DNA from: Modestobacter sp. Leaf380
GTDB lineage: Bacteria; Actinomycetota; Actinomycetes; Mycobacteriales; Geodermatophilaceae
Assembly (NCBI RefSeq): GCF_001424485.1
Contig: NZ_LMQC01000022.1
Location: forward strand, 124,001-188,000
Reading direction: 5' to 3'
Length of the DNA: 64,000 nt
How positions within the stretch are numbered: position 1 is the stretch's first letter; each line of letters starts with the position of its first letter. Both the position numbers and the translations under genes were made by a program. Below are positions 1-64,000 of this stretch, in pieces. The notes under the pieces are model-generated. The model saw nothing but the letters and a program-made list of their open reading frames with translations. It ran no database searches and was not told where the DNA came from.

Positions 1-1
1 G

Positions 2-295
2 TCCCTGGTGCGCAGCGCCTGGGACCTGGACGCCATCGAGGGCCGGTACGAGGACTTCCTGGAGCTGGTGGGGTCGCGGCGGCCGCGCACCGACCGCCAG
101 GCGCTCGTCGCCCAGGTGAGGTTGGTCCAGGAGTGGCGGCGGTTCCCGCTGCTGGACCCGGGCCTGCCGCGTGAGCTGCTGCCGCCGCGCTGGAGCGGCA
201 ACCGGGCCGCCCAGGTGTTCCGTGAGCGGCACGCCACCTGGGCACCGCGTGCCGCGGCCGCCTGGGACGAGCTGGCAGGCAGCCGCACCACCTGA
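2..295 (+). CDS. PaaX-family transcriptional regulator, C-terminal part (cut by window start)
   Basis: Only the last ~97 residues are present; the gene begins before the window. The visible part has the layout of the C-terminal domain of PaaX-like repressors: RAWDLDAIEGRY, then EWRRFPLLDPGLPRELLP and a W-x-G near the end. PaaX proteins are GntR-like winged-helix repressors that respond to phenylacetyl-CoA in the archetype. The N-terminal DNA-binding domain is outside the window, so ligand and targets cannot be judged. A PaaI-type thioesterase lies 5 kb away but on the other strand, with no operon link. The frame ends in TGA. Confidence 0.75.
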   Translation, partial: SLVRSAWDLDAIEGRYEDFLELVGSRRPRTDRQALVAQVRLVQEWRRFPLLDPGLPRELLPPRWSGNRAAQVFRERHATWAPRAAAAWDELAGSRTT

Positions 296-326
296 GCCCC
301 GGGGGTCCCCACCGGGTCCGGCGGCC

Positions 327-752
327 TCAGCCCAGGACGAGCCACCCGGCCGCGAGGACGCCCGCCGTGGCTGCGACCACCCGGACGGTGTCCACGCGCA
401 GCAACCGGCGGTGGGCCCCGGCGTCCCAACCGGAGTCCAGCACCCGGTGCAGCGGGACCGCGGCCAGCGCGGTCACCCCGAGCACGACCGCGAGGCAGCC
501 GGCGCCGGCCAGGACGGGTCCGGCCGGGACGGCGCCGCGCAGGGCCAGCACCAGCAGCCAGACCGTCGTCACGCCCTGACCGGCGAACAGCGGCCCGACC
601 ACCCGGGTGACGCGCTGCTGGTGCGCCCGCTCGTAGGCCGCGAACCCCGCACCGACCCCGGCGAACTGGGGGTAGACGAGCACCCGGACGGTCCACTGGA
701 AGCCGGCGTAGGCGGCCACGAGCACCAGGTGGGTGACGGCGAGGGCGGTCAC
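327..752 (-). CDS. small four-helix membrane protein, function unknown
   Basis: A 141-residue protein that is nearly all membrane: hydrophobic segments begin at about residues 5, 50, 75 and 120. I do not recognise a named family. The GTG start at 750-752 overlaps the TGA stop of the upstream minus-strand gene in a GTGA junction, so the two are probably translationally coupled. A longer reading upstream of this start only overlays the neighbour in another frame. No catalytic motif is visible. Confidence 0.6.
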   Translation of the reverse strand: MTALAVTHLVLVAAYAGFQWTVRVLVYPQFAGVGAGFAAYERAHQQRVTRVVGPLFAGQGVTTVWLLVLALRGAVPAGPVLAGAGCLAVVLGVTALAAVPLHRVLDSGWDAGAHRRLLRVDTVRVVAATAGVLAAGWLVLG

Positions 753-1063
753 CGGCCCTTGGCCGGCTTCCCGCGCCAGGCCAGGCTCTGCCGGTCCAGC
801 TCGCGCAGCAGCGGGTCGCCCTCGTCGTCGATGCGTTCGGCCAGCGCCACGGCGGTGGCCAGCCCGGTGTCGTCGAGCTGGGTGAAGGCAGGGGAGCGGC
901 GCCGGTCCAGCACGTCGTACCAGCGGGCACCCACTGCGTGGTCGAGCACGATCCGGCCGAAGCAGTGGTCGGAGGTCACGACCCAGCGCTCGGCCCTTGC
1001 TCGGGCGGGGAGCCGGTCGAGCACGAGCTCCCGGTAGCGGGCCAGCAGCTGCTCGCGGGTCAC
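749..1063 (-). CDS. small conserved-looking protein, function unknown
   Basis: A soluble 104-residue protein with Trp- and His-rich segments (WVVTSDHCFGRIVLDH, then ARWYDVLDRR) followed by a charged helical half. It resembles short actinobacterial hypothetical proteins seen in other genomes, but I cannot assign an activity. The GTG start is chosen because the predicted protein begins cleanly there (VTREQLLARYRE) and upstream sequence runs into the liv terminator. Its stop overlaps the start of the next gene (GTGA), so the pair forms a two-gene unit. Confidence 0.6.
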   Translation of the reverse strand: MTREQLLARYRELVLDRLPARARAERWVVTSDHCFGRIVLDHAVGARWYDVLDRRRSPAFTQLDDTGLATAVALAERIDDEGDPLLRELDRQSLAWRGKPAKGR

Positions 1064-1082
1064 CAGCCCAGGACAGCACGAC

Positions 1083-1111
1083 GCCGGCCGCCCCGCACGG
1101 GGACGGCCGGC
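1083..1111 (-). terminator. hairpin terminator of the liv operon
   Basis: An 8-bp arm GCCGGCCG and a 4-bp CCCC/GGGG extension around the loop GCAC, with one unpaired A on the 3' side. It lies just after the livF stop (1126) and before the small gene pair. No U-tract is visible, as is common in very GC-rich genomes. Confidence 0.6.
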
Positions 1112-1125
1112 TGGTGTCGTGTTCC

Positions 1126-1980
1126 CTACTGGGCCTTGGCCAACGTCCCCAGGTAGAGCTCGATGACCTTGGGGTCGTTCATCAGCGACTTGCCGGTGTC
1201 GGTGTAGGCGTTGCGGCCCTGGTCGAGCACGTAGCCGCGGTCGCAGATCTGCAGGCACCGGCGGGCGTTCTGCTCGACCATGATGATCGAGACGCCGGTG
1301 GCGTTGATCCGCCGGCAGCGGATGAACACCTCGTCCTGGTAGGCGGGGGACAGACCGGCCGAGGGCTCGTCGAGCAACAGCACCGACGGGTCCATCATCA
1401 GCGCCCGGCCCATCGCCACCATCTGCCGCTCGCCGCCCGACAGCGACCCGGCCTTGCCCTTGCGCCGCTCACCGAGCAGCGGGAACAGGTCGATGACGTA
1501 GTCGAAGCGGTCCTTGAACGTCTTCGGGCGCAGGTACACGCCCATCTGCATGTTCTCCTCGATGGTCAGCGCGGGGAACACGTTGTTGTTCTGCGGCACG
1601 TACCCGACGCCCAGCTGCACCAGCTTGTGCGCCGGGGCCGAGGTGATGGTCTCCCCGCGCAGCGTCACCGCACCCGAGCGGACCGGGATGAGCCCGAAGA
1701 GGGTCTTCAGCAGCGTCGACTTCCCGGCCCCGTTGGGGCCGATGATGCCGACCAGCTCGCCGTCCTGCAGGTAGAAGTCGCAGCCCCGCAGGATGTTGAC
1801 CCCCGGCACGTAACCGGCGACCAGGTCGTCGGCCCGGACCAGGGCGCCCTCCGCGAGCTTGAGGTGCTCCTCGCGAGTGGCGGCCTTCTCGGCCGGGGAC
1901 AGCTCGGCGGCCGAGGACGCGGTGTCGGCGCGGGTGAGGTCCTCGCCGGTCTCGTCGACCTCGAACAGCGGCTCGCTCAT
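1126..1980 (-). CDS. livF: branched-chain amino-acid ABC transporter, ATP-binding protein LivF
   Basis: One of the two ATPases of a LivFGHM-type importer. It binds ATP at the cytoplasmic face of the LivH/LivM permeases. The 284 residues include Walker A (GPNGAGKSTLLKTLFG, about residue 82), the ABC signature LSGGERQMVAMGRAL, and Walker B with the catalytic Glu (VLLLDEPSAGLSP). The distal stretch MVEQNARRCLQICDRGYVL is typical of LivF. An acidic leader of about 40 residues precedes the ABC domain and is longer than in the usual ~235-residue family members. ATG overlaps the livG stop (ATGA). Substrate class is inferred from family only. Confidence 0.92.
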   Translation of the reverse strand: MSEPLFEVDETGEDLTRADTASSAAELSPAEKAATREEHLKLAEGALVRADDLVAGYVPGVNILRGCDFYLQDGELVGIIGPNGAGKSTLLKTLFGLIPVRSGAVTLRGETITSAPAHKLVQLGVGYVPQNNNVFPALTIEENMQMGVYLRPKTFKDRFDYVIDLFPLLGERRKGKAGSLSGGERQMVAMGRALMMDPSVLLLDEPSAGLSPAYQDEVFIRCRRINATGVSIIMVEQNARRCLQICDRGYVLDQGRNAYTDTGKSLMNDPKVIELYLGTLAKAQ

Positions 1981-3023
1981 CGCTTCTCCGTCCCGTCGCT
2001 GGTGATCGTCTCGGCCCGGCCGGACCCGCCGGGCACGCCCTCCTCGCGGGCGATGGCCGCCTCCGCCTCGGCGAGGACGCGGTCCTCCTCCTCGTTGGTC
2101 AGCGGCGCGTCGTGGTGGGCGCCGAGATAGGCGTCGACCACGTCCTTGTTCTGGCTGATGGACTCCGGCGGGCCCTCGGCGATGACCTTGCCGGCGGCCA
2201 TGACGACGACCCAGTCGCTGATGTCGCGGACGACGTCCATGTCGTGCTCGACGAAGACGACGGTCATGCCCTCCTCACGGAGGTCCTTGACGTGGCCCAG
2301 CAGGGACTGGGTCAGCGCCGGGTTCACCCCGGCCATCGGCTCGTCGAGCATGACGACCTTGGGGTCGCTCATCAGGGCCCGGGCCATCTCCAGCAGCTTG
2401 CGCTGGCCACCGGAGAGCACGCCGGCGAACTCGTCCTTCTTGGCGTCGAGCTTGAACCGCTGGAGCAGGTCCATGGCCTTCTCGGTGTTCGCCCTCTCCT
2501 GCGAGCGCCAGGTCCCGGGGACCAGCGCCTTGAGGAAGGACTCACCGGCCTGGCCCTGCGCACCCAGCAGCATGTTCTGCAGCACGGTGAGCCGGGACAG
2601 CGCCTTGGTCAGCTGGAAGGTGCGCACCACGCCGAGTCGGGCGACCTGGTGCGGGGACAGCCGGCCCAGGGACTTGCCGTCGAAGGTCCAGGTGCCGGTG
2701 TTGGGCTGGTCGAACCCGGTGAGCAGGTTGAACAGCGTGGTCTTGCCGGCACCGTTGGGCCCGATCAGCCCGGTGATGCCACCGCGCTGGATCTCCAGGT
2801 GGTCCACCGAGACGGCGGTGAGTCCACCGAAGGTGCGGGTGACGCCGTCGACGACCAGGGCCGGGTCGGGCTTGGCGACGCCGACCTCCCAGGGGAGGTC
2901 CCTGAGGGCCGCCTGGGCCAGCCGGGCCGGAGCGGCCCGGCCGGCCGGCGCCGTGCCGGTGGAGGTGGCGGTGGGGGTGCTGGACGCCGCGTGGGCGCCG
3001 GTGGGCTGCGGGTCAGCGGGCAT
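1977..3023 (-). CDS. livG: branched-chain amino-acid ABC transporter, ATP-binding protein LivG
   Basis: Second ATPase of the Liv importer. From the ATG at 3021-3023 the protein has 348 residues. A low-complexity Ala/Pro/Thr leader of ~55 residues comes first, then Walker A GPNGAGKTTLFNLLTG near residue 88, the signature LSGGQRKLLEMARAL, and Walker B VVMLDEPMAGVNP, the MAGV form being typical of LivG. An upstream start at 3047 is possible but would overlap livM more; the chosen start overlaps livM by 11 bp. The C-terminal tail beyond the ABC domain is rich in Glu and Ala. It is part of livH-livM-livG-livF. Confidence 0.9.
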   Translation of the reverse strand: MPADPQPTGAHAASSTPTATSTGTAPAGRAAPARLAQAALRDLPWEVGVAKPDPALVVDGVTRTFGGLTAVSVDHLEIQRGGITGLIGPNGAGKTTLFNLLTGFDQPNTGTWTFDGKSLGRLSPHQVARLGVVRTFQLTKALSRLTVLQNMLLGAQGQAGESFLKALVPGTWRSQERANTEKAMDLLQRFKLDAKKDEFAGVLSGGQRKLLEMARALMSDPKVVMLDEPMAGVNPALTQSLLGHVKDLREEGMTVVFVEHDMDVVRDISDWVVVMAAGKVIAEGPPESISQNKDVVDAYLGAHHDAPLTNEEEDRVLAEAEAAIAREEGVPGGSGRAETITSDGTEKR

Positions 3024-4029
3024 CGAGCAGAACCTCTCGTCGATCACCGAAGATGCCCTGCGGCCGGAAGATCATCAGGAGCATGATGCCGATCCCGATG
3101 ATGATGAACCGGGCGAAGGCGACGTCGGTGGCGTCGAACACGTCGTCGAGCTGGAAGAGGCCGAAGAACGAGACCCCGTTGCCGATCAGGGCCGACAGGC
3201 CGCTGTCGGAGAACGCGATGATGAACCACAGCAGCATGGCGCCGACCACGGGGCCGAGCACGCGGGCCGCACCACCGAGGATGAGCGCCCCGTAGGCCAG
3301 GAACGTGTTGGCGTTCTGGTACTGGTCGGGCTGCACGGAACCGGTGCCCAGCGCGTAGACCATGCCGCCGAGTGCACCGAAGACGCCGCCCAGGACCAGG
3401 GACTGCATCTTGTAGGAGTAGACGTTCTTGCCCAGCGCGCGGGCGGCGTCCTCGTCCTCGCGGATGGCCTTGAGCACGCGGCCCCACGGGCTGCGCATCA
3501 GGGCGAAGATGAGCAGCGAGCCGAGCACCACCAGCGTCCAGCCGACGGTGACCGTCCACAGCTCCACGCCGCTCCAGCGGGTGCCGAGGATGTCGTAGCG
3601 GCCGGCGGGCGACCACGGGGACAGGTCCAGGAAGCCGGTGTTGAACGCCGAGATGCCCTGGGTGCCACCGGTGACCGGGGTGGAGGACACCGACCGGAAG
3701 AGCAGCCTGAGCGCCTCGGCCGCGGCGATCGTCACGATCGCCAGGTAGTCCGCCCGCAGGCGCAGCGTGGGCAGGCCCAGGAGCAGGGCCAGCACGACGG
3801 CGGCGACCAGCCCGATGAGGACGCCGACGAAGAACGGCAGGCCCCACTGGGTGACCGAGATGGCGATGCCGAAGCCGCCGACCATCGCGAAGGCGATCTG
3901 GCCGAAGTTGAGCAGGCCGGTGTACCCGAAGTGCAGGTTCAGGCCCATGGCGAGCAGCGCGAAGAAGACCGCCTGGTAGGCGAACATCGACCGCACGCCG
4001 AGGGAGAGGGCGTCGAGGAACTCGTTCAT
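3013..4029 (-). CDS. livM: branched-chain amino-acid ABC transporter permease LivM
   Basis: An integral membrane permease of 338 residues, family-typical in length, with about nine hydrophobic segments. Diagnostic LivM sequence is present: MGLNLHFGYTGLLNFGQ near residue 30, the cytoplasmic coupling loop SPWGRVLKAIREDEDAARAL near residue 190, and the C-terminal FRPQGIFG. It starts 4 nt after the livH stop and its end overlaps livG, so all four liv genes are probably one transcript. With LivH it forms the translocation channel. Confidence 0.93.
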   Translation of the reverse strand: MNEFLDALSLGVRSMFAYQAVFFALLAMGLNLHFGYTGLLNFGQIAFAMVGGFGIAISVTQWGLPFFVGVLIGLVAAVVLALLLGLPTLRLRADYLAIVTIAAAEALRLLFRSVSSTPVTGGTQGISAFNTGFLDLSPWSPAGRYDILGTRWSGVELWTVTVGWTLVVLGSLLIFALMRSPWGRVLKAIREDEDAARALGKNVYSYKMQSLVLGGVFGALGGMVYALGTGSVQPDQYQNANTFLAYGALILGGAARVLGPVVGAMLLWFIIAFSDSGLSALIGNGVSFFGLFQLDDVFDATDVAFARFIIIGIGIMLLMIFRPQGIFGDRREVLLDAR

Positions 4030-4033
4030 GAGA

Positions 4034-5407
4034 TCAACCGATCCTGGCCCGGCTGCCCAGGATGCCCTGGGGCCGCACGATGAGGATGACGATGAGCAGG
4101 AGCAGTCCGCCGACGTACTTCATGTCGTTGGGGATGACCAGCGTCGACATCTGGATGAACACACCGACGATCACGCTGCCGAGCAGGGCGCCGTAGGCGG
4201 TGCCCAGACCGCCCAGGGTGACCCCGGCGAACATCAGCAGGAGCAGGCGGAAGCCCATGTCCCACTGCACCTGGTCCGACAGGCCCAGGAGCACGCCGCC
4301 CAGGGCTGCGAGGGCGCCACCGGCCATCCACACGACCAGGATGACCCGGTTGACGTCGATGCCGGAGGAGGCCGCCAGGTCGCGGTTGTCGGCGACGGCA
4401 CGCATGGCCTTGCCGATCCGCGAGCGCTGCAGCATGAGCGCGACACCGACGAGGACGACCAGCGCGATCACGATGCTGTAGAGGTCGCGGTCGGTGATCG
4501 CGAACGCACCGAAGTCCCGGGCGCGCTGGGACTGGTAGTCGGTGTAGGCGTTGGAACGCCCGCCGTAGACCGTCTGGATCAGGTAGCGCAGGGCCAGCGA
4601 GAGCCCGATGGAGACCACCAGCGCTGCGACCAGGCCGGTGCCGCGCTTGCGCAGCGGCCGCCAGAGCGCGAGCTCGTTCAGCGCGCCGACCGCGGCACCG
4701 ACGAGGACCGCGACCACCGCCGCGGCGACGAGCGGGACCCCGGTGGCGTTGATGAAGAAGGCGACGACGGCGCCGATGGTGACAAGCTCGCCGTGCGCGA
4801 AGTTGGTCAGCCCGGTGGTGCCGAAGATCAGCGACAGACCGACCGCGGCCAGCGCGATCAGCAGGCCGAAGCGGAGGCCGTCGACGAAGAGCTGGACGGC
4901 GAGGATGCGGCCGCTGCCGCGCTCCTCCCCGTCGGTGAGGGCGAAGGTGACGGGGAGGCGGCGGTTCTCCTCGACCGTGACGTCACGGGAGGCGCCGTCC
5001 CCGGCCGTGACGCCCTCGGGGAGGGCGTCCTCGTCGATGGTGACGGTGTAGTCGCCGGCGCCGTCGGGGAGGTCGATGGCGAAGCGGCCGGCGTCGTCGG
5101 TCTCGACGGAGTCCACCTCGTCGCCGCCGGCCGTGGTGACCGTGACCTCGACACCGGCGATGGGGCCGGTCGATCCGGTGGTCAGCGTGCCGCGGACCTG
5201 CTCGCCGGCGGCCTGGGCCGTGCCGCTGGGCAGCAGCGCCGCGAAGACCATCGCGAACGAGGCCAGCAGCAGCGCCAGCACCAGGGGACGTCGGGCGCTC
5301 GACCACCTGCCGGAGGACGTCCGGTGCGGGCGTGGTCCGGTCCGGGACGCGCCCGGCGGGCCCGTCCGGTCACCGTGCACGAGGGCACGGTGGGGTGCGT
5401 GCGTCAC
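4034..5407 (-). CDS. livH: branched-chain amino-acid ABC transporter permease LivH with an exported Ig-like N-terminal domain
   Basis: A 457-residue protein, ~165 residues longer than a typical LivH of ~290. Residues ~165-457 are the permease (GLTNFAHGELVTIGA, coupling loop SRIGKAMRAVADNRDLAASS, end IVRPQGILGS). Residues ~38-67 look like a signal sequence ending in TAQAAG. Residues ~68-160 (RGTLTTGSTGPIAGVEVTV, TDDAGRFAIDLPDGAGDYTV) resemble carboxypeptidase-regulatory or CNA-B/transthyretin-like beta sandwiches, which would lie outside the membrane. The GTG start is supported by GGAGG five bases upstream. It is first in livHMGF; no LivK-type binding protein gene is visible here. Confidence 0.9.
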   Translation of the reverse strand: MTHAPHRALVHGDRTGPPGASRTGPRPHRTSSGRWSSARRPLVLALLLASFAMVFAALLPSGTAQAAGEQVRGTLTTGSTGPIAGVEVTVTTAGGDEVDSVETDDAGRFAIDLPDGAGDYTVTIDEDALPEGVTAGDGASRDVTVEENRRLPVTFALTDGEERGSGRILAVQLFVDGLRFGLLIALAAVGLSLIFGTTGLTNFAHGELVTIGAVVAFFINATGVPLVAAAVVAVLVGAAVGALNELALWRPLRKRGTGLVAALVVSIGLSLALRYLIQTVYGGRSNAYTDYQSQRARDFGAFAITDRDLYSIVIALVVLVGVALMLQRSRIGKAMRAVADNRDLAASSGIDVNRVILVVWMAGGALAALGGVLLGLSDQVQWDMGFRLLLLMFAGVTLGGLGTAYGALLGSVIVGVFIQMSTLVIPNDMKYVGGLLLLIVILIVRPQGILGSRARIG

Positions 5408-5654
5408 TCGACCTCCTGGGCCGTCTGGTGGGGCAGCCCGACCCCTGGGTTCGCCAGGTGGACAGCAGGCCGCCGTTGGTTGAACGGCGCGGACAGTAAC
5501 CCACGGTTGTTGCGGTTCTGGGTCCTCCGGGACGGTCCGTGACCCAACCGCGACCCGGGGAGCCCGCTGAGAGCCCGGTCGCAGTCGGGGCGAAACGGAC
5601 GAGCTCAGAGGTGACCTGGGTCTCCCCGTGCACGTCAGGGGCGTGTGCGGCGCC

Positions 5655-6056
5655 TCATGGGGTCTTCACGAGGCAGGTCAGTCGGGCGCTCGCCGTCGGG
5701 CGGCCCTGGTCGTCGCTGACCTCGACCAGGAAGGTGGCCAGCGTGCGGCCGCGACGAACCGGTGTGCAGACGGCGGTGACGACGCCCTCGGTGGCCGCGC
5801 GCAGGTAGGAGGCGTTCAGCTCGATCCCGACGACCTGTCGTCCCGGTCCCGCGTGCAGGGCCGCGGCCCACGAGCCGACCGACTCGACCAGGGCGCAGGT
5901 CGCCCCGCCGTGCAGCAGGCCGAAGGGCTGCTCGTTGCCGGCCACCGGCATGGTGGCCACCATCCGGTCGGGGTCGAAGTCGGTGATGACGATGCCCAGC
6001 TTGGCGTCCAGACCGGTCAGCTCGGCGGGGGCCCAGTCCGGGCGCGGTGTGCTCAC
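5655..6056 (-). CDS. PaaI-family hotdog thioesterase
   Basis: A 133-residue single hotdog domain. The GLLHGGATCALVESVGSWAA segment carries the HGG motif and the acidic residue on the following helix used by PaaI/YbgC-type acyl-CoA thioesterases. The FxxxPVAGNEQPFGLLHGG lead-in is also typical. It probably hydrolyses a CoA thioester, but the acyl group cannot be told. The GTG start at 6054-6056 is chosen because the fold begins soon after; an extension to 6197 would run across the polA promoter. It is divergent from polA. Confidence 0.85.
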   Translation of the reverse strand: MSTPRPDWAPAELTGLDAKLGIVITDFDPDRMVATMPVAGNEQPFGLLHGGATCALVESVGSWAAALHAGPGRQVVGIELNASYLRAATEGVVTAVCTPVRRGRTLATFLVEVSDDQGRPTASARLTCLVKTP

Positions 6057-6136
6057 GTCGGCACGGTAGCCACCGCGCCACGCAGGCCCGGTGTCCGCGC
6101 CGTCGCCGGGGACTGGGGACCGTCGTACCCCCGCCC

Positions 6137-6142
6137 TAGGAT
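6137..6142 (+). promoter_or_regulatory. -10 box of polA, leaderless type
   Basis: TAGGAT lies 8 nt before the polA ATG at 6151, so the transcript would begin at or next to the start codon. No ribosome binding site precedes the ATG. No convincing -35 box is visible. Confidence 0.5.
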
Positions 6143-6150
6143 CGGACCCG

Positions 6151-8904
6151 ATGTCCGCTCCGGTCTCCGCCCTCGCGTCCCAGCCCACCGACAGCACCCC
6201 CGACGGCTCGCAGCCGCGGCCCCGGTTGCTGCTGCTCGACGGCCACTCGCTGGCCTACCGGGCCTTCTTCGCGCTGCCGGTGGAGAACTTCTCGACCACC
6301 ACCGGGCAGCCCACGAACGCCGTGTACGGGTTCACCTCGATGCTGATCAACGTCCTGCGCGACGAGGCGCCCAGTCACCTGGCGGTCGCCTTCGACGTCG
6401 GCCGCAAGACGTTCCGCAGCGAGATCTTCGCCGGGTACAAGGCCAACCGGAGCGAGAGCCCGACCGACTTCCGGGGCCAGGTCAGCCTGATCCAGGAGGT
6501 GCTGGCGGCCCTGCACGTGCCGGTGCTGACCGCCGAGGGCTTCGAGGCCGACGACGTCATCGCCACCTTGACCGTGCAGGCCGTCGAGTCCGGCATGGAC
6601 GTGCTCATCTGCACCGGCGACCGGGACGCCCTGCAGCTGGTCAACGAGCACGTGACGGTGCTCTACCCCCGCAAGGGCGTCTCCGACCTCACCCGCTTCA
6701 CCCCGGAGGCGGTCGAGGAGAAGTACGGCCTCACCCCCACGCAGTACCCGGACTTCGCCGCACTGCGCGGCGACCCCTCGGACAACCTGCCCGGCATCCC
6801 CAGCGTCGGGGAGAAGACCGCGGCCAAGTGGGTGCGGGAGTACGGCTCGCTGGACGCGCTCGTCGACCAGGTGGACACCGTCAAGGGCAAAGTCGGGGAG
6901 AAGCTGCGCGAGCACCTGTCCTCGGTGATGCAGAACCGCCGGCTCACCGAGCTGGACCGCGCGGTCGCACTCGAGCTGCACCCCACCGACCTGGCCGTGC
7001 AGCCCTGGGACCGGGCCGAGGTGCACACGCTCTTCGACAACCTGCAGTTCCGGGTGCTCCGCGACCGGCTCTTCGCCACCCTCACCAGCGCCGAGCCCGA
7101 GGTGGACGGCGGCATCGACGTCACCGTCGACGACCTGGTGCCCGGTGGTCTGGGGGAGTGGCTGGACGCGCACACCCGTACCGGGCACACCGGCATCGTC
7201 TTCCGCGGTACCTGGGGGCGGGGCACCGGCGAGCTCACCGGCATCGCGCTGGCTGCCGCCGACGACCACACCGTCTTCGTCGACCTGGGCCCCGACCTCG
7301 ACGTCGCCGACGAGCAGTCGCTGGCCGCCTGGCTGTCCGACGCCTCGGCCACCAAGGTCGTGCACGAGGTCAAGGGCCCGCTGCTGGCCGTCTGGGCCCG
7401 GGGCTGGGACCTGGCCGGCGAGGTCAGCGACACCGCCCTGGCGGCCTACCTGGCGCTGCCGGGGCAGCGGTCCTTCGACCTGGGCGACCTCGCGGTGCGC
7501 TACCTGCGCCGCGAGCTGACCGAGGCCGCGCCGGCCGAGCAGCAGCTGAGCCTGGAGGGCATGGGTCCCGGCGAGGACGACGTGGCCCGCGAGGCCGCCG
7601 TCGCCGACGCCCGCAAGGCCGTCGCGGTCAACGACCTCTCCGACGCCCTCGAGCAGGTGCTCGGCCAGCGTGGCGGGGACCGACTGCTGGGCGGGCTGGA
7701 GCTCCCGCTGACCCGGGTGCTGGCGCGGATGGAGCAGCGCGGCATCGCCGCAGACCTGGACCTGCTCCACGACCTGCAGTCGGAGTTCGCCGCCGCCGTC
7801 GCCGAGGCCGCGGCCGACGCCTACGAGGCCATCGGCGGCCAGGAGATCAACCTGGGTTCCCCGAAGCAGCTGCAGGCGGTGCTGTTCGACCAGCTCGGTC
7901 TGCCCAAGACCAAGAAGAACAAGACCGGCTACACCACCGACGCCGATGCACTGCAGTCACTGCAGGCAGCCGCGCCGCACCCTTTCCTGGAGGCGCTGCT
8001 GCGACACCGCGACGTCACCCGGCTGCGGACGGTCATCGACGGCCTGATCCCGATGGTCGACGACGCCGGGCGCATCCACACGACGTTCCAGCAGACGATC
8101 GCGGCGACCGGGCGGCTGTCCTCCACCGACCCGAACCTCCAGAACATCCCGATCCGCAGCGCCGAGGGCCGCCGGATCCGGCAGGCGTTCGTCGTCGGCG
8201 CCGGCCACGAGTCCCTGATGACCGCGGACTACAGCCAGATCGAGATGCGGATCATGGCCCACCTCTCCGAGGACGCCGGGCTCATCGAGGCGTTCACGTC
8301 GGGGGAGGACCTGCACACCTTCGTCGCCGCGCGGGCCTTCGACATCCCGATCGAGCAGGTCGACCCCGAGATGCGCCGCCGGATCAAGGCGATGAGCTAC
8401 GGCCTGGCCTACGGGTTGAGCGCCTACGGGCTCTCTGGGCAGCTGAAGATCACGCCCGAGGAGGCCCGGGTGCAGATGAACGCCTACTTCGAGCGCTTCG
8501 GCGGCATCCGGGACTACCTGGACGGGGTCGTCGAGGACGCCCGGCAGACCGGGTACACCGAGACCACCATGGGTCGCCGCCGCTACCTGCCCGACCTGAC
8601 CAGCGACAACAAGCAGCGCCGGGACATGGCCGAGCGGATGGCGCTCAACGCCCCGATCCAGGGGTCGGCGGCCGACGTCATCAAGGTGGCGATGCTGCGG
8701 GTCGAGCACGCCATCGCCGAGCGCGGGCTGTCCTCCCGGATGGTGCTGCAGGTGCACGACGAGCTCGTCCTGGAGGTCGCACCCGGTGAGCGGGAGCAGC
8801 TCGAGGAGCTGGTCCGGGCCGAGATGGCCGGAGCTGCGGAGCTGTCGGTGGCCCTCGACGTGTCGGTCGGCGTCGGCCAGAGCTGGGACGCTGCCGCCCA
8901 CTGA
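6151..8904 (+). CDS. polA: DNA polymerase I
   Basis: Replicative repair polymerase, 917 residues. The N-terminal 5'-nuclease domain (about 20-310) has DGHSLAYRAFFALP, GFEADDVIATL and GDPSDNLPGIPSVGEKTA. The middle domain (330-500) lacks the DxE exonuclease signature of E. coli PolA (RGTWG stands where DTETD is expected), so proofreading is probably lost, as is common in actinobacteria. The polymerase domain has motif A DYSQIEMRIMAHLS (~693), motif B RRRIKAMSYGLAYGLSAYG and motif C QVHDELVLEV (~868). The start follows the leaderless -10 box; an upstream in-frame start at 6091 would add 20 unlike residues. Confidence 0.97.
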   Translation: MSAPVSALASQPTDSTPDGSQPRPRLLLLDGHSLAYRAFFALPVENFSTTTGQPTNAVYGFTSMLINVLRDEAPSHLAVAFDVGRKTFRSEIFAGYKANRSESPTDFRGQVSLIQEVLAALHVPVLTAEGFEADDVIATLTVQAVESGMDVLICTGDRDALQLVNEHVTVLYPRKGVSDLTRFTPEAVEEKYGLTPTQYPDFAALRGDPSDNLPGIPSVGEKTAAKWVREYGSLDALVDQVDTVKGKVGEKLREHLSSVMQNRRLTELDRAVALELHPTDLAVQPWDRAEVHTLFDNLQFRVLRDRLFATLTSAEPEVDGGIDVTVDDLVPGGLGEWLDAHTRTGHTGIVFRGTWGRGTGELTGIALAAADDHTVFVDLGPDLDVADEQSLAAWLSDASATKVVHEVKGPLLAVWARGWDLAGEVSDTALAAYLALPGQRSFDLGDLAVRYLRRELTEAAPAEQQLSLEGMGPGEDDVAREAAVADARKAVAVNDLSDALEQVLGQRGGDRLLGGLELPLTRVLARMEQRGIAADLDLLHDLQSEFAAAVAEAAADAYEAIGGQEINLGSPKQLQAVLFDQLGLPKTKKNKTGYTTDADALQSLQAAAPHPFLEALLRHRDVTRLRTVIDGLIPMVDDAGRIHTTFQQTIAATGRLSSTDPNLQNIPIRSAEGRRIRQAFVVGAGHESLMTADYSQIEMRIMAHLSEDAGLIEAFTSGEDLHTFVAARAFDIPIEQVDPEMRRRIKAMSYGLAYGLSAYGLSGQLKITPEEARVQMNAYFERFGGIRDYLDGVVEDARQTGYTETTMGRRRYLPDLTSDNKQRRDMAERMALNAPIQGSAADVIKVAMLRVEHAIAERGLSSRMVLQVHDELVLEVAPGEREQLEELVRAEMAGAAELSVALDVSVGVGQSWDAAAH

Positions 8905-8925
8905 CGGGCCACGAGCAGACCCTCG

Positions 8926-8952
8926 ACCTGACCCTCGACCTGAGGGTCAGGT
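8926..8952. terminator. bidirectional terminator between polA and the methyltransferase gene
   Basis: A perfect 11-bp stem, ACCTGACCCTC with GAGGGTCAGGT, around a 5-nt loop. It sits between two convergent genes, and its right arm contains the stop codon of the minus-strand gene (8947-8949). Confidence 0.65.
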
Positions 8953-9801
8953 GGGGACGTCGCAGACGAGCACGAGCGTCCCGGGGACCAGCGCTCCCCG
9001 GGCCGCCGACCACTGGCCCCAGGTCTCGGTGCGCCCCGGCGTCCACTCGGGCTCCAGCAGGTCGGTGAGCACGAACCCGGCGGCGACGACGTCGCGGACC
9101 CAGTCGCCGACCGTCCGGTGGTGCTCGACGTAGACGACGGTGTCCTCGCCGTCGGTCTCCACGTACGGCGTCCGGTCGAAGTAGGAGCCCACGACCGTCA
9201 GGTCGGCCGGGTCGGGGGAGTCGGGGAAGGGCCAGCGCAGCGGGTGGTTCACCGATGCCACGAACCGGCCCCCCGGGCGGAGCACCCGGCGCACCTCGGC
9301 CAGGGCGCCCCGCGCGTCGGCCACGAACGGCAGACCGCCGAACGCCGAGCAGGCCAGGTCGACGCTGGCGCCGAGGAGCGGCAGGGCCCCCACGTCGGCC
9401 TGCACCAGGGTCGGCGCGAGGCCGGTGCTGACCGCCAGCTCACGGGCCCGCGCCAGCATCCCGGCGGACAGGTCGAGGGCCACGACCTCTGCTCCGGCGG
9501 CGACCAGCCAGCGCGCGCACGGCGCGGACCCGCAGCCGACCTCCAGCACCCGGCGTCCGGCGACGTCGCCGAGCAGCTGTGCCTCCGACTCGCGCAGGCC
9601 CTCCGGGCACCAGAGGAAGTCGCTGTCGCCCAGGTCGGCGCCGTGCTCGGCCAGGTAGGCCGGGGCGGCGGCGTCCCACCAGCCGCGGTTGGCGCGCACC
9701 GACGTGGCCTCGTCGACGTCGCGCCGCTCCACGCCGCCGGCCAGCGGGTAGCCGTCGGAGGCCAGCGGGAGCGGCTGCTGCGGAGGGCCGGCGGGGGGCA
9801 T
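8947..9801 (-). CDS. class I SAM-dependent methyltransferase
   Basis: A 284-residue soluble protein with a Rossmann-type methyltransferase fold. Motif I is RVLEVGCGSAPCARWL (about residue 80), followed by the acidic ribose-binding residue in VVALDLSAGMLARA, ADVGALPLL, and the post-motif RRVLRPGGRFVASVNHPLRW. The C-terminal half resembles Methyltransf_11-type enzymes with a quinone-biosynthesis flavour. The substrate cannot be read from sequence. The ATG at 9799-9801 is chosen; longer frames would extend into the rpsA promoter region. Convergent to polA. Confidence 0.85.
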   Translation of the reverse strand: MPPAGPPQQPLPLASDGYPLAGGVERRDVDEATSVRANRGWWDAAAPAYLAEHGADLGDSDFLWCPEGLRESEAQLLGDVAGRRVLEVGCGSAPCARWLVAAGAEVVALDLSAGMLARARELAVSTGLAPTLVQADVGALPLLGASVDLACSAFGGLPFVADARGALAEVRRVLRPGGRFVASVNHPLRWPFPDSPDPADLTVVGSYFDRTPYVETDGEDTVVYVEHHRTVGDWVRDVVAAGFVLTDLLEPEWTPGRTETWGQWSAARGALVPGTLVLVCDVPT

Positions 9802-9859
9802 CCGCGCATGGTGGCACGCAGGGGCCCGACCCTTGGTGGACCGCCTCGGAGCGGGTACG

Positions 9860-9865
9860 TAGGAT
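9860..9865 (+). promoter_or_regulatory. candidate -10 box upstream of rpsA
   Basis: TAGGAT in the context TACGTAGGATGGT. A TTGGTG at 9833-9838 could be a -35 but the spacer (21 nt) is long. If used, the rpsA transcript has a leader of about 130 nt. Confidence 0.35.
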
Positions 9866-10000
9866 GGTGGGAGCGCCAGGGGTCTGTGGTGCGCCGCCCC
9901 TCCCCGGGCCGCACGCCCGACCACTCCCGCGGAACTCCCCGGCCACGCGGCCGGGATCGTCCCTGTCCCTCCACACCCCCCGTCCGGAGCACTCGACCAC

Positions 10001-11500
10001 ATGACCTCCACCCAGGTCCGTCCCGACAGCACCACCCCTCAGGTCGCGATCAACGACATCGGCACCGCTGAGGACTTCCTCGCCGCCATCGACCAGACGA
10101 TCAAGTACTTCAACGACGGCGACATCGTCGAAGGCATCATCGTCAAGGTCGACCGCGACGAGGTGCTGCTGGACATCGGCTACAAGACCGAGGGCGTCAT
10201 CCCCTCGCGTGAGCTGTCCATCAAGCACGACGTCGACCCCAACGAGGTCGTCAGCGTCGGCGACGAGGTGGAAGCCCTCGTCCTCCAGAAGGAGGACAAG
10301 GAAGGCCGTCTGATCCTGTCCAAGAAGCGCGCACAGTACGAGCGCGCCTGGGGCACGATCGAGGCCAAGAAGGAAGCCGACGAGGTCGTCACCGGCACCG
10401 TCATCGAGGTCGTCAAGGGCGGCCTGATCCTCGACATCGGCCTGCGCGGGTTCCTCCCCGCCTCACTGGTGGAGATGCGTCGCGTCCGCGACCTGCAGCC
10501 CTACGTGGGCCGCGAGCTCGAGGCCAAGATCATCGAGCTGGACAAGAACCGCAACAACGTGGTCCTGTCCCGCCGCCAGTGGCTGGAGCAGACCCAGTCC
10601 GAGGTGCGCAGCGAGTTCCTCAACAAGCTCGCCAAGGGCCAGGTCCGCACGGGTCAGGTCTCCTCGATCGTCAACTTCGGTGCCTTCGTGGACCTCGGTG
10701 GCGTCGACGGCCTGGTGCACGTCTCCGAGCTGTCCTGGAAGCACATCGACCACCCGTCCGAGGTCGTCGAGGTGGGCCAGGAGGTCACCGTCGAGGTCCT
10801 CGACGTCGACCTGGACCGTGAGCGGGTCTCCCTGTCGCTGAAGGCGACGCAGGAGGACCCGTGGCGTCAGTTCGCCCGGACCCACCAGATCGGGCAGGTC
10901 GTGCCCGGCAAGGTCACCAAGCTCGTCCCCTTCGGTGCGTTCGTGCGCGTCGACGAGGGCATCGAGGGCCTGGTGCACATCTCCGAGCTGGCCGAGCGCC
11001 ACGTCGAGATCCCGGAGCAGGTCGCGCAGGTCGGCGACGAGATCCTCGTCAAGGTCATCGACATCGACCTCGACCGTCGTCGCATCTCGCTGTCGCTGAA
11101 GCAGGCCAACGAGGGCGTCATCGCCGAGGACGACCAGTTCGACCCGGCCGCCTACGGCATGGCCGCGTCGTACGACGAGCAGGGGAACTACGTGTACCCC
11201 GAGGGCTTCGACTCCGACACCGGCGAGTGGCGCGAGGGCTTCGACACCCAGCGCGAGGAGTGGGAGCGTCAGTACGCCGAGGCCCAGGCCCGGTTCGAGG
11301 CGCACCAGAAGCAGATCACGGCGGCCCGCGAGGCCGACGCCGAGGCGGCTGCCGGTGGCAGCTACTCCAGCGACGCCCCGGCGTCGTCGGAGTCCTCCTC
11401 GGGCCCGGCTGCCAGCACCAGTTCCTCCTCCGGTGGCGGCACGCTGGCCTCCGACGAGGCACTGGCCGCGCTGCGGGCCAAGCTCGCCGGCGGCGAGTGA
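10001..11500 (+). CDS. rpsA: 30S ribosomal protein S1
   Basis: A 499-residue protein with four S1 RNA-binding repeats at about residues 33-105, 120-190, 208-280 and 293-365. The last two are clearest (GQVSSIVNFGAFVDLGGVDG, then GKVTKLVPFGAFVRVDEG), each ending in RISLSLK-type strands. The C-terminal tail is Ser/Ala-rich and acidic, typical of actinobacterial S1 with four rather than six repeats. CGGAG lies before the ATG. The order polA-rpsA-coaE matches Mycobacterium, apart from two inserted small genes. Confidence 0.97.
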   Translation: MTSTQVRPDSTTPQVAINDIGTAEDFLAAIDQTIKYFNDGDIVEGIIVKVDRDEVLLDIGYKTEGVIPSRELSIKHDVDPNEVVSVGDEVEALVLQKEDKEGRLILSKKRAQYERAWGTIEAKKEADEVVTGTVIEVVKGGLILDIGLRGFLPASLVEMRRVRDLQPYVGRELEAKIIELDKNRNNVVLSRRQWLEQTQSEVRSEFLNKLAKGQVRTGQVSSIVNFGAFVDLGGVDGLVHVSELSWKHIDHPSEVVEVGQEVTVEVLDVDLDRERVSLSLKATQEDPWRQFARTHQIGQVVPGKVTKLVPFGAFVRVDEGIEGLVHISELAERHVEIPEQVAQVGDEILVKVIDIDLDRRRISLSLKQANEGVIAEDDQFDPAAYGMAASYDEQGNYVYPEGFDSDTGEWREGFDTQREEWERQYAEAQARFEAHQKQITAAREADAEAAAGGSYSSDAPASSESSSGPAASTSSSSGGGTLASDEALAALRAKLAGGE

Positions 11501-11529
11501 CCCGCTGAGGCCGATCGCCTGCTGATCGC

Positions 11530-12204
11530 ATGACCGTGCGCCGTCCACCCCACCGGGTGGGCGGCGCACTGTCGTGCGTGGGGCTGGTGGGTCTGCTGGG
11601 CCTCGCGGGGTGCGCGCTCCCCGGGGGCGGGGCACCGCCCGCAGCGGCCACCACGAGCACCACCCCGGCACCCACGACGGCGACCACCACGCCGGCCCCG
11701 GTCTTCGTCGTCCCCGGGGCGTGCGCGCAGCTGCTGACGGTGGGGCAGGTGGCCGACGGCCTCGGCGTCCGGCTGCCGGGGACGACCACGTACGTGGTCG
11801 GGGAGCCGCAGCCCGACATCGGCCGGACCGCCCGCATCACCTGCGGGTACGGGGTCGCGCCGGCCACGGACACCGCGGGTGCCAGCGACCCGCTGCTGGA
11901 GGTGACCGTCTTCGTGTACGACGGTCCCGCGGCGGCCGCCGAGCGTGTCGAGGTGCTGGTGGCCAACCAGGAGCAGCAGGGCGTGCGGGCGGATCCCGCC
12001 GTCGTGCCCGGCGCCGACGCGGTGCTGCTCAGCGGTCCGGCGGACACCACGCTGGTCGCGACCGTCGCCGAGCGCACCTACGCGTTGACCCTGCTGCCCG
12101 GTCTGCTGGACGCCCCGGGCACCCAGGGGGCCCTGCAGACGCTGGCCGCGGTGGCGATCGCCGCCGGCGATCCGGCGGACGGGTCCGCAGCGGCGACCGG
12201 CTGA
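11530..12204 (+). CDS. secreted lipoprotein, function unknown
   Basis: 224 residues. The N-terminus is a lipoprotein signal: RR-rich start, hydrophobic GLVGLLGLAGC with the lipobox LAGC (Cys about residue 28). A Thr/Pro/Ala linker (~35-60) follows, and then a domain of ~150 residues with Cys at CAQLL and ITCGYG that could form a disulfide. It is anchored outside the membrane. The arrangement resembles DUF3558-like actinobacterial lipoproteins, but I cannot confirm this. The start is 29 nt after rpsA, and a terminator hairpin follows the stop. Confidence 0.7.
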   Translation: MTVRRPPHRVGGALSCVGLVGLLGLAGCALPGGGAPPAAATTSTTPAPTTATTTPAPVFVVPGACAQLLTVGQVADGLGVRLPGTTTYVVGEPQPDIGRTARITCGYGVAPATDTAGASDPLLEVTVFVYDGPAAAAERVEVLVANQEQQGVRADPAVVPGADAVLLSGPADTTLVATVAERTYALTLLPGLLDAPGTQGALQTLAAVAIAAGDPADGSAAATG

Positions 12205-12225
12205 GCCGAGCCGGGACAGCACCAG

Positions 12226-12255
12226 GACCCCGGGGGCCGCAGGGCCCTCGGGGTC
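12226..12255. terminator. terminator hairpin after the lipoprotein gene
   Basis: Arms GACCCCGGGGGCC and GGCCCTCGGGGTC pair over 13 positions with one G-T wobble, around the loop GCAG. It lies between two convergent genes and could serve both. Confidence 0.7.
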
Positions 12256-12303
12256 GTCATCGGCGCAGGCGCGCCGTCCGCCCACGTGGGGCGGACGGAC
12301 CGG

Positions 12304-12573
12304 TCAGAGGCTGAGGATGATGGCGAACGCCGAGCGGGGTCGCCCGCCGGCGTTGGTCAGGAAGTCCCAGGTGTGGCGGCCCGAGGGCACCGAGGGGAAC
12401 AGCGAGCGGAAGAAGGTCGCGGCAGAGCTGCGGGGCGTGAGGCCCTCCAGCCGTGCCCGGACGGCGGGCAGCTCCGAGCACCGCACCCCGCTGGGGGCGT
12501 CGAGCCGGTGACGGCCGGGCCCGCGGCGCCGGACGGCGGCCGAGGACGCCTCGGCGGTCGTGTGTCGGGACAT
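12304..12573 (-). CDS. small basic protein, function unknown
   Basis: An 89-residue protein rich in Arg and Ser. The N-terminal third looks disordered; the C-terminal half is hydrophobic (AATFFRSLFPSVPSGRHTW, then SAFAIILSL). I recognise no family. Support for coding: an ATG with AGGTGG about 8 nt upstream, a stop placed just past the shared terminator, and a non-coding gap of 235 bp beyond its start. It could be a peptide or small regulator. A chance reading frame in GC-rich DNA cannot be excluded. Confidence 0.45.
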   Translation of the reverse strand: MSRHTTAEASSAAVRRRGPGRHRLDAPSGVRCSELPAVRARLEGLTPRSSAATFFRSLFPSVPSGRHTWDFLTNAGGRPRSAFAIILSL

Positions 12574-12808
12574 GTCGTGCCCACCTCTCTGCGTCGGCGC
12601 CCTCGCGGTCGGGGGAGGTCGAGGTGCCGGTGCTGAAGTTAAGTCCTGTGACGGGTGGGACTCGTGCGACGCGCCGGTGTGACAGGTGCGCCCCGGTCAT
12701 CGACACCTGTTCGTGACCTGGCGGCGCTGGATTCCGGGGGCGGACACGGCCCGGGGGTCTGCCCCCGCAGTCGCGGCGGCAGGTGCACGGGTGTGCCAGG
12801 GTCGGGGC

Positions 12809-13402
12809 ATGCTGCGGATCGGGTTGACCGGCGGGATCGGCTCCGGGAAGTCCACGGTGGCCCGGCTCCTCGTGGAACGGGGGGCCGTCCTGGTGGACGC
12901 CGACTCGATTGCCCGCGAGGTGGTGGAGCCGGGGACCTCGGGCCTGGCTGCGGTGGTGGAGGCGTTCGGGGCGGACGTCCTGACCGCGGAGGGCGCGCTG
13001 GACCGCCCGGCGCTGGCGGCGGTGGTCTTCGGTGACGCGGGGGAGCGTGCGCGCCTGGACGGGATCGTGCACCCCCTGGTGCGGGCTCGGGCCGCTGAAC
13101 TGGTCGCTGCGGCCCCGGCGGACGCCGTGGTGGTCCAGGACGTGCCGCTGCTGGTGGAGACCGGACAGGCGGGGTCCTACGACCTCGTGCTGGTCGTCGC
13201 GACCGATGTCGAGACCCGGGTCCGGCGACTGCTCGGGCGGGGGCTGTCCGAGGCTGATGCCCGGGCGCGTATCGCCAGCCAGGCGACCGACGAGGAACGG
13301 GCCGCGGTGGCCGACGTGGTGCTGTCCAACGACGGGGACGAGCAGCAGCTGGCGGTGCAGGTCGCCCGGTTCTGGGACGAGCGGGTCCCGTCGACGCGCT
13401 GA
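12809..13402 (+). CDS. coaE: dephospho-CoA kinase
   Basis: Last step of coenzyme A synthesis, phosphorylating the 3'-OH of dephospho-CoA. 197 residues, close to the bacterial norm and without the extra C-terminal domain of mycobacterial CoaE. Walker A is [12 protein letters not shown] at residues 5-16. The substrate-binding [10 protein letters not shown], the DGIVHPLVR segment and the [13 protein letters not shown] motif are all present. The ATG is selected because Walker A starts four residues later; earlier in-frame starts would add 41 unrelated residues. Confidence 0.95.
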
Positions 13403-13438
13403 CCGGCAGCGCCGACACGGCGACGGCCTGGACACGAC

Positions 13439-13470
13439 GAAGGCCCCGGAGCGGCTGCTCCGGGGCCTTC
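13439..13470. terminator. bidirectional terminator between coaE and the tRNA-Val gene
   Basis: A perfect 14-bp stem, GAAGGCCCCGGAGC with GCTCCGGGGCCTTC, around the loop GGCT. It can stop coaE (plus) and the minus-strand tRNA cluster. Confidence 0.8.
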
Positions 13471-13476
13471 GGTCGG

Positions 13477-13548
13477 TGGGCGATACTGGGATCGAACCAG
13501 TGACCTCTTCCGTGTCAGGGAAGCGCGCTACCGCTGCGCCAATCGCCC
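13477..13548 (-). tRNA. tRNA-Val (GAC)
   Basis: A 72-nt cloverleaf on the minus strand. The acceptor stem is GGGCGAT/ATCGCCC with discriminator A, the anticodon arm CTTCC-CTGACAC-GGAAG gives anticodon GAC, and the T arm holds GGTTCGATCC. CCA is not encoded. Apart from the D stem and anticodon arm it matches the tRNA-Val (CAC) at 17760. Confidence 0.95.
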
Positions 13549-13600
13549 GTGCTGTGGTGCTCGGTCCCTGTCCCGCCTCGAGCGAGCCCGGGGGCCGTCG

Positions 13601-13671
13601 AGGTGGAGACGGGATTTGAACCCGTGTAGACGGCTTTGCAGGCCGTTGCCTCGCCTCTCGGCCACTCCACC
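13601..13671 (-). tRNA. tRNA-Cys (GCA)
   Basis: A 71-nt cloverleaf on the minus strand. The acceptor stem is GGTGGAG/CTCCACC with discriminator T (U in the RNA), the anticodon loop CTGCAAA gives GCA, and the T arm has GGTTCAAATCC. CCA is not encoded. Confidence 0.95.
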
Positions 13672-13677
13672 GCACAC

Positions 13678-13703
13678 GAGCGCTGGTCTTCCGACCAGCG
13701 CTC
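13678..13703. terminator. hairpin between tRNA-Gly and tRNA-Cys
   Basis: A perfect 11-bp stem, GAGCGCTGGTC with GACCAGCGCTC, around TTCC. It lies directly between two tRNAs read in the same direction. It may be a partial terminator or a processing structure. Confidence 0.5.
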
Positions 13704-13710
13704 GGTTCCG

Positions 13711-13782
13711 AGCGGACGACGGGATTCGAACCCGCGACCCTCACCTTGGCAAGGTGATGCTCTACCACTGAGCCACGTCCGC
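13711..13782 (-). tRNA. tRNA-Gly (GCC)
   Basis: A 72-nt cloverleaf on the minus strand. The acceptor stem is GCGGACG with its complement CGTCCGC and discriminator T (U in the RNA), the anticodon loop TTGCCAA gives GCC, and the T arm has GGTTCGAATCC. It is first of the three minus-strand tRNAs in transcription order. Confidence 0.95.
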
Positions 13783-13794
13783 AGTGCGAGGACA

Positions 13795-13824
13795 ACACTA
13801 ACCGACCCCTGGACGGGGGTTGCA
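13795..13824 (-). promoter_or_regulatory. candidate promoter of the tRNA-Gly-Cys-Val cluster
   Basis: On the minus strand TAGTGT (13795-13800) is preceded after an 18-nt spacer by TGCAAC (13819-13824). The start would fall a few bases before the tRNA-Gly 5' end. The -35 match is weak. Confidence 0.35.
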
Positions 13825-13866
13825 CCGGGGGGTCACCGGGGGGTGTCCTCAGGGTGAACCCGCAGG

Positions 13867-14880
13867 TCAGGGGGCTGTCCGCGGCCCGTTCGCGGGGTCG
13901 CAACGGGCCTCGGTGGGCGTCTGGGGGCCGTTCGGGGAGATCGTGGTCTGCCTCACACCCCCCAGGCGCCCGAACGGGTCGGTGGAGGCAGGGTCGAAGG
14001 CGGCCCCCACGACGGCCCCCTCCCGCACCACCAGCCGCAGCAGGCCGGTGGGTGGGGCGGTGGACTCGTCAGCCGACAGCAGGGGCCCGGGGGAGGGGGC
14101 GGCCCACGCCCGGCGGTCCCCGCTGGCCCACCACGCCCCGGCGGGGACGTCGCCGGCGCCCAGCACCACGTCGGCCCCGGCCGACACCAGGCGGTCGGTG
14201 AGCTCCCGGGTGTCCGCCGCGCAGGCCGGGCTCCCGGACAGACGGACGAGCACCACGTCGCCCCGCCGGTCGGCGACGCCCACGGCCGCGAGCACCGCGT
14301 CGGCGAGCGTCGGCGTGGCGAGTCCGGCGCCGATGCCGGCGGCGGTGGCCCCGGGCGCGAGGCTCAACCCGAGGACCGTGACGCCCTGGCCGTCGACCTC
14401 GACCCGCTGCGGGCTGCCGGCCGCGGTCCCGTCCCGGCCCGCGCCCACGGGGCGCAGCCCGGCCGCCGAGAGGGCGTCCAGGGTGTCGGCTGCCGTCGCG
14501 GCGTCCGGGGTGGCGACGACGGCGACCAGGTCCACGCCGGCCGCGGCCAGGGCGGCCGCGCCGGCGGCCCCCACGGGCGTGGAGAGGTCGGCCAGGGCCA
14601 GATCGGCGTCGGTCAGGGTCGCGCCGGCCTCGGGGAAGGGGCCCGCCGGGTCGGTGAGCAGGGGCAGCGTCCGGCCGGCGAAGGCCACGTCACCGCCGAT
14701 GGCCAGGGTGAGCCCGGGCGATCCGGGCACGGGCACTGCCCCCGGCCCGGCGGCGTCGGAGCGGTCGTCCTGGCCCAGCACGGGGACGAGGACCGCGGTG
14801 GCGACCAGCAGGGCCGCACCCGTCGTCGCGGCGGGCAGCCACCGGCGGCGCGTCGTCGGGCGTGTCGCGTGTCGTCCCAC
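13867..14880 (-). CDS. CapA-like (metallophosphatase-fold) exported protein, probably degenerate
   Basis: 337 residues: a basic N-terminus and one hydrophobic anchor (about 15-37), then a domain resembling CapA/PgsA poly-gamma-glutamate or capsule proteins. The opening strand LAIGGDVAFAGR matches the CapA metal-site motif GDxxxxR. The next CapA signatures are altered: the acidic region reads ADLALADLSTPVG, and VVATPDAATAADTLDALSAAG stands where CapA has a NNH-containing motif. A catalytic role is therefore doubtful. The protein would face outward. It starts 196 bp from the end of the ssgA-like gene on the same strand. Confidence 0.6.
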   Translation of the reverse strand: MGRHATRPTTRRRWLPAATTGAALLVATAVLVPVLGQDDRSDAAGPGAVPVPGSPGLTLAIGGDVAFAGRTLPLLTDPAGPFPEAGATLTDADLALADLSTPVGAAGAAALAAAGVDLVAVVATPDAATAADTLDALSAAGLRPVGAGRDGTAAGSPQRVEVDGQGVTVLGLSLAPGATAAGIGAGLATPTLADAVLAAVGVADRRGDVVLVRLSGSPACAADTRELTDRLVSAGADVVLGAGDVPAGAWWASGDRRAWAAPSPGPLLSADESTAPPTGLLRLVVREGAVVGAAFDPASTDPFGRLGGVRQTTISPNGPQTPTEARCDPANGPRTAP

Positions 14881-15021
14881 GCTGCGGACGTTACGAGCCG
14901 CCCGAGGCTCGCGCGGCCTCCTGGGTGGCTGTCCGGGCGCGTGCGCGCGCCGTTGCCGCAGCGTCGTCCCGCGCTCGCGGCCGGTCAGCAGGCCGGTGGC
15001 AGGCGGTCCCGAGGCGACCGC

Positions 15022-15080
15022 ACGGAGTCAGGCGGGTCGGACGGGGTCAGGCGGGGTCGGGCGGGGTCGGACGGGGTCAG
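15022..15080 (-). repeat. tandem ~10-bp repeat across the ssgA-like stop codon
   Basis: About six copies of a unit close to RCGGGGTCRG (plus strand); one copy is 9 bp and the outermost differs by one base. The innermost unit includes the TGA stop of the ssgA-like gene (15077-15079), so the repeats look like an expansion of the stop-proximal TGACCCC sequence. Confidence 0.7.
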
Positions 15081-15532
15081 CGACCCGGGTCGGGGCCCTC
15101 GCCCTGCAGCAGGGCCAGCAGCTCGCCGTCCACACGCAGCAGCTCGGACTCGGCGCCGCGGGGGACCAGGCGCTCGGTCTCCCGCAGGAAGTCCGCCACC
15201 GCACTGCGGGACAGCTCGAACAGCGCGTGGCCCGAGGGTGCGCGCAGCTCCAAGAACAGCACGTCGACGGCGGTGCGTGCCGGCCACAGCCGGACGTCGC
15301 CCGCACCCGCGGGGTGCGACAGACCCGCGTGCAGCAGATCCCGGCCCAGCATCCACTCGACGCCGTCCTCCGCGCCCCCGGTGGGGGCCCCGACCCGGCC
15401 ACCGAAGCGCACCCGGACCGCGAACGGGTCGGCGGTGTCGTACAGCAGCGTCGCGGGGACCTCGGTCCAGGACGAGGGGCCGACCAGGTGCAGCGTGGTG
15501 CGGGCCGTGCAGCCCGGCGCGGGACTCGCCAT
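15077..15532 (-). CDS. SsgA-like sporulation/cell-division regulator (SALP)
   Basis: A 151-residue protein of the SsgA/SsgB family, found in morphologically complex actinobacteria, where members position FtsZ or autolysins at septation. Family landmarks: TLLYDTADPFAVRVRF, WMLGRDLLHAGL, DVRLWPAR, and the conserved block DVLFLELRAPSGHALFEL followed by FLRETERLVPRGAES. Length is typical (~140-150). It sits alone on the minus strand between a CapA-like gene and a divergent ECF sigma operon. Which SALP subgroup it belongs to cannot be fixed by eye. Confidence 0.9.
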   Translation of the reverse strand: MASPAPGCTARTTLHLVGPSSWTEVPATLLYDTADPFAVRVRFGGRVGAPTGGAEDGVEWMLGRDLLHAGLSHPAGAGDVRLWPARTAVDVLFLELRAPSGHALFELSRSAVADFLRETERLVPRGAESELLRVDGELLALLQGEGPDPGR

Positions 15533-15608
15533 GCCAGGTCAACGACCCACCGACCCGGAGGTGACGCGATCGGGCCCGGTCGTCACGGGCCACACCTCAC
15601 CCGTCCGG

Positions 15609-15644
15609 GGAGCCCCGCAGGCCCCGGTGAACCGCAGGGGCTCC
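15609..15644. promoter_or_regulatory. inverted repeat in the leader of the sigma factor gene
   Basis: GGAGCCCC at 15609-15616 and GGGGCTCC at 15637-15644 are perfect complements separated by 20 nt. It lies 25 nt before the sigma start. It may be an operator or an RNA hairpin; no -10/-35 pair is recognisable here. Confidence 0.35.
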
Positions 15645-15668
15645 TGCACACGAACCAGACGTGTGACC

Positions 15669-16319
15669 ATGGGACTCGTGACCCGACCTCAGCGGCGAGC
15701 GGAGGAGGACTCCGCGGACGCCGAGCTGATCCGTCGCGTCCAGGCCGGCGACCGCGGGGCGGTCGACGACCTCTACGACAGGTTCCGTCGCCCCGCCTTC
15801 GCGCTGGCCCGCCGTGTGCTCGCCGACGACACGCTCGCCGAGGACGTCCTCCAGGACGTCTTCCTCACCGTGTGGAAGGACCCGTTCGCCTTCGACGGCG
15901 CACGCGGGTCCTTCGGCTCCTGGCTGCTGGCCATGGTCCACCACAAGGCCGTGGACGCCGTGCGTCGCGAGGAGTCCCACCGGCGCCGGCAGACCCGCGC
16001 CGAGGACGACCTGCGCCTCACCGAGCCCATCGCCCAGCGCGACGTGGAGGACGAGGCGTGGACCCGGGTGGTCTCCGACCGCGTCCGAGCTGCCCTGCAG
16101 ACCCTGCCGGCCCCCCAGCGCGAGGCGCTGACCCTGGCCTACTACGGCGGTTACACCCAGCGGGAGGTGGCGGCCCTGACCGACACCCCGCTGGGCACCG
16201 TCAAGACCCGCATGCTCGCCGGGATGCGCCGGCTCAAGGAGAACCTGGGCGGTGTCGTCGTCGGCACCCCGATGGGCAGCGCCCTGGGTTCCGCGTCCCT
16301 CGAGGGAGGTGCCCGATGA
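15669..16319 (+). CDS. ECF RNA polymerase sigma factor, SigK-like
   Basis: 216 residues. Region 2 covers about 34-95 (DLYDRFRRPAFALARRVL, DTLAEDVLQDVFLTVW, then GSFGSWLLAMVHHKAVDAVR). Region 4 covers about 145-200 (LPAPQREALTLAYYGGYTQ, then LTDTPLGTVKTRMLAGMRRL). Pairing with a downstream RskA-type anti-sigma gene through an ATGA overlap matches the SigK/RskA arrangement. The ATG at 15669 is used; a GTG nine bases later is equally possible. Its regulon cannot be deduced here. Confidence 0.92.
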   Translation: MGLVTRPQRRAEEDSADAELIRRVQAGDRGAVDDLYDRFRRPAFALARRVLADDTLAEDVLQDVFLTVWKDPFAFDGARGSFGSWLLAMVHHKAVDAVRREESHRRRQTRAEDDLRLTEPIAQRDVEDEAWTRVVSDRVRAALQTLPAPQREALTLAYYGGYTQREVAALTDTPLGTVKTRMLAGMRRLKENLGGVVVGTPMGSALGSASLEGGAR

Positions 16320-17215
16320 CCGACGAGCGACCCCGCCGGGTCACCGACCACGACCGCTACGACGAGCTCGCCGTCGGCTGGGCGTTGCACGCCCTGGAGC
16401 CCGAGGACGAGTCCGCGTTCGCCGTCCACCTGGCCGGCTGCGACCGCTGCACCGCCACGGTGGCCGAGACCTCGGAGGTGATGGCGGCGATGGCCACCGA
16501 CCTCCCGGTCGTCGAGCCCTCCGAGGGGCTGCGCGAGAGGCTGCGCGCCGCGGTCGAGGAGACCGAACAGGTGCACCGCTCCGACGCTCCCGTCGCCGAC
16601 GCGCCGGCCGCGCCCCGCCCGGCCGTCCCGTCCGCTCCGCGCACCGCCGGTGGCACGGCGCGACCGGCCGACACCCGCCCCGGGTTCCTCGGCCCACGCC
16701 GTCGGCACGGGGCCCGCAGCACCGACCGCGCCGCCTGGCGTCGCGTCGTCCCCAACGCGTTGGTCGCTGCCGGGGTCGCGGCGATCCTCGCGCTGGGTGC
16801 CTGGAACGTCGTCGTCACCCAGGACCGGGACGCCGCCCGGGCCACCGCGTCGGTCCAGTCCCAGGTGATGGACTCGCTGCTGTCCCCGGGTCAGGCCACC
16901 ATCGCCCCGATGGAGCACGACGGGCGGACGGTCGCCACGGTCGTCGCCCGCGACGGCCAGGCCCAGGTGGTCATCGACGGCATGACGGTCAACGACACCG
17001 CCGACAGCACCTACGTGCTCTGGGGCATGACCGACGGCGCCCCGGTGCCGCTGGGCACCTTCGACGTGGTGACCGAGGGGGTGGACCTGCGCACCGTAGG
17101 GTCCGATGCGACCGGCCTGGACGACTACAGCGCCTACGGCATCAGCATCGAGGCCGGTCGACAAGCTCCGTCGGCCCCGACGGACATCGTGGCGAACGGG
17201 CAGGTGTCCAGCTGA
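16316..17215 (+). CDS. RskA-family zinc anti-sigma factor
   Basis: A 299-residue single-pass membrane protein. The cytoplasmic part (1-75) has the anti-sigma zinc motif HLAGCDRC (H-x3-C-x2-C) after YDELAVGWALHALEPEDE. A Pro/Ala/Arg-rich linker leads to a transmembrane helix near residues 144-166. The outer RskA domain follows (AQVVIDGMTVND, TYVLWGMTDGAPVPLGTFDV). It should hold the upstream sigma factor at the membrane until regulated proteolysis. Start and sigma stop share ATGA. Confidence 0.93.
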   Translation: MTDERPRRVTDHDRYDELAVGWALHALEPEDESAFAVHLAGCDRCTATVAETSEVMAAMATDLPVVEPSEGLRERLRAAVEETEQVHRSDAPVADAPAAPRPAVPSAPRTAGGTARPADTRPGFLGPRRRHGARSTDRAAWRRVVPNALVAAGVAAILALGAWNVVVTQDRDAARATASVQSQVMDSLLSPGQATIAPMEHDGRTVATVVARDGQAQVVIDGMTVNDTADSTYVLWGMTDGAPVPLGTFDVVTEGVDLRTVGSDATGLDDYSAYGISIEAGRQAPSAPTDIVANGQVSS

Positions 17216-17712
17216 ACGGTCCCGAGACGGCGACGACCCCCTCCACCCCGCCGCCCGGTCGTCCTCCCCGCGAGACGAGCGGTGCGCGGCGGGAGCGGTA
17301 CGACAACGACGACGTGCAGAGCCTGCGCGAGCGGATCGGCCGCCGTCCGTGGCGGCGCAGGATCGCCGCCAAGAAGACGCTGGACACCGCCTACCGGGTC
17401 GGCGTGGGGGTCGTCGGTGGTCTGCTGCTGGTCTTCGGGCTGGTCACCATCCCGCTGCCGGGCCCCGGCTGGCTGACCGTCATCGCGGCCCTGTTCGTGC
17501 TCGCCTCGGAGTTCACCTGGGCCGAGCGGCTGCTGGAGTTCACCAAGCGCAACGTCAAGCGGTGGACGGAGTGGTTGGGGCGTCAGCCGGTGTGGGTGCG
17601 GGTGGTCTTCGCCCTGCTCACGGCCGCGTTCGTCTACGGCGTCATCGTCGTGGTCCTGCACCTGCTCGGCGTGCCGAGCTGGGTCCCGGGGTGGGTGCCG
17701 ATGTGGCGGTGA
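17212..17712 (+). CDS. PGPGW-family (TIGR02611-like) membrane protein
   Basis: A membrane protein with the family hallmark TIPLPGPGW after a first hydrophobic segment (VGVGVVGGLLLVFGLV), the helix ASEFTWAERLLEFTKR, and a last hydrophobic segment ending near PSWVPGWVP. No ATG or GTG suits the N-terminus. A CTG at 17212 overlaps the TGA of the anti-sigma gene as CTGA and gives 166 residues with a polar leader. The alternative GTG at 17314 gives 132 residues but has no well-spaced ribosome site. Coding is certain; the start is not. It probably belongs to the sigma/anti-sigma operon. Function of the family is unknown. Confidence 0.8.
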   Translation: MNGPETATTPSTPPPGRPPRETSGARRERYDNDDVQSLRERIGRRPWRRRIAAKKTLDTAYRVGVGVVGGLLLVFGLVTIPLPGPGWLTVIAALFVLASEFTWAERLLEFTKRNVKRWTEWLGRQPVWVRVVFALLTAAFVYGVIVVVLHLLGVPSWVPGWVPMWR

Positions 17713-17759
17713 CCGTCTGGCATCATGGTCATCGCACTCAGCACGACCGCACCGCAGCC

Positions 17760-17831
17760 GGGCGATTGGCTCAGCGGTAGAGCGCTTCGTTCACACCGAA
17801 GAGGTCACTGGTTCGATCCCAGTATCGCCCA
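17760..17831 (+). tRNA. tRNA-Val (CAC)
   Basis: A 72-nt cloverleaf. The acceptor stem is GGGCGAT/ATCGCCC, the anticodon arm CTTCG-TTCACAC-CGAAG gives anticodon CAC, and the T arm holds GGTTCGATCC. CCA is not encoded. Confidence 0.96.
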
Positions 17832-17838
17832 CCCGACA

Positions 17839-17868
17839 CGGCCCCCTCCCCGACCAGGGAGGGGGCCG
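17839..17868. terminator. terminator after tRNA-Val (CAC)
   Basis: A perfect 12-bp stem, CGGCCCCCTCCC with GGGAGGGGGCCG, around CGACCA, followed by TTCGCGTT. It lies 8 nt from the stop of the convergent reductase gene and may serve both strands. Confidence 0.8.
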
Positions 17869-17875
17869 TTCGCGT

Positions 17876-18415
17876 TCAGGCGGGGCCGTAGACCAGGTGG
17901 GCGACGCCGTTGCTCAGCGCCGACGCCGACAGCAGCGCGAGCGGGGTCTCGGGGCCGCCCTCGGGGAAGAGCCGGATCCCGGCGCCCACGGCCACCGGGT
18001 AGACGAAGAGGTGCAGCTCGTCGACCAGCCGGTCGGCCAGCAGGGCCCGGACCAGGGTCACGCTCCCGCTGACGTACAGGTCGCCCTCGGCGGCCAGCGC
18101 CCGGACCCGGTCGGGGTCGTAGCCCTCCAGGACGGTGGTGTGTGCCCACTCCACCGACGGGGCCTGCGAGGCCACCACGTACTTGGCGCTGTCGTTGAAG
18201 AACGGGGCCCCCGGGTCGTCCTCGACGGTGCGGGTCGACCAGGCCGGCGCGAACATCTCGAACGTCGTGCGGCCCAGCAGGATGCCGGTCGCGTCTGCGG
18301 TGAGGGCGCCGACCGCGGCGGCCAGGTCCTCGGGGAACCCGTAGGGGAACGTCCAGGTGGGCACGTCGACGACCCCGTCGACGGTGCTGAACAGGTGGAC
18401 CTTGATCGCGCCCAT
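17876..18415 (-). CDS. dihydrofolate reductase / RibD C-terminal-like protein
   Basis: A 179-residue protein of the RibD_C superfamily, which includes many stand-alone NAD(P)H-dependent reductase-like proteins of unknown substrate. Family features: an N-terminal KVHLFSTVDGVVD strand, GILLGRTTFEMFAPAW, the KYVVAS-type strand, the glycine-containing YVSGSVTLVRALL, and DELHLFVYPVAVGAGIRLF. The ATG at 18413-18415 has GGGAG seven bases upstream. No pathway neighbours are present, so the substrate is not inferable. Confidence 0.85.
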   Translation of the reverse strand: MGAIKVHLFSTVDGVVDVPTWTFPYGFPEDLAAAVGALTADATGILLGRTTFEMFAPAWSTRTVEDDPGAPFFNDSAKYVVASQAPSVEWAHTTVLEGYDPDRVRALAAEGDLYVSGSVTLVRALLADRLVDELHLFVYPVAVGAGIRLFPEGGPETPLALLSASALSNGVAHLVYGPA

Positions 18416-18517
18416 GGGTGCTCCCGGGGTGGTGGTGGGTGACGGCTCGGTCCAGAGACTGCCGCACCGCGCCGGGCTCATCGGTTGGGCGGCGCCGGGT
18501 GGGGGAAGGGGAGGGGC

Positions 18518-18889
18518 GTGTCCGCCCAGCCCGATCGAGCCGCCCGGTTGGAGGCCGCGGTCGAGCGGGACGGCCCCACGTGCGTGTGGTGCGGGCGCAC
18601 CTTCGACCGCTGGGTGCGGCCCACCACCGAGCACGTGGTGCCCCGGGTCCGCGGGGGACCGTCCTGGGCGGAGAACGAGGTCGCCGCGTGCAGCCGCTGC
18701 AACGCCGAGCGCGGGCACCGCGGGGCCGTCGAGTGGCTGGAGGAGTGCCGGGCGCGCGGCTGGTCCCCGGACGCCGAGCGGGTCGCCCGGGCGCTGGAGT
18801 CCCTGGCCGTCGCGGTGGCGCAGCGGGGCGGGCAGCGCCGCGCCCGGCCGCACCTGGACGCCCAGCTCCGGCGCCTGCGGGCCGGGTAG
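18518..18889 (+). CDS. HNH endonuclease domain protein
   Basis: A 123-residue protein built around an HNH nuclease fold: the first zinc pair CVWCGR, then TEHVVPRVRGG supplying the catalytic His, then ENEVAACSRCNAERGHRG with the Asn/His side and the second Cys pair. Small HNH proteins of this type are widespread in actinobacteria and rarely characterised. The GTG start is supported by a GGAGGG tract just upstream. Its TAG stop forms part of the -10 box of the next gene. Confidence 0.85.
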   Translation: MSAQPDRAARLEAAVERDGPTCVWCGRTFDRWVRPTTEHVVPRVRGGPSWAENEVAACSRCNAERGHRGAVEWLEECRARGWSPDAERVARALESLAVAVAQRGGQRRARPHLDAQLRRLRAG

Positions 18890-18892
18890 CGT
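18887..18892 (+). promoter_or_regulatory. -10 box of the MOSC gene, leaderless type
   Basis: TAGCGT lies 7 nt before the GTG at 18900; its first three bases are the stop codon of the HNH gene. Confidence 0.45.
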
Positions 18893-18899
18893 CGCTGCC

Positions 18900-19439
18900 G
18901 TGGCCGCACGGGTGGAGGGCATCTGGGTGCACCCGGTGAAGAGCCTGGCGCCCGTGGACACCGCCGTCGTGCAGGTGACCCCGGCCGGGCTGGCAGGCGA
19001 CCGCACCCGCACCGTGGTCGACGTCGCCACCGGGGAGCGGTTGCGGGAGAAGACCGCCCCCGGCCTGGGCGCCGTCGTCCCCACCGGCGACGACGAGGCC
19101 GACGCCGCCGCGCTCACCGCTCTGCTGGGCCGCCCGGTGCGGCTGGCCGAGGCCGACGCGCCGCAGGTCATGGTGGCCGCGGTGCACCTGGTCAGCCGGC
19201 AGGCCCTGGAGCGCGCCGCCCGGGGTGACGTGCCCGCCGGGTGCTCGGCGGCCGACCCCCGGGCCAACCTGGTCCTGGACCTGCCCGGGGACGACGAGCG
19301 CGACTGGGTCGGCCGCGAGGTCGCGGTCGGCGGGGCGGTGCTGCGGGTCACCCGCACGCCCCGGCACTGCCTGGGCGTGTACGCCGAGGTCACGACGCCG
19401 GGACGGGTCTCCGTCGGGGACGCCGTCGCGCCGGTCTGA
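18900..19439 (+). CDS. MOSC-domain protein
   Basis: 179 residues. An N-terminal beta-barrel segment ([28 protein letters not shown]) precedes the MOSC core, which ends with the conserved cysteine in [12 protein letters not shown] and the GDAV strand. MOSC domains occur in molybdenum-cofactor sulfurases and the YiiM/YcbX group. They carry sulfur or bind Moco through this Cys. The length and the SLAP-type start resemble small YcbX-like proteins. No molybdenum enzyme is nearby. Confidence 0.85.
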
Positions 19440-19457
19440 CCGCTGGCGCCCGGCCAC

Positions 19458-19463
19458 TACGCT
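19458..19463 (+). promoter_or_regulatory. candidate thrS promoter -10 box
   Basis: TACGCT with CTGACC at 19436-19441 as a -35 (16-nt spacer). It leaves 38 nt to the thrS start, room for an AGGAG ribosome site. Confidence 0.5.
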
Positions 19464-19501
19464 CGCAGGAGCCCGAACACCCCGATCGTCAGGAGCCCCC
19501 T

Positions 19502-21565
19502 GTGTCTGCCGCGCCCGCCGAACCCGCCGTCGTCACCGTCCGGGTGCCGGCCGGGACCACGGCCACCCAGGCGCTCAAGGACGCCGGCGTCCCGCTCAAG
19601 GGCGCCGACGCCGCTGTCGTCGTCCGGGTGGACGGCGAGCTCAAGGACCTGGCCTGGGTGCCCGACGCGGACACCGACGTCGAGCCGGTCGCCGCCTCGA
19701 GTCCCGACGGCCGGGCGGTCATCCGGCACTCGACCGCCCACGTGCTGGCGCAGGCCGTGCAGGACCTGTTCCCCGGCACCCGGCTGGGCATCGGCCCGCC
19801 CGTGGAGAACGGCTTCTACTACGACGTCGACCCGGAGCGGCCCTTCACCCCCGAGGACCTGCAGGCGATCGAGAAGCGCATGCAGGCCATCGTCAAGGAG
19901 GGCCAGTTCTTCGCCCGCCGCGAGATCAGCGACGACGACGCCCGCGCCGAGCTCGCCCACGAGCCGTACAAGCTCGAGCTCATCGGCCTCAAGGGCGGTG
20001 CCGGTGAGGCGGCGGAGGGTGCCGACGTCGAGGTGGGCGGCGCCCAGCTCACCATGTACGACAACCTCGACCCCAGGTCGAAGGAGCGGGTCTGGACCGA
20101 CCTGTGCCGGGGCCCGCACCTGCCCCGCACCTCGGGCATCCCGGCCTTCGCGCTGACCCGGGCAGCGGCCGCCTACTGGCGCGGCAGCCAGAAGAACCCG
20201 CAGTTGCAGCGGGTGTACGGCACCGCGTGGGAGTCCAAGGACGCGCTGAAGGCCCACCAGGAGCAGCAGGCCGAGGCCGAGCGCCGCGACCACCGCAAGC
20301 TGGGCACCGAGCTGGACCTCTTCAGCTTCCCCGACCAGGTGGGGTCCGGGCTGGCGGTGTTCCACCCCAAGGGCGGGATCATCCGGCGCGAGCTGGAGAA
20401 GTACAGCCAGCGGCGGCACGAGGAGGCCGGCTACTCCTTCGTCAACACCCCGCACATCACCAAGGGCCAGCTGTTCGAGACCTCGGGCCACCTGGACTGG
20501 TACGCCGAGGGCATGTACCCGGCGATGCAGCTGGACGAGGAGCGCGACAGCGAGGGCGTCGTCCGCAAGCAGGGGCAGGACTACTACCTCAAGCCGATGA
20601 ACTGCCCGATGCACAACCTGGTCTTCGACTCCCGCGGCCGGTCCTACCGTGAGCTGCCGCTGCGGCTGTTCGAGTTCGGCACCGTGTACCGCTACGAGAA
20701 GTCCGGGGTCGTGCACGGGCTGACCCGGGCCCGCGGGTTCACCCAGGACGACGCGCACATCTACTGCACCCCCGAGCAGATGGCCGGTGAGCTCAAGGCG
20801 CTGCTGGACTTCGTGCTGGGCCTGCTGGCCGACTACGGCCTCAGCGACTTCTACCTGGAGCTGTCCACCCGGAACCCGGAGAAGTCCGTGGGCACCGACG
20901 AGAGCTGGGAGCGGGCCACCGAGGCGCTGCGCCAGGCCGCCGTCGACTCCGGCCTGGAGCTGGTCCCGGACCCGGGCGGCGCCGCCTTCTACGGCCCGAA
21001 GGTCTCGGTGCAGGCCAAGGACGCCATCGGGCGCACCTGGCAGATGTCGACCATCCAGGTCGACTTCAACCTGCCCGAGCGCTTCGGCCTGGAGTACACC
21101 GCCGCCGACGGCTCCCGGCAGCGACCGGTGATGCTGCACCGGGCGCTGTTCGGCTCGATCGAGCGGTTCTTCGGCGTCCTCACCGAGCACTACGCCGGTG
21201 CCTTCCCGGCCTGGCTCGCCCCGGTGCAGGTCGTCGGCATCCCGATCACCGACGAGCAGGTGCCCTACCTGACCGAGGTCGCCACCCGGCTGCGGGCCCG
21301 GGGCCTGCGGGTCGAGGTCGACGACTCCGACGACCGCATGCAGAAGAAGATCCGCACCGCCTCCAAGCAGAAGGTGCCCTTCGTGCTCATCGCCGGCGCC
21401 ACCGACGCCGAGGCCGGTGCGGTGTCCTTCCGCTACCGCGACGGCAGCCAGCGCAACGGGGTGCCCGTCGACGAGGCCGTCGAGGCGATCGCGGACTGGG
21501 TGGCCCGGCGCCGCAACGACGACCCGACCGCCCCCGTGGCGGAGTCGGTCGAGAGCACCGCGTGA
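19502..21565 (+). CDS. thrS: threonine--tRNA ligase
   Basis: 687 residues. An N-terminal TGS domain ([20 protein letters not shown]) is followed by the editing domain, whose zinc-like HxxxH site is [16 protein letters not shown]. The class II core has motif 2 around [20 protein letters not shown], the zinc Cys in LKPMNCPMH, and motif 3 [18 protein letters not shown]. The C-terminal anticodon-binding domain has [12 protein letters not shown]. The GTG start follows AGGAG. It leads the thrS-HIT-pgsA-patA-pimA operon, seen in the same order in Mycobacterium. Confidence 0.97.
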
Positions 21566-22122
21566 ACCCCGACGAGGGCGGGCCCACGACGGTCTTCGAG
21601 CAGCTGTGGACGCCCTACCGGATGGCCTACATCAAGGGCGAGGGCAAGCCCACCGGTGACCACGACTGCCCGTTCTGCCTGATCCCGGCGATGACCGACG
21701 AGGACGGCCTGGTGGTGGCCCGCGGCGAGACCGTCTTCGTGGTCCTCAACCTGTTCCCCTACAACGCCGGGCACCTGATGGTGGTGCCCTACCGGCACGT
21801 GGCCGACTACACCGACCTGACGACGGGCGAGGTCGCCGAGCTGGGTGACCTCACCCAGACGGCGATGCGGGTCGTCCGCGAGGTCAGTGGGGCCCACGGC
21901 TTCAACATCGGGATGAACCAGGGCTCGGTCGCCGGCGCCGGCATCGCCGACCACCTGCACCAGCACGCGGTGCCGCGCTGGGGTGGGGACACGAACTTCA
22001 TGCCGGTCCTCGGTCTCACCCGGGTGCTGCCGCAGGTGCTGGGGGAGACCCGGCAGCTGCTGGCCGACGCCTGGCCCACCCCGCCCGCTCCGCCCACCCC
22101 GCCCGCCCCCGAGGCCGGCTGA
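21562..22122 (+). CDS. HIT-family hydrolase/phosphorylase (diadenosine tetraphosphate type)
   Basis: 186 residues. The HIT catalytic motif is [10 protein letters not shown] (H-x-H-x-H), preceded by [22 protein letters not shown] pair near the N-terminus is typical of the mycobacterial Ap4A-phosphorylase-like branch (Rv2613c type), which occupies the same genomic position. It probably degrades Ap4A or related dinucleotides. A Pro/Ala-rich tail ends the protein. GTG overlaps the thrS stop (GTGA). Confidence 0.92.
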
Positions 22123-22754
22123 TGCTGGGGGTCAACCTGCGCCCGGCCGTGGCCCGGGTCTGGGCACCCGTCGTCCGGACGCTGCTCGCGGCCGGCGTCA
22201 CCGCCGACGCGGTGACGGTCGTGGGCACCGTCGGCGCGGTCGTGTCGGCGGTGTTCGTCATCGGCAACGGGGTGCTCTTCTGGGGTGCCTTCGCGGTGAC
22301 GGTGTTCGTGCTGCTGGACATGCTGGACGGCGCCCTTGCCCGGGCGCGCGGCGGCGGGTCGGTGTTCGGCGCGGTGCTGGACTCCACCGGCGACCGGGCC
22401 GCCGATGCCGCGGTCTTCGCCGGGCTGGTGTGGTGGTTCTCCGGCGAGGGCGACAACCGGATGGTCGTGTGGCTGTCGCTGACCTGCCTGGTGCTCGGCG
22501 TGCTGACCTCCTACGTCAAGGCCCGGGCCGAGGGCATGGGCCTGACCTGCGACGTCGGCCTGGTCGAGCGCACCGAGCGGCTGATCCTCATCCTGGTCGG
22601 CACCGGGTTCACCGGTCTGGGCATCCCCTACGCCCTGCAGGTCTGCCTGTGGCTGCTGCTCATCGGCTCCACGATCACCGTCGGCCAGCGGTTCGCGACG
22701 GTCTACCAGCAGTCCCGCGGCCAGGCACTCCCGGTCACCCCGCCCACCCCGTGA
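22122..22754 (+). CDS. pgsA: CDP-alcohol phosphatidyltransferase, probably phosphatidylinositol-phosphate synthase
   Basis: A 210-residue membrane enzyme. The CDP-alcohol signature D-x2-DG-x2-AR...G-x3-D-x3-D is complete in LLDMLDGALARARGGG then GAVLDSTGDRAAD. Location between the HIT gene and an acyltransferase/PimA pair matches mycobacterial pgsA1, which makes phosphatidylinositol phosphate, the base of PIM lipids. The ATG shares an A with the preceding stop (TGATG). Confidence 0.92.
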   Translation: MLGVNLRPAVARVWAPVVRTLLAAGVTADAVTVVGTVGAVVSAVFVIGNGVLFWGAFAVTVFVLLDMLDGALARARGGGSVFGAVLDSTGDRAADAAVFAGLVWWFSGEGDNRMVVWLSLTCLVLGVLTSYVKARAEGMGLTCDVGLVERTERLILILVGTGFTGLGIPYALQVCLWLLLIGSTITVGQRFATVYQQSRGQALPVTPPTP

Positions 22755-23665
22755 GCCGCGTCGACGTCGCCCGCGAGCGGCTGGTCGACGCCGGGTACGC
22801 GGCCGGCTGGGGCGCGGTCAAGGCGCTGCCCGAGCCGGTCGCACGGGCGGTGTTCGACCGGGCCGGGACCTGGGCCGCGGGGCGGCAGGGCCGGGGCGCC
22901 CGCCAGCTGCGGGCCAACCTGGCCGTCGTCACCGGGCTGGGCGGCACCGAGCTGGACACGCTCACCGCCGACGGGCTGCGGTCCTACGCCCGGTACTGGA
23001 TGGAGGCCTTCCGGCTGCCCACCCTGGGCGTGCCCCGGCTGCTGGCCGGCACCACCGTCGTGGGCACCGAGCACCTGGAGGCCGCCCGGGACGCCGGGCG
23101 ACCCGTCGTCCTGGCACTGCCGCACAGCGGCAACTGGGACGCCGCGGGTGTCTGGTTCGTCGACTGGCTCGGCGGGCCGTTCATGACCGTGGCCGAACGG
23201 CTGCGCCCCGAGCAGCTCTACGAGCGGTTCCTGGCCTACCGGGAGTCCCTGGGGTTCCGGGTGGTCCCGTTGACCGGCGGGGAGCGGCCCAGCTCGACGC
23301 TGCTCAAGGAGTGGCTGGGCGCCGGGCGATCGGCGTGCCTGCTGGTCGACCGCGACCTGTCCGCCTCCGGCATCCCGGTCACCTTCTTCGACCGCCCGAC
23401 CACCATGCCCGGGGGGCCGGCGCTGCTGGCGGCGCAGACCGCCGCGGCCCTGCTGCCGGCCGTCTCGCACTTCGACGGGACGGGGTGGCGGCACACCGTG
23501 CACCCCGAGGTCGACGTGCACGGCCCGGGCCGGCTGCGCGACCGGGTGCACGCCGGCATGCAGGGCGTCGCGGACGCCTTCGCCGTCAGCATCGCCGAAC
23601 GCCCGGTGGACTGGCACCAGCTGGGCCGGATCTGGGCCGACGTCCGCCCGGAGCCGGCCCGGTGA
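22751..23665 (+). CDS. phosphatidylinositol mannoside acyltransferase (PatA-like)
   Basis: 304 residues, LPLAT/LpxL-type acyltransferase. The catalytic HX4D motif is HSGNWD (in VVLALPHSGNWDAAG); downstream are VDRDLSASGIPVTFF and TTMPGGPALLA, typical of PatA. It should acylate a mannose of PIM1/PIM2 with acyl-CoA at the inner membrane face. GTG overlaps the pgsA stop (GTGA), and pimA follows with the same junction, so lipid base synthesis, acylation and mannosylation are co-expressed. Confidence 0.92.
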   Translation: MSRVDVARERLVDAGYAAGWGAVKALPEPVARAVFDRAGTWAAGRQGRGARQLRANLAVVTGLGGTELDTLTADGLRSYARYWMEAFRLPTLGVPRLLAGTTVVGTEHLEAARDAGRPVVLALPHSGNWDAAGVWFVDWLGGPFMTVAERLRPEQLYERFLAYRESLGFRVVPLTGGERPSSTLLKEWLGAGRSACLLVDRDLSASGIPVTFFDRPTTMPGGPALLAAQTAAALLPAVSHFDGTGWRHTVHPEVDVHGPGRLRDRVHAGMQGVADAFAVSIAERPVDWHQLGRIWADVRPEPAR

Positions 23666-24873
23666 GGATCGGCCTGGTCTGCCCCTACCAGTGGGACGTG
23701 CCCGGCGGCGTCCAGTACCACGTGCGGGACCTCGCGCAGACCCTGCGCGGGATGGGCCACGAGGTCGAGGTGCTGACCCCGGCCGAGCACGAGGAGAACG
23801 TGCCCGACGAGCACGTCACCTGGGCCGGGCGGGCCAACCCGGTGCCCTACAACGGCTCGATGGCCAGCTGGCAGTTCGGCCCCGTCTCGGCCGGCCGGGT
23901 CCGGCGCTGGCTCCGGGACGGGCGCTTCGACGTCGTCCACGTGCACGAGCCGGCGCCGCCGTCGGTGTCGCTGCTGGTGTGCGTGCTGGCCCGCGGGCCG
24001 ATCGTGGCGACCTACCACGCGGCGGCGACCCGGTCGCTGTTCCTCTCCGCCTGGGGCCCGGTGGTCCGGCCGTGGCTGGAGAAGATCTCCGGGCGGATCG
24101 CGGTCTCGGACTTCGCCCGCCGGCTGCAGGTCGAGCACCTCGGGGGGGACGCCGTCGTCATCCCCAACGGGGTGCACGTGGGCGCCTTCGCCGAGGGGCC
24201 GTCGCTGCCCGGGTACGCCCGGGGGAGCGGTGCCCCGACCGTGGGGTTCCTGGGCCGCTACGACGAGCCGCGCAAGGGCCTGCCGGTGCTGCTGGAGGCC
24301 ATGCGCACCGTCGTCCGGGAGTGTCCGGGAGCCCGGCTGCTGGTCGCCGGCCGCGGGGACCCCGACGAGCTGCACGCGCTGCTGGGCCCCGACCTCGAGC
24401 CGTCGGTGACGCTGCTGGGCGAGCTGGCCGAGGCCGACAAGGCGGCGTTCCTGCGCTCGGTGGACGTGTACTGCGCTCCGAACCTGATGGGCGAGAGCTT
24501 CGGCATCGTGCTGGTGGAGGCGATGGCCGCCGGTGCCCCCGTGGTCGCCGCGGACCTGGACGCCTTCGCCCGGGTGCTGGAGGACGGCACCGCCGGGGTG
24601 CTGGTCCGCCGCGGGGACGCCACCGCGCTGGCCCGGGAGCTCATCGCGCTACTCGCCGACCCCGAGCGGCGGGCCGCGCTCGCCGCCGCCGGGCACCGCC
24701 GGGCCGCCGACTACGACTGGACGACGCTGGCCGGGCAGATCCTCGCCGTCTACGAGACGGTCGCCCCACCGGGGGCGGCCGTCGTCACCACCGAGGACGA
24801 CGACGACCTGCCGGCGGCACCCCCGACGGACCGCTTCCTGCCGCGCTGGCTGCGGCGCAGCACCGAGGCCTGA
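23662..24873 (+). CDS. pimA: phosphatidylinositol alpha-mannosyltransferase PimA
   Basis: 403 residues, GT4 glycosyltransferase. The N-terminus RIGLVCPYQWDVPGGVQYHV is diagnostic of PimA; TYHAAATRSLF, the GFLGRYDEPRKGLPVLLEA sugar-nucleotide loop, and the GT4 E-x7-E motif (ESFGIVLVEAMAAGAPVVA) follow. It transfers mannose from GDP-mannose to phosphatidylinositol. An extra acidic/Pro tail of ~30 residues ends in RFLPRWLRR. GTGA overlap with the acyltransferase. Confidence 0.95.
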   Translation: MRIGLVCPYQWDVPGGVQYHVRDLAQTLRGMGHEVEVLTPAEHEENVPDEHVTWAGRANPVPYNGSMASWQFGPVSAGRVRRWLRDGRFDVVHVHEPAPPSVSLLVCVLARGPIVATYHAAATRSLFLSAWGPVVRPWLEKISGRIAVSDFARRLQVEHLGGDAVVIPNGVHVGAFAEGPSLPGYARGSGAPTVGFLGRYDEPRKGLPVLLEAMRTVVRECPGARLLVAGRGDPDELHALLGPDLEPSVTLLGELAEADKAAFLRSVDVYCAPNLMGESFGIVLVEAMAAGAPVVAADLDAFARVLEDGTAGVLVRRGDATALARELIALLADPERRAALAAAGHRRAADYDWTTLAGQILAVYETVAPPGAAVVTTEDDDDLPAAPPTDRFLPRWLRRSTEA

Positions 24874-24908
24874 CCAGCGGGTCCGCCCGTGGGCCGGGCG
24901 GGCGGAGG

Positions 24909-24914
24909 TAGCGT
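24909..24914 (+). promoter_or_regulatory. -10 box of the LemA-like gene, leaderless type
   Basis: TAGCGT lies 8 nt before the GTG at 24923, placing transcription start at the start codon. Confidence 0.45.
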
Positions 24915-24922
24915 CCTGACAC

Positions 24923-25450
24923 GTGACGTCGACGAGCTGGACCCTGCTGCTCGTCGGCGTGGCGCTGGTCCTGCTGCTGGCCTGGGTCGGGTTCACCCTG
25001 ACCCGGTTGCGCCGGCTGGACCGCCGGGTGGGCCGGGCGTGGGACGTGCTGGACGCCGCGCTGGCCCGGCGCTGCGAGCTCGTCGCCGGCATCGCGCGGG
25101 ACCGGGCCCAGGAGCTGGGCGCAGACCCCACCGCCGCCCTGGGCGCCGCGGTCGCGGCCTGCCGCCGGCCCGCGGGCGGTGACCGGGAGGTCGCCGAGAA
25201 CCGGCTGGGCCGGGTGCTGCGCGAGCTGCCGGGCGCCGTCCGCGCCCCGGAGCTCGACGACGCCGGGTGGCGGGTCGGGCTGGCCCGCCGCTTCTACAAC
25301 GACGCCGTCCGGGACACCCGCGCGCTGCGGCGCCGGCCCGGGGTCCGGGTGCTGCGGCTGCACGCCGCCCGGCCGCTGCCCCGGTTCTTCGACATCGACG
25401 ACGGCCTGGACGCCGTCGTGGGCACCGCGGGCCCGGCGGACCGGCACTGA
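24923..25450 (+). CDS. LemA-like membrane protein
   Basis: 175 residues. One N-terminal transmembrane helix (LLLVGVALVLLLAWVGF) is followed by an alpha-helical domain with LemA-type features: RVGRAWDVLDAALARRCELV early, ENRLGRVLRELPG in the middle, and ARRFYNDAVRDTRALR late. LemA proteins have a short outer tail and a cytoplasmic helical bundle of unknown role. Mycobacteria have a different membrane gene (Rv2609c) at this position after pimA. Assignment is by motif only. Confidence 0.65.
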   Translation: MTSTSWTLLLVGVALVLLLAWVGFTLTRLRRLDRRVGRAWDVLDAALARRCELVAGIARDRAQELGADPTAALGAAVAACRRPAGGDREVAENRLGRVLRELPGAVRAPELDDAGWRVGLARRFYNDAVRDTRALRRRPGVRVLRLHAARPLPRFFDIDDGLDAVVGTAGPADRH

Positions 25451-25458
25451 CACGTGCC

Positions 25459-25464
25459 TACGAT
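25459..25464 (+). promoter_or_regulatory. candidate -10 box of pdxST
   Basis: TACGAT, 36 nt before the pdxS GTG. No clear -35 box. Confidence 0.35.
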
Positions 25465-25500
25465 GGGTCGCCCACAACCCTCCTGACTTGAGGCCGCACC

Positions 25501-26412
25501 GTGTCTGAGCACGTCGAGAACAGCACCCCCGCCGGCACCGGCACCGACCGCGTCAAGCGCGGCATGGCCGAGCAGCTCAAGGGCGGCGTCATCATGGACG
25601 TCGTCGACGCCGCACAGGCCCGGATCGCCGAGGACGCCGGCGCCGTGGCCGTCATGGCCCTGGAGCGGGTGCCCGCCGACATCCGCGCGCAGGGCGGCAT
25701 CGCCCGGATGAGCGACCCGGACATGATCGACGGCATCATCGCCGCGGTGTCCATCCCGGTGATGGCCAAGGCCCGGATCGGGCACTTCGTCGAGGCGCGC
25801 GTGCTGGAGAGCCTGGGCGTGGACTACATCGACGAGTCCGAGGTGCTGAGCCCGGCCGACGAGGCGCACCACATCGTCAAGAGCGACTTCACCGTGCCCT
25901 TCGTGTGCGGTGCCACCGACCTGGGCGAGGCGCTGCGGCGCATCTCCGAGGGCGCGGCGATGATCCGCTCCAAGGGCGAGGCCGGCACCGGCAACGTCGT
26001 CGAGGCCACCCGGCACATGCGCGCGATCCGCGCCGGCATCCGCCGGCTGTCGACCCTGGACGAGACCGAGCTGTACGTGGCGGCCAAGGAGCTGCGCGCC
26101 CCCCACGACCTGGTCCTCGAGGTCGCCCGCACCGGCAAGCTCCCGACCGTGCTGTTCACTGCCGGCGGCATCGCCACCCCCGCGGACGCGGCGATGATGA
26201 TGCAGCTGGGCGCCGACGGTGTCTTCGTCGGCTCGGGCATCTTCAAGTCCGGCGACCCGGCGCAGCGCGCGGCCGCCATCGTGCAGGCCACGACCTTCCA
26301 CGACGACCCGTCGGTCATCGCCAAGGTCAGCCGCGGGCTGGGCGAGGCCATGGTCGGCATCAACATCTCCACGCTCCCGGCCGACCAGCGGTTCGCCGAC
26401 CGCGGCTGGTGA
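25501..26412 (+). CDS. pdxS: pyridoxal 5'-phosphate synthase subunit PdxS
   Basis: A 303-residue (beta/alpha)8 barrel that builds PLP from ribose 5-phosphate, glyceraldehyde 3-phosphate and ammonia. Catalytic lysines are in [17 protein letters not shown] and in [24 protein letters not shown] and the phosphate loop [19 protein letters not shown] are also intact. It partners with the adjacent glutaminase PdxT in a dodecameric complex. GTG start; the first ~15 residues are variable. Confidence 0.97.
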
Positions 26413-27014
26413 GCGCACCCCGCATCGGGGTCCTCGCGTTGCAGGGCGACGTCCGGGAGCACCGCGCCGTGCTCGAGGCGCAGGGCGCCCGGACGTCGCC
26501 CGTCCGGCGACCGGAGGAGCTCGAGGGCCTGGACGGCCTCGTGCTCCCGGGCGGTGAGTCCACGACCATCGCGAAACTGGCGCACCGGTGGGGGCTGCTG
26601 GAGCCGCTGCGCGCCGCGGTCCGTGGTGGGCTGCCGGCGTACGGCTCGTGCGCCGGGATGATCCTGCTCGCTGACCGGTTGCTGGACGCCCCGGAGGACC
26701 AGCAGACCATCGGCGGGCTCGACGTCACCGTGCGGCGCAACGCCTTCGGCCGGCAGGTCGACAGCTTCGAGTCCGAGGTCGACGTCGCCGGTGTCCCGGG
26801 CGGCCCGGTGCACGCGGTCTTCATCCGCGCGCCCTGGGTCGAGGAGGCCGGAGCGGGCGTGCAGGTCCTCGGCCGGGTCTGCGGTGGACCGGCCGACGGT
26901 AGGATCGTCGCGGTCCGCCAGGGCAGCGTCGTCGCCACCAGCTTCCACCCGGAGCTCACCGGTGACACCCGGCTGCACCGGCTCTTCGTCGAGCTGGTGC
27001 GCGCCGCCGCCTGA
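26409..27014 (+). CDS. pdxT: pyridoxal 5'-phosphate synthase glutaminase subunit PdxT
   Basis: 201 residues. The class I glutaminase triad is visible: Cys in YGSCAGMI, and His and Glu in FHPEL. The family motifs [12 protein letters not shown] and [12 protein letters not shown] are present, as is [13 protein letters not shown]. It delivers ammonia to PdxS. GTG overlaps the pdxS stop (GTGA), ensuring matched subunit synthesis. Confidence 0.96.
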
Positions 27015-27069
27015 GCGGAGGAGACGTGTGGACGGCGCCGACGACGGCGCCACCAGGTGAGGAGCAGCG

Positions 27070-27828
<759 letters not shown>

Positions 27829-27864
27829 GCGGCGCGCCGCGCCGCGCTGGGGGTCGGACCCGGT

Positions 27865-27870
27865 TAGCGT
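27865..27870 (+). promoter_or_regulatory. candidate -10 box of ruvCAB
   Basis: TAGCGT, 36 nt before the ruvC GTG. CGAACACCTGTTCGCA at 27875-27890 carries a palindrome (CGAAC...GTTCG) resembling an actinobacterial LexA/SOS box, placed to block transcription. Confidence 0.5.
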
Positions 27871-27873
27871 TCC

Positions 27874-27889
27874 TCGAACACCTGTTCGC
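27874..27889. promoter_or_regulatory. probable LexA (SOS) box upstream of ruvCAB
   Basis: TCGAACACCTGTTCGC contains CGAAC-N4-GTTCG, the core of the mycobacterial/actinobacterial SOS box. It lies between the candidate -10 and the ruvC start, where LexA binding would repress. ruvCAB is a usual SOS target in this group. Confidence 0.7.
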
Positions 27890-27906
27890 AGACGGAGGGG
27901 CTCCCA

Positions 27907-28518
27907 GTGCGCGTGCTCGGCATCGACCCGGGGCTGACCCGGTGTGGCTGGGGCGTCGTCGACGGCCGGCCCGGGCAGCGGCCCACCGCCGTCGGGGTCG
28001 GGGTGGTGCGCAGTGACGCGGACCTGGCGATCGAGCTGCGGCTGCTGGAGCTGCACACCGCGGTGACGGCACTGGTCCGCGAGCACCAGCCCGACGTGGT
28101 CGCGATCGAGCGGGTCTTCCACCAGAACAACAAGGGCACCGCCACCGGCACCGCGCAGGCCGCGGGGGTGGCCGCACTGGCCGCCGCGCAGGCCAGCCGG
28201 CCGGTCGCCTGGCACACGCCCAGCGAGGTCAAGGCGGCGATCTCCGGCAACGGCCGGGCCGACAAGGAGCAGGTCACGATCATGGTCACCCGGGTGCTGG
28301 GCCTCACCGAGGCGCCCCGACCCGCCGATGCCGCCGACGCGCTGGCGCTGGCGGTCTGCCACGTCTGGCGCGGGCCGACCCAGGACCGGCTGCGGGTCGC
28401 CGCGCTGGCCTCGGGTGCCGGGGTCGGGCAGGTCGTGGAGAAGCTGTCCACCGCCCCCCGGCCCGCGGTCCGGCAGAGCCGTTGGCAGGGCATCGGCAGT
28501 GGTGGGGTGTACCGGTGA
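27907..28518 (+). CDS. ruvC: Holliday junction resolvase RuvC
   Basis: 203 residues, with ~30 extra at the C-terminus. The acidic active site is intact: Asp in LGIDPGLTRCG, Glu in VVAIERVFHQNN, and the Asp pair in ADAADALALAVCH. It cleaves four-way DNA junctions in the RuvABC complex. GTG start at 27907. Likely SOS-controlled through the palindrome upstream. Confidence 0.96.
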   Translation: MRVLGIDPGLTRCGWGVVDGRPGQRPTAVGVGVVRSDADLAIELRLLELHTAVTALVREHQPDVVAIERVFHQNNKGTATGTAQAAGVAALAAAQASRPVAWHTPSEVKAAISGNGRADKEQVTIMVTRVLGLTEAPRPADAADALALAVCHVWRGPTQDRLRVAALASGAGVGQVVEKLSTAPRPAVRQSRWQGIGSGGVYR

Positions 28519-29158
28519 TCGCCAGCGTCGCGGGCCGGGTCGCCGCCGTCTCCCCGGACGGTGCCGTGGTCGAGGTGGGCGGGATCGGGCTGGCCGTGCA
28601 GTGCACCCCCGGCACCATCGCCCGACTGCAGGTGGGGGAGGACGCCCGGCTGAGCACCAGCCTGGTCGTCCGGGAGGACTCCCTCACCCTCTACGGCTTC
28701 GCCGACGACGACGAGCGGCAGCTCTTCGAGCTGCTGCAGACCGCCAACGGCGTCGGCCCCCGACTGGCCCAGGCCGTGCTGGCCATCCACCCCCCGCGCG
28801 AGGTGCGCCGCGCCGTCACCACCGGGGACCTCAAGTCCCTGATGCAGGTGCCCGGCATCGGCAAGAAGGGTGCCGAGCGCCTGGTGCTGGAGCTGCGCGA
28901 CCGGCTCGGGGTGGGGTCCGGGGACGTCAGCCTGGACGCCGCCACCGCCGCCGCGGGGGCCACCGGGCTGGCGGTGACCCCGGTGGCGCCGTGGCGTGAC
29001 CAGCTGACCACGGCGCTGGTCGGGCTGGGCTGGAGCGTCCGGGAGGCCGACGGCGCGCTGGCCAAGCTGGCACCGGTCGCCGAGGAGCAGGTCGCCGACA
29101 CCGGCAGCGTCGACGTCGCGGTCCTGCTGCGGCAGGCGTTGCGGATGCTGGGCCGGGC

Positions 29159-29162
<4 letters not shown>
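28515..29162 (+). CDS. ruvA: Holliday junction DNA helicase subunit RuvA
   Basis: 215 residues. The N-terminal OB fold ([30 protein letters not shown]), tandem helix-hairpin-helix motifs ([13 protein letters not shown] and [19 protein letters not shown]) and a C-terminal RuvB-contacting domain are all present. It holds the junction in square-planar form. GTGA overlap with ruvC and, at its end, with ruvB. Confidence 0.96.
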
Positions 29163-30247
<1,085 letters not shown>

Positions 30248-30401
30248 ACTCGTCCGCGCTGGTGCGCAACCCGACGTGGGTTCTGCGCGCCCTGCGCCGG
30301 TCGCGCCCCCCGGGCGGACCGCACCCGACGTACCCGAGTGACTGCCACCGTGCGGTCACGATGACCGCGCGAACGTGGCGCGGTGGAGAGGCACGACAAC
30401 C

Positions 30402-30764
30402 GTGGAGCAGTTCTTCCCGCTCATCCTGCTGGTGCTGGCCTTCGCACTGCTCATCGTGCTGCCGGCCCGCCAGCGCAAGAAGATGGCCGCCAACGCGCAG
30501 GCCCTGCAGGAGAAGCTGACCGTGGGCACCCCGGTCATGCTCACCAGCGGCCTGCACGGCACCGTCGCCGGTCTCGGCGAGGGCACCGTGGACGTCGAGA
30601 TCGCCCCCGGCGTCGTCGCCACCTTCGCCCGCCCGGCGATCATGGAGGTCCGCACGCCCGACGGTGCGGTCCTCGACGCCGCCGCCGGCGAGGTCGTGCC
30701 CCCCACGGCCGAGCGTCAGGGCATCGTCGACGGCGACGGCGACCCCTCCGACCGCAACCGCTGA
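30402..30764 (+). CDS. yajC: Sec translocon accessory protein YajC
   Basis: 120 residues: an N-terminal membrane helix (FFPLILLVLAFALLIVLPARQRKK), then the YajC beta domain (VGTPVMLTSGLHGTVAGLGE, APGVVATFARPAIMEV) and a polar tail. It associates with SecDF at the SecYEG channel. The GTG start has GGAGAGG upstream. The SecD gene follows 11 nt later. Confidence 0.9.
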   Translation: MEQFFPLILLVLAFALLIVLPARQRKKMAANAQALQEKLTVGTPVMLTSGLHGTVAGLGEGTVDVEIAPGVVATFARPAIMEVRTPDGAVLDAAAGEVVPPTAERQGIVDGDGDPSDRNR

Positions 30765-30775
30765 GGCGCCGCACC

Positions 30776-32605
30776 GTGGCCGCTCGCCAGCTCCCCGCCG
30801 CCCGCTACTTCGGGGCCTTCGTCCTGATCGTCGCGGTCATGTACGGGTTGATCTTCGCCACCGGCACCCAGCGCACCCCGCAGCTGGGGCTGGACCTCCG
30901 GGGCGGCACGACCGTCACGCTCACCGCCCAGGTGCCGGGCGGGGGGACCCCCAGCCGGGAGGACCTCGAGCTGGCGCGGCAGATCATCGAGCAGCGGGTG
31001 AACGGCCTGGGTGTCGCCGAGGCCGAGGTGGTCACCGAGGGCGACTCCAACATCGTCATCTCGGTCCCCGGCGAGGACGGCGACCAGGCCCGCGAGCTCG
31101 GGCAGACCGCCCAGCTGCGGTTCCGCCCGGTGCTGCAGGGCCCCGAGCCCGCCGGCGTGACGCCGACGGAGGTCCCCGCGACCACCGACCCGGCGACCAC
31201 CGACCCGGCGACCACCGACCCGGCCACGACGGACCCGGCCACCACGGACCCGGCCACGACGGACCCCGCGACGACGGAGCCGGCGGCGCCGACCTCGGGT
31301 GCTGCCCCGGACTCGTTCGCCCCCGACTTCTTCGCCCCCGAGACGACCGACCCGGCCGCACCGACGACGGACCCCGCCGTGACCGACCCGGCCAGCACGG
31401 ACCCGGCCAGCACGGACCCGGCCACGACCGACCCGGCCACGACCGACCCGGCCGGCTCGGTCCCCGAAGCCCCCGGCGCCGTCACCCAGGAGCAGGCCGC
31501 GGCCGAGTTCGCCACGCTGACCTGCGAGCCCGACGGGGTCGACCGCGAGGTCGACGCCGCCGACGACTTCGTCGCCGCGTGCTCGGAGGACGGCACCGCC
31601 AAGTACCTGCTCGGCCCGCAGATCATCTCCGGCACCGACATCGCCGACGCCAGCGCCGGCACCCAGCAAGCCACCGGCGAGTGGATCGTGCTGCTGGACT
31701 TCCGGGGCGAGGCCGCTGCCACCTGGGCCGCCTACACCGCCGCCAACACCGGCAGCGCCGTGGCGTTCACCCTCGACGGGAACGTCGTGTCCGCCCCGAC
31801 CATCCAGGGCGCGATCAACGGCCAGACGACGATCACCGGTCAGTTCGACCAGGAGACCGCGACCACGCTGGCCAACCAGCTGAAGTACGGCGCGCTGCCG
31901 CTGACCTTCACCCAGGCCACCGCGCAGACCATCACCACCGAGCTGGGCGGTGAGCAGCTGCAAGCCGGGCTCATCGCCGGGGCCATCGGCGTCGCGCTGG
32001 TGTTCCTCTACGCGCTGCTCTACTACCGCGCCCTGGGTCTGGTGATGATCGCCAGCCTGGTGCTGTCCGCGGTCGTCGTCTACGCCAGCCTGGTGCTGCT
32101 GGGCCGGGAGATCGGGTTCACCCTGAGCCTGGCCGGCATCGCCGGGTTCATCGTCAGCATCGGCATCACCGCGGACTCCTTCGTCGTCTACTTCGAGCGG
32201 CTCAAGGACGAGATCCGCGAGGGCCGCACGCTGCGCAGCGCCGTCCCCCGGGCCTGGGTCCGGGCCCGCAGGACGATCCTGTCCGCCGACGCGGTCAGCT
32301 TCCTGGCCGCCGCGATCCTCTATGTCCTGGCCATCGGCGACGTGAAGGGCTTCGCGTTCACCCTGGGTCTGTCCACGGTGCTCGACCTGATCGTGGTCTT
32401 CCTCTTCACGCACCCGCTGATGGCGGTGCTGTCCCGGTTCCGGAGCTTCGGCAGCAGCCGCTTCTCGGGGCTCGGCGCCGTCGACGTCACCCGTCGTCCG
32501 GCTGCCGCGCCCCGACCGGGGCAGCGCCCCGGTCGCCTGGCCACCGCGGGCAGCGGCACGAGCACGGGCGCCACCGCGTCCGGCACCGACAGGAGCGACC
32601 GATGA
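30776..32605 (+). CDS. secD: protein translocase subunit SecD with a TDP-repeat insertion
   Basis: 609 residues. The first membrane helix and LGLDLRGGTTVTLTAQ open the protein. The extracytoplasmic P1 domain is interrupted at about residues 135-227 by Thr-Asp-Pro-Ala repeats (two blocks, ~12 units). Five C-terminal helices follow (ELGGEQLQAGLIAGAIGVAL onward) with GITADSFVVYFERLKDEIREG, the signature with the D/R pair used in proton-driven secretion. The stretch is not an error, since the frame stays open and resumes the family sequence. It overlaps secF (ATGA). Confidence 0.95.
   Translation: MAARQLPAARYFGAFVLIVAVMYGLIFATGTQRTPQLGLDLRGGTTVTLTAQVPGGGTPSREDLELARQIIEQRVNGLGVAEAEVVTEGDSNIVISVPGEDGDQARELGQTAQLRFRPVLQGPEPAGVTPTEVPATTDPATTDPATTDPATTDPATTDPATTDPATTEPAAPTSGAAPDSFAPDFFAPETTDPAAPTTDPAVTDPASTDPASTDPATTDPATTDPAGSVPEAPGAVTQEQAAAEFATLTCEPDGVDREVDAADDFVAACSEDGTAKYLLGPQIISGTDIADASAGTQQATGEWIVLLDFRGEAAATWAAYTAANTGSAVAFTLDGNVVSAPTIQGAINGQTTITGQFDQETATTLANQLKYGALPLTFTQATAQTITTELGGEQLQAGLIAGAIGVALVFLYALLYYRALGLVMIASLVLSAVVVYASLVLLGREIGFTLSLAGIAGFIVSIGITADSFVVYFERLKDEIREGRTLRSAVPRAWVRARRTILSADAVSFLAAAILYVLAIGDVKGFAFTLGLSTVLDLIVVFLFTHPLMAVLSRFRSFGSSRFSGLGAVDVTRRPAAAPRPGQRPGRLATAGSGTSTGATASGTDRSDR
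31178..31455 (+). repeat. 15-bp coding tandem repeats in secD
   Basis: Block 1 (31178-31282) has seven units near GCGACCACCGACCCG, encoding A-T-T-D-P with one final E. Block 2 (31376-31455) has about five more units encoding [AG]-[STV]-T-D-P. Between them lies a Ser/Phe/Pro-rich spacer. Synonymous differences among units show the repeats are not all recent. Confidence 0.9.
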
Positions 32606-34056
32606 CCGGCACCCCCCGCGACGGCGACGACGCGACCGACCTGGGCCGCGACGCCGTCGTGCCGGACCCCGAGCGCACCCCCGGGTCCGCCACCTCGCCC
32701 CTGGACGACGCCGACGGCGACGGCCGGGACGACGCCACCGAGTCCGCCGAGGAGGTCCGGGCCGACGCGGCCGCGGACGCCGACGACGAGGCGCTCGCCG
32801 AGGCCGGCCTCCCGGCCGAGGGCGACACCCCGGAGGAGGTCGCGGCCGTGCGGGCGGCGCCGAGGAAGGCGTCCCTCACGCACCGGTTGTACAACGGCGA
32901 GGTCGGTCTGGACGTCGTCGGGCGCAGCCGGTTCTGGTACAAGGTCACCGCCGTCGTCGTGCTGGTCTGTGTCGCCTCGATGGTGTTCCGGGGCTTCAAC
33001 TTCGGCATCGACTTCGAGGGCGGCAACAGCTTCCGGGTGCCCGCCTCGACGTCCCAGCTGGCCGAGATCCGGGAGGCCGCCGAGGAGGCAGGCGCCGACG
33101 TCTCGACCGCGCAGGTGGTCGGTGGCAACACGGTGCTGCTGCGCACCGGGGCCCTGGACAACGCCGCCGAGGCCACCGTCGTGACGGCGATCGCCGACGC
33201 CGCCGGGGTCAGCGACTCCCAGGTGAGCCCGGAGTCGGTCAGCGCCGACTGGGGTCGGGACATCACCGACCAGGCGTTGATCGCGCTGCTGGTCTTCCTG
33301 GCCGCCGTCGTGCTCTTCCTGGCGATCCGGTTCCAGCCGAAGATGGCGGTCGGTGCGATGGCCGCCCTCGCCCACGACATCGTGCTCACCGCCGGCGTCT
33401 ACTCCCTGGTCGGCTTCGAGGTCACCCCCTCCACCGTCATCGGGTTCCTCACCATCCTCGGGTTCAGCCTGTACGACACCGTCGTCGTCTTCGACAAGGT
33501 CGACGAGAACGTCAAGGACCTGGAGAAGGGCGCCCGGATGACCTGGGGCGAGGCGGCCAACCTCGCGGTCAACCAGACCCTCATGCGCTCGATCAACACC
33601 TCGGTCATCGCACTGCTGCCGGTGCTGGGCCTGCTGGTCGTCGGCGTCGGTCTGCTCGGCGTCGGCACGCTGCAGGACCTCGCGCTGGTGCTCACCGTCG
33701 GCCTGGCCGCCGGCACCTACAGCTCGATCTTCCTGGCCACGCCGGTGCTCGCCGACCTCAAGGAGCGCGAGCCCGGCGTCCAGGCCCTGCGCAAGCGGGT
33801 CCTGGCCCGGCGGGCCTCCGACGCCCGGCAGGCCGCCCAGGCCGGAGGCGCACCCGTCACCGCCGGGCCGGTCGCCAGTGCCCGCCGGTCCCGGCCGGCT
33901 GCCACCGGGGTCGCGGTGGCCGACCGTGAGGAGCTCCCGGCCCGGCCCGAGGCCGTCGAGCAGGTCGAGTCGCCGTCCTCGGTGACCCGCACCGTCGCCG
34001 CCCCCCACCCGGGGGCCCGACCGGCCACCCGGCCGCAGGGCAAGAAGCGCCGGTGA
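32602..34056 (+). CDS. secF: protein translocase subunit SecF
   Basis: 484 residues, much longer than the usual ~300-320. A ~90-residue acidic leader (rich in Asp/Glu/Ala) precedes the SecF core, which begins RFWYKVTAVVVLVCVASMVF, then GFNFGIDFEGGNSFRV, then ALAHDIVLTAGVYSLVGFEV and GFSLYDTVVVFDKVDEN. A ~110-residue basic, Ala/Pro-rich tail ends in KKR. Mycobacterial SecF has similar extensions. ATGA overlap with secD. Confidence 0.95.
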   Translation: MTGTPRDGDDATDLGRDAVVPDPERTPGSATSPLDDADGDGRDDATESAEEVRADAAADADDEALAEAGLPAEGDTPEEVAAVRAAPRKASLTHRLYNGEVGLDVVGRSRFWYKVTAVVVLVCVASMVFRGFNFGIDFEGGNSFRVPASTSQLAEIREAAEEAGADVSTAQVVGGNTVLLRTGALDNAAEATVVTAIADAAGVSDSQVSPESVSADWGRDITDQALIALLVFLAAVVLFLAIRFQPKMAVGAMAALAHDIVLTAGVYSLVGFEVTPSTVIGFLTILGFSLYDTVVVFDKVDENVKDLEKGARMTWGEAANLAVNQTLMRSINTSVIALLPVLGLLVVGVGLLGVGTLQDLALVLTVGLAAGTYSSIFLATPVLADLKEREPGVQALRKRVLARRASDARQAAQAGGAPVTAGPVASARRSRPAATGVAVADREELPARPEAVEQVESPSSVTRTVAAPHPGARPATRPQGKKRR

Positions 34057-34646
34057 CCTCCCTGGACACCGCCGGTGAGCTGCCGCTCGACGAGCTCATC
34101 GCCTCCATCGCCGTCGACGTCCCGGACTTCCCCGAGCCCGGTGTCGTCTTCCGTGACCTGACCCCGGTCTTCGCCGACCCGCGGGCCTTCCGCCGGGTCG
34201 TCGACGCCCTGGCGCAGACCCCGGTCCAGGAGGACCCCCGCGCGGCCGCACTGGCCGAGGGTGCCGGGGACGTCGGGTTCGACGTCGTCGTCGGGGTGGA
34301 GGCGCGCGGGTTCCTGCTGGCCGCCGCCGTCGCCCTGGACGCCGGCACCGGGGTGGTGCCCGTCCGCAAGGCGGGCAAGCTGCCGCGTCAGCGGGTGTCG
34401 GCCGACTACGTGCTGGAGTACGGCACGGCCACCCTGGAGCTGCACACCGACTCCATCCGGCCCGGCCAGCGGGTGCTGGTCGCGGACGACGTGCTGGCCA
34501 CCGGCGGCACCCTGGAGGCGGCCATCTCCCTGGTCGAGCAGCTCGGTGGGGTGGTGACGGCGGTCAGCGTCGTCGTCGAGCTGCCGGTCCTCGGTGGCCG
34601 GGAGCGACTGCGCCCGCACACCGTGCACGCACTCTGGACCACCTGA
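34053..34646 (+). CDS. apt: adenine phosphoribosyltransferase
   Basis: 197 residues. It salvages adenine to AMP using PRPP. Type I PRTase signature VLVADDVLATGGTLEAA is intact, with PDFPEPGVVFRDLTP at the N-terminus, DVVVGVEARGFLLAAA and VRKAGKLPRQ, as in other Apt enzymes. GTGA overlap with secF. It stands between the Sec genes and rel as in Mycobacterium. Confidence 0.95.
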   Translation: MTSLDTAGELPLDELIASIAVDVPDFPEPGVVFRDLTPVFADPRAFRRVVDALAQTPVQEDPRAAALAEGAGDVGFDVVVGVEARGFLLAAAVALDAGTGVVPVRKAGKLPRQRVSADYVLEYGTATLELHTDSIRPGQRVLVADDVLATGGTLEAAISLVEQLGGVVTAVSVVVELPVLGGRERLRPHTVHALWTT

Positions 34647-34692
34647 CGCCCAGCTCACCCTCCCGAGCGGGGCCGGCGTCCTGCTGCCTGGC

Positions 34693-34698
34693 TAGCAT
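34693..34698 (+). promoter_or_regulatory. candidate -10 box of rel
   Basis: TAGCAT, 38 nt before the GTG of rel; no clear -35. Confidence 0.4.
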
Positions 34699-34736
34699 GG
34701 TGAGGGTCCCGTCCCGCCGGACCCGAGGAGTGACCC

Positions 34737-37175
34737 GTGGCCTCTGACGTCGTCGCCCCCAGCACCGGCACGGCCCCCGCGGGAGCCCCGGCCGTCGAGC
34801 CCACCGTGGCCGAGAAGGCCGAGCGGGCCGCCCTGCCCGAGCGGCCCGCCGTCCAGCGCCCGGACGACACCCGGCCCGTCGAGGTGCCGGACGAGCCGCG
34901 GGGCACGCTGCTGGACACGGTGCCCCGTCGCCGGGTCCGGGACCGGTTGGCCCGCCGCATCGTCGCCGGCCAGCGCTCGACCGTGGTGCGCCCGGTCCTG
35001 GAGCCGCTGGCCTCGCTGCACCGGACCAGCCACCCCAAGGCCGACCTGGCCCTGCTGCAGCGCGCCTACGACGTGGCCGAGGAGGCCCACTCCAGCCAGA
35101 AGCGCAAGTCCGGGGACCCCTACATCACCCACCCGCTCGCCGTCGCCACCGTGCTGGCCGGGCTGGGGATGGACACCACCACGCTGGTCGCCGCGCTGCT
35201 GCACGACACCGTCGAGGACACCGGCGTCGGGCTGGACACCATCACCGCCGACTTCGGTCCCGAGGTCGCGCACCTCGTCGACGGCGTCACCAAGATCGAC
35301 AAGGTCAGCTTCGGGGACGGCGCCCAGGCCGAGACGATCCGCAAGATGATCGTGGCGATGGCCCGCGACCCGCGGGTGCTGGTCATCAAGCTGGCCGACC
35401 GGCTGCACAACATGCGCACGCTGCGCTTCCTCCCGCCGGAGAAGCAGGAGAAGAAGGCGCGCGAGACGCTGGAGATCCTCGCCCCGCTGGCCCACCGGCT
35501 GGGCATGAACACCATCAAGTGGGAGCTCGAGGACCTCGCGTTCGCGACGCTCTACCCCAAGCGCTACGACGAGATCGTCCGGCTGGTCGCCGAGCGGGCG
35601 CCGTCCCGGGACACCTACCTGTCCGAGGTGACCTCGGCGGTCACCGAGCAGCTCAAGGGCGCCAAGGTCGAGGCCACCGTCACCGGCCGGCCCAAGCACT
35701 ACTACTCGATCTACCAGAAGATGATCGTCCGCGGCCGGGACTTCACCGACATCTGGGACCTGGTCGGCATCCGCATCCTGGTCGACTCGGTGCGCGACGT
35801 GTACGCGGCGCTGGGCATCATGCACGCGCACTGGCAGCCGGTGCCCGGCCGCTTCAAGGACTTCGTGGCGATGCCGAAGTTCAACATGTACCAGTCGCTG
35901 CACACCACGGTGATCGGCCCGCAGGGCAAGCCCGTCGAGCTGCAGATCCGTACGCACGACATGCACCGCACCGCCGAGTACGGCATCGCGGCGCACTGGA
36001 AGTACAAGGAGAAGGCCAAGGGCGGCGCGGTCGCCCCGCCCAAGCCCGGGTCCTCCGGTGACGACATGCTGTGGCTGCGCCAGCTGCTGGACTGGCAGCG
36101 CGAGGCCCAGGAGCCCGGGGAGTTCCTGGAGACCCTGCGCTACGACCTGGGCCCGCAGGAGGTCTTCGTCTTCACGCCCAAGGGCGACGTCATCAGCCTG
36201 CCGGGCGAGGCCACCCCCGTCGACTTCGCCTTCGCCGTGCACACCGAGGTCGGCTACCGCTGCATCGGGGCCCGGGTGAACGGCTCGCTGGTCTCCCTGG
36301 ACAGCAAGCTCGCCAACGGCGACGTCGTGGAGGTCTTCACCTCCCGCTCGCCCACGGCGGGCCCCAGCCGGGACTGGCTGGAGTTCGTCGGCTCCTCCCG
36401 CGCACGGACCAAGATCCGCCAGTGGTTCACCAAGGAGCGCCGCGAGGACGCCATCGAGGCGGGCAAGGACGCGCTCACCAAGGCGATGCGCAAGGCCGGG
36501 CTCCCGCTGCAGCGGCTGATGGGCGGGGAGGCGCTGGCCACCCTGGCCGCCGACCTGCACCACGCCGACGTCAGCGCGCTCTACGCCGCGGTGGGGGAGA
36601 ACCAGGTCTCGGCCTCCTCGGTCGTGGAGAAGCTGCTGGTCGCCCTGGGCGGCTCGGAGGGTGCCACCGAGGACATCGCCGAGACCGCGATCCCGACCAA
36701 GCGCACCGTCGCCCGCACCGCCGGCGGCGACCCGGGTGTGCTCGTCGTCGGGATGACCGACGTGTGGGCCAAGCTCGCCAAGTGCTGCACCCCGGTCCCC
36801 GGGGACGACATCCTCGGGTTCGTCACCCGCGGGGGCGGCGTCAGCGTGCACCGCACCGACTGCACCAACGCCGAGGACCTCGAGCGCAAGCCCGAGCGCC
36901 TGGTCGAGGTCGAGTGGGCCTCGGCTCCGGGGTCGGTGTTCCTGGTCGCCATCCAGGTCGAGGCGCTGGACCGGCACCGGCTGCTGTCCGACGTCACCAA
37001 GGCCCTCGCCGACGAGCGGGTCAACATCCTGTCCGCCTCGGTGCAGACCAGCCGGGACCGGGTGGCGATCAGCCGGTTCACCTTCGAGCTGGCCGACCCG
37101 GCGCACCTGGGCGCGGTGCTGCAGACCGTGCGCAACGTGGACGGGGTCTTCGACGTCGAGCGCGTCACCGCCTAG
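34737..37175 (+). CDS. rel: bifunctional (p)ppGpp synthetase/hydrolase Rel
   Basis: An 812-residue stringent-response enzyme. The hydrolase HD domain has [20 protein letters not shown] then LLHDTVEDT and [11 protein letters not shown]. The synthetase has [38 protein letters not shown] and [17 protein letters not shown] domain ([19 protein letters not shown]), a zinc-finger-like CC region ([14 protein letters not shown]) and a C-terminal ACT domain complete it. Both active sites look intact. The N-terminal ~75 residues are an Ala/Pro leader. GGAG precedes the GTG. Confidence 0.96.
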
Positions 37176-37185
37176 CCGTACACCC

Positions 37186-37202
37186 AGCCCGCACAGCGGG
37201 CT
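37186..37202 (+). terminator. short hairpin after rel
   Basis: A 7-bp stem, AGCCCGC with GCGGGCT, around ACA. It lies just after the stop and before the -10 box of the next gene. Confidence 0.45.
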
Positions 37203-37206
37203 GACC

Positions 37207-37212
37207 TAACCT
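37207..37212 (+). promoter_or_regulatory. -10 box of the DUF418-like gene, leaderless type
   Basis: TAACCT lies 6 nt before the GTG at 37219. Confidence 0.45.
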
Positions 37213-37218
37213 GCCCCG

Positions 37219-38367
37219 GTGACCGCCACCGTCGACCGCGCCGACGCACCACCGGCCCCACGGCGGTTCCGGCCGGCCTGGCGCACGCCCGACCCGCGTC
37301 GCCTGCGCGGCGTCGACGTGGCGCGGGGACTGGCCGTGCTGGGCATGTTCGGGGCACACCTGCTGACCACCGACGAGCTGGTGTGGACCGACCCCTCGAC
37401 CTGGTCCGGGCTCGTGGACGGCCGCTCCTCGATCCTGTTCGCCACCCTGGCCGGGGTGTCGGTGGGGCTGCTCACCGGCCGGACCACACCGCCCGAGGGC
37501 GAGGCGCTGGTCCGCGCCCGGCTGGTGCTGCTCACCCGGGCGGCGCTGCTGCTGGCCCTGGGCGGGCTGGTGCAGCTGCTGGTCGTGCCGGTGGCGGTGA
37601 TCCTGGAGTTCTACGCGGTCCTGGTCGTGCTGTGCATCCCGCTGCTGCGCTGGCGCGTGCGTTCCCTGCTGGCACTGGCGGCCGGCCTCGTGCTGGTGGT
37701 CAACCCGCTGTACCACCAGGTGCTGCTGCCCTGGGTGTACGCCGACACCGGCGGCGGGGGAGTGCTCGGTCAGCTGGGGTTCACCGGGGTCTACCCCGTC
37801 GCCACCTGGGCGGCGTTCGTGGTGACCGGCCTGGCCGTCGGCCGCAGCGACCTGACCGCCGTCCGGGTCCGGGCCACGCTGGTCCTGGTGGGCTCGGCGC
37901 TGGCCGTCCTCGGGTACGGCGCAGCCGGCGTCGCGCAGGTGACCCCGGGCGACGCCGACGAGCAGGCCGCGTTCGCCGAGGACCCCTCCTGGCGGGACCT
38001 GGTGCCCCCGGCCGACCAGCTGCTGCTCGCCCTGCCGCACAGCAACACCCCGGCCGAGACGATCGGCTCCGGTGGGTTCGCGCTGCTGGTCCTGGGGGTG
38101 TGCCTGCTGGTCGCCGACCGGCTGCGCTGGGTGCTGCTGCCGCTGGCCTGCGTCGGGTCCATGCCGCTGTCGGCCTACTGCGCGCACCTGGTCGGCATCG
38201 CCTGGCTCGGCGAGACGCTCTTCGACTCCACCGACGACGGCGTGGGGCTGTGGCTGCGCTTCGTCGTCACCACACTGGTGGTGTGCACCCTGTGGGCCCT
38301 CGTGCTGGGCCGGGGGCCGCTGGAACGGCTGGTCGCCGCGGTCACCCGGCGCGCCGTCAGGGCGTGA
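37219..38367 (+). CDS. DUF418/DUF1624-type multi-pass membrane protein
   Basis: A 382-residue protein with about ten hydrophobic helices. The N-terminus RRLRGVDVARGLAVLGMFGAHLL matches the start of heparan-glucosaminide acyltransferase-like (DUF1624) and DUF418 proteins, as do the C-terminal MPLSAYCAHLVGIAW and WLRFVVTTLVVCTLWALVLG. These families are thought to move acyl groups across the membrane, but no substrate is known. The last 11 bases overlap the 3' end of the convergent lipoprotein gene. Confidence 0.75.
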   Translation: MTATVDRADAPPAPRRFRPAWRTPDPRRLRGVDVARGLAVLGMFGAHLLTTDELVWTDPSTWSGLVDGRSSILFATLAGVSVGLLTGRTTPPEGEALVRARLVLLTRAALLLALGGLVQLLVVPVAVILEFYAVLVVLCIPLLRWRVRSLLALAAGLVLVVNPLYHQVLLPWVYADTGGGGVLGQLGFTGVYPVATWAAFVVTGLAVGRSDLTAVRVRATLVLVGSALAVLGYGAAGVAQVTPGDADEQAAFAEDPSWRDLVPPADQLLLALPHSNTPAETIGSGGFALLVLGVCLLVADRLRWVLLPLACVGSMPLSAYCAHLVGIAWLGETLFDSTDDGVGLWLRFVVTTLVVCTLWALVLGRGPLERLVAAVTRRAVRA

Positions 38368-38905
38368 AGGCCGGGTTCTCGCAGGTCGCGCCGAGCTCGG
38401 GCGTCGTGTCCGGGTTGAACGTGAGCAGCGTGGTGAACGCCTCGACCGCCGGGTCCGTGCCCGAACCCGCCTGCAGCTGGTGGTTCCAGGCCTGCAGCGA
38501 GACCGGCACGCCCAGGTCCGGGTACGGCGACAGCATCGTCCCGGGACGGCCCTCGACCAGCGCGGTGAGCGCCTCGACGTCGGCGTCGGTGGCCAGACCC
38601 GGGTCGTAGGCCACCCACACGGCCCCGTGCTCCAGCGAGTGCACGGCGTTCTCCGGCCGCAGCTCGGTGTCGTAGACGGTGCCGGTGCAGTCGGCCCAGC
38701 TGGCGTCGTGCGGACCGCCCACCGGCGGGGTCTCCGCGTAGTCGACGTCGGTGGTGACGTGCTGCTGACCCGGGGCGTAGGAGGCGACCTCGGTGCCGGC
38801 CAGGGTCACCTCGACCCGTGGTGACGCAGTGCCCTGCACCGTCGCCGTGCAGCCGGCGAGGAGCAGGGCCAGACCCGCAGCCCCGCCGGCGCGCGCCGGC
38901 CTCAC
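38357..38905 (-). CDS. DUF3105 lipoprotein
   Basis: 182 residues. The signal peptide ends in a lipobox (LALLLAGC, Cys at residue 19). The DUF3105 core is clear: HVTTDVDYAETPPVGGPHD, a Trp/Cys motif WADCTGTVYDTELRPENAV, and HSLEHGAVWVAYDPGL. The function of the family is unknown; conserved His and Cys suggest metal or thiol chemistry outside the cell. GTG overlaps the stop of the cyclophilin gene (GTGA), so the two exported proteins are co-translated. Confidence 0.88.
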   Translation of the reverse strand: MRPARAGGAAGLALLLAGCTATVQGTASPRVEVTLAGTEVASYAPGQQHVTTDVDYAETPPVGGPHDASWADCTGTVYDTELRPENAVHSLEHGAVWVAYDPGLATDADVEALTALVEGRPGTMLSPYPDLGVPVSLQAWNHQLQAGSGTDPAVEAFTTLLTFNPDTTPELGATCENPAFTP

Positions 38906-39750
38906 GCGGCCGGGGTGACCGAGGTGATCGTCACCGGGGTGGCCGGGGCGCCGTCGTCGCTGCCGTCGGCGGTGCCGGCGGCACCGACCTGGTCCAGCAC
39001 GGCCAGCCCGGCCTCGTCGATGGTCCCGAAGACCGTGTAGTCCGGGGTCAGCTGGCTGTCGCCGTAGACCAGGAAGAACTGGCTGCCGTCGGTGCCCTGA
39101 CCGCTGTTGGCCATCGCCAGGACGCCGCGGCCGTAGGTCTCGGTGCCGTCGACCGCGGTCGGGAAGGTGTAGCCCGGGCCGCCGGTGCCGGTGCCGCTGG
39201 CGTCACCGCACTGCAGGACCGACAGGCCGGCGCTGGTGGTCAGCCGGTGGCAGGGGGTCTCGTCGAAGTAGCCCTGCGAGGCCAGCGACACGAAGCTGGC
39301 GGTCGCGCAGGTGGCGGTGCCGGACTGGTCCAGGGTCACCGGGATGACACCGGCGCTGGTGGTGATGGTCTCGGAGACCGTGCCCTCGGTGGGGACGTCG
39401 CCGGTCGGGGCGTCGTTGGCGGTGCCCGAGCTGCCCTGCGCGTCGTAGGTGTAGGTGCACGGCCCGGCGGTGGTGGTCTGCCCGGCCCGCTCGGCACCGG
39501 GGCCGGGCGTGGGCAGCGCGGGGTCGCTGGGGGCGGCCGAGGTGCCGGAGCCACCGTCGGCCGTCGCGGTGTCGTCGTCCCCACCCAGGCCGGTGATCAG
39601 CAGCGCGGCCCCGACGACCACGAGCACGGCCAGCGCGGTGATCCCGATCAGCAGGTTGCGGCGGCGCTTCTGGGCCTGCTCGGCCCGTCGTTCCAGCTGA
39701 CGCTGCAGGTGTCGCTGGGCGGCCTGACGGCGCTGCTTGTTGCTGGGCAC
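38902..39750 (-). CDS. membrane-anchored cyclophilin-type peptidyl-prolyl isomerase
   Basis: 282 residues. A basic N-terminus, one transmembrane helix (LLIGITALAVLVVVGAALLI, ~38-57), a Gly/Ser/Thr linker, and a cyclophilin domain with YFDETPCHRLTT, GPGYTFPTA, GRGVLAMANSGQGTDGSQFF and YTVFGTIDEAG. The catalytic Arg is in CHRL. It should act on exported proteins. It occupies the place of mycobacterial ppiB (Rv2582) between rel and the metallo-hydrolase. The GTG at 39748-39750 is chosen with GAGGAG upstream. Confidence 0.9.
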   Translation of the reverse strand: MPSNKQRRQAAQRHLQRQLERRAEQAQKRRRNLLIGITALAVLVVVGAALLITGLGGDDDTATADGGSGTSAAPSDPALPTPGPGAERAGQTTTAGPCTYTYDAQGSSGTANDAPTGDVPTEGTVSETITTSAGVIPVTLDQSGTATCATASFVSLASQGYFDETPCHRLTTSAGLSVLQCGDASGTGTGGPGYTFPTAVDGTETYGRGVLAMANSGQGTDGSQFFLVYGDSQLTPDYTVFGTIDEAGLAVLDQVGAAGTADGSDDGAPATPVTITSVTPAA

Positions 39751-39882
39751 GGGTACGCGGGCTCCTCGGTGCGGCTGCTCGGGGACGCACGTGTGAGCCG
39801 GTCCCCGCTGGTCGAGCGGTGAGTCTAGGTGGCGCACCTGGGGGCTCCCTGCAGGCCGGGCGGGGGAGTGCCGGGCCCCGCG

Positions 39883-39888
39883 TAGCCT
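39883..39888 (+). promoter_or_regulatory. -10 box of the metallo-hydrolase gene, leaderless type
   Basis: TAGCCT lies 6 nt before the GTG at 39895. Confidence 0.45.
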
Positions 39889-39894
39889 GACCCG

Positions 39895-40581
39895 GTGCTC
39901 ATCCGCTCGTTCCCCGCCGGCGCGTTCGGCACCAACTGCTACGCCGTGGCCTCCGGGCCGGGCGCCGAGTGCGTCGTCGTCGACCCCGGGATGGAGGCCG
40001 TCGAGCCGCTGGCCCGGATGCTCGCCGAGGAACGGCTCAAGCCCGTCGCCGTCGTGCTGACCCACGGCCACCTCGACCACACCGCCTCCGTGCTGCCGGT
40101 CTGCGAGGGCTACGACATCCCCGCCTACCTGCACCCCGCCGACTCCGGGATGCTCGCCGACCCGGCCCGCTGGCACGGCCCCGCGCTGGCCCCGCTGATC
40201 ACCGGCGTGCGGCTGCCCGACCCGGCCGACGTGCTGTCCCTCGAGGACGGCGCGGTGCTCTCCCTGGCCGGCGTCGACCTCACCGTCCGGCACGCACCGG
40301 GCCACACCCAGGGCTCGGTCGTCTTCACCCTGGACCTGGACGACAGCCCCGGGCTGCTCGCCGGGGACGTGCTCTTCGCCGGCTCGGTCGGTCGCGTCGA
40401 CCTGCCCGGCGGCTCCTGGGAGTCGATGCTCGGCTCGCTGCGCGACGTCGTCCTGCCCCTGGACGACGCGACCGTGGTGCTCCCCGGGCACGGCGGTGCC
40501 ACGACGATCGGCCGGGAGCGGGCGACCAACCCCTACCTGGCCGAGGCCGCCGCCGCTCCCACGAAGGGCCGCGGGCTGTGA
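39895..40581 (+). CDS. MBL-fold metallo-hydrolase (glyoxalase II-like)
   Basis: 228 residues. The zinc motif is complete: [13 protein letters not shown] (HxHxDH), then the metal His in [12 protein letters not shown], Asp in [14 protein letters not shown], and His in [13 protein letters not shown]. The start [15 protein letters not shown] is typical of the YcbL/glyoxalase II-like group. It is coupled to hisS through a GTGA overlap, as in Mycobacterium (Rv2581c-hisS). The thioester or other substrate is unknown. Confidence 0.93.
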
Positions 40582-41840
40582 GCGACCTCGTCGCCCCCAA
40601 GGGCACCTTCGACGTCCTGCCCCCGGACTCGGCGCGCTTCCTCGCCGTCCGCGAGACCCTGACCGCGCCGCTGCGCCGGGCAGGCTACGGCTACGTCGAG
40701 ACCCCGGTCTTCGAGGACACCGCCGTGTTCGCCCGCGGGGTCGGGGAGTCCACCGACGTCGTCAGCAAGGAGATGTACTCCTTCACCGACAAGGGCGGCC
40801 GGTCGCTGACCCTGCGCCCCGAGCTCACCGCCGGGCTGATGCGCGCGTTCATCGAGCACCGGCTGTACTCCGGGGCGCTGCCGGTGAAGCTGTGGAGCGT
40901 CGGCTCGGCGTTCCGCTACGAGCGCCCGCAGGCCGGTCGCTACCGGCACTTCACCCAGGTCGACGTCGAGGCCCTGGGCACCGACGACCCGGCCCTGGAC
41001 GCCGAGGTCGTCGCCCTGGCCGACCAGGGCTACCGCGACCTCGGGCTCACCGACTACGAGCTGCAGCTGACCTCGCTGGGCGACGCCACCTGCCGCCCGC
41101 AGTACCGCGAGCTGCTGACCGCCTTCCTGGGCCGGCTGGACCTGGACGAGGACACCCGGCGCCGGGCGGAGATCAACCCGCTGCGCGTGCTGGACGACAA
41201 GCGGCCCGAGGTGCAGGCCCAGCTGGTCGACGCCCCGCTGATGGTCGACCACCTCTCCGACAGCACCCGCGCGCACTACGACGCCGTCCGCGAGCACCTC
41301 ACCGACCTGGGCATCAGCTGGGTCGAGGCGCCCCGGCTGGTCCGCGGGCTGGACTACTACACGAAGACCACCTTCGAGTTCGTGCACGGCGGGCTGGGCT
41401 CGCAGTCGGGCATCGGCGGCGGCGGCCGGTACGACGGGCTGTCCGCGGCCCTCGGCGGCCCCGACGTCTCGGGCATCGGCTACGCCGTCGGCGTGGACCG
41501 CACGATCCTCGCGGTGCAGGCCGAGGGCCTGGACCTCGCGGTCGCCCCCGGGGTGCAGGCCTTCGTCGTGCCGCTGGGCGCGGCCGCGAAGAAGCTGGCC
41601 GTCACCCTGGTCGGGCAGCTGCGCGCCGCGGGCGTCTCCGCCGACACCGTCTACGGCGACCGCGGGCTCAAGGGCGCCATGAAGGCCGCCGACCGGTCCG
41701 GGGCCGCCCAGGTCGTCGTCATCGGCGACCGGGACCTCGCCGAGGGCGTCGGCCAGCTCAAGACCATGGCCACCGGCGAGCAGGTGCCGGTGCCCCTCGC
41801 TGAGCTGGTCGAACGGGTGCGTGCGACGGTGGTGTCATGA
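40578..41840 (+). CDS. hisS: histidine--tRNA ligase
   Basis: A 420-residue class II synthetase. Motif 2 is [20 protein letters not shown], the HisRS-specific signatures [15 protein letters not shown] and [15 protein letters not shown] are intact, and motif 3 is [12 protein letters not shown]. The C-terminal anticodon-binding domain runs from VQAFVVPLG. Start GTG shares GTGA with the hydrolase. The stop shares ATGA with the following reductase gene. Confidence 0.97.
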
Positions 41841-42829
41841 CTGCTCTCGAGACCCGCCCCCTCGGCCGTACCGGCGCCGACGTCTCCGTCGTCGGCCTGG
41901 GCACCTGGCAGCTCGGTGGCGACTGGGGCGACGTCAGCTCCGAGGGCGCCGCCGAGGTGCTCGACGCCGCCCTCGACGCCGGCGTCACCCTGCTGGACAC
42001 CGCCGACGTCTACGGCGACGGCCGCTCCGAGGAGCGCATCCGGCAGGCGCTGGCCGCCCGGTCCGACCGCCCCTTCGTCGCCACCAAGGCCGGCCGCCGC
42101 GCCGACCCCTTCGAGGCCGCGACCTACACCCCCGAGAACCTGCGCGCCTGGGTGGACCGCTCCCGCCGCAATCTGGGCGTGGACACCCTGGACCTGGTCC
42201 AGCTGCACTGCCCGCCGCCGGCCGTCTACTCCGACCAGCGCGTCTACGACACCCTCGACGGGTTCGTCGCCGACGGCTCGATCGCCGCCTACGGCGTCTC
42301 GGTGGAGACCGTCGCCGAGGGCCTCACCGCGCTGCAGCACGAGGGCGTGCAGACCATCCAGGTCATCCTCAACGTCTTCCGGCGCAAGCCGCTGGAGGAG
42401 CTGCTGCCCGCCGCCCGCGCCGCGCAGGTCGGCATCCTGGCCCGGGTGCCGCTGGCCTCGGGCCTGCTGACCGGCAAGTACGACGAGTCGACGACGTTCG
42501 CCGCCGACGACCACCGCAACTTCAACCGCAACGGCGAGGCCTTCGACGTCGGCGAGACCTTCTCCGGCGTGCCCTACGACGTCGGCCTGGCCGCCGCCCG
42601 CGAGGTCGCCGCGATCGCCCCCGAGGGCACCACCACCGCGGCCTTCGCGCTGCGCTGGGTCATCGACCAGCCCGGCGTCACCGCGGTCATCCCCGGCGCC
42701 CGCAACGTCGAGCAGGTCCTCGGCAACGTCGCCGCCGCCTCGCTCGCCCCGCTGACCGAGGGCCAGCTCGCCGACCTCGAGCGGGTGTACGACGAGCGCG
42801 TCCGCGCCCACGTGCACGCCCGCTGGTAA
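41837..42829 (+). CDS. aldo/keto reductase
   Basis: A 330-residue NADPH-dependent (beta/alpha)8 reductase. The tetrad is visible: Asp and Tyr in [17 protein letters not shown], Lys in FVATKAGRR, His in LVQLHCPPP. The C-terminal cofactor loop [13 protein letters not shown] is canonical. The substrate cannot be predicted. It is inserted between hisS and aspS and coupled to hisS (ATGA). Confidence 0.92.
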
Positions 42830-42857
42830 GCCCCACCTCCTCTCGAAAGGCACTCCC

Positions 42858-44618
42858 GTGCTCCGCACCCACGACGCCGGCACCCTCAGGGCCGCCGACG
42901 CCGGCACCACCGTCACCCTCGCCGGCTGGATCGCCCGCCGCCGCGACCACGGCGGGGTGGTCTTCCTCGACGTCCGCGACGCCTCGGGCTACGCCCAGGT
43001 CGTCGTCCGCGAGGAGGAGGCGCACGCGCTGCGCAACGAGTACTGCGTGCTCGTCACCGGGCAGGTCCAGGCCCGCCCGGCCGGCAACGAGAACCCCGAG
43101 CTGCCCTCGGGCGAGATCGAGGTCGTGGCCTCCGCGCTGGAGGTGCTGTCGTCGTCCGCGCCGCTGCCCTTCCCGATCGAGAGCGCCCAGGCCGCCGGGG
43201 ACGACGTCCGGTACTCCTACCGCTACCTGGACCTGCGCCGGCAGGGCCCGGCCTCGGTCCTGCGGCTGCGCTCGGAGGTCAACCGGGTCGCCCGCGGCGT
43301 CATGGCGTCCCAGGGCTTCGTCGAGGTCGAGACCCCGTCGCTGACCCGGTCCACCCCCGAGGGCGCACGTGACTTCGTCGTCCCGGTCCGGTTGCAGCCC
43401 GGGTCCTGGTACGCGCTCCCGCAGTCCCCGCAGCTGTTCAAGCAGCTGCTGATGATCGGCGGGATGGAGCGCTACTACCAGATCGCCCGCTGCTTCCGGG
43501 ACGAGGACTTCCGTGCCGACCGGCAGCCGGAGTTCACCCAGCTGGACTTCGAGATGAGCTTCGTCGACCGGGACGACGTCCTGGACGTCGCCTCCTCGGT
43601 GGTCACCGCGCTGTGGGCCGAGCTCGCCGACCACCAGGTCGGGGAGATCCCGCGGATGACCTACCGCGAGGCCATGGACCGCTTCGGCTCGGACAAGCCC
43701 GACCTGCGTTTCGGCCTGGAGCTCACCGAGCTGACCTCCTACTTCGCCGACACCCCGTTCCGGGTCTTCCAGTCGCCCTACGTCGGCGCCGTCGTCATGC
43801 CCGGTGGCGGCTCGCAGCCGCGCCGCACGTTCGACGCCTGGCAGGACTGGGCCCGCTCGCGCGGGGCCAAGGGCCTGGCCTACGTCACGGTGGGCGAGGA
43901 CGGGTCGCTGGGCGGCCCGGTCACCAAGAACATCTCCGACGCCGAGCGTGCCGGCCTCGTCGAGGCCGTCGGTGCGCAGCCGGGGGACTGCGTGTTCTTC
44001 GCCGCCGGTGCCCGCCGGACGTCCCAGGAGCTGCTGGGCGCCGCGCGCAACGAGATCGCCAAGCGGCTGGAGCTCATCACCCCGGGCTCCTGGTCGTTCC
44101 TCTTCGTCGTGGACTTCCCGATGTTCGAGGAGACCGAGGACGGTGGCTGGACGTTCATGCACCACCCGTTCACCTCGCCCACGCCCGAGTGGCGGGACCG
44201 GTTCGCCGAGGACAAGGGCGCGGCGTTGTCCGACGCCTACGACCTGGTGATCAACGGCAACGAGTGCATGTCCGGCTCGGTCCGCATCCACGACGCCGCC
44301 CTGCAGGAGCGGGTGTTCGAGACCCTCGGCATGTCCCGCGAGGAGGCCCGGGAGCGCTTCGGGTTCTTCCTGGAGGCCTTCGCCTATGGCCCGCCGCCGC
44401 ACGCCGGTGCGGCGCTGGGCTGGGACCGGCTGACGGCGCTGCTGGCCGGTGTGGACTCGATCCGCGAGGTCATCGCCTTCCCCAAGACCGGGGCCGGCTA
44501 CGACCCGCTGACCGGTGCCCCGACGCCGATCAGCGACGCCCAGCGGACCGAGGCCGGCATCGACTTCGTGCCCGAGCCCGAGCCCGCGCCCGCGCCCGAG
44601 GTCGCCCCTCCCGCCTGA
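42858..44618 (+). CDS. aspS: aspartate--tRNA ligase
   Basis: 586 residues. The N-terminal OB anticodon domain ([20 protein letters not shown]) leads to a class II core with [19 protein letters not shown], motif 2 [20 protein letters not shown] and motif 3 [13 protein letters not shown], plus the bacterial GAD insertion. Mycobacterial orthologues are non-discriminating (Asp/Asn); this cannot be read here. The C-terminus ends in an E-P-A-P repeat. GTG follows AAAGG. A 67-bp palindrome begins 15 nt after the stop. Confidence 0.96.
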
Positions 44619-44633
44619 CCCCACTCCGGTGTC

Positions 44634-44700
44634 GATCATCGTCAGGTGGTCGTCCGGACGCGCCCTCGACGGCGTGTCCGGCGACCGCCTGACGATGATC
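44634..44700. repeat. 67-bp palindromic repeat, copy 1
   Basis: The left arm starts GATCATCGTCAGGTGGTCG and the right arm is its near complement ending CCTGACGATGATC, with further pairing inward through CCGGAC/GTCCGG. The unpaired centre is about 10 nt. It begins 15 nt after the aspS TGA. Its right arm contains CTGACG at 44689-44694, spaced 18 nt from the -10 of the next gene. Confidence 0.9.
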
Positions 44701-44718
44701 AACTCGACTGGGTAACGT
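44689..44718 (+). promoter_or_regulatory. promoter of the aminotransferase gene, with -35 inside palindrome copy 1
   Basis: -10 TAACGT (44713-44718) lies 7 nt before the ATG at 44726, leaderless type. CTGACG (44689-44694), part of the palindrome's right arm, is at an 18-nt spacer and could be the -35. Confidence 0.45.
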
Positions 44719-44725
44719 GCGACAC

Positions 44726-45811
44726 ATGTTGCGTGCTCGCACCCTGCTCGGACCCGGCCCCTGCAACCCCTACCCGGAGGCCACGGTCGCCCTGGGGCAG
44801 CCGCTGCTGGGGCACCTCGACCCGCTCTTCCTGCAGGTGCTGGACGAGACCTCCGACCGGCTGCGCGAGGTCTTCGGCACCGCGAACCGGCGCACGCTGC
44901 CGCTGTCGGCCACCGGCTCGGCCGGCATGGAGGCCGCCTTCGTCAACACCCTGGGCCCCGGGGACGTCGCCGTCGTCGCGGTCAACGGGCTCTTCGGCCA
45001 GCGGATGGTCGAGGTCGCCTCCCGCACCGGCGCCGAGGTCGTGCCGGTCGAGCACGAGTGGGGCCAGCCGGTGGACGCCGACCGGGTGCTGTCCGCGCAC
45101 CCCGCGCCCAAGGTGATCGCGGCCGTGCACGCGGAGACCTCCACCGGCGTGGAGTCCGACATGGCCGCGCTGGGCGCCGGCAAGGGCGACGCACTGCTGG
45201 TGGCCGACTGCGTGACCTCGCTCGGGGGCATCCCGGTGGCCCTGGACGAGTGGGGCGTGGACATCGCCTACTCCGGCTCGCAGAAGTGCCTGGGCGTCGC
45301 GCCCGGGCTGGCCCCGTTCACCATCAGCGACCGGGCCTGGGAGCGTCGGATCACCCGGCCGCAGTCCTGGTACCTGGACCTGGGCCTGCTCGGTGGCTAC
45401 GCAGGTGAGGCCGGCGGCTCGGGTGGCCGTACCTACCACCACACCGCGCCCACCGGCATGGTCGTGTCACTGCACGCGGGCCTGGGCCGGGTGCTGGAGG
45501 AGGGCCTGCCCGCCGTCCACGCCCGCCACGCCGCCGCCGGCGGTGCGCTGCAGGCCGGCCTCGAGGCCATGGGCATGCGGTTGTTCGCCGCCGAGGGCCA
45601 CCGGCTCCCCGAGCTCACCACGGTCTGGGTGCCCGAGGGCGTCGACTCGGCCGCGGTGCGCAAGCGGTTGCTCCAGGAGTACGACATCGAGATCGGCGGC
45701 GGCGTCGGCCAGTACGCCGCGAGCGTCTGGCGGATCGGGATGATGGGCCACAACGCCCGCCCCGACACCGTCGCCCTGGTCCTGGCCGCCCTTCGCGAGG
45801 TCCTCGCCTGA
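44726..45811 (+). CDS. class V PLP-dependent aminotransferase (alanine-glyoxylate / serine-pyruvate type)
   Basis: 361 residues. The opening LLGPGPCNPYPEATVAL and GHLDPLFLQVLDE are typical of the alanine-glyoxylate/serine-glyoxylate group. SATGSAGMEAAFVN binds the cofactor phosphate, VADCVTSLGG holds the PLP-pyridine Asp, and the Schiff-base Lys is in YSGSQKCLG. The C-terminal domain ends WRIGMMGHNARPD. It probably transaminates glyoxylate or pyruvate. A GTG 9 nt upstream is an alternative start. It is flanked by palindromes 1 and 2. Confidence 0.93.
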   Translation: MLRARTLLGPGPCNPYPEATVALGQPLLGHLDPLFLQVLDETSDRLREVFGTANRRTLPLSATGSAGMEAAFVNTLGPGDVAVVAVNGLFGQRMVEVASRTGAEVVPVEHEWGQPVDADRVLSAHPAPKVIAAVHAETSTGVESDMAALGAGKGDALLVADCVTSLGGIPVALDEWGVDIAYSGSQKCLGVAPGLAPFTISDRAWERRITRPQSWYLDLGLLGGYAGEAGGSGGRTYHHTAPTGMVVSLHAGLGRVLEEGLPAVHARHAAAGGALQAGLEAMGMRLFAAEGHRLPELTTVWVPEGVDSAAVRKRLLQEYDIEIGGGVGQYAASVWRIGMMGHNARPDTVALVLAALREVLA

Positions 45812-45826
45812 CCCCCTGCTGCAGTT

Positions 45827-45893
45827 GATCATCGTCAGGTGGTCGTCGGACACGCCCTCGGAGGTGCGTCGGCACCACCACCTGACGATGATC
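45827..45893. repeat. 67-bp palindromic repeat, copy 2
   Basis: Perfect 17-bp terminal arms (GATCATCGTCAGGTGGT and its complement); the inner part pairs poorly compared with copies 1 and 3. It begins 15 nt after the aminotransferase TGA, with the intervening DNA starting CCCC as after aspS. The other side abuts the 3' end of a minus-strand pseudogene. Confidence 0.9.
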
Positions 45894-45899
45894 GACCCG

Positions 45900-46455
45900 C
45901 CGGTGGGCGCCAGCCGCGGCTGAGGAGGGCGCGGCGGCAGCGGTCCACGACCGCGCTGCGACCGTGGCGGGCACCGGAGCGCGGCAGGATCCAGCCGTCG
46001 GCGCCCATCAGGGAGGACCGGTCGACGTCCCGGTCGAACTGGGCGACCTCGGCGTGGTGGCTGCCCTCGTACTCACCGAGCACCCGCCACTCCTCCCAGC
46101 CCCAGTCGGCGTGCGCGACGACGCGACCGGCGCGGTCGCACACCGGGACCTGCGCCCGGACCGTGGCAGGTCGCTGTCCGCCAGTCACCACCGGGTCCAC
46201 GACTCCGGGCGGGACATCGCCCCCGGGTCCAGGCGCGGGGCCACCCACCGCGCCCGCGTGATTCCCCGGACCCGGTCGGCCCGCGCGAGCCGTCCGGCCA
46301 ACGACGCGGGGTCGAGCACCACGGCGCGCCAGAGGGCGTCGCAAGGGCACAGAGGTCCTCGGGCAGTGGCAGCGGGGCGCGTTCCAGGAAGGTCTGCGCG
46401 CCGCTGGTGACGCGCAGGCCGCGGTGCAGGACGCAGGCCCCCGCCGGCGCCGCAC
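45900..46455 (-). pseudogene. truncated, frameshifted remnant of a DUF559-like (endonuclease-fold) protein
   Basis: Three minus-strand frames in series read like one protein. From about 46440 to 46343: LHRGLRVTSGAQTFLERAPL. From 46343 to ~46187: LARADRVRGITRARWVAPRL then SRPESWTR, ending in TGA. From ~46190 to 45901: VPVCDRAGRVVAHADWGWEE, LGEYEGSHHAEVAQFDRDVD, MGADGWILPR. The order and the EYEG-x-HH block resemble the actinobacterial family with an AbiEi-like front and a DUF559/PD-(D/E)XK-like end (EYDG-x-H). The N-terminal third is missing. The remnant lies between palindromes 2 and 3. Family assignment is by eye. Confidence 0.6.
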
Positions 46456-46482
46456 CAGCTGCCAGCGCGCCCCGACCCTCGT

Positions 46483-46549
46483 GATCAGCGCCAGGTGGTC
46501 GTGGCGACACGCGTCCAGCAGCGTGTCGCGCGACCACCTGACGGTGATC
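46483..46549. repeat. 67-bp palindromic repeat, copy 3
   Basis: Left arm GATCAGCGCCAGGTGGTCG and right arm ending CACCTGACGGTGATC pair with two mismatches in the outer part, then continue inward through CGACACGC/GCGTGTCG. Same total length as copies 1 and 2. It lies 11 nt after the stop of the minus-strand reductase gene; again the spacer begins CCCC. Confidence 0.9.
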
Positions 46550-46560
46550 GACTCGAGGGG

Positions 46561-47439
46561 TCAGGCGGTGGTGTCGAGGCGAGCGAGGTGTTCGCTGGTC
46601 AGCTGCACGTGGGTGGCGGCTGCCGAGTCCTGGATGCTGCGCGGCTTGCTGGCGCCCGGGATGGGGATGACGACGTCGGCCTGGGCCAGGTGCCATGCCA
46701 GGGTGACCTGGTAGACCGACACGCCCAGCTCGTCGGCGACCGCGGCGAACTCGGTAGCGGTGGTGGCCAGCGAGCCGGCGTCGCCCATGCCGCCGAAGGG
46801 GCTCCACGGGAACCACGCGATGCCGTTCGCCGCGCAGTGGGCGAGCTCGCCGGCGGAGGACCGGAAGCCGGGGGAGAACTGGTTCTGCACGCTGACGAAG
46901 GCGTCGCCGCAGATGGCGCGGGCCTCGTCGATCTGGCCGATGTCGGCGTTGGACACCCCGACCATCCGCACCTTGCCGGCGTCGTAGAGGTCCTTGAGCG
47001 CGCCCATCGAGTCCGCCCACGGCGTCTCCGGGTCCGGCCGGTGGAACTGGTAGAGGCCGATGGCGTCCACGCCCAGGGCCTGCAGCGAGGCGTCGCACGC
47101 CCGCCTGAGGTGCTCCGGGGAGCCGTCGAGGCCCCACTCGCCGCCGCCGGGCCGGGTGTGCCCGCCCTTGGTGGCGATGAGGACGTCGTCCCCACCGGCG
47201 TAGGAGCGGACCGCCGCGGCGACCGTGCGCTCGTTGTGGCCTACCTCGGTGTCGTCCAGGCAGTAGGCGTCCGCGGTGTCGATGAGGGTGACGCCGGCGT
47301 CCAGGGCCGCGTGCACGACGGCCTCGGCCGCCTCCGGCGAGGGGCGCTGGGATGTGATGGACAGGGGCATGGCGCCCAGGCCGATGGCCGACACGGTGAC
47401 CCGGCCGACGACGTCGTTGCCGATGCTGCGGTGCTGCAC
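46561..47439 (-). CDS. aldo/keto reductase (second, distinct)
   Basis: A 292-residue reductase of a different branch from the one at 41837. Catalytic residues: LIDTADAYCLDDTEVGHNE (Asp, Tyr), DVLIATKGGHTR (Lys), IGLYQFHRPDPE (His). Cofactor loop IPGASKPRSIQDSAAA. SSAGELAHCAANGIAWFPWS is typical of the group. The GTG at 47437-47439 is used; longer frames would cross the rarA promoter. Divergent from rarA by 64 bp. Substrate unknown. Confidence 0.9.
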   Translation of the reverse strand: MQHRSIGNDVVGRVTVSAIGLGAMPLSITSQRPSPEAAEAVVHAALDAGVTLIDTADAYCLDDTEVGHNERTVAAAVRSYAGGDDVLIATKGGHTRPGGGEWGLDGSPEHLRRACDASLQALGVDAIGLYQFHRPDPETPWADSMGALKDLYDAGKVRMVGVSNADIGQIDEARAICGDAFVSVQNQFSPGFRSSAGELAHCAANGIAWFPWSPFGGMGDAGSLATTATEFAAVADELGVSVYQVTLAWHLAQADVVIPIPGASKPRSIQDSAAATHVQLTSEHLARLDTTA

Positions 47440-47491
47440 GAGGGGGTCCTCTCGGTTCTGGAGATCCGTCGGGTGTGTCTGCCCACGCAGG

Positions 47492-47497
47492 TAGCGT
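47492..47497 (+). promoter_or_regulatory. -10 box of rarA, leaderless type
   Basis: TAGCGT lies 6 nt before the GTG at 47504. Confidence 0.45.
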
Positions 47498-47503
47498 CGA
47501 ACC

Positions 47504-48850
47504 GTGAGCACGCTGTTCGACCCCGAACCCGAGGAGCGGTCCACCGCCGTCGACCCCGGGGCGCCGCTCGCGGTCCGGATGCGTCCGCGCGGGCTGGACG
47601 AGGTCGTCGGGCAGAAGCACCTGCTGGGCCCCCGGGCCCCGCTGCGCCGGCTGGTCGAGGCCGACGAGCCGATGTCACTGGTCCTCTACGGCCCGCCCGG
47701 CACCGGCAAGACGACGCTCGCGCACGTGATCTCGCTGGCGACCAAGCGCTCCTTCGTGCAGCTGTCGGCCCTGGACGCGGGGGTCAAGGAGGTCCGCGCG
47801 GTCATCGCCGCGGCCAAGCGCGAGCTGGTGCACGGCAACCGGCGCACCGTGCTCTTCATCGACGAGGTCCACCGCTTCTCCAAGACCCAGCAGGACTCGC
47901 TGCTGTCGGCGGTGGAGGACCGGATCGTCAGCCTGATCGCGGCCACCACGGAGAACCCGTTCTTCTCGGTGGTCAGCCCGCTGCTGTCCCGCTCGCTGGT
48001 GCTGGCCCTGCAGTCGTTGTCCGACGAGGACGTCCGCGAGGTGCTGCACCGGGCGATCGCCTCCGACCGGGGCCTGGACGGCGCCGTCACCCTCACCGAC
48101 GAGGCCGAGGAGCACCTGCTCCGGGTCGCCGGGGGCGATGCCCGCAAGGCCCTCACCGCGTTGGAGTCCGGCGCCGGTGCCGCCATGGCCGTCTCGGGGC
48201 GAGCCGGGACGGCGACCCTGGACCTCGCGACCCTGGAGACCGCTGTCGCGCAGGCCGCGGTGCGCTACGACCGGCAGGGCGACCAGCACTACGACGTGGC
48301 CAGCGCGCTGATCAAGAGCGTCCGGGGTTCCGACGTCGACGCCGCGCTGCACTACCTGGCCCGGATGGTGGAGGCGGGGGAGGACCCCCGGTTCATCGCC
48401 CGTCGGCTGGTGATCAGCGCCAGCGAGGACATCGGCATGGCCGACCCCACCGCGCTGCAGGTCGCCGTGGCCGCCGCCGACGCGGTGGCCTTCATCGGGA
48501 TGCCCGAGGGCCACTTCGCCCTCGCCCAGGCCACCGTCCACCTGGCGACGGCGCCGAAGTCCAACGCGCTCACCGTGGCCATCGGGGAGTCCGTGGGCGA
48601 CGTCCGGGCGGGGCTGGCGGGGCCGGTGCCCCCGGGGCTGCGGGACGCGCACTACGCCGGGGCGAAGAAGCTCGGGCACGGCGCGACCTACAGCTACCCG
48701 CACGACCACCCCGACGGCGTGCTGGCCCAGCAGTACCCGCCGGACGCGCTGGTGGGGCGGGACTACTACCGCCCGACCGGCCGCGGGGCCGAGGCCGGCA
48801 TCGGCGCGCGGCTGGCGCGGCTGCGCGCGATCGTCCGCCGTCCCCGCTGA
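47504..48850 (+). CDS. rarA: replication-associated recombination protein A (MgsA/RarA AAA+ ATPase)
   Basis: 448 residues. [18 protein letters not shown] opens the family domain; Walker A is [16 protein letters not shown], Walker [18 protein letters not shown], sensor [18 protein letters not shown]. The C-terminal tetramerisation region has [20 protein letters not shown] and the end [17 protein letters not shown]. It acts at stalled replication forks. It stands upstream of alaS, as in Mycobacterium (Rv2559c). Confidence 0.95.
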
Positions 48851-48879
48851 ACCGCGCACACTCTGTCGCACCCCGCGGT

Positions 48880-48885
48880 TAGGGT
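48880..48885 (+). promoter_or_regulatory. candidate -10 box of the DUF948-alaS unit
   Basis: TAGGGT, 60 nt before the GTG at 48946; the leader contains GGGGAG at a good distance from the start. Confidence 0.35.
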
Positions 48886-48945
48886 GACCCGAGCCTGGAG
48901 CAACCCGGGCGGCAGTCAGAGATCCACGACCAGGGGAGTCCACGC

Positions 48946-49371
48946 GTGTCCGCAGGAGAGATCGCCGGGCTCATCGCCGCCGGCGCGTTGGTGGTGTTGG
49001 TGCTGCTGCTCAGCGTGCCCGTGCTCAAGCTCGGGCGGACGCTCGACGAGACCACGCTGACCATCCGCCAGGTCCGTGAGCAGAGCCAGCCCATCCTGAG
49101 CCAGGCCTCGACGACGGTCACCCACGTCAACGCCAACCTCGAGCGCGTCGACGACATCACCGGCAACGCCGCGAACGTCTCCTCCAACGTGGCCGCGCTG
49201 ACCAGCGTCTTCGCCGCCACCCTCGGCAGCCCGCTGATCAAGGCCGCCGCCTTCAGCTACGGCGTCCGCAGCGCGGTGACCAAGAAGCGCGAGGGCCAGG
49301 CCGCCGCCACCGCCCAGCGCAGCGCCAAGGACCAGCGCCGCGCCGCCCGCGCCAGCCGGCGGGCCGGCTGA
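48946..49371 (+). CDS. DUF948 membrane protein
   Basis: 141 residues. One N-terminal helix (EIAGLIAAGALVVLVLLLSV) then an amphipathic region with heptad-like Thr/Val/Asn spacing (TLTIRQVREQSQPILSQAS, NANLERVDDITGNAANVSSN), typical of DUF948. The tail is very basic (Arg/Lys/Ala). In Gram-positive bacteria this family sits near the membrane with unknown role. Found before alaS in many actinobacteria. Confidence 0.85.
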   Translation: MSAGEIAGLIAAGALVVLVLLLSVPVLKLGRTLDETTLTIRQVREQSQPILSQASTTVTHVNANLERVDDITGNAANVSSNVAALTSVFAATLGSPLIKAAAFSYGVRSAVTKKREGQAAATAQRSAKDQRRAARASRRAG

Positions 49372-49676
49372 TGCGCCGGCTGTTCTGGCTGACCATGGGC
49401 ATCACCATCGGGGTGCTCGTCGTCCGCAAGATGAGCCAGGCCGCGGAGAAGCTCACGCCGCAGTCGATCGCCGGTCAGCTGGCCGACGGCCTGCGCGACC
49501 TGGGCGACGCCATCGCCGACTTCGGCGCCGACGTGCGCGCGGCGGCCGCCTCGCGTGAGGACGAACTGCGCTCGGGCACCGGGCTGGACGCCCCGCTGCC
49601 CACCCGCGACGAGGCCAGCGCCGGCGGCCAGGCGGCCCTCGCCGCCCGCCGCGGCGCCCACTCCGCCGACTCCTGA
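49371..49676 (+). CDS. small membrane protein, DUF6167-like
   Basis: 101 residues. A first helix (LFWLTMGITIGVLVVRKM) is followed by an amphipathic stretch (AGQLADGLRDLGDAIADFGA) and an acidic/Ala tail. The position between a DUF948 gene and alaS, and the MRRLFWL start, match the actinobacterial DUF6167 family. No function known. ATG shares its A with the upstream TGA, so both small membrane proteins are coupled. Confidence 0.75.
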   Translation: MRRLFWLTMGITIGVLVVRKMSQAAEKLTPQSIAGQLADGLRDLGDAIADFGADVRAAAASREDELRSGTGLDAPLPTRDEASAGGQAALAARRGAHSADS

Positions 49677-49736
49677 CCCGTCACACCCCGGTTCCCCGCG
49701 CACGTCCGGGGCGCCACCCCTCGAGAACGAGCTGAG

Positions 49737-52406
49737 ATGCAGACCGCCGAGATCCGCCGCCGTTTCCTGGAGCACTTCGAGAAGCGCGGGCACACCGTGG
49801 TCCCCAGCGCCTCGCTGGTGTCCCCGGACCCCTCCCTGCTGTTCACCGTGGCCGGGATGGTGCCCTTCATCCCGTACCTGACCGGGCGGGAGCCGGCGCC
49901 GTACCCGCGCGCCACGAGCGTGCAGAAGTGCGTGCGGACCCTCGACATCGAGGAGGTCGGCAAGACCACCCGGCACGGCACGTTCTTCCAGATGAACGGC
50001 AACTTCTCCTTCGGCGACTACTTCAAGGACGGCGCCATCGAGGCGGCGTGGGCGCTGATCACCGGGTCCACCGACGACGGCGGTCTCGGCTTCGACCCCG
50101 AGCGCATCTGGGTGACCGTCTACCTCGACGACGACGAGGCAGCGCAGGCGTGGGCCCGGATCGCCGGGCTGCCCGCCGAGCGCATCCAGCGGCTGGGCAA
50201 GGACAGCAACTACTGGTCCACCGGTGCTGCGGGCCCGGCCGGCCCCTGCTCGGAGATCTTCTTCGACCGGGGCCCCGAGCACGGCCCGGACGGCGGTCCG
50301 CTGGTCGACGAGGGCGGGGACCGGTTCGTCGAGATCTGGAACCTGGTCTTCATGCAGTTCGAGCGGGGGGACGGCGAGGGCAAGGACTTCCCGATCCTCG
50401 GCGACCTGCCGAAGAAGGCCATCGACACCGGCATGGGCATGGAGCGCGTCGCGTTCCTGCTGCAGGGCGTCGAGAACATGTACGAGATCGACGAGGTCGC
50501 CCCGGTGCTGCACCGCGCCGCTGCGCTCGCCGGCGTCACCTACGGCGCCGACCACGACACCGACGTCCGCCTGCGCGTGGTCGCCGACCACGTCCGCTCC
50601 GGCCTGATGATCATCGGCGACGGCGTCACCCCCGCCAACGAGGGCCGCGGCTACGTGCTGCGCCGGCTGCTGCGCCGCGCCGTCCGCTCGATGCGCCTGC
50701 TCGGCGTCGAGGACGCCGTCCTGCCCACCCTGCTGCCGGTGAGCCGGGACGCGATGAGCCCCAGCTACCCCGGTCTGGCGAGCGACTTCGACCGGATCTC
50801 CTCGGTGGCCTACGCCGAGGAGGAGGCGTTCCGGCGCACCCTGGTCGCCGGCACCACCCTCCTGGAGACCGCGGTCGTGTCGGCCAAGCAGTCCGGGGCC
50901 ACCCAGCTGTCGGGGCAGCAGGCGTTCAGCCTGCACGACACCTACGGCTTCCCGATCGACCTGACCCTGGAGATGGCCGCCGAGCAGGGCGTCACCGTCG
51001 ACGAGGCCGGCTTCCGGGCGCTGATGACCGAGCAGCGCGACCGCGCGCGGGCCGATGCCCGGTCCAAGCGCAGCGGTGGCGCCGACGTCTCGGCCTACCA
51101 GGAGCTGCTCGGTGTCCACGGCCCCACCGACTGGCGGGCCTACGACACCCTGCGCACGGACTCCCGGGTGCTCGCGCTGGTCGGTGACACCCCCGTCGCC
51201 GGCCCCGGTGAGCTGACCCGCGTGGTGCTGGACACCACCCCCTTCTACGCCGAGTCCGGTGGCCAGGTCGCCGACGCCGGCCACCTGGTCTGGGACGGCG
51301 GTCGCGCCGAGGTCGTCGACGTGCAGCGCCCGGTCAAGGGGCTGGTGGCCCACCAGGTGCGGGTGCTGGAGGGCGAGCTGCGCGACGGCGTCGAGCTGAC
51401 CGCCGAGGTCGACCTGGAGTGGCGCCGGTCGGCCTGCCAGGCGCACTCGGGCACCCACGTGGTGCACGCGGCGCTGCGCCGGGTGCTGGGCCCGCAGGCA
51501 CTGCAGGCCGGGTCCTACAACCGGCCCGGGTACCTCCGGCTGGACTTCGCCTGGCAGGGCGCCCTGTCGGCGCAGCAGCGCACCGACATCGAGGAGGTCG
51601 CCAACGCGGCCGTCCGCGAGGACCAGGCCGTCCGGGCACTGTGGATGACGCTGCCCGAGGCCCGCGAGTTCGGTGCCCTGGCGCTGTTCGGGGAGACCTA
51701 CGGCGAGCAGGTCCGCGTGGTGGAGATCGGCGGTGAGTGGTCGCGGGAGCTGTGCGGTGGCACCCACGTGCGCGGGAGCGCCCAGATCGGCCCGCTGGCG
51801 CTGACCGCGGAGAGCTCCGTGGGGTCCGGTTCGCGGCGCGTCGAGGCCGTCGTCGGTCTGGAGGCCTTCCGCTACCTGGCTCGCGAGCGGGACCTGGTCC
51901 GTCAGCTCGCCGACCTGCTCAAGGCCCCGCAGGACGGGCTCGTCGACCGGGTCACGGGCATGCTGGCCCGCCAGCGCGACGCCGAGAAGGAGCTGGCCGA
52001 GCTGCGTGGGCAGCAGACGCTGGCCGCCGCCGGTGACCTGGCGGGTTCGGCCCGCGACGTCTTCGGCGTCCGGGTGGTCACCGCCTCGCCCGCCGGCCTG
52101 TCCGGTGGGGACCTGCGCAACCTGGCCCTCGACGTGCGTGGCCGGTTGGGCAACGACACGCCGGCCGCGGTCGTGCTGGCCTCCGACGCCGGCGGCAAGG
52201 TCGCCCTCGTGGCCGCGGTGAACCCGGTGGCACAGGAGTGGGGCCTGTCGGCGAGTGACCTGCTCAAGGCCGCGGCGGCGCCGGTCGGCGGCCGCGGCGG
52301 CGGCAAGCCCGACGTCGCCCAGGGCGGCGGCACCGACCCGGCCGGCATCCCGGCGGCGCTGGCGGCCGTGGAGCACGCGGTCGGCGCGGCGGTCACCACT
52401 GCCTGA
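49737..52406 (+). CDS. alaS: alanine--tRNA ligase
   Basis: 889 residues. The N-terminal RRRFLEHFEKRGHTVVPSAS and TVAGMVPFIPYLTG are diagnostic. The class II core (SVQKCVRTLDIEEVGKTTRH) is followed by the editing domain with zinc/active residues in HSGTHVVHAALR and ELCGGTHVRGSAQIG, and a C-Ala domain ending near GRGGGKPDVAQGGGTDP. Editing residues are intact. It heads alaS-ruvX-mltG-aroE. Confidence 0.97.
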   Translation: MQTAEIRRRFLEHFEKRGHTVVPSASLVSPDPSLLFTVAGMVPFIPYLTGREPAPYPRATSVQKCVRTLDIEEVGKTTRHGTFFQMNGNFSFGDYFKDGAIEAAWALITGSTDDGGLGFDPERIWVTVYLDDDEAAQAWARIAGLPAERIQRLGKDSNYWSTGAAGPAGPCSEIFFDRGPEHGPDGGPLVDEGGDRFVEIWNLVFMQFERGDGEGKDFPILGDLPKKAIDTGMGMERVAFLLQGVENMYEIDEVAPVLHRAAALAGVTYGADHDTDVRLRVVADHVRSGLMIIGDGVTPANEGRGYVLRRLLRRAVRSMRLLGVEDAVLPTLLPVSRDAMSPSYPGLASDFDRISSVAYAEEEAFRRTLVAGTTLLETAVVSAKQSGATQLSGQQAFSLHDTYGFPIDLTLEMAAEQGVTVDEAGFRALMTEQRDRARADARSKRSGGADVSAYQELLGVHGPTDWRAYDTLRTDSRVLALVGDTPVAGPGELTRVVLDTTPFYAESGGQVADAGHLVWDGGRAEVVDVQRPVKGLVAHQVRVLEGELRDGVELTAEVDLEWRRSACQAHSGTHVVHAALRRVLGPQALQAGSYNRPGYLRLDFAWQGALSAQQRTDIEEVANAAVREDQAVRALWMTLPEAREFGALALFGETYGEQVRVVEIGGEWSRELCGGTHVRGSAQIGPLALTAESSVGSGSRRVEAVVGLEAFRYLARERDLVRQLADLLKAPQDGLVDRVTGMLARQRDAEKELAELRGQQTLAAAGDLAGSARDVFGVRVVTASPAGLSGGDLRNLALDVRGRLGNDTPAAVVLASDAGGKVALVAAVNPVAQEWGLSASDLLKAAAAPVGGRGGGKPDVAQGGGTDPAGIPAALAAVEHAVGAAVTTA

Positions 52407-52407
52407 G

Positions 52408-52878
52408 GTGGGCGTGGAGACCGGGGCTCCGGGGGAGTTCGTGCCGGGCCGGCGGATCGGCGTCGACGTGGGCACGGTCCGGGTCGGCGTCGCGATGTCG
52501 GATGCGACCGGGTTCCTGGCCAGTCCGCTGGAGACGCTGCGGAGGGCGCGGGACCAGAGCGACCTGGACCGGCTGGCCGCCCTCGTGACGGAACACGAGG
52601 TGACGGAGGTGGTGGTGGGGGACCCGAGGCACCTCTCCGGTGCGTCAGGGGCCTCTGCCGCCGACGCACGCGCCTACGCTGGTTCACTGGCCGCGCGCAT
52701 CGGGGACGTCCCGGTGCGCCTCGTCGACGAAAGGCTCTCCACCGTGACCGCAGCCAGCGACCTGCGCGCGCGCGGCATCGACGCCCGCCGTCAGCGCTCG
52801 GTGATCGACCAGGCCGCCGCCGTGGTGATCCTGCAGAGCCACCTGGATCGCGTCCGCTCCGGCGGTCGCCCCGCATGA
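52408..52878 (+). CDS. ruvX: RuvX/YqgF-family nuclease
   Basis: 156 residues. The RNase H-like fold is shown by RRIGVDVGTVRVGVAMSD (first Asp), VVVGDPRHLSG, LVDERLSTVTAASDLRARG (Glu) and SVIDQAAAVVILQSHLD (last Asp). YqgF proteins process pre-16S rRNA or act on junction DNA. Start GTG 52408 is used; GTG 52414 is equally good because GAGGTG lies before it. It begins 1 nt after alaS. Confidence 0.92.
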   Translation: MGVETGAPGEFVPGRRIGVDVGTVRVGVAMSDATGFLASPLETLRRARDQSDLDRLAALVTEHEVTEVVVGDPRHLSGASGASAADARAYAGSLAARIGDVPVRLVDERLSTVTAASDLRARGIDARRQRSVIDQAAAVVILQSHLDRVRSGGRPA

Positions 52879-54836
52879 GCGACCCCACGGACGGCTCCCG
52901 TCGCGGTGGCCGGCACTCCGGCGAGGGCGGTGGCCGGTCGGCCGCGGACTTCCTCGCCAGCTGGCCCACCGGCGAGTTCGCCGCGGTGACCGACGAGCCC
53001 ACCGGCCCGGTCACCGACGGCCCACGCCGTGCCCGTCGCCGCGCCGAGGAGGAGGCGGCCGCCCCGGATGCGGGCACCTCCCAGGACCCCGCTCCCCGGG
53101 CGCGGCCCAGCACGCCGGTCCCGGCCCGGCCCACCAGCCGGCCGCTGGACCCCGCCGACGAGGAGGCGACCCGGCGCACCCCGCTGGTCGCGCCCGAGAC
53201 CACCGAGATGCCGGCCCGACCGGGCCCGGTCCGCCCGGGGCCCGCACGGCCGCCGGCGTCCGCGCTGTCGGGGCTGATCCTGGGCAACACCGGCCGCAAC
53301 CCCCGCGTGGAGCCCGCGACCGGCCCCGCCAGGAGCCACGCGGCACCCGTCCCGCCCCCGGCGGCGCCCGTGACCGGTGCCGACGGGGACGACGACGGGG
53401 ACGACGAGCCCACCGACCGGCACGCCCGGGTGCGCGACGACGCGCCCGGACCGGACCTCTTCGACCAGGAGGATGTCGCCGACCCGCGCGAGACCGGCCG
53501 CCGACGAGCAGCCCCGCAGTCGGCACACGACGACCACCAGGACCACCAGGGCCACCGGGACCACCAGGGCCACCGGGATCACCAGGACCACGCAGACCGC
53601 GACGCCGGCCGCCTCCCCGACGACGACCGCCGCGACGACGACCGCCGCGACGACGACCACACCGGCACCACCGCACCCGTCTGGGACGAGACCGGGGGCC
53701 TGGAGGTCATCGGCGCCGAGGTCGAGGAGGACCGCGGGCGCCGCGGCCGCCGTGCCCGGGGCGCCCGGCCGGCCCGCAAGCGCAAGGCCCGCCGCCCGAT
53801 CACGATCGTGCTCTCGCTGCTGGTCCTCGTCGGGCTGGTCGCCGGGATCGTCGTCGGCGGCCAGTGGCTGCTCGGCAAGGTCAACCCCACGGCCGAGGAC
53901 TACACCGGCCAGGGTTCCGGTGACGTGCAGGTCCGGGTGCTGACCGGGGACTCGCTCACCGCGATCGGCCGCTCGCTGGTCGAGGCCGACGTCATCGCCT
54001 CCACCGGCCCGTTCGTGGACGCGGCGTCGGCGAACCCGGCCGCTACCGGCATCCAGCCCGGCGTCTACGGCATGCGGCTGCAGATGAGCGGGCAGGCCGC
54101 GCTGGACCGGCTGCTGGACCCCGCCGCCCGTCTGCTGTCCCGGGTGACGGTCCCGGAGGGGTACACGGTCACCCAGACGCTGCAGCGGCTCTCCGACGCC
54201 ACCCAGGTGCCGTTGGCCGAGCTGCAGGCCGCCGCTGCGGACACCACCCAGCTGGGCCTGCCGGCCTGGTCGAACGGCCAGCTGGAGGGCTTCCTCTACC
54301 CGCTGACCTACGACTTCGAGCCCGAGACGACCGCGGTGCAGATGCTGCAGGCGATGGTCGCCCAGTTCGACCAGGTGGCCACCGACAGCCAGTTGGAGGC
54401 CCGGGCCGCTGCGGCCGGCCGGACGCCGTACGAGGTGCTGACCGTGGCCTCGATGGTGCAGTCGGAGACCCAGCAGGACGCCGAGCGGGTCGACGTGGCA
54501 CAGGTGGTCTACAACCGGCTGGCCGCCGGCACCACCCTGGGGATCGACGCCACGCTCGCCTACGGGCTGGACAAGAGCGGCAACGACCTCACCGTCGCCG
54601 ACCTCGCCTCGGACAACCCGTACAACACCCGCATCCTGCCCGGCCTGCCCCCGACGCCGATCAGCTCGCCGGGCGAGCTCAGCCTGGAGGCTGCGCTGGC
54701 CCCCAGCACCGGGGACCTCGAGTACTACGTGCTGGCCGACTCCGAGGGCAACCACTTCTTCACCTCCGACTACCAGGAGTTCCTGGCCGCACGGGACCGC
54801 TGCGCGGCCGCCGGCCTGGGCTGCGGCGCCGGGTGA
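52875..54836 (+). CDS. mltG: endolytic murein transglycosylase MltG with a long charged cytoplasmic arm
   Basis: 653 residues, about twice the size of E. coli MltG. Residues 1-300 are disordered and polar; ~220-262 are His/Asp/Arg-rich. The transmembrane helix is ITIVLSLLVLVGLVAGIVVG (~313). Outside are a LysM-like part (VRVLTGDSLTAIGRSLVEAD) and the YceG domain with the catalytic Glu in ASMVQSETQQDAERV, then YNTRILPGLPPTPISSPG and TGDLEYYVLADSEGNHFF. It cleaves nascent glycan strands. ATGA overlap with ruvX. Confidence 0.94.
   Translation: MSDPTDGSRRGGRHSGEGGGRSAADFLASWPTGEFAAVTDEPTGPVTDGPRRARRRAEEEAAAPDAGTSQDPAPRARPSTPVPARPTSRPLDPADEEATRRTPLVAPETTEMPARPGPVRPGPARPPASALSGLILGNTGRNPRVEPATGPARSHAAPVPPPAAPVTGADGDDDGDDEPTDRHARVRDDAPGPDLFDQEDVADPRETGRRRAAPQSAHDDHQDHQGHRDHQGHRDHQDHADRDAGRLPDDDRRDDDRRDDDHTGTTAPVWDETGGLEVIGAEVEEDRGRRGRRARGARPARKRKARRPITIVLSLLVLVGLVAGIVVGGQWLLGKVNPTAEDYTGQGSGDVQVRVLTGDSLTAIGRSLVEADVIASTGPFVDAASANPAATGIQPGVYGMRLQMSGQAALDRLLDPAARLLSRVTVPEGYTVTQTLQRLSDATQVPLAELQAAAADTTQLGLPAWSNGQLEGFLYPLTYDFEPETTAVQMLQAMVAQFDQVATDSQLEARAAAAGRTPYEVLTVASMVQSETQQDAERVDVAQVVYNRLAAGTTLGIDATLAYGLDKSGNDLTVADLASDNPYNTRILPGLPPTPISSPGELSLEAALAPSTGDLEYYVLADSEGNHFFTSDYQEFLAARDRCAAAGLGCGAG
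53527..53666 (+). repeat. His/Asp/Arg-rich coding repeats in mltG
   Basis: Two near-perfect copies of an 18-bp unit (CACCAGGGCCACCGGGA with neighbouring base) encode D-H-Q-G-H-R. Downstream, two 12-bp units encode D-D-R-R with Asp runs. The segment lies 50-90 residues before the membrane helix on the cytoplasmic side. Confidence 0.8.
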
Positions 54837-55639
54837 GGCGGGCCGCCGTCCTCGGTCGGCCGGTCGGCCACTCCCTGTCCCCGGTGCTCCACCGGGCCGC
54901 CTACGCCGAGCTGGGCCTCACCGACTGGACCTACGAGGCCCTCGACATCGGGGCCGAGGACCTGCCGGTGCTGCTGGCCGGGCTCGACGAGGAGTGGCAG
55001 GGCTTCTCGGTGACCATGCCGTGCAAGCAGGCCGCCGTCGCCGTGGCCGACGACGTCGACGCCCTGCCCCGGTTGCTCGGTGCGGCCAACACCCTCGTCC
55101 GCACCCCCACCGGGTGGCGCGCGGAGAACACCGACGTCACCGGCGTGGGGATGGCGCTCCAGCTGGGCGGGGTCGAGTCGGTGGAGCACGCCGCGATCCT
55201 GGGCGCCGGCGGCACCGCCAGCGCCGCCGCGGTGGCCCTGGCCAGCCTGGGTGCCCGGACGGTGGACGTCGTCGTCCGGGACCCCGAGCGGGCCGCCGGC
55301 GTCGTCGCGGTGCTCGACGCCCTGGAGGTCACCGCCCGGGTCGCCACCTTCGCCGACACCCCCGAGGTCGCCGCCCCCGTGGTGGTGAGCACCGTCCCCG
55401 CCGACGGGCAGACGACGGTCGCCGGCCTGCACTGGCAGCCGGGCCAGACCGTCCTGGACGTGCTCTACGCCGGCTGGCCGACGCCACTGGCCCAGGCCGT
55501 CGAGGCCGCCGGGGGCCGGACGGTGCACGGCATCGAGGTGCTGTTCTGGCAGGCCACCGTGCAGGTCGAGCTGATCACCGGGCACCCGGCGCCGATCGCG
55601 GCCATGCGGGCCGCGCTCGACGCGAGTCTGCGGCCCTGA
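54833..55639 (+). CDS. aroE: shikimate dehydrogenase
   Basis: 268 residues. Shikimate-binding GRPVGHSLSPVLHRAAY, catalytic Lys in GFSVTMPCKQAA, Asp in RAENTDVTGVG, and the NADP loop ILGAGGTASAAAVAL are all present; the end GIEVLFWQATVQVELITG is family-typical. It reduces 3-dehydroshikimate. GTGA overlap with mltG; the aro genes follow after one inserted membrane gene. Confidence 0.93.
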   Translation: MRRAAVLGRPVGHSLSPVLHRAAYAELGLTDWTYEALDIGAEDLPVLLAGLDEEWQGFSVTMPCKQAAVAVADDVDALPRLLGAANTLVRTPTGWRAENTDVTGVGMALQLGGVESVEHAAILGAGGTASAAAVALASLGARTVDVVVRDPERAAGVVAVLDALEVTARVATFADTPEVAAPVVVSTVPADGQTTVAGLHWQPGQTVLDVLYAGWPTPLAQAVEAAGGRTVHGIEVLFWQATVQVELITGHPAPIAAMRAALDASLRP

Positions 55640-56328
55640 CCGCACTGACGGCCGGCGCCGCCCTGCTGGGTGCGGTGCTGGGTCCGTGGCTGGCCGGCGT
55701 CACCGTCCGTCTGGTGGCCGGGTACCGGGTCGCCGGGCGCCCGGGCTCCGTCGCGGCCCCCGGGGTCCGCACGCGCCGGACCGCCTCTGCCCGGGCGTCC
55801 GTGTCCACGGCGCTCGTGACCGCGGGGCTCTTCGCGGGTGCGGCGCTGCTGACCGGATCCCGGCCGGTCCTGGTCGGCCTGGTGTGGGTCGCCGGGTCGG
55901 CCGTCGTGCTGGCCGGCGTCGACACCGCCGTGCACCGGTTGCCCGACGTGGTCGTGCTCCCGGCCCTGGGGGTGCTCGCGGCGGCCGTGGTCGTCGACGC
56001 GGTCGCCGTGGGCACGGCACAGCCGGCCCTGGACGGGCTGTGGTGCGCCCTGGTCGCGTTCGGCGTCGCCGCGCTGCTCCGGCTGCTCCGCCCGGACGCG
56101 CTGGGCTTCGGCGACGTCAAGCTGCTGGCGGTGCTCGGGCTCGCGCTGGGCTGGCGCGGTGGGGGCGCCCTGCTGGTGACCGGCGTCTTCCTCGGGATGC
56201 TGGCGGGGGCGCTCGGCGCGCTGGTGCTGGTGGCCCTGCGCCGCGCCGGGTGGCGCTCCGCGGTGCCCTTCGGGCCGCCGCTGCTGGTCGGCACGGCGGC
56301 GGCGTTCGCCCTGGCCGGACCTCTCTGA
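55636..56328 (+). CDS. type IV prepilin peptidase-like membrane protein (A24 family)
   Basis: Aspartic membrane protease fold: the two catalytic Asp are in LAGVDTAVHRLPD and LGFGDVKLLAVLGL (GxGD-x-K form). Six or so hydrophobic helices are visible. No ATG/GTG gives a complete first helix; CTG at 55636 overlaps the aroE TGA (CTGA) and gives 230 residues beginning with a full helix. GTG at 55675 would cut that helix. The gene sits in the same place as Rv2551c. No pilin genes are in the window. Confidence 0.8.
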   Translation: MTALTAGAALLGAVLGPWLAGVTVRLVAGYRVAGRPGSVAAPGVRTRRTASARASVSTALVTAGLFAGAALLTGSRPVLVGLVWVAGSAVVLAGVDTAVHRLPDVVVLPALGVLAAAVVVDAVAVGTAQPALDGLWCALVAFGVAALLRLLRPDALGFGDVKLLAVLGLALGWRGGGALLVTGVFLGMLAGALGALVLVALRRAGWRSAVPFGPPLLVGTAAAFALAGPL

Positions 56329-56364
56329 GCAGGTCCGTCGTACCCGGCTGGCACACTCACCCCC

Positions 56365-57546
56365 ATGTTGCGCTGGCTGACCGCCGGTGAGTCGCACGGT
56401 CCTCAGCTCACCGCCATCCTCGAGGGACTCCCGGCCGGGGTGGAGATCACCTCCGCCGACCTGGACCACCAGCTCGCCCGCCGCCGACTGGGCCACGGCC
56501 GCGGCGCGCGCATGAGCTTCGAGACCGATGCGGTCTCGCTCACCGGGGGCGTCCGGCACGGGCGCACCCAGGGCGGCCCGATCGCCGTCCAGGTGGGCAA
56601 CGTCGAGTGGCCCAAGTGGCAGACGGTCATGTCGGCCGACCCGGTGGACGCCGAGGTGCTGGCCGGTCAGGCCCGCAACGCCCCGCTCACCCGGCCCCGG
56701 CCGGGGCACGCCGACCTGGCCGGCATGCAGAAGTACGGCTTCGACGACGCCCGCCCCGTCCTGGAGCGGGCCAGTGCCCGGGAGACCGCGGCGCGGGTCG
56801 CCCTGGGCACCGCGGCGCGCGCGTTCCTGCAGCAGGTCCTCGACGTCCGCGTGGTCAGCCACGTGGTCGCCATCGGTGCGGTGTCGGTGCCCGACGGCGT
56901 GCTGCCCGGTCCCGACGACAACGACGCCCTGGACGCCGACCCGGTGCGCTGCGCGCACCCGGCGACCTCGGCGGAGATGACCGCCGAGATCGACGACGTC
57001 CGGAAGAACGGGGACACCGTCGGCGGCGTCATCGAGGTCGTCGTGCACGGCCTGCCGCCGGGCCTGGGCAGCCACGTGCACTGGGACCGCCGGCTGGACT
57101 CCCGGCTGGCCGGTGCCCTGATGGGCGTCCAGTCGGTCAAGGCCGTCGAGGTCGGGGACGGCCTGGAGACCGCGCGCCGCCGCGGCTCGGTCGCCCACGA
57201 CGAGATCGAGGTGACCGGCGCCGGTGAGGTCCGCCGTCGCACCGACCGCGCCGGGGGCATCGAGGGCGGGATGACCAACGGCGAGGTGCTGCGGGTCCGG
57301 GCCGCCATGAAGCCGATCAGCACGGTGCCGCGCGCCCTGGACACCGTGGACACCGCCACCGGTGAGGCCGCGGTGGCGATCAACCAGCGCAGCGACGCCT
57401 GCGCGGTGCCCCGCGGCTCGGTCGTGATGGAGGCGATGGTCGCCCTGGTGCTGGCCGATGCGGTGCTGGAGAAGTTCGGTGGGGACTCGGTGCCCGAGAC
57501 CCGCCGCAACGTGGCCGGCTACCTCGACGGGCTGGCCTGGCGGTGA
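56365..57546 (+). CDS. aroC: chorismate synthase
   Basis: 393 residues. Family signatures: [21 protein letters not shown] at the start, [34 protein letters not shown], and [20 protein letters not shown]. It converts EPSP to chorismate with reduced FMN. The ATG is 36 nt after the peptidase gene. It ends in a GTGA overlap with aroK. Confidence 0.97.
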
Positions 57547-58094
57547 CGGCCCCCGAGGGGGCGGCCGCCCTGGTGGTCCTCGTCGGCCCGCCCGCCTCGG
57601 GCAAGACCACCGTCGGGACGGCGCTGGCCGCCGAGTTGGGGACGTCCTTCCGGGACACCGACCACGACGTGGAGGCCGAGGCCGGCACGTCGGTCGCCGA
57701 CCTGTTCGTCACCGAGGGCGAGGCACACTTCCGGGCCCTGGAGGAGCGCGCCGTCGCCCGCGCGCTCGCCGAGCACAGCGGGGTCCTGGCCCTCGGCGGG
57801 GGTGCCGTCACCAGCGCGCACACCCGCGCCCTGCTGGTCGCCCACGGCGCGGCCGGGGGCACCGTCGTCTGGCTCGACGTCGACCTCGCCTCGGCCGCCA
57901 AGCGGGTCGGCCTCTCCCGGGACCGGCCGATCCTCGGGGTCAACCCGCGGCAGATGCTGCGGCAGATGCTGGAGACCCGGGCGCCGCTCTACGGCGAGGT
58001 GTCCACGCTGCACCTGCAGACCGGCAGCCGCCCGGTCCGCGACGTGCTGGCCGACGTGCTGGCCGCGCTGCCGGCCGTGGGCAGCTCCCGGTGA
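57543..58094 (+). CDS. aroK: shikimate kinase
   Basis: 183 residues. Walker [12 protein letters not shown], shikimate-binding Asp in [12 protein letters not shown], Arg in [10 protein letters not shown], and [10 protein letters not shown]. The lid contains RDRPILG. It phosphorylates the 3-OH of shikimate. GTGA overlaps on both sides place it tightly in aroCKBQ. Confidence 0.95.
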
Positions 58095-59167
58095 CCGGCC
58101 TCCAGCGGGTCACCGTCGCCGGGGACGCGCCCTACGACGTGGTCATCGGCGCCGGGGCGGTCCGTGAGCTGCCGCTGCTCACCGGCACCGTGCTCGCCGG
58201 CGCCACCCGGGCGGCCGTGGTGCACACCGCGTCGCTGGCCGCACTCGCCGGTGCCGTGGTCGAGGTGCTGCAGACCGCCGGGCTCGCCGCGGAGGCGCTC
58301 GTCGTCCCCGACGGGGAGCAGGCCAAGACCGCCGAGGTCGCCGCCGGGCTCTGGGGCGAGCTGGGCCGCCTCGGGCTGACCCGCAGCGACGTCGTCGTCG
58401 GCGTCGGTGGGGGAGCGGTCACCGACCTGGCCGGGTTCGTCGCGGCCACCTGGCTGCGCGGTGTGCGCGTCGTCCAGGTGCCGACCAGCCTGCTGGGCAT
58501 GGTCGATGCCGCGGTGGGCGGCAAGACCGGCATCAACACCGCCGCCGGCAAGAACCTGGTCGGTGCCTTCCACCCCCCGGTCGCCGTGCTCGTGGACACC
58601 GACTCCCTCGCCGGCCTGCCCGACGCGGAGTTCCGCTCCGGGCTGGCGGAGGTGGTCAAGTGCGGGTTCATCGCCGACGGCGCCGTGCTGGAGCTGCTCG
58701 GGGCCGATCCCACGGGCCGGGCCGCGACCACCGAGCTGATCACCCGGGCCGTGCAGGTCAAGGCCGACGCGGTCGGCGAGGACCTCTACGACACCGGCCG
58801 CCGGGAGTTCCTCAACTACGGCCACACCCTGGCCCACGCGATCGAGAAGACCGAGGACTTCGGCTGGCGGCACGGTGAGGCCGTCGCCGTCGGTCTGGTC
58901 TTCGCCGCCGAGCTGGGCGTCGCGGCCGGTCGGCTGTCCCGGGCCGAGGCCGACCGGCACCGCGAGCTGGTGGCCGCGATGGGTCTGCCCACCACGTACG
59001 CCGGGGACTTCGACCAGCTGCGCGGGGTCATGGCGATCGACAAGAAGTCCCGGGGCGCGAGCCTGCGGTTCGTCGTCCTCGACGGGCTGGGCCGCCCCGG
59101 CATCCTCACCGACCCCGACGAGGCCTGGCTGCGTGCGGCCTGGGCAGCAGTGGAGGAGTCCGCATGA
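58091..59167 (+). CDS. aroB: 3-dehydroquinate synthase
   Basis: 358 residues. NAD-binding [39 protein letters not shown], and metal ligands in [21 protein letters not shown] and [11 protein letters not shown]. It closes DAHP to dehydroquinate. GTG start with GTGA overlap to aroK. Confidence 0.96.
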
Positions 59168-59598
59168 GCATCGTCGTCCTCAACGGCGCGAACCTGGGCC
59201 GCCTGGGCAGCCGCGAGCCCGAGAAGTACGGCACCACCACCCACGCCGACCTGGTCGCCCGGATCGAGGCGGTGGCCGCCGAGCTGGGTCAGGACGTCAC
59301 CGTCCGGCAGACCGACAGCGAGGCCGAGCTGCTGGGCTGGGTGCACGAGGCCGCCGACGCCGGCACCGCCGTGGTGGTCAACGCCGCCGGCTGGACGCAC
59401 ACCTCGGTGGTGCTGCGTGACGCCCTCGCCCAGGTGGACGCCCCCGTCGTCGAGGTGCACATCACCAACGTGCACGCCCGGGAGTCCTTCCGGCACCACT
59501 CCTACGTCTCCGCGGTCGCCGACGGCGTCGTCGCCGGGCTCGGCGTCTTCGGCTACGAGGCGGCGCTGCGCTACCTGGCCGACCGGGGTGTCCGGTGA
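59164..59598 (+). CDS. aroQ: type II 3-dehydroquinate dehydratase
   Basis: 144 residues. [18 protein letters not shown] carries the catalytic Tyr; the NLGRLG form is usual in actinobacteria, although the common P of NGPN is A here. [18 protein letters not shown] supplies His and Arg. It dehydrates dehydroquinate. ATGA overlap with aroB; pepQ follows with GTGA. Confidence 0.95.
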
Positions 59599-60689
59599 CG
59601 GCCGCGCGCATGGACCACGCCGGTCGGCGGGACCGCCTCCGGGCCGCCGCGGGTGAGCAGGGACTGGACGCCGTGCTGGTCACCAACCTGCTCAACGTGC
59701 GCTACCTGACCGGGTTCACCGGCTCGAACGGCGCGCTGCTCGTCCGCACCGGGGGCGCCGACCTCTTCGGCACCGACGGCCGGTACACCACCCAGGCCGG
59801 CACCCAGGTGCCCGACGTCGAGCTGCTGGTCGACCGCGGCACCGTCGGCGCGCTGACCGCCGCGGCCGCCGGGGTGGGCCGGTTGGGCTTCGAGTCCCAC
59901 GACGTCACCGTGGACGGGCTGCGTGCGCTGGAGAGGGTGCTCGAGGGCAGCGCCACCGAGCTGGTCGGCGTCCGCCGGGCCGTCGAGGGGCTGCGCGCGG
60001 TCAAGGACGACGACGAGGTGGACGCACTGCGCCGGGCCTGCACCGTCGCCGACCAGGCGCTGGCCGAGCTCGCCGCCGAGGGTGCCCTGCGCCCGGGGCG
60101 CACGGAGCTCGCCGTCGGGCGGGAGCTCGACGCCCGGATGCTGTCGCTGGGTGCGGAGTCCCCGAGCTTCGAGACGATCGTGGCCACCGGTGCGAACTCG
60201 GCGATCCCGCACCACCGTCCCGACACCACCGAGCTGCGCGACGGCGACTTCCTCAAGCTGGACTTCGGCGCCACCGTCGACGGCTACCACTCCGACATGA
60301 CCCGGACCCTGGTCCTGGGCCACGCCGCGGACTGGCAGCGCGAGGTGTACGCCCTGGTGCAGGCCTCCCAGGCCGCCGGGCGGGACGCGCTCGCGGTCGG
60401 TGCCGAGGTCACCGCGATCGACGCGGCGTCCCGCGACGTCATCGTCGCCGCCGGCCACGGGGAGCACTTCACGCACGGCCTCGGGCACGGCGTCGGCCTG
60501 GAGATCCACGAGGCTCCGGGCATCTCGGCCCTCGGCGCAGGTAGGCTGGCCGCCGGCATGGCCGTCACCGTGGAACCGGGGGTCTACCTCCCCGGCCACG
60601 GCGGTGTCCGGATCGAGGACACCCTGGTCGTCACGACCGACGAGCCCGAGTTGTTGACCCTCACGAGCAAGGAACTGCTGGTCCTCTAG
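59595..60689 (+). CDS. pepQ: Xaa-Pro peptidase (M24 family)
   Basis: 364 residues. The creatinase N-domain is followed by the pita-bread metalloprotease with metal ligands: [21 protein letters not shown] (two Asp), [13 protein letters not shown] (His), VEPGVYLPG (Glu) and [11 protein letters not shown] (Glu). Active-site residues look complete. It releases N-terminal or dipeptide residues before proline. Its TAG stop abuts the efp ATG with no gap, favouring coupled translation. Confidence 0.94.
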
Positions 60690-61250
60690 ATGGCTACCAC
60701 CAACGACCTCAAGAACGGCATCGTCCTCAAGCTGGACGGTCAGCTGTGGACCGTGACCGACTTCCAGCACGTGAAGCCGGGCAAGGGCGGCGCCTTCGTG
60801 CGCACCACGCTGAAGAACGTCCTGTCCGGGAAGGTCGTCGACCGCACGTTCAACGCCGGCCTGAAGGTCGAGACGGCGACCGTCGACAAGCGGACGATGA
60901 CCTACCTGTACCAGGACGGCGCCGACTACGTCTTCATGGACGGCGACACCTTCGAGCAGATCCCGGTCTCCGCGGCCACCCTGGGCAGCGCCTCGGACTA
61001 CCTGCTGGAGAACACCGAGGCCATGGTCGCCGTGCACGAGGGCGTCCCGCTGTTCGTCGAGCTGCCGGTGACCATGGAGCTCGTGGTGCAGCACACCGAC
61101 CCGGGCCTGCAGGGTGACCGCTCCACCGGTGGCACCAAGCCCGCCACCCTGGAGACCGGCGCCGAGATCCAGGTCCCGCTGTTCGTCACCACCGGCGAGA
61201 AGCTCAAGGTCGACACCCGCGACGGCCGGTACCTCGGCCGCGTCAGCTGA
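60690..61250 (+). CDS. efp: elongation factor P
   Basis: 186 residues, three OB-like domains. The loop [13 protein letters not shown] carries the Lys that reaches the peptidyl-transferase centre; end of protein [16 protein letters not shown] rescues ribosomes at proline runs. The frequent polyproline stretches of this genome (HIT, secF, mltG) make that relevant. The ATG immediately follows the pepQ stop. Confidence 0.97.
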
Positions 61251-61265
61251 TCGCGGCGACCTGAC

Positions 61266-61673
61266 GTGGCTGCCCGTTCCAAGGCGCGCAAGCGCGCCGT
61301 CGACGTCCTCTACGAGGCCGACCTGCGCGGTGGCGACGTCCTCCCGCTGCTGCGCGAGCGGGTGGCCGACGCCAACCCGCCGGTGCCCGACCACGCCGTC
61401 AGGCTGGTGGAGGGCGCTGTCGAGCACGGCGCCGACATCGACCGGCTGATCGGTGAGCACGCCTCGGGCTGGACGCTGGACCGGCTGCCCGACGTCGACC
61501 GGGCCATCCTGCGGATGGCGGTCTTCGAGCTGCTGTGGGTGCCCGACGTCCCCGACGCCGTCGTCATCGACGAGGCGGTGGAGCTGGCCAAGGCGCTGTC
61601 CACCGACGACTCGGCGGCCTACGTCAACGGCGTCCTGGGCGGCATCGTCCGCGCGGAGATACCCACCTCCTGA
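61266..61673 (+). CDS. nusB: transcription antitermination factor NusB
   Basis: 135 residues, all-helical. ARSKARKRAVDVLYEADLRG opens the family fold; RLPDVDRAILRMAVFELL and AVVIDEAVELAKALSTDDSA complete it. It binds boxA RNA with S10 in rRNA operons. GTG start 15 nt after efp; terminator follows the stop. Confidence 0.95.
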   Translation: MAARSKARKRAVDVLYEADLRGGDVLPLLRERVADANPPVPDHAVRLVEGAVEHGADIDRLIGEHASGWTLDRLPDVDRAILRMAVFELLWVPDVPDAVVIDEAVELAKALSTDDSAAYVNGVLGGIVRAEIPTS

Positions 61674-61679
61674 GCACGC

Positions 61680-61716
61680 ACGAAGGGCCCCTCCCGCACC
61701 GGGAGGGGCCCTTCGT
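61680..61716. terminator. strong bidirectional terminator between nusB and bldD
   Basis: A perfect 17-bp stem (ACGAAGGGCCCCTCCCG with its complement) around CAC. It lies between convergent genes. Confidence 0.9.
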
Positions 61717-61728
61717 CGTGCGGGTGGC

Positions 61729-62271
61729 TCAGCGGGGGGAGCGGCGGCGCTCCCAGTCGAGCTCCTCGTCCTCCTCGGACGTCGCGTAGCCGGTGCCGTC
61801 GGCGCCGGGGGAGAGCACGCCCCACTCGATGAGCCGGGTGGTCAGCTCGTCGGGGCTCATGTCGTAGATGATCGCCAGTGACTTGAGGTCCTCGGCGCGG
61901 ATCGACAGCACCTTGCCGTTGTAGTCGTGGCGCTGCGCCTGGATCGTCGAGGCGTACCGGGCCAGCGGGCCGGCCTCGTCGGCGGGCAGCGAGCCGAGCG
62001 ACTCCAGGTTGAGCACGATCTTGGTGGTCTTGGTGACCGCGGAGCTGGGGCGCGGGTCGGGCAGCAGCTCGGAGACCGGCACGCCGTAGAACACCGCGAG
62101 CTCCGACAGGCGCTGCACGGTCACGGCACGGTCCCCGCGCTCGTAGGAACCGACGACGACGGCCTTCCAGCGGCCGTGCGACTTGTCCTCGACACCCTGC
62201 AGCGAGAGACCCTGCTGGTTCCGGATCGCCCGGAGGCGAGCGCCCAGCGCCCGCGAGTAGTCGGTGCTCAT
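61729..62271 (-). CDS. bldD: developmental regulator BldD (cyclic-di-GMP-responsive)
   Basis: 180 residues. The N-terminal helix-turn-helix domain (LRAIRNQQGLSLQGVEDKS, then GRWKAVVVGSYERGDRAVTV) is nearly the Streptomyces BldD sequence. The C-terminal domain holds an exact RxD-x8-RxxD c-di-GMP motif: RHD, YNGKVLSI, RAED. It represses development genes when bound to tetrameric c-di-GMP. Extra residues after ~160 form an acidic tail. The ATG at 62269-62271 fits Streptomyces; upstream residues are non-coding. efp-nusB-bldD-pyrR order matches Streptomyces. Confidence 0.96.
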   Translation of the reverse strand: MSTDYSRALGARLRAIRNQQGLSLQGVEDKSHGRWKAVVVGSYERGDRAVTVQRLSELAVFYGVPVSELLPDPRPSSAVTKTTKIVLNLESLGSLPADEAGPLARYASTIQAQRHDYNGKVLSIRAEDLKSLAIIYDMSPDELTTRLIEWGVLSPGADGTGYATSEEDEELDWERRRSPR

Positions 62272-62313
62272 CAAGTCCTGCTCACTGTGTGTCGTCGGAT
62301 GCGGCTCCTGCTG

Positions 62314-62328
62314 GTCACTGAGAGTACT
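62314..62328. promoter_or_regulatory. BldD-box-like operator upstream of bldD
   Basis: TCACTGAGAGTAC matches the BldD consensus TnACnC(A/T)GAGTnA at all but two fixed positions. It overlaps a minus-strand TACTCT (62321-62326) that could be the bldD -10, with TTGCGC at 62342-62347 as a weak -35. Autoregulation is inferred. Confidence 0.5.
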
Positions 62329-62405
62329 CGCTGCAGGTGGTGCGCAACACCGGACGTCACCCGAGAGGGTCAGCCGGACGGCGCAGGTCACACCTGGGGG
62401 TGCGC

Positions 62406-62411
62406 TAGCGT
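62406..62411 (+). promoter_or_regulatory. candidate -10 box of the pyr operon
   Basis: TAGCGT, 62 nt before the pyrR ATG, so the PyrR-binding RNA would be within the transcript leader. Confidence 0.45.
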
Positions 62412-62431
62412 GCTCCCCGGACCCACGCACT

Positions 62432-62469
62432 CTCCTTTAACGACCCGTCCCGTGAGGCGGGGAAGGAGG
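62432..62469 (+). promoter_or_regulatory. PyrR-binding RNA element sequestering the pyrR ribosome site
   Basis: CTCCTT (62432-62437) pairs with AAGGAG (62463-62468), which is the ribosome binding site of pyrR. Inside, CCCGTC and GGCGGG form a 6-bp stem around CCGTGA. TTTAA after the first strand and GTCCCGTGAGGC in the loop region match the known PyrR-binding consensus. When UMP-bound PyrR holds the hairpin, translation should be blocked, as reported for mycobacterial pyrR. Confidence 0.8.
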
Positions 62470-62473
62470 CCTG

Positions 62474-63109
62474 ATGGCCCCGCCATCGACCTTGCCCACC
62501 GGCGTGCCCGCAGAGGGCCCCGAGACCACCAGCTCCACCCCGACCGCCACCGCGGGGGGTGTGCAGCAGCTGCTCTCCGCCGACGACGTCACCCGCGTCG
62601 TGGACCGGATCGCCCACCAGCTCATCGAGCGGGCGGCCAGCTCCACCTCCTCCGGGGACGGCCTGTCCGACCTGGTGCTGGTCGGCATCCCGACCCGGGG
62701 TGCCCCGCTGGCCCGGCGGCTCGCCGCCCGGATCGAGGCGTTCACCGGCACCGCCGTCGACGTGGGCACCGTGGACATCACGCTCTACCGCGACGACCTG
62801 CGCACCCGCGGCGTCCGCGCGCTGGAGGACACCCGGCTGCCCGACGCCGGCATCGACGGCCGGCTCGTCGTGCTCGTCGACGACGTGCTGTTCTCCGGGC
62901 GCTCGGTGCGCGCCGCCCTGGACGGCCTGCGTGACGTCGGCCGCCCGCGCGCCGTCCAGCTGGCGGTGCTGGTCGACCGCGGGCACCGCGAGCTGCCGAT
63001 CAAGGCCGACTTCGTCGGCAAGAACGTGCCGACGTCGCGCACCCAGCAGGTCCGGGTGCGGCTGGCCGAGGTCGACGGCGAGGACGGGGTGAGCGTCACC
63101 GATGCGTAG
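62474..63109 (+). CDS. pyrR: bifunctional pyrimidine regulator / uracil phosphoribosyltransferase PyrR
   Basis: 211 residues. PRTase signature [19 protein letters not shown], with [28 protein letters not shown] and [19 protein letters not shown], all PyrR-type. A ~30-residue Pro/Thr N-terminal extension precedes the fold. It senses UMP/UTP and binds pyr mRNA leaders. Start ATG has AAGGAGG four bases upstream, inside the hairpin. It overlaps pyrB by 8 bp. Confidence 0.96.
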
Positions 63110-64000
63110 GCACCTGCTCGAGTCCGCCGACCTGGACCGCGCCGACGCCACCCTGGTCCTGGACACCGCCGCCCAGATCGAGTCCGCGCTGGCCGGCCGC
63201 GAGGTCAAGAAGCTGCCCACCCTGCGCGGGCGCACGGTGGTCAACCTGTTCTTCGAGGACTCCACCCGGACCCGGATCAGCTTCGAGCTGGCCGCCAAGC
63301 GGCTCAGCGCCGACGTCATCAACTTCTCCGCCAAGGGCTCCAGCGTCTCCAAGGGGGAGAGCCTCAAGGACACCGCACTGACCCTGGAGGCGATGGGCGC
63401 CGACGGCATCGTCGTGCGGCACGGGTCCTCCGGGGCTCCGCACCGGCTGGCCACCTGGGTGGCCGGCAGCGTGGTCAACGCCGGCGACGGCACGCACGAG
63501 CACCCCACCCAGGCCCTGCTGGACGCCTACACGATCCGGCAGCGCCTGGGCCGGCTCGAGGGCGTCCGGGTCGTCATCACCGGGGACGTCCTGCACAGCC
63601 GGGTGGCCCGCTCCAACGTCTGGCTGCTGCACACCCTGGGCGCCGAGGTCACCCTGGTGGCCCCGCCGACCCTGCTGCCCGTCGGCGTCGGCTCCTGGCC
63701 CGTGACGGTCAGCTACGACCTGGACGCCGTCCTGCCCCAGGCCGACGTGGTGATGATGCTGCGCGTGCAGGGCGAGCGGATGAACGCCTCGTTCTTCCCC
63801 TCCGCCCGGGAGTACAGCCGCCGCTACGGCCTGGACGCTACCCGGATGGCCAAGCTCGCCGACGACGCGATCGTCATGCACCCCGGCCCGATGAACCGCG
63901 GCATGGAGATCGCCGCGGACGTCGCGGACTCACCCCGCTCGACGATCGTCGAGCAGGTCGGCAACGGCGTCAGCGTGCGCATGGCCGTCCTCTACCTGCT
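63102..64000 (+). CDS. pyrB: aspartate carbamoyltransferase catalytic subunit (cut by window end)
   Basis: The first ~299 residues are present; the frame is open to the window edge. Starts [11 protein letters not shown]. Carbamoyl-phosphate site [19 protein letters not shown], then [53 protein letters not shown], and the aspartate side [10 protein letters not shown] and [12 protein letters not shown]. First committed step of pyrimidine synthesis. ATG overlaps the last codons of pyrR, and control comes through the PyrR element upstream. Confidence 0.97.

Follow-up and report, generated by a model that had tools for sequence, protein, structure and literature searches.

A probable amino-acid-type ABC importer of Modestobacter with an outer beta-sandwich domain on LivH and a circularly permuted LivK

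In the ABC importer OpuA an extracytoplasmic domain is fused to the membrane part, and the urea permease UrtB carries an N-terminal exported extension, too. Among the binding proteins of such importers, TpMglB-2 (Tp0684) from Treponema pallidum was described as a permuted protein of 'Type Ic / Cluster Bc', which binds D-glucose and changes its shape upon binding, so that a type I binding protein with permuted halves is able to function (PMC4990184). Its authors saw in tethering a possible reason for the topology, and they could align the moved part at only 13% identity (PMC4990184). Furthermore, halves of binding proteins were engineered (PMC9815098). Beyond TpMglB-2, no other natural permuted binding protein of an ABC importer was noticed among the literature matches listed, a search in which subscription papers were mostly outside the scope, and the match listed for a permease together with a carboxypeptidase regulatory-like domain concerns MRSA genomes.

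The window analysed here, a stretch of 64,000 nucleotides of Modestobacter sp. Leaf380, contains the minus-strand block livH-livM-livG-livF, in which livH is the first gene (Table 1). The original prediction, made from the window, had seen no LivK-type binding protein; this is true within the window, but a livK gene is located outside, convergent to livF (gene order livK >< livF-G-M-H), and ends at C22:123253, 748 bases beyond the left edge of the window (whose first base is 124001). Genes for two permeases, two ATPases and a binding protein of LivK type thus lie together, as the five-component set of the HAAT importers. It is very probable that these genes encode a five-part amino-acid-type ABC importer, in which LivH possesses an outer beta-sandwich and the partner LivK is circularly permuted. 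As a counterpoint, some permuted LivK proteins stand alone, i.e., at four Micromonosporaceae-type loci and as two second copies in the genus of the window, with no liv genes in the 12-17 kb read. On the tree of the LivF, LivG, LivM and LivH proteins the row nearest to the block of the window is Blastococcus endophyticus. The importer is flanked by pdtaR-like and polA-like genes, named from reading, with a 4HBT thioesterase gene in between (window 5655-8904); we take the response-regulator gene before livK to be pdtaR. Relatives of pdtaR were found in 10 and relatives of polA in 9 of 40 mapped neighbourhoods of limited length, distant actinobacteria included. The LivG and LivF frames contain about 60 and 45 residues, respectively, ahead of the ATPase domain, and LivG may start at an ATG near 3023.

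Table 1. Features of the liv locus (window positions unless another reference is named).
Feature	Position	Strand	Basis
Shine-Dalgarno AGGAGG, preceding GTG 5407	5412..5417	(-)	sequence reading
livH, 457-aa fused permease	4034..5407	(-)	ORF, Pfam and relatives
signal-like hydrophobic helix, LivH residues 37-67	5207..5299	(-)	sequence and AF2 model (helix ~39-57)
exported beta-sandwich (CarboxypepD_reg), LivH residues 68-160	4928..5206	(-)	PF13620; nine strands in AF2 model
BPD_transp_2 permease, LivH residues 175-441	4085..4885	(-)	PF02653, 156.9 bits
livM, second permease, 338 aa	3013..4029	(-)	PF02653, 140.9 bits; best NCBIfam LivM, below cut-off
livG ATPase, start codon uncertain	1977..3047	(-)	PF00005 and PF12399; best NCBIfam LivG, below cut-off
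livF ATPase	1126..1980	(-)	PF00005; best NCBIfam LivF, below cut-off
permuted livK, outside the window	G000:C22:121907-123253 = window -2093 to -747 = L068:13907-15253	(+)	Peripla_BP_6 search
response-regulator gene (ANTAR), before livK	L068:13045-13647	(+)	read by eye as pdtaR

The livH gene comprises 457 uninterrupted codons, with four bases between the AGGAGG and the GTG start. In ten relatives compared, the Shine-Dalgarno position is occupied by AGGAGG (3/10), GGGAGG (5/10) or the weaker GGGAG (2/10). It had been predicted that a LivH permease is fused here to an exported beta-sandwich preceded by a signal-like helix ending in TAQAAG, and both statements are confirmed: a single ORF of 457 residues contains both Pfam domains with scores over the cut-off, and GTAQAAG ends the hydrophobic helix; TDDAGRFAIDLPDG is also present in LivH. 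Compared with relatives from the family, the changes at codon positions 1/2/3 amount to 0.24/0.27/0.39 in the beta-domain and 0.15/0.08/0.33 in the permease part, and because they reach 0.42/0.40/0.50 in residues 2-36, the first ~36 residues appear to be weakly constrained. A translation start near residue 160 is ruled out by the family-wide matches of the domain without stops together with the codon-position constraint, so that the fusion stands for residues ~37-160. The match of the permease part to PF02653 (cut-off 26.8) covers profile positions 3-268 of 269. Its top NCBIfam match is the UrtB equivalog TIGR03409 with 138.3 bits, under the cut-off of 250.3, and the E. coli-type LivH equivalog NF008011 reaches 107.3 bits, under the cut-off of 379. 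A phmmer search of whole LivH against solved structures revealed no relative at E <= 0.01, and the N-terminal part gave four weak matches, the best with an E of 0.051. No viral relative was confirmed among 18 stretches matching a pattern, and of 206 plasmid records that match LivH, two do so with a coverage of at least 80%.

The domain had been proposed to be of SdrD/CNA-B or carboxypeptidase-regulatory character. Of these, the carboxypeptidase-regulatory assignment is supported by CarboxypepD_reg (PF13620); against a cut-off of 32.3, it matches LivH residues 70-158 with 38.7 bits in the whole protein and with 42.3 bits when only the N-terminal 166 residues are scanned. Among seven domain-bearing relatives scanned, L153 also lies over the cut-off (39.9), the other six at 19.4-28.6. 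SdrD_B, with 18.1 bits for the whole protein and 20.7 bits for the N-terminal part, stays below its cut-off of 29.7 and was dropped as the best name of the domain. SpaA, which is of CNA-B type, was found for the N-terminal part (24.8 bits, cut-off 23.1) and is not listed for the whole protein, and a NikL-type model of nickel/cobalt ECF systems gave a partial match to residues 61-126 (35.1 bits, cut-off 100). The AF2 model of LivH, for which an alignment of 56 natural sequences was used and in which residue 1 corresponds to protein residue 30, has a mean pLDDT of 89.2 and a pTM of 0.79 and consists of the signal helix, the beta-sandwich and the permease helices. The structure prediction that had been suggested for residues 68-160 thus yields a beta-sandwich, with block pLDDT values of 87-96. 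Its Foldseek neighbours are CnaB2 (8bdw, TMt 0.65-0.67), SdrD and transthyretin-like proteins with modest E values of 0.003 and up, and on the level of the fold the likeness to SdrD and CNA-B proteins is therefore retained. By its signal helix and its predicted structure, the domain should face outward.

The fusion had been regarded as unusual; instead, nearly all LivH proteins of one large clade in Actinomycetota have it. The domain is present in 73 of 74 distinct LivH ORFs of this clade (loci L009-L067 and L136-L175, E <= 1e-40, the later-fetched unfused outgroup left out), as judged by an HMM built from some of the same rows later scanned with it, and L168 is the exception. In the family, 93 of 112 genomes contain the fused LivH (E <= 1e-40, 96 matches in total). 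All 96 matches start at query residue 43 or before and show no internal stop, so that the domain is included in each; two of them are incomplete at the opposite end. In an even draw across the phylum a LivH match was obtained in 65 of 396 genomes at 69 places (E <= 1e-50); at 53 of these the alignment begins no later than query residue 83, and three have one in-frame TGA. The genome searches scored only the best 4 to 15 first-look candidates per genome, and absences are no proof; this applies to the family genomes in which LivH (19 of 112), LivK (17) or both (16) were not found. On the tree of LivF, LivG, LivM and the LivH permease part (71 rows), a branch with full support sets nine loci with an unfused LivH apart from the remaining 62, and in view of this split and of the clade-wide domain, the fusion looks like a single old event in a large actinobacterial clade. 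The LivH of L168 (L168:7968-8975) has kept the signal helix with a short tail and lost the beta-domain, which means that an importer of such type can do without it. In the LivK of L168, a single case read by eye, a cleavable signal replaces the lipobox. A second fused LivH, 51-52% identical, was found in three genomes of one family group, and its LivK is unpermuted.

LivK is a two-lobed binding protein with circularly permuted halves: an ASAC|GG lipobox and a linker rich in Gly and Ser are followed by the C-terminal half and then by the N-terminal half. The profile search of the contig gave a Peripla_BP_6 match at C22:122582-123244 (+), in which profile positions 1-217 of 343 correspond to residues 266-486 of the 488-residue LivK reading, i.e., to the second half only; further Pfam matches are ANF_receptor and Peripla_BP_5. 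The same was found in four of four further permuted LivK proteins (positions 2-4 to 216-226, second half), and in four of four unpermuted orthologues the profile extends to 307-324 of 343. For annotation this means that the Pfam profile covers only half of permuted LivK proteins. Of the 112 family genomes, 92 preserve the swapped order as one match across both halves (query residue 16 or before to 447-448); three of the others have partial matches, likely at contig ends, and 17 have none. Among the 80 best named-genome loci listed, ordered by likeness to the permuted query, 79 show the permuted order in a single frame and the remaining one ends at a contig end. The AF2 model of the permuted LivK has a pLDDT of 85.9 and a pTM of 0.86, with residues 1-36 below 50. 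In structural alignments with ordinary binding proteins, model residues 202-425 fall on residues 1-243 (3ip5: Z 18.1, 220 residues, 2.6 Å), and the superposition with 4n0q locates the breakpoint at about residue 220 of 345. For residues 1-198 the structure aligner returned hardly any match (the rows span 199-425), because the other half fills the list, and phmmer with the first half alone found no solved structure. The assignment of the first half is therefore based on its identity to unpermuted orthologues and on a profile of six of these, which matches solved LivJ-type proteins over positions 2-303.

A lipobox is present in 103 of 107 permuted and in 33 of 33 unpermuted LivK rows parsed, counts in which some genomes occur twice; L168 is absent from the rows listed without a lipobox and was probably unparsed. 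The motifs GAASS, SPANTS and xDGN at ligand-site positions, which we take to be the ligand-site motifs of LivJ, are kept, and LivK should therefore bind an alpha-amino acid or a close relative. Two cysteines of the mature protein, C121 and C127 (L068 numbering), are invariant in 26 of 26 permuted and 6 of 6 unpermuted proteins aligned and likely form a disulfide. A second permuted LivK, 58-61% identical, occurs in four genomes of the genus of the window. At L266:6813-8000 and L267:7251-8450 the second permuted LivK has no livFGMH within 15 kb and is possibly an orphan receptor, and the Micromonosporaceae-type permuted LivK proteins of L142, L234, L249 and L251 are encoded without liv genes in the 12-17 kb read.

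Across the 40 mapped neighbourhoods, which were picked by similarity so that counts are not frequencies, LivK is unpermuted in 30, permuted in seven and missing in three. The 30 unpermuted orthologues have the reverse order of the halves in one ORF, with a gap between the two hits of at most 21 bases in 25 and of 48-114 bases in five, and their identity to the LivK of the window's genome is 40-64% in the N half and 34-56% in the C half. In the phylum-wide draw a permuted single match was found in 8 of 396 genomes, the window's genome included. The permuted proteins have two breakpoints, about 20 residues apart. In LivK of type alpha the chain begins anew directly ahead of YGxDGN (in L247/L255, YLVDGN) and finishes on GIGPxR or similar; this type is found in Geodermatophilaceae, Micromonosporaceae and the actinomycete MAGs L214, L247 and L255. 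Type beta restarts at LxGMKGT or similar, ends after xxDGNxGNALG and is found in Acidimicrobiia, in several MAGs labelled only Actinomycetes/Actinomycetota and in Salsipaludibacter (Nitriliruptoria). The LivK tree (66 rows, halves set in one order, eight unparsed loci left out) contains four changes between permuted and unpermuted, three of which are forced by starred branches for the unpermuted label. On the independent LivFGMH tree (71 rows; L214 with too few genes and six rows without LivK state dropped) there are five changes, every one of them required by starred branches from a quick search, and trees of the single halves (six rows dropped) give 4-5 changes on weak branches, with 1-2 forced by starred branches. 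The AU test rejects trees in which all permuted rows group together (p 0.0002), and likewise those that group all alpha rows (p 0.0006); an earlier smaller tree had given p values of 0.026 (all permuted rows), 0.28 (alpha) and 0.23 (beta). From the two breakpoints and the trees rejecting a single clade we firmly infer at least two origins of the permutation, and three to five are likely. The unpermuted LivK of L143 is placed inside the alpha clade with weak support and beside alpha on the LivFGMH tree. L223, with two hits of the C half, was considered as an intermediate of permutation and dropped, as its sequence holds a stretch that looks frameshifted.

A single ancestral permutation, carried between lineages by gene transfer and later trimmed in different ways, would agree with the sister position of the main alpha and beta clades on the LivK tree (96/87) and with AU tests that do not reject beta as one clade (p 0.08), nor alpha minus L247/L255 (p 0.34, a group named after the tree was seen). 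However, L247/L255 are found inside an otherwise unpermuted LivK clade (99/95), although on a long stem of 0.77, which is a caveat, they adjoin the unpermuted G325 on the LivFGMH tree (96), and it is their joining with the other alpha rows that the AU test rejects; we thus regard a single permutation as improbable. That the permuted LivK is an artefact of misassembly, or of two unrelated half genes read as one, is hardly conceivable: the restriction of the Pfam match to the second half and the phmmer search without a solved structure for the first half would fit, but the one-frame order recurs in 92 of 112 family genomes and 79 of 80 best named-genome loci, 30 unpermuted orthologues resemble the first half in their own second half at 34-56% identity, and the AF2 model is confident. 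In the mechanism that we propose for the recurrently permuted protein, LivK, LivH, LivM, LivG and LivF would act together as one amino-acid-type ABC importer. LivH would be made with the signal helix and the exported beta-sandwich, which would fold on the outer face beside the first permease helix. LivK would be lipid-anchored, and the permutation would let the anchor join roughly two thirds along the normal chain, in the part of lobe 2 close to the hinge and not at the start of lobe 1, the lobes presumably being assigned as in LivJ. LivK would bind its alpha-amino acid or close relative and pass it to LivH/LivM, and it might work either despite the shifted tether or owing to it. The outer domain could, as a guess, be a fixed cap or collar on the mouth of LivH/LivM that shapes the landing surface for the tethered LivK.

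For the role of the domain, partial correlations of divergence were calculated over 31 loci (15 tests, uncorrected), which amount to 0.29 with the permease (p 0.002), 0.18 with LivM (p 0.014) and 0.09 with LivK (p 0.15). These values would speak for a permease cap rather than a LivK dock, a preference held with low confidence. The value for LivK is not significant, so that the coevolution test lends no support to docking of LivK, and for a contact of the domain with LivM it lends at most weak support. The original prediction had suggested that the domain docks a binding protein, and a docking or capture site for LivK is possible, if rather unlikely: the domain is placed on the outer face by topology and model, and LivK and LivH share a neighbourhood and are jointly absent, but the correlation with LivK is lower than those with LivM and the permease, L168 possesses a LivK without having the domain, and the loss of the whole block explains the joint absence as well. 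Less likely still is a role outside transport, as a spacer or sensor that faces the wall or envelope, for which surface proteins such as CnaB2, SdrD and pilins among the fold neighbours could be put forward; transthyretin-like enzymes are also among these neighbours, the fold says little on function, and the Pfam hits listed include no wall-binding or sensor family. It is a tentative thought, which we consider doubtful, that the permutation arose three to five times in Actinomycetota near the same hinge-proximal spot because a tether moved away from lobe 1 aids LivK in working with a domain-bearing LivH/LivM. If true, the locus would amount to a naturally replicated experiment on the reasons for permutation in binding proteins.

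In comparison to known systems, the importer resembles LivJ/LivK-LivHMGF (HAAT) in the gene set, the Pfam families, the fold of LivK and the ligand-site motifs. Unlike HAAT importers, it has the outer domain of LivH and the permuted LivK, and the NCBIfam cut-offs for LivH, LivM, LivG and LivF are not reached; UrtB is the top match of the LivH permease part, yet below its cut-off. With GlnPQ and OpuA, LivH shares extracytoplasmic domains fused to the importer membrane part; however, these are substrate-binding domains there, whereas LivH has a beta-sandwich and a separate LivK. The NikL-type subunit of nickel/cobalt ECF systems shares only the type of the beta-domain with LivH. The fused LivH proteins define a subfamily of permeases that carry an accessory domain on the outside. 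Like the lipid-anchored TpMglB-2 (PMC4990184), LivK is a natural, two-lobed type I protein with circular permutation and would have a lipid anchor, and it thus has the permuted type I topology of Type Ic without being an MglB-type sugar binder with a breakpoint in the N-lobe. TpMglB-2 is an MglB-type glucose binder in which the first three strands of the N-lobe were moved to the C-terminus, and it has a fourth lobe crossover (PMC4990184), which in LivK would be represented by the joining linker. In contrast, LivK is of the amino-acid type (Peripla_BP_6), is cut about two thirds along, occurs with two types of breakpoint and, on the trees built, has more than one origin, and it has unpermuted orthologues in the same gene block that are clearly recognised by sequence identity (34-56% and 40-64%). 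As permuted and unpermuted LivK proteins both usually possess a lipobox, the permutation is not accounted for by tethering alone, and the matched natural pairs within the same gene block make its purpose directly testable. Judged by these comparisons of sequences, what is new with respect to TpMglB-2 is a separate, amino-acid-type and recurrent permutation with natural unpermuted controls.
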